Shown: positions 1 through 7,804 of the stretch, piece after piece | How positions within the stretch are numbered: the stretch's first letter is position 1 | How the letters are laid out: the number at the start of each line of letters is the position of its first letter | The notes under the pieces: generated by a model | What the model was told of the DNA's origin: nothing | The model's input: the letters and a program-made list of their open reading frames with translations, nothing else | Databases searched by the model: none | DNA from: Deltaproteobacteria bacterium | Lineage (GTDB): Bacteria > Desulfobacterota > Desulfovibrionia > Desulfovibrionales > Desulfovibrionaceae | Direction of reading: 5' to 3' | Assembly (NCBI GenBank): GCA_031253875.1 | Contig: JAIRVN010000023.1 | Span: 1 to 7,804 of the forward strand | DNA length: 7,804 bases | Made by a program: the position numbers and the translations under genes

Positions 1-1
1 A

Positions 2-91
2 GGCTTCGGCCTGGAAAAACCCATTAACGATAACAATACCGAAAAGGGCAGGGCCAAAAACCGCCGGGTGGAATTGATGAAGGTGCAGTAG
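2..91 (+). CDS. OmpA-family protein, C-terminal end only (partial at window start)
   Basis: The first 91 bases hold the last 29 codons of a gene that begins before the window, ending in TAG at 89-91. The peptide ends GLEKPINDNNTEKGRAKNRR followed by VELMKVQ. The pattern 'P-x-x-x-N-x-T-x-x-G-R-A-x-N-R-R-V-E' is the hallmark end of the OmpA C-terminal peptidoglycan-binding domain (OmpA/MotB/Pal fold). In that domain the conserved Asn and Arg residues line the diaminopimelate-binding site. The protein is therefore probably an outer-membrane or periplasmic protein that non-covalently anchors the envelope to peptidoglycan. The N-terminal part (beta-barrel, lipoprotein or other) is outside the window, so the subtype cannot be told. 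Transcription probably ends at the hairpin at 121-153. Confidence 0.85.
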   Translation, partial: GFGLEKPINDNNTEKGRAKNRRVELMKVQ

Positions 92-120
92 CAAGGCGCA
101 AGCCATCTACCCCACCACAT

Positions 121-153
121 AAAAAAGACGCGAACCCCTATTCGCGCCTTTTT
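121..153. terminator. Bidirectional Rho-independent terminator shared by the OmpA-family gene and ffs
   Basis: A 6-bp perfect stem (CGCGAA at 129-134, TTCGCG at 141-146) with a 6-base loop is flanked by A6 at 121-126 and T5 at 149-153. Read on the plus strand it ends the OmpA-family transcript; read on the minus strand it supplies the hairpin and U6 tract just after the SRP RNA. The two genes converge here, so one hairpin serves both. Confidence 0.75.
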
Positions 154-156
154 GCG

Positions 157-234
157 TGTCGGGCACCCGGCAAGCGCTGCTGCCGTTGCTTCCTTTCGGA
201 CCTGGCGGGGTTCACAGTATGACCGTCGCCCGAC
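157..234 (-). ncRNA. ffs: Signal recognition particle RNA, small bacterial type (4.5S RNA)
   Basis: The minus strand carries the SRP RNA signature: GTGAACCCCGCCAGG, then TCCGAAAGGAAGCAACGG. This is the apical Ffh-binding hairpin with its symmetric internal loop (CAGG opposite AGCA) and a GNRA tetraloop. The ends pair: GTCGGGC (plus-strand 228-234) with GCCCGAC (158-164). A near-consensus promoter puts the predicted first base at about 234, exactly at the start of that terminal helix. A terminator with a U tract follows at 121-153. The RNA binds Ffh and guides co-translational membrane targeting through FtsY. The inferred length is about 78 nt, shorter than the 114 nt of E. coli. Covariance-model calls may extend it symmetrically by about 10 bases per side. 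The tetraloop reads GAAA instead of the usual GGAA. Confidence 0.92.
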
Positions 235-240
235 GGGCAC

Positions 241-269
241 TCTATACGCCGCAAGCCGGACGATGTCAA
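241..269 (-). promoter_or_regulatory. Sigma-70-type promoter of ffs
   Basis: Read on the minus strand: TTGACA (plus 264-269), a 17-bp spacer, then TATAGA (plus 241-246). This is a full -35 consensus and a 5-of-6 match at -10. Seven bases past the -10 lies G234, the first base of the terminal helix of the SRP RNA, so promoter and RNA structure agree independently. The strength fits a constitutive stable-RNA gene. Confidence 0.85.
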
Positions 270-494
270 ACGGCCCCGGTTTACAATCTTTCGGCAGTGC
301 CGACCGAAAATTTCACTTGCTTTTGTTCATCAGGCTGCTATTCGGAAAGGAAGATACTGAAGGAGGTAGCTTCGGCAAACATGCGTTTTTCTGTCCCATG
401 ACCGTGTTCTGGCCAGTATGCCCTGAGTGCGCGTCAGACACGCGTAGCGCGCCTTTGTGCGACAGCGTCACATATTTCAGCAGGAGAATCGTAT
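270..494 (+). other. Non-coding leader upstream of the UPF0324 gene
   Basis: About 225 bases lie between the ffs promoter and the UPF0324 start. A 6-bp inverted repeat TTTCGG / CCGAAA (289-294 and 304-309) and a 5-bp hairpin CGCGT-CAGAC-ACGCG (430-444) are visible. Either could be an operator or a leader structure. I see no convincing sigma-70 or sigma-54 promoter; the best guess is TTGCTT with TATTCG at 16-bp spacing, which is weak. A strong Shine-Dalgarno sequence AAGGAGG near 359-365 has only a 6-codon ORF behind it (MRFSVP from 381) and the spacing is too long. Confidence 0.4.
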
Positions 495-1970
495 ATGCAT
501 GCAGAAAAAAAGGGATTTACAGAGGATAAAACCGCCTTATTGCTCGGCTCGTTCATTTTTATAGTCGGCATGTTGAACTTTGCCGGCATGAACTGGCTTG
601 GCTGGATAGTCAGGGCTCGCACCTGGCTTGATCCGGTCTTAATGTTCAACGCCACCGGTTCCTCAAGCGCAAAGGCGATCGGGGGATGGATTGCTCCGGC
701 GGCCACGGGCTGGATCAGCCTGTTTATGACCTGGGCGGGCATCACCGCTCTGCTGGCTATCGGAGCCAAGCTCATGAAAGTCGATGTCGTCGCCTTCGTG
801 AAAGCCTTTACGCTGATCTTTTTTGTCGCGTATATCTGCTACGGCCTCGGCAACTTCGCCTATATCGCGGTGTCCCCAACCCCGAAGGACCTGGCGGCAG
901 CCAAAATCACGTGGTCTATAGGTCTTTCCGGTGAAGCGGGCTACATTGTCGCGCTGGTTGTGGGCATCATCATCGGCAACTTCATGCCGGGCTTGGCTGA
1001 AGCCATGCGCCCCGCCTGCCGCCCCGAGATGTTCGTAAAAATCGCCATCATCATCATGGGCGCCGAACTGGGCGTCAAGGCCGCCGACGCCATCGGCCTC
1101 GCCGGGCACGTCGTTTTCCGCGGCTTGTGCGCCATTGTGGAAGCGTATCTTATCTATTGGGCTCTCGTGTATTACATCTCGCGCAAGTACTTCAAATTCA
1201 GCCGGGAATGGGCCGCTCCCCTTGCTTCCGGCATTTCCATCTGCGGCGTGTCCGCCGCCATCGCCACAGGCGGCGCCATCCGCGCCCGCCCTGTCGTGCC
1301 CATCATGGTATCCTCCCTGGTGGTCGTGTTCACCTGTATCGAAATGCTCATTTTGCCCTTTATCGCCTCCTGGGGTCTGCACACCGAACCCATGGTGGCA
1401 GGCGGCTGGATGGGCCTGGCCGTCAAGTCCGACGGCGGGGCAATCGCCAGCGGCGCCATTGCGGAAGCGCTGATTCTTGCCAAAGCCAAAGCCGTTGACG
1501 GCATCTCCTACCAGACAGGCTGGGTGGTCATGGTCACCACTACCGTGAAGATATTCATCGACGTCTTCATCGGCATTTGGTCCATGCTGCTCGCCTACAT
1601 CTGGTGCACCAAGATCGATAACAAAGGCGAAAAGCGCAGCGTATCCTGGAGCGAGGTATGGGATCGTTTCCCCCGTTTCGTTATCGGCTACATCCTGACT
1701 TTCCTCATTCTGCTCTACCTGAGCTTGCAGTCCAAGGAACTCTACAAGCTGGGAGACGCCATGTCGCGCAACATCAACTCCTTGCGCGTACTGTTCTTCC
1801 TGATGACCTTCTTCACCATCGGAGTCATCTCCAATTTCCGGCGGCTGTGGGCGGAAGGCATCGGCAGGCTGGCCGCAGTATACTGCGTCTGCTTGTTCGG
1901 CTTCATCATCTGGATCGGCCTGTTCATTTCCTGGCTGTTCTTCCACGGCATCAAGCCCCCCCTGGTGTAA
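495..1970 (+). CDS. UPF0324 / YeiH-type putative sulfate exporter family membrane protein
   Basis: This is a polytopic inner-membrane protein of 491 residues with about 11-12 hydrophobic segments. Family hallmarks are visible: KIAIIIMGAELGVKAADAIG (residues 182-201), the conserved S-G-x-S-I-C-G-x-S-A-A-I-A (245-257), and the C-terminal block RFPRFVIGYILTF ... LFFLMTFFTIGVISNFRRL (391-451). The family (COG2855) includes TauZ, a proposed sulfate exporter in sulfonate degraders; substrate and direction of transport are unproven for most members. Typical members are about 340-350 residues, so roughly 140 extra residues are spread over an extended N-terminal part (1-150) and a central insertion around 290-340. 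The start at 495 is supported by AGGAGA at 482-487, 7 bases upstream. A 54-residue membrane protein follows 20 bp downstream, probably in the same transcript. Exact substrate: not determinable from sequence. Confidence 0.85.
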   Translation: MHAEKKGFTEDKTALLLGSFIFIVGMLNFAGMNWLGWIVRARTWLDPVLMFNATGSSSAKAIGGWIAPAATGWISLFMTWAGITALLAIGAKLMKVDVVAFVKAFTLIFFVAYICYGLGNFAYIAVSPTPKDLAAAKITWSIGLSGEAGYIVALVVGIIIGNFMPGLAEAMRPACRPEMFVKIAIIIMGAELGVKAADAIGLAGHVVFRGLCAIVEAYLIYWALVYYISRKYFKFSREWAAPLASGISICGVSAAIATGGAIRARPVVPIMVSSLVVVFTCIEMLILPFIASWGLHTEPMVAGGWMGLAVKSDGGAIASGAIAEALILAKAKAVDGISYQTGWVVMVTTTVKIFIDVFIGIWSMLLAYIWCTKIDNKGEKRSVSWSEVWDRFPRFVIGYILTFLILLYLSLQSKELYKLGDAMSRNINSLRVLFFLMTFFTIGVISNFRRLWAEGIGRLAAVYCVCLFGFIIWIGLFISWLFFHGIKPPLV

Positions 1971-1990
1971 TCTTTTGAGAGGATACCGAT

Positions 1991-2155
1991 ATGCAAGAAG
2001 ATAAAAAAGTGACATTCAAGGAAGAGATAAGCGCCATGGAGTATGAGCCGCTCGACGAGGTTGAAATCAAGCTCGTCAAATGGAGCTTGATCCTTGGCCT
2101 TGTGTCTCTTGTGGTTTTTTATGCGATAGCCCAGATGGTTCCCGGCGCTCACTAG
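1991..2155 (+). CDS. Small single-span membrane protein (54 aa), putative partner of the UPF0324 transporter
   Basis: The ORF starts ATG at 1991 behind a good ribosome-binding site (GAGAGGA, about 1976-1982) and ends TAG at 2155. The protein begins MQEDKKVTFKEEISAMEYEP. It has an acidic, charged N-terminal 30 residues and one transmembrane helix at about residues 30-50 (KWSLILGLVSLVVFYAIAQM), then a short PGAH tail. With Lys/Glu-rich residues before the helix, a cytoplasmic N-terminus is likely, although the charge balance is near neutral. The gene lies 20 bp after the transporter gene and before a strong stem-loop, so the two appear to be the whole operon. A small accessory or stabilising subunit of the transporter is inferred from context only. 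I do not recognise the family. Confidence 0.75.
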   Translation: MQEDKKVTFKEEISAMEYEPLDEVEIKLVKWSLILGLVSLVVFYAIAQMVPGAH

Positions 2156-2162
2156 CCGTATC

Positions 2163-2198
2163 GGAGCGCCCGTTGCGCAGTGCAGCGGCGGGCGCTCC
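2163..2198 (+). terminator. Strong stem-loop after the transporter operon, possible terminator
   Basis: GGAGCGCCCG (2163-2172) and CGGGCGCTCC (2189-2198) form a perfect 10-bp, GC-rich stem with a 16-base loop, starting 8 bases after the stop of the 54-residue gene. No T tract follows (CTCACATCC), so it is not a textbook intrinsic terminator. It could terminate with a factor, or protect the 3' end of the mRNA. Confidence 0.45.
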
Positions 2199-2221
2199 CT
2201 CACATCCGGCATCTGCTCCAA

Positions 2222-2455
2222 ATGCATACCTATCGCGTGCGTTATATCAGCGGCCCGCAAGAAGCCTTGCGTAGCGGGCACGAACACTACGTTGCCGCGC
2301 CCTCGCTGGCCGCAGCTCTGGCTACGCGATGCTGCTGGCCGGTGCAATATGACAGAGAACACACCTGCGCCTGGGCGCAAAAGCCCGGCGCCGGCCTCTA
2401 TGATGTGGAAGCCTGGGAAGCTGTATGTTGCCCCCCAGGCTTTTCCGGCGATTAG
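2222..2455 (+). CDS. Hypothetical small protein (77 aa), doubtful
   Basis: The ORF from ATG 2222 to TAG 2455 encodes a protein starting MHTYRVRYISGPQEALRSGH, then an Ala-rich segment, paired Cys residues (CC near residue 36 and near 70), and a Tyr/Trp/Glu-containing tail (LYDVEAWEAVCC). The mix of aromatic and charged residues looks more like a protein than like noise. It fills a gap between two convergent transcription units, and no gene opposes it there. Against it: no recognisable Shine-Dalgarno sequence (upstream is GGCATCTGCTCCAA), a start just after a strong stem-loop, and a family I do not recognise. An upstream GTG at 2180 would lie inside the stem-loop. It may be a decayed or spurious gene. 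Confidence 0.35.
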   Translation: MHTYRVRYISGPQEALRSGHEHYVAAPSLAAALATRCCWPVQYDREHTCAWAQKPGAGLYDVEAWEAVCCPPGFSGD

Positions 2456-2468
2456 AGCATCTTCTCCT

Positions 2469-2499
2469 CAAAAAAGAGACGCGCATGCGGCAGCGCGCC
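2469..2499 (-). terminator. Probable Rho-independent terminator of the XRE / GNAT-TraB / GNAT-radical SAM unit
   Basis: On the minus strand, about 30 bases past the stop at 2528, CGCGC pairs with GCGCG (plus 2493-2497 and 2480-2484) around a short loop. This is followed by TCTCTTTTTTG (T6 at plus 2470-2475). A weaker hairpin, ACGGC with GCCGT (plus 2504-2508 and 2519-2523), lies between the stop and this terminator. Confidence 0.6.
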
Positions 2500-2527
2500 A
2501 TGTAACGGCAAAACGTGCGCCGTCCGA

Positions 2528-4411
2528 TCAGCTGATTCTTTCGAAGCGCTTGGCGCAAGCGACACAGGGCACATCCGGGTCGCCCGAGGCCAGACGCGCC
2601 CTGAAGCGCGCGTATTCCGGTTCATTCCATATGTCCAGCGGGTTCCGCTCCCGTACGGAGCCGAACGCGCGGCGGAACGGGTCGCTTTCGTCCGTGGGCA
2701 GGTTCACGTAAATACAGGGGGCAACGGCGCCTTCCGCGTCGATGTACATGCAGCTCTGCACCCGTTCGCTACAGTCGTTTCCGCCGTGTTCGCCGGGCAG
2801 GGAATAATGGATGGTCCTGCCTGCGGACGCCGCCCTTTCCGCCGCCTCGTGCAGCAGGATGCGGGCGCGCCCGATTTTTTCCGCCTCGTGAGGGGCGTAG
2901 GCCTCGGCCTCCATGCCGGGTGCGGCAATGTAATCAAGGGTGCTCACCACGGCCGCGGGCACATCAAGGCTGCGCATGAGATCCGGCAAGCGGACAACGT
3001 TTTCCGCTTCCGAGGCCAGCATCAGGTAGGCGAGGTGAACGCGGGGGTATTCGCTGCCGGCCAGACGCTTGGCCCGGTTGAGGGCGAGAATGCCGTCGCG
3101 TACCCTTGCGAACGGAATCACGGCGCGGGCGGCGTTACTCGCGCCGTCGACGCCCGTCAGGGAAAAGGCCGCGATGTCAATGCCGCTGTCCACGAACCTG
3201 GCCGCGCTGTCATCGTTAACAGCCACGCCGCACGTTGTGGTGGAGACGGCACTCCCGATGCGCACGGCTGCCGCCGCGTACTCGAAAAAGCGCGGATGCA
3301 GGAGCGGCTCGCCCCAGCCTTGCAGGTGCACGCGTTTCGTCCTGTGGATGAGCGGCGCAAGAGCGGCGAAGGTCGCGTCCTCCATGTAGCGCGAGCGCCA
3401 TACATCCTGCTTGGTGGTGTGCGGGCAATAGACGCATGTGCCGGGGCACCGTGAACTCACCTCAATTTGCAGACAGTCAAAGGGACGTGTTTCACCGAAC
3501 AGGAAGCGGCGTACAGTACCGGAAAAACCCGGCGGGGTGAACACGGCCAGGGGATCGGCGTCCTTCGCCCTTGTTCGCGGCGCGGCGGGCCGCCGCCTGA
3601 CGGAACTGGTCCATGACGTTTGTATGCACGGCAGCCGCAGGCAAGCGCCCCATTTGCCCTTGAATGCCGCAATGCCCTTGTTGACGCCAAGCCCGAGGTT
3701 CAGGTGCTGATGGCCGAGATCCGCAGCCCGGCCCACAATGGCGTGGAGCAGAACGTCCGCCGCGCCGGGCGGGCAGTCAGAACGCCTGAACGCGAACATG
3801 TAAAAAGCCGTGGACAGGCTGGAAAAATCGCCGACGGCAAGGGCGAGCAGGCGGGAGGAAGCGTCCCGGGCGGCAAACAGCGCGGCCTCGGGCGATGCCG
3901 CGAGATATTCCGGAATGCGGCCGTAAATATGCCGCGTGCCCGCCTCAAGCTGCCGGAAATCACGACAGGCCCTGACCAGGGCTGCATGCTCGTTGTTCCA
4001 CTGTTCTTCGGCGACGGTGCATTCGCGGCCCCCCCTGCGCAGCATATTACGCAGGTTTTGCCCCATTTTTTCCACCGGGAGAGCAAGGAACGCGTACGCG
4101 TCTTCCCGGATCGCGGCATCAGGGGGCGCGGCTGCGGGACGAGCGGGGCCGAGCACGGTGAGGGCCGAGCATCCGCCTCCCGCGAGAGCGGCTTTGACCG
4201 CCGCGTTCATGGCCGCTTCGGCGGCTTCGGCGTCCTCATCGGGCAACGCGCCGAGAACATAGGCAATGAGCGTGCGTTGTCCCTCGTAATCATAGGCCAC
4301 GCATCCATCACACAAGACGGGATGCGATTGGCTTACGGCGGCCACATAGCTGACGAGCTGTTCCGGAACCAGGGCCTGGGCCGTGACGTGAGAGAAGGCG
4401 CGCGCATGCAC
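2528..4411 (-). CDS. GNAT-like domain fused to a radical SAM/SPASM enzyme
   Basis: Two-part protein of 627 residues from GTG 4411. The N-terminal half (about 1-270) resembles GNAT/FemAB-CelD-type acyltransferase folds, ending HLNLGLGVNKGIAAFKGKWG (about 236-255); the next gene upstream carries the same ending. After an Arg/Pro-rich linker (about 270-290) comes a radical SAM domain with CxxxCxxC (C322, C326, C329; CPGTCVYC) for the 4Fe-4S cluster that cleaves S-adenosylmethionine, and a GWGEPLLHP motif (365-373). The C-terminus is SPASM-like, with Cys at 547, 554, 566, 616 and 619, an IWN motif and a closing CVAC, which fits an auxiliary iron-sulfur cluster. GTG 4411 is preferred because GGGGAG lies 9 bases upstream and the preceding stop is 2 bp away. 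An in-frame ATG at 4465 (645 residues) has no ribosome-binding site. Reaction and substrate are unknown; SPASM enzymes often modify peptides or proteins. Confidence 0.85.
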   Translation of the reverse strand: MHARAFSHVTAQALVPEQLVSYVAAVSQSHPVLCDGCVAYDYEGQRTLIAYVLGALPDEDAEAAEAAMNAAVKAALAGGGCSALTVLGPARPAAAPPDAAIREDAYAFLALPVEKMGQNLRNMLRRGGRECTVAEEQWNNEHAALVRACRDFRQLEAGTRHIYGRIPEYLAASPEAALFAARDASSRLLALAVGDFSSLSTAFYMFAFRRSDCPPGAADVLLHAIVGRAADLGHQHLNLGLGVNKGIAAFKGKWGACLRLPCIQTSWTSSVRRRPAAPRTRAKDADPLAVFTPPGFSGTVRRFLFGETRPFDCLQIEVSSRCPGTCVYCPHTTKQDVWRSRYMEDATFAALAPLIHRTKRVHLQGWGEPLLHPRFFEYAAAAVRIGSAVSTTTCGVAVNDDSAARFVDSGIDIAAFSLTGVDGASNAARAVIPFARVRDGILALNRAKRLAGSEYPRVHLAYLMLASEAENVVRLPDLMRSLDVPAAVVSTLDYIAAPGMEAEAYAPHEAEKIGRARILLHEAAERAASAGRTIHYSLPGEHGGNDCSERVQSCMYIDAEGAVAPCIYVNLPTDESDPFRRAFGSVRERNPLDIWNEPEYARFRARLASGDPDVPCVACAKRFERIS

Positions 4412-4413
4412 GG

Positions 4414-6186
4414 TCAGCCGCTCCCCTTGAGCCACGCGCGGAGTTTGTGCCGCAGGGTCGGCCATAGCTGCGTGACCGTGAATCCGTCCTCGCGGAGCAT
4501 GTTTTCCAGATTGAGCATGTGGGCCGTTCCCACGAACACGGCGGTGCGCCCCCGCTCGATATGCGGCATCATCCGTTCGCGGAAACGTTGGTCGCGCAGA
4601 CCGATGACCGTGTTGGTGCGGGTCGGGAATTCCGTGCCGGTATCGAGCATGCGCATGAGATCCCCGTCGAGGTACGACGAAAGGCTCTGCCGCATGCGGC
4701 GTTTCCAGTCCTCCGGGCGGCGCAGAAAGTGGATGATCCTTTCCATGGGCACGCTTTCAAGGGAGGCTGTCTGTTCGTCGATGTTCTCCATGCTGATGAT
4801 CCTGCGCCCCATCTCACGGGCGATTTCCCATGCCTCCAGATCCACGGACTGGTTCCAGCCGTGGCGTTCGAGGAAGGCGTAGTACAGCGTGAAAAACACG
4901 GACCACGGCCTGTGGGTGGACAGGATGCCGCGCACGTCCGCCGGAGAATGCCAGGCCATGTTGAGAAACTTGGCGAATGCGCCCTGCGGGCCGCGTACCA
5001 CGCGTTCAAGACAGCGGATTTCGTCTTCTTCCAGGTAATCAATGACGCGCGGGGTATCCGCGTCCCGCGTTCTGCCGTGGCGGCCGAAAGTCGCCAGGCT
5101 TGCGGCATCAAGCGGTCCCTCAAAGATGACAGTGTCCACCCCGGCGAACAAGGCGCGAAAAGCGCCGGCAAAAGAATACCTGAACGAATGCGCCGTGCCG
5201 CCTATCCACGAGGTCTTGCCGTTTTTTGTCAATTTCCAGAGCATGGCGTAAGGACGCTGTTCCGGCAGATATCCGCCAACAAGCATACTGTCGGCATCAT
5301 TATGCCGGGTCTGAGCGGCGCTGAGCAGGGTGTGGTACAAGGCGTCGCGCGCGGACGCTCCCCTGTCGCTTCCTCCGGTATCGCGTCCGCCGCTGCTGTG
5401 GTGTTTCCACGAGGCTGCCTGAAAAGGCAGGGCGGGCACGCCGCCCCATTTTTTTTTGAAGCGGGCGATGCCCTCGTTCACGCCGAGGCCGAGGTGGATG
5501 TACCGCTTACCCCGGGATTGCGCGCTTGCCAGCATGTGGGCGAAAAGGGCGTCGCCAGCGTGCGGAGTATACGCTGTGCGCGAATGCGCCCCGATGATGT
5601 AGGCGTCGAACTCTTCCGGCCCGCAATCCATGACCAGGCATGCCGCGAGCCTGCCGTCCGCGTCCCAGGCGTTCACCAGGCGGATGTCCGTTTCCTGCGC
5701 ATGCACAACAAGGTTTGTCCGCGCGAACAGTTCGCGCACCTGGGGAGTCACTTCCTTGCGGCGCAGGAATTCCATCCACAATTTGCGGTGGGCGGCGGTG
5801 AAATCCCTGCCCTCCTCCACGCGCAGCACCTTTGCCGCTTTGGCGAGAGGGCCGCGTAACTTCCCGGGCACGGGGCTGTCCGAAGGCAATACGTAGAATA
5901 CGTCCGTTTCGGTCACGTACGGCGCGAGGGAAGGGGGGAGTTCCGGCGCAATGGCCCAGCAGGCTTCCGGCGTACGTTCACTGACGACCGTTTCAAGGGC
6001 GCGGGCGAAGGCTCCGGCATCATAGTTCCCTTGCAGGGGGTAGCCGATGGCGATGAGCCAGTCCTTGCCGACAAAGAAAAGAAAGCCGTCGCGGAAAAGC
6101 GCCTCCCCGCCGGACATGGCTTTCATGAACGCGACGGAGTGCTCGGGCACTGTTGTGATACTTGTTACCGGCGGCTGCTCCATCAT
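4414..6186 (-). CDS. GNAT-like domain fused to a TraB/GumN (Tiki/EreA-type) hydrolase domain
   Basis: Protein of 590 residues with two domains. Residues 1-260 form a GNAT/FemAB-CelD-like domain ending YIHLGLGVNEGIARFKKKWG (229-248), homologous to the N-terminal half of the next gene. A Gly/Ser/Arg-rich linker spans about 262-280. Residues about 313-580 carry the TraB/GumN set: MLWKLTKNGKTSWIGGTAH with G330xxH333, FEGPLD (355-360), MENIDEQTASLESVP (466-480), and the C-terminal VFVGTAHMLNLENMLREDGF with a second GTAH (553-556). This superfamily holds the putative metal-dependent Tiki proteases, TraB pheromone-shutdown proteins and EreA-like esterases. Most bacterial GumN-type members are secreted lipoproteins; this one has no signal peptide and should be cytoplasmic. 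No ribosome-binding site precedes ATG 6186, and an in-frame stop nearby rules out a longer start. Substrate unknown. Confidence 0.85.
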   Translation of the reverse strand: MMEQPPVTSITTVPEHSVAFMKAMSGGEALFRDGFLFFVGKDWLIAIGYPLQGNYDAGAFARALETVVSERTPEACWAIAPELPPSLAPYVTETDVFYVLPSDSPVPGKLRGPLAKAAKVLRVEEGRDFTAAHRKLWMEFLRRKEVTPQVRELFARTNLVVHAQETDIRLVNAWDADGRLAACLVMDCGPEEFDAYIIGAHSRTAYTPHAGDALFAHMLASAQSRGKRYIHLGLGVNEGIARFKKKWGGVPALPFQAASWKHHSSGGRDTGGSDRGASARDALYHTLLSAAQTRHNDADSMLVGGYLPEQRPYAMLWKLTKNGKTSWIGGTAHSFRYSFAGAFRALFAGVDTVIFEGPLDAASLATFGRHGRTRDADTPRVIDYLEEDEIRCLERVVRGPQGAFAKFLNMAWHSPADVRGILSTHRPWSVFFTLYYAFLERHGWNQSVDLEAWEIAREMGRRIISMENIDEQTASLESVPMERIIHFLRRPEDWKRRMRQSLSSYLDGDLMRMLDTGTEFPTRTNTVIGLRDQRFRERMMPHIERGRTAVFVGTAHMLNLENMLREDGFTVTQLWPTLRHKLRAWLKGSG

Positions 6187-6243
6187 GGAAAAATACGCGG
6201 GTCAACTCCAAAAGACAAGCAGCTTCCTTTCGGCTCATTGGAG

Positions 6244-6273
6244 GTTATACGGCATATACGCGTCAGAAGATGA
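6244..6273 (-). promoter_or_regulatory. Possible promoter or operator between the XRE gene and the GNAT-TraB gene
   Basis: In the 106-bp gap, the minus strand has a TATAAC -10-like box (plus 6244-6249) with only a weak -35 (TCATCT) upstream. The sequence just before it, GTATAT-GCC-GTATAA, is a short direct repeat that could bind a regulator. No terminator is visible after the XRE stop, so read-through from the XRE promoter is equally possible. Confidence 0.25.
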
Positions 6274-6292
6274 AAATCGAAAACAGAGGCGA

Positions 6293-6616
6293 TCAGCGTT
6301 CAGCAAGCACTTTCATCAGCCGGTACACGATTTGCAATTCTTTCATGGGTAGCTTGGGGATGGCAACCATCAATTCCGCAAGTAGTTTTTCTCGATCTTG
6401 TTCGTGCTCAATGTCGAGCATGTCTCGAACAGGCATATCCAGTGCTTCCGCTATCTCTGCCAGGCACTTGATGGAGGCGTTGGCTACGCCGCGCTCGACT
6501 TTTCCCAGATGTTTCACGCTCATTCCAGCTTTTTCAGCAAGTTTGTCCTGAGAAAGCCCTTTGGCGGCACGGAGGGCAAATATACGCCGCCCCAAGCTGG
6601 CATTGATCTCATCCAT
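6293..6616 (-). CDS. XRE-family helix-turn-helix transcriptional regulator (107 aa)
   Basis: Residues about 8-62 are a Cro/C1-type helix-turn-helix: LGRRIFALRAAKGLSQDKLA leads into EKAGMSVKHLGKVERG and the helix IKCLAEIAEALDMP. The C-terminal 45 residues are predicted helical and charged, with LPMKELQIVYRLMKVLAER at the end, probably a dimerisation segment. The start at 6616 is chosen because AAGGAAG lies just upstream with about 4 bases of spacing. The frame stays open further 5', but those codons look like shadow sequence and cross the promoter and inverted repeat. It probably represses its own promoter and perhaps the divergent radical SAM gene. It reads in the same direction as the two fusion genes, 106 bp ahead of the first, so it is the likely regulator of the cassette. 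Base composition is lower in GC than that of the fusion genes. Confidence 0.88.
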   Translation of the reverse strand: MDEINASLGRRIFALRAAKGLSQDKLAEKAGMSVKHLGKVERGVANASIKCLAEIAEALDMPVRDMLDIEHEQDREKLLAELMVAIPKLPMKELQIVYRLMKVLAER

Positions 6617-6618
6617 AG

Positions 6619-6650
6619 TACTTCCTTGTCTAACATAAAAATAGGAAGTA
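6619..6650. repeat. 7-bp inverted repeat in the XRE leader, covering its ribosome-binding site
   Basis: TACTTCC (6619-6625) and GGAAGTA (6644-6650) are perfect inverted copies 18 bases apart. On the minus strand the promoter-distal copy is the Shine-Dalgarno region of the XRE gene (AAGGAAGTACTATG), and the other copy overlaps the TATACT -10 box. It may be a protein-binding operator. A leader hairpin is unlikely, because the predicted transcript would start inside the promoter-proximal arm or after it. Confidence 0.45.
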
Positions 6651-6676
6651 TAGGCCATTATTTGGTTTTTTGTAGA
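6647..6676 (-). promoter_or_regulatory. Candidate promoter of the XRE regulator gene
   Basis: On the minus strand: TCTACA (plus 6671-6676), 18-bp spacer, TATACT (plus 6647-6652, 5 of 6 to consensus). The predicted start is about 25 bases before the XRE start codon. The -35 box overlaps the proximal arm of the 10-bp inverted repeat at 6674-6721 and the -10 overlaps the 7-bp repeat, which fits autoregulation. Confidence 0.45.
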
Positions 6677-6721
6677 ACCGATAAGTCTTGACATTTGCGT
6701 TAACTGTGGCCTATCGGTTCT
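6674..6721. repeat. 10-bp perfect inverted repeat between divergent genes, candidate operator
   Basis: AGAACCGATA (6674-6683) and TATCGGTTCT (6712-6721) are perfect inverted copies separated by 28 bases. The spacer contains TTGACA and the palindrome GTTAAC (6699-6704). The left arm overlaps the -35 of the XRE promoter candidate; the right arm overlaps the -10 of the plus-strand candidate. Binding sites for the XRE regulator are the simplest reading. A recombination or element end is less likely, because no recombinase or target duplication is seen. Confidence 0.6.
6688..6716 (+). promoter_or_regulatory. Candidate divergent promoter towards the right-hand radical SAM gene
   Basis: TTGACA (6688-6693) is a full -35 consensus. 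With 17-bp spacing the -10 is CTATCG, and with 18 bp it is TATCGG; both are poor. Such a promoter could need an activator, or the TTGACA may be chance. A transcript from here would have a leader of about 205 bases. Confidence 0.35.
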
Positions 6722-6927
6722 TATGCATCGTGAAGGAAAGAGGCTGCCCAGACAGGCGAGCCAGTAGCAAGGCGACGATGGATGCCGCGAAGCGGTGCGC
6801 TTTGAGCGGCTCAAGCAAGCTTTCCTACAAACCACGTGCTGTACGAGGACAAATTGCGGTGCAGTTTCACTGAAGGAATCCCTGGTTTAGAAAATAAAAT
6901 CAATAATAAAGGCCAGTTGAGTGAAAT
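6722..6927 (+). other. Leader / intergenic stretch before the right-hand radical SAM gene
   Basis: No confident gene lies here. Visible items are: a 31-codon ORF (ATG 6778 to TGA 6873, starting MDAAKRCALSGSSKLS) with AAGG 5 bases upstream; a small hairpin CCGC-GAA-GCGG; a second hairpin TTGAG-CGG-CTCAA near 6800; and an AT-rich run at about 6885-6912 that could hold a promoter close to the next gene. Base composition shifts from GC-rich before about 6870 to AT-rich after it. Confidence 0.4.
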
Positions 6928-7804
6928 ATGAAACATTTTTCTTCGCTTTATGCGACTATACAAGACACTGTCAAAAATAAAGTTATCAGGGAAAGAAACA
7001 TTTCATGGGAGAAACCGGCTGTCTTTGAAGCCGTATTTTTTGAAGTGGTCAATAAATGCAACTCAACTTGCTCGTTTTGTAGCGCATCTGTGCATAATGA
7101 TACTCGTGAGCGCAAGGAAATGCCGTTTGAATTTTATGGCAACCTCATAGAACAGTTGGTTCAAATGCATTATACTGGTCGCGTAGCTTTTCACGTAGCC
7201 AACGATCCGCTTGTCTCTGCAAACTTGGAACGTTTTGTGGCGCATGCTCGGGCGAAGCTTCCTCAGTGTTGGATACAAATAATGACCAACGGCATCGGCC
7301 TGACCCCAAAACGCGGCGCGGCGCTCATCGATAATGGCATAGACGAATTATACATAAATTTTTACAGAACATCGCGCAAACAAGCATTGTATCCAAATAC
7401 CGCAAAGTTTATCACTGATGTGCTGAAAAAGCGCTTTCCGAATAAAAAAGGTGCTGTCTATACTTCCAGCGATGGAAAATCCAGCCTTAAGTTTACACTT
7501 ACTCCCCGCTTGGTGAAGGAAGTGCTCTGGAGCCGTGGAGGCACTTCGCCAAATAAGCAACCTGATGACTCCAAAGTGAGAGGCTTTTGTCTCTATCCTT
7601 GGACGCAACTGAATATTTCAGCGGATGGGCTTGTATCGAAATGTTGTGCGGACATCTATTTTGACGACGCAATGGGAGATCTCAAAGAGAAATCCATTGT
7701 GGAAATATGGAATGGCGGGCGATTTGTTGATGTCAGAAAAAAGCTCATGCTTGGCGACAGATGTTCTCTACATGGCTGCCGTGAGTGTGACTATTTTGGT
7801 ATTC
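6928..7804 (+). CDS. Radical SAM/SPASM domain protein (partial, runs off the window)
   Basis: The frame is open from ATG 6928 to the last base, giving 292 codons with no stop. It begins MKHFSSLYATIQDTVKNKVI. The CxxxCxxC motif is at C44, C48 and C51 (CNSTCSFC), with EVVNKCN before it as is usual for the first radical SAM strand. The usual G-x-G-E-P motif appears as HVANDPLV instead. A SPASM-type C-terminal region follows: C221 in FCLYPWTQLNISADG, C239-C240, EIWNGGRF, and C279, C284 and C287. It therefore likely carries one or more auxiliary iron-sulfur clusters and may modify a peptide or protein. Only a weak ribosome-binding site (GAG) precedes the start. Codon use is AT-rich (about 40-45% GC by eye against more than 60% in the fusion genes), which suggests separate acquisition. 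It diverges from the XRE gene. Substrate unknown. Confidence 0.85.
   Translation, partial: MKHFSSLYATIQDTVKNKVIRERNISWEKPAVFEAVFFEVVNKCNSTCSFCSASVHNDTRERKEMPFEFYGNLIEQLVQMHYTGRVAFHVANDPLVSANLERFVAHARAKLPQCWIQIMTNGIGLTPKRGAALIDNGIDELYINFYRTSRKQALYPNTAKFITDVLKKRFPNKKGAVYTSSDGKSSLKFTLTPRLVKEVLWSRGGTSPNKQPDDSKVRGFCLYPWTQLNISADGLVSKCCADIYFDDAMGDLKEKSIVEIWNGGRFVDVRKKLMLGDRCSLHGCRECDYFGI

Follow-up and report, generated by a model that had tools for sequence, protein, structure and literature searches.

Why should two unrelated enzymes, encoded side by side, carry the same extra domain? The question is raised by two genes in the middle of the window, which here means the whole stretch of 7,804 nucleotides of DNA that was analysed. 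As a preliminary description of this DNA had stated, both open reading frames lie on the same strand (here the minus strand), 2 bp apart when the second is read from the GTG at 4411. Gene 1 (4414..6186, minus, 590 aa) encodes a fusion of a GNAT domain, GNAT1, with a TraB/GumN hydrolase domain. Gene 2 (2528..4411, minus, 627 aa from the GTG) encodes a fusion of a second such domain, GNAT2, with a radical SAM domain. An ATG would extend gene 2 to 2528-4465 (minus, 645 aa). Nevertheless, the GTG, 2 bp past the TraB stop, is preferred as the start, because the relative at locus L022 begins with MFSRGFSHITAQALVPEQ, matching the GTG point, and because residues 1-22 of the modelled ATG form have pLDDT values below 50. 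The observation of two neighbouring fusions is thus confirmed. Predicted models of the two fusions have pTM values of 0.61 and 0.59, and the relative placing of the halves is not readable from them.

The claim that both fusions share one N-terminal domain is supported by homology. GNAT1 (residues 1-265, 5392..6186, minus) and GNAT2 (residues 21-288 in the ATG numbering, 3602..4405, minus) are paralogues by sequence comparison: window protein 1 retrieves window protein 2 in a sequence search (29% identity, E 1.2e-15), and a single comparison in a genome where the two are separate genes gives 37% identity over 267 columns (E 2e-69). Both halves are predicted to adopt a double-GNAT fold. Near its end, each carries the same kind of motif, LGLGVNEGIARFKKKWG in GNAT1 (residues 232-248, 5443..5493, minus), where F243, K244, K246 and W247 are invariant (62/62), and LGLGVNKGIAAFKGKWG in GNAT2 (residues 257-273, 3647..3697, minus). 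The FKxKW core of this motif is found in all 34 aligned GNATs.

What kind of transferase this domain may be is suggested mainly by its predicted fold. In Pfam, the GNAT half of gene 1 matches PF13480 above the cut-off (E 2e-5), while that of gene 2 gives a weak match to PF09924, below the cut-off (E 0.18, window protein); among the GNATs, the family matched most often is LPG_synthase_C (17/34). A sequence search of solved structures with a GNAT1-TraB profile gave no matches up to E 1. The predicted fold consists of two tandem GNAT domains in the arrangement of FemX and MprF. Of the 23 best rows of the fold search, 22 bear titles of aminoacyl-tRNA-dependent transferases; the remaining one, 2hqy, is of unknown function. 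The nearest named matches include FemX, MprF, streptothricin peptide synthases and, by PDB title, Sba18 and Sbb17. The double-GNAT fold also occurs in acetyl-CoA enzymes, at lower Z (12 to 14.5). The pattern of the CoA pyrophosphate loop, [RQ]xxGx[GA], is absent after residue 150 in 32 of 34 GNATs; in the remaining two it starts elsewhere than at the loop position, at residue 223 in one and 249 in the other. An ordinary GNAT acetyltransferase was dropped as first choice because of this missing loop and the 22 aminoacyl-tRNA users. Given the same evidence and the invariant FKxKW, a reading without tRNA, in which these halves would be acyl-CoA transferases of the ordinary kind, or inactive recognition domains that only dock the substrate or keep the enzymes in contact, is very improbable. 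The common domain thus appears, by its predicted fold, most like the aminoacyl-tRNA-dependent transferases of the FemX/MprF type. With respect to the earlier label, GNAT/FemAB-CelD-like, a FemX-like domain is favoured over an ordinary acyl-CoA GNAT.

The strongest named matches to the window GNATs, Sba18 and Sbb17, are FemABX-type synthases with the same double-GNAT fold. According to PMC12945691, FemABX-type peptide synthases of natural-product pathways include Orf11, PacB, VlmA and DhpH-C, and the catalytic lysine is Lys305 in FemX and Lys329 in DhpH-C, where Phe328 is also a key residue. The window GNATs have an invariant Phe-Lys pair as well, which, judging from sequence order, would lie at the position of FemX Lys305, and they would use charged tRNA as those enzymes do. 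They differ from FemABX-type synthases in that two paralogues are paired with TraB and radical SAM proteins and linked to dsr genes, and from MprF and other lysyl- and alanyl-phosphatidylglycerol synthases (PF09924) in that they are fused to other enzymes, or stand alone at about 280 aa, with no flippase detected by Pfam.

The two catalytic halves are of different kinds. The TraB/PrgY/GumN family (PF01963) is akin to the Tiki metalloproteases, and the TraB/GumN domain of gene 1 (residues 315-573, 4468..5244, minus) matches it over its full length (E 7.1e-32, 111.7 bits against a cut-off of 26.8). Its two GTAH motifs, which had been pointed out beforehand, lie at residues 330-333 (5188..5199, minus; G and H in 62/62) and 553-556 (4519..4530, minus; G, A and H in 62/62), in keeping with the two GxxH motifs of the family. 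Unlike other members, the domain is found here in a conserved operon, next to or fused with a FemX-like domain, where it would act by cleavage, as a putative metal-dependent hydrolase.

The other catalytic half (residues 327-640, 2546..3487, minus) comprises a radical SAM core, which matches PF04055 above the cut-off (E 4.8e-12) and has the cluster motif CX3CX2C (C340, C344 and C347; 3425..3448, minus) in 57/57, followed by a C-terminal domain. SPASM domains are defined by two auxiliary clusters and seven cysteines. The preliminary description had recognized SPASM cysteines, and SPASM (PF13186) is indeed matched above the cut-off (E 2.1e-9). However, the C-terminal part of the window protein has five cysteines, of which four, C565, C584, C634 and C637 (2555..2773, minus), are invariant (each 57/57), while C572 is kept in 24/57. 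Therefore, this part is twitch-like rather than a seven-cysteine SPASM domain, and the radical SAM assignment is what is retained. From twitch and SPASM enzymes such as BtrN, BlsE, DesII, PqqE and SuiB, the window protein differs in falling far below the cut-offs of all 22 NCBIfam models that it matches. The best of these is TIGR04317, the radical SAM maturase of a tungsten cofactor oxidoreductase (98.3 vs 380 bits; 152.6 vs 380 for the standalone relative), and a role in tungsten-enzyme maturation was rejected on this score. Six locus records, most of them from one family, have nearby a gene that looks, by eye, like an aldehyde oxidoreductase, which is therefore not a general neighbour. Phage defence by a prokaryotic viperin (pVip) was also set aside, the viperin match being a weak stretch alone (28.5 bits, residues 335-444 only, on a model that gives no curated cut-off).

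How general is the arrangement? The two fusions of the window represent one way in which a four-part operon, of GNAT1, TraB, GNAT2 and radical SAM, has been rearranged. From 159 locus records, 20 were removed (no core gene, or copies on the same contig), and leaving out loci without GNAT1 or with less than 5 kb on either side of it reduced the remaining 139 to 78 distinct GNAT1 loci. With all reading frames taken and copies removed, TraB is found within 6 kb of GNAT1 in 77 of these, GNAT2 in 68 and radical SAM in 59. The four parts are separate genes in most of the distant loci, and the GNAT2-radical SAM fusion has arisen at least twice; fusion is the derived form. The system is accordingly the recurring set of four rather than the fused layout. 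The expected recurrence beyond one genome, with variable flanks, was observed: besides the window's phylum, carriers turn up among records whose titles name Nitrospirota, Nitrospinota, Chloroflexi and Tectomicrobia. No radical SAM gene adjoins the operon in the five Chloroflexi loci, one of which (L183) ends inside GNAT2, so the radical SAM enzyme may be optional.

The operon is also linked to genes of dissimilatory sulfite reductase, which catalyses a process central to the sulfur cycle and to sulfide production in the gut. Of the 139 loci, 10 have dsrA at most 5.3 kb from operon genes (12 records, with L143 merged with L167 and L161 with L228 by contig). Among carriers, dsrB was detected in 17/21, 26/30 and 30/36 in three samples; in the first and third, one GNAT of the system was enough for a record to count as a carrier, and some of these records show fragments only. 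L223 of the third appears to be assembly G391 of the second, by contig number and position. By comparison with the 26/30, which covers all 30 carriers of its survey, dsrB is present in 28 of the 50 non-carriers examined from the window's phylum, taken from 365 in steps of about seven through G301-G644. In the class of G680, 4 of the 147 genomes that lack the operon have it. A required maturation factor for Dsr was ruled out by these operon-free genomes, and in the window's phylum the operon is therefore not needed for Dsr. There are also carriers in which no dsrB match was found: G074 (rated 100% complete), G392, G446 and the draft genome that holds the window (58% complete), as well as 4/21 (below the cut-off) and 6/36 in the other samples, many of them fragmentary.

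We give about an even chance to the explanation that, starting from aminoacyl-tRNA, this conserved four-enzyme operon makes and trims a compound of aminoacyl or short-peptide type, whose predicted use is in handling sulfite in microbes that reduce it. In this scheme, a charged tRNA would supply one amino acid to each of GNAT1 and GNAT2, for transfer to an amine of an acceptor common to both. The radical SAM enzyme would act on the residue so attached, by oxidation, epimerisation or cross-linking; hydrolysis of an amide or ester by the TraB domain, with its two GTAH motifs, would release the product or serve for proof-reading; and a YeiH-like permease might carry either the product or sulfite through the membrane. 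The GNAT1-hydrolase and GNAT2-radical SAM fusions fit a scheme in which one intermediate is handed from station to station, each recognising the same acceptor. If true, a conserved but optional tRNA-dependent set ties substrates of translation to energy metabolism and points to a compound or modification not yet known, there is a testable reason for one extra domain on two unrelated enzymes, and the natural series of fusions shows which parts cooperate. Counted against this explanation are the carriers without dsrB and the 28 operon-free genomes with it, the Chloroflexi loci with no adjoining radical SAM gene, the acetyl-CoA enzymes with double-GNAT folds and the pTM values of the models, along with four results given below (the precursor search, the NF038143 statistics, the arginyltransferase score and the frequency of the permease).

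A similar logic, in which an amino acid is moved from tRNA to a scaffold, modified there and released by proteolysis, is described for pearlins, or peptide aminoacyl-tRNA ligases, in the accessible parts of PMC9303977 and PMC9016710. By contrast, the ligases of pearlins resemble LanB rather than GNATs (PMC12945691), and no scaffold peptide was found near the window-type operons. In effect, among 7226 small ORFs near core genes (159 locus records, skipping those with a core stretch above 15 kb), no precursor or acceptor gene is conserved beyond one clade; the clusters found are clade-bound and look like non-coding frames, and proteins matching NF038143 (HYxxLL) might serve as scaffolds. Literature searched by the parts of the system, mainly as titles and the starts of abstracts and with most subscription journals outside its range, contained no named system with such a layout, as the preliminary description had supposed. 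The enzyme families themselves are known ones; that literature describes neither the set, nor its genomic link, nor its purpose.

The NF038143 proteins also bear on a different reading, in which a protein receives amino acids, at its N-terminus or at a lysine, from GNATs that act like arginyl- or leucyl-transferases. The same protein, either one of sulfur metabolism or an NF038143 protein, would have a residue altered by the radical SAM enzyme and be trimmed by TraB. NF038143 proteins do recur near the operon and are physically linked to it in several families. Across the order sample, however, neither their co-occurrence with GNAT1-TraB (12/38 carriers, p = 0.22) nor a fixed partnership is supported, and within the window's own family that sample shows no genome with both NF038143 and GNAT1-TraB. 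In addition, no target protein constant across carriers was found, dsr genes are present without the operon, and the fold matches to FemX, Sbb17 and MprF outscore those to protein transferases. Modification of a protein is thus unlikely, though less so than the other alternatives to synthesis of a small compound. The arginyltransferase matches, counted above against the main explanation, are far below the curated cut-off where one is shown (17.5 vs 170 bits).

The permease, finally, is encoded at 495..1970 on the plus strand (Cons_hypoth698, PF03601), convergent with the operon, and is a recurrent neighbour, found nearby in 14/78 loci. This membrane link, the frequency of LPG_synthase_C matches, and the high rank of MprF and FemX in the fold search would also suit an envelope system. 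Here the target of the GNATs would be a lipid or wall precursor, aminoacylated as by MprF and FemX, and the group so added would be removed or tailored by TraB and the radical SAM enzyme, so that the surface is changed under sulfite or sulfide stress. Nevertheless, a Pfam scan of core proteins showed neither a flippase nor any other membrane domain, and the FemX and MprF pathways are not known to need a radical SAM enzyme, so that this reading seems quite improbable. For the tRNA-dependent pathway that we favour, a more specific form is proposed only tentatively: it would be accessory equipment of dissimilatory sulfite reduction in dsr-bearing lineages of several phyla, with FemX-type loading, twitch radical SAM conversion, TraB release and a YeiH-type permease, and its product might be a new peptide-like cofactor, a sulfur carrier or a sulfite scavenger. 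The window permease resembles the YeiH (COG2855) sulfite-resistance permease in passing the PF03601 cut-off (81.4 vs 24.5), and differs from it in scoring far below that of TIGR00698 (YeiH; 33.2 vs 232.6 bits) and in having about 150 residues ahead of the matched part.

The two genes lie on the minus strand of the window, a single contig of 7,804 bases from a draft genome rated 58% complete. One, at 4414-6186, encodes the 590-aa GNAT1-TraB protein, and the other encodes the GNAT2-radical SAM protein, which runs over 2528-4411 from a GTG codon or, alternatively, from an ATG at 4465. The GTG is the likely start because a relative in locus record L022 begins at this position and because the predicted model gives the residues added by an ATG start pLDDT values below 50. 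Counted from this GTG, the gap to the stop codon of GNAT1-TraB is 2 bp, and the gene coordinates thus bear out the preliminary description of adjacent same-strand genes. The catalytic halves named there were recovered as well: PF01963 covers TraB over its full length (E 7.1e-32), and the second protein scores above the cut-offs of the Pfam models for radical SAM and SPASM. Likewise, the proposed common N-terminal domain corresponds to homologous GNAT halves (29% identity, E 1.2e-15), with a predicted double-GNAT fold.

The pair also recurs outside the window's genome, as expected of a genuine system in the same description. GNAT1-TraB or its parts are present in 75 of 297 genomes of the window's order, 68 of which have at least two matches, mostly with the paralogous GNAT adjoining. 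The radical SAM gene has 65 carriers in this order, and both occur in 49 of the 297 genomes (Fisher p = 3e-23, uncorrected for kinship). In a phylum-wide sample of 395 genomes (Desulfobacterota, judging from what the matching records are called), 30 gave a match at E 1e-20, including the window's genome and four others from its family. From 80 of the 90 matches in named genomes, at least 78 loci were retained, whose titles cover Deltaproteobacteria/Desulfobacterota groups, Nitrospirota, Nitrospinota, Chloroflexi and Tectomicrobia, plus one Betaproteobacteria and one archaeon. Since nearly all of these are metagenome-assembled, isolated odd labels may be binning errors.

The fused window pair represents one of several layouts in which the parts of an operon occur. 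In some neighbourhoods, GNAT1-TraB-GNAT2 is fused and the radical SAM gene is separate; in others, GNAT1-TraB is fused and GNAT2 and the radical SAM gene each stand alone, and distant carriers in the phylum often have four separate neighbouring genes. Removal of copies reduced 159 locus records to 139 distinct loci. Of these, 78 have GNAT1 with 5 kb or more of sequence to both sides; in this set, TraB falls within 6 kb in 77 loci, GNAT2 in 68, radical SAM in 59, a YeiH-like permease in 14 and an NF038143 ('HYxxLL') protein in 10. By the well-supported branches of a quick GNAT2 tree, the fusion of GNAT2 to radical SAM must have arisen at least twice, in the window's family (nine rows) and in L156 of family f61. 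A single open frame at L160:5453-7429 combines GNAT1, part of TraB and a radical SAM domain, and may be a further fusion type or an assembly effect. Two Nitrospirota records (L176, L178) have two TraB genes, flanking GNAT2 on either side.

Carriers of the operon mostly bear dsr genes. Outside the window's phylum, 17 of 21 carriers exceed the cut-off of the dsrB model (TIGR02066), and in the phylum sample 26/30 carriers do so versus 28/50 non-carriers (one-sided p = 0.004). Among further carriers, 30 of 36 have a dsrB match, 27 of them above the cut-off. The strictest comparison uses a class in which few genomes have dsr, namely 150 genomes of the class of Chloroflexi carrier G680, to which G683, titled Anaerolineae, also belongs. 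There, dsrB occurs in seven genomes and the operon in three, all three with dsrB (p = 6e-5), these three having been identified as carriers prior to the test. The remaining two Chloroflexi carriers have dsrB too. No dsrB match was found in carrier G074, rated 100% complete, or in three more phylum-sample carriers, including the window's own draft. Given these carriers and the dsr link, the operon is therefore accessory, found mostly in dsr-bearing cells, and not a condition for Dsr.

The link is also physical. In 10 of the 139 distinct loci, which are not independent because several are related, no more than 5.3 kb separates dsrA from a gene of the operon or a gene for YeiH or NF038143; by a rough estimate that takes 20 kb as 0.5% of a 4-Mb genome, chance would give about one such neighbour or fewer among the 139. 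For instance, L169 has the order YeiH, GNAT1, TraB, GNAT2, radical SAM, a few small frames, dsrA, dsrB, an 80-aa gene, a CobB-like gene of DsrN type and a dsrC-family gene. The 80-aa gene was read as dsrD by eye and has no NCBIfam match.

The favoured explanation of these observations is tRNA-dependent assembly, in which the two related transferases would charge a common acceptor, the radical SAM enzyme would modify the added residue, and the TraB hydrolase would release or edit it, with a predicted role in sulfite handling. The operon with its motifs and the association with dsr are observed and the folds are predictions, but each step of the chemistry, the acceptor and the part played in sulfite handling are inferred. 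The main rival is that the operon serves protein modification. A literature search on the parts, with most subscription papers outside its coverage, found no description of the system; the novelty would lie in the system as a whole, every enzyme family in it being already known. If tRNA-dependent assembly is chemically right, the system may on a stricter view count as a further version of peptide biosynthesis from tRNA.

Other genes recur near the operon or its radical SAM gene, such as the YeiH-like permease (495-1970 in the window) and NF038143 proteins, often in two to three copies. In some families, YeiH adjoins a small protein that by eye contains a hydrophobic stretch, and in some a histidine kinase and response regulator recur. 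On one contig (L166:16509-18071 and L157:1410-3383), the kinase, with a response regulator adjoining, has a CxxCH haem-like motif by eye. A kinase-like protein cluster lies near 21 locus records. In L115, L116 and L117, radical SAM, NF038143 and YeiH-like genes are grouped with TraB/GNAT not adjoining, which may be a sub-module. TusA-like and YedE-like genes (named by eye) are near the operon in L142, L158, L215, L222, L083 and L231; the distance to an operon gene is at most 0.3 kb in family f30, and in a Bilophila-like locus it is about 1.5-1.7 kb. Sodium/calcium exchanger-like genes, also by eye (L177:10117-11046, L205:398-1429 and relatives), neighbour one Chloroflexi locus and, within the window's phylum, six records.

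An XRE-type HTH gene (6293-6691, minus strand like the operon) lies immediately upstream of GNAT1-TraB, with a single weak match among the fetched loci (L112, 26%, E 7e-6). A third gene (6928-7803, plus strand), cut by the contig end, encodes a radical SAM/SPASM protein of a different family, weakly similar to the operon radical SAM (25-28% over 109-145 aa); across residues 2-32 it shares 97% identity with a fragment at G000:C87:4976-5068. A bacterial small SRP RNA lies at 152-237 on the minus strand (55.8 bits).
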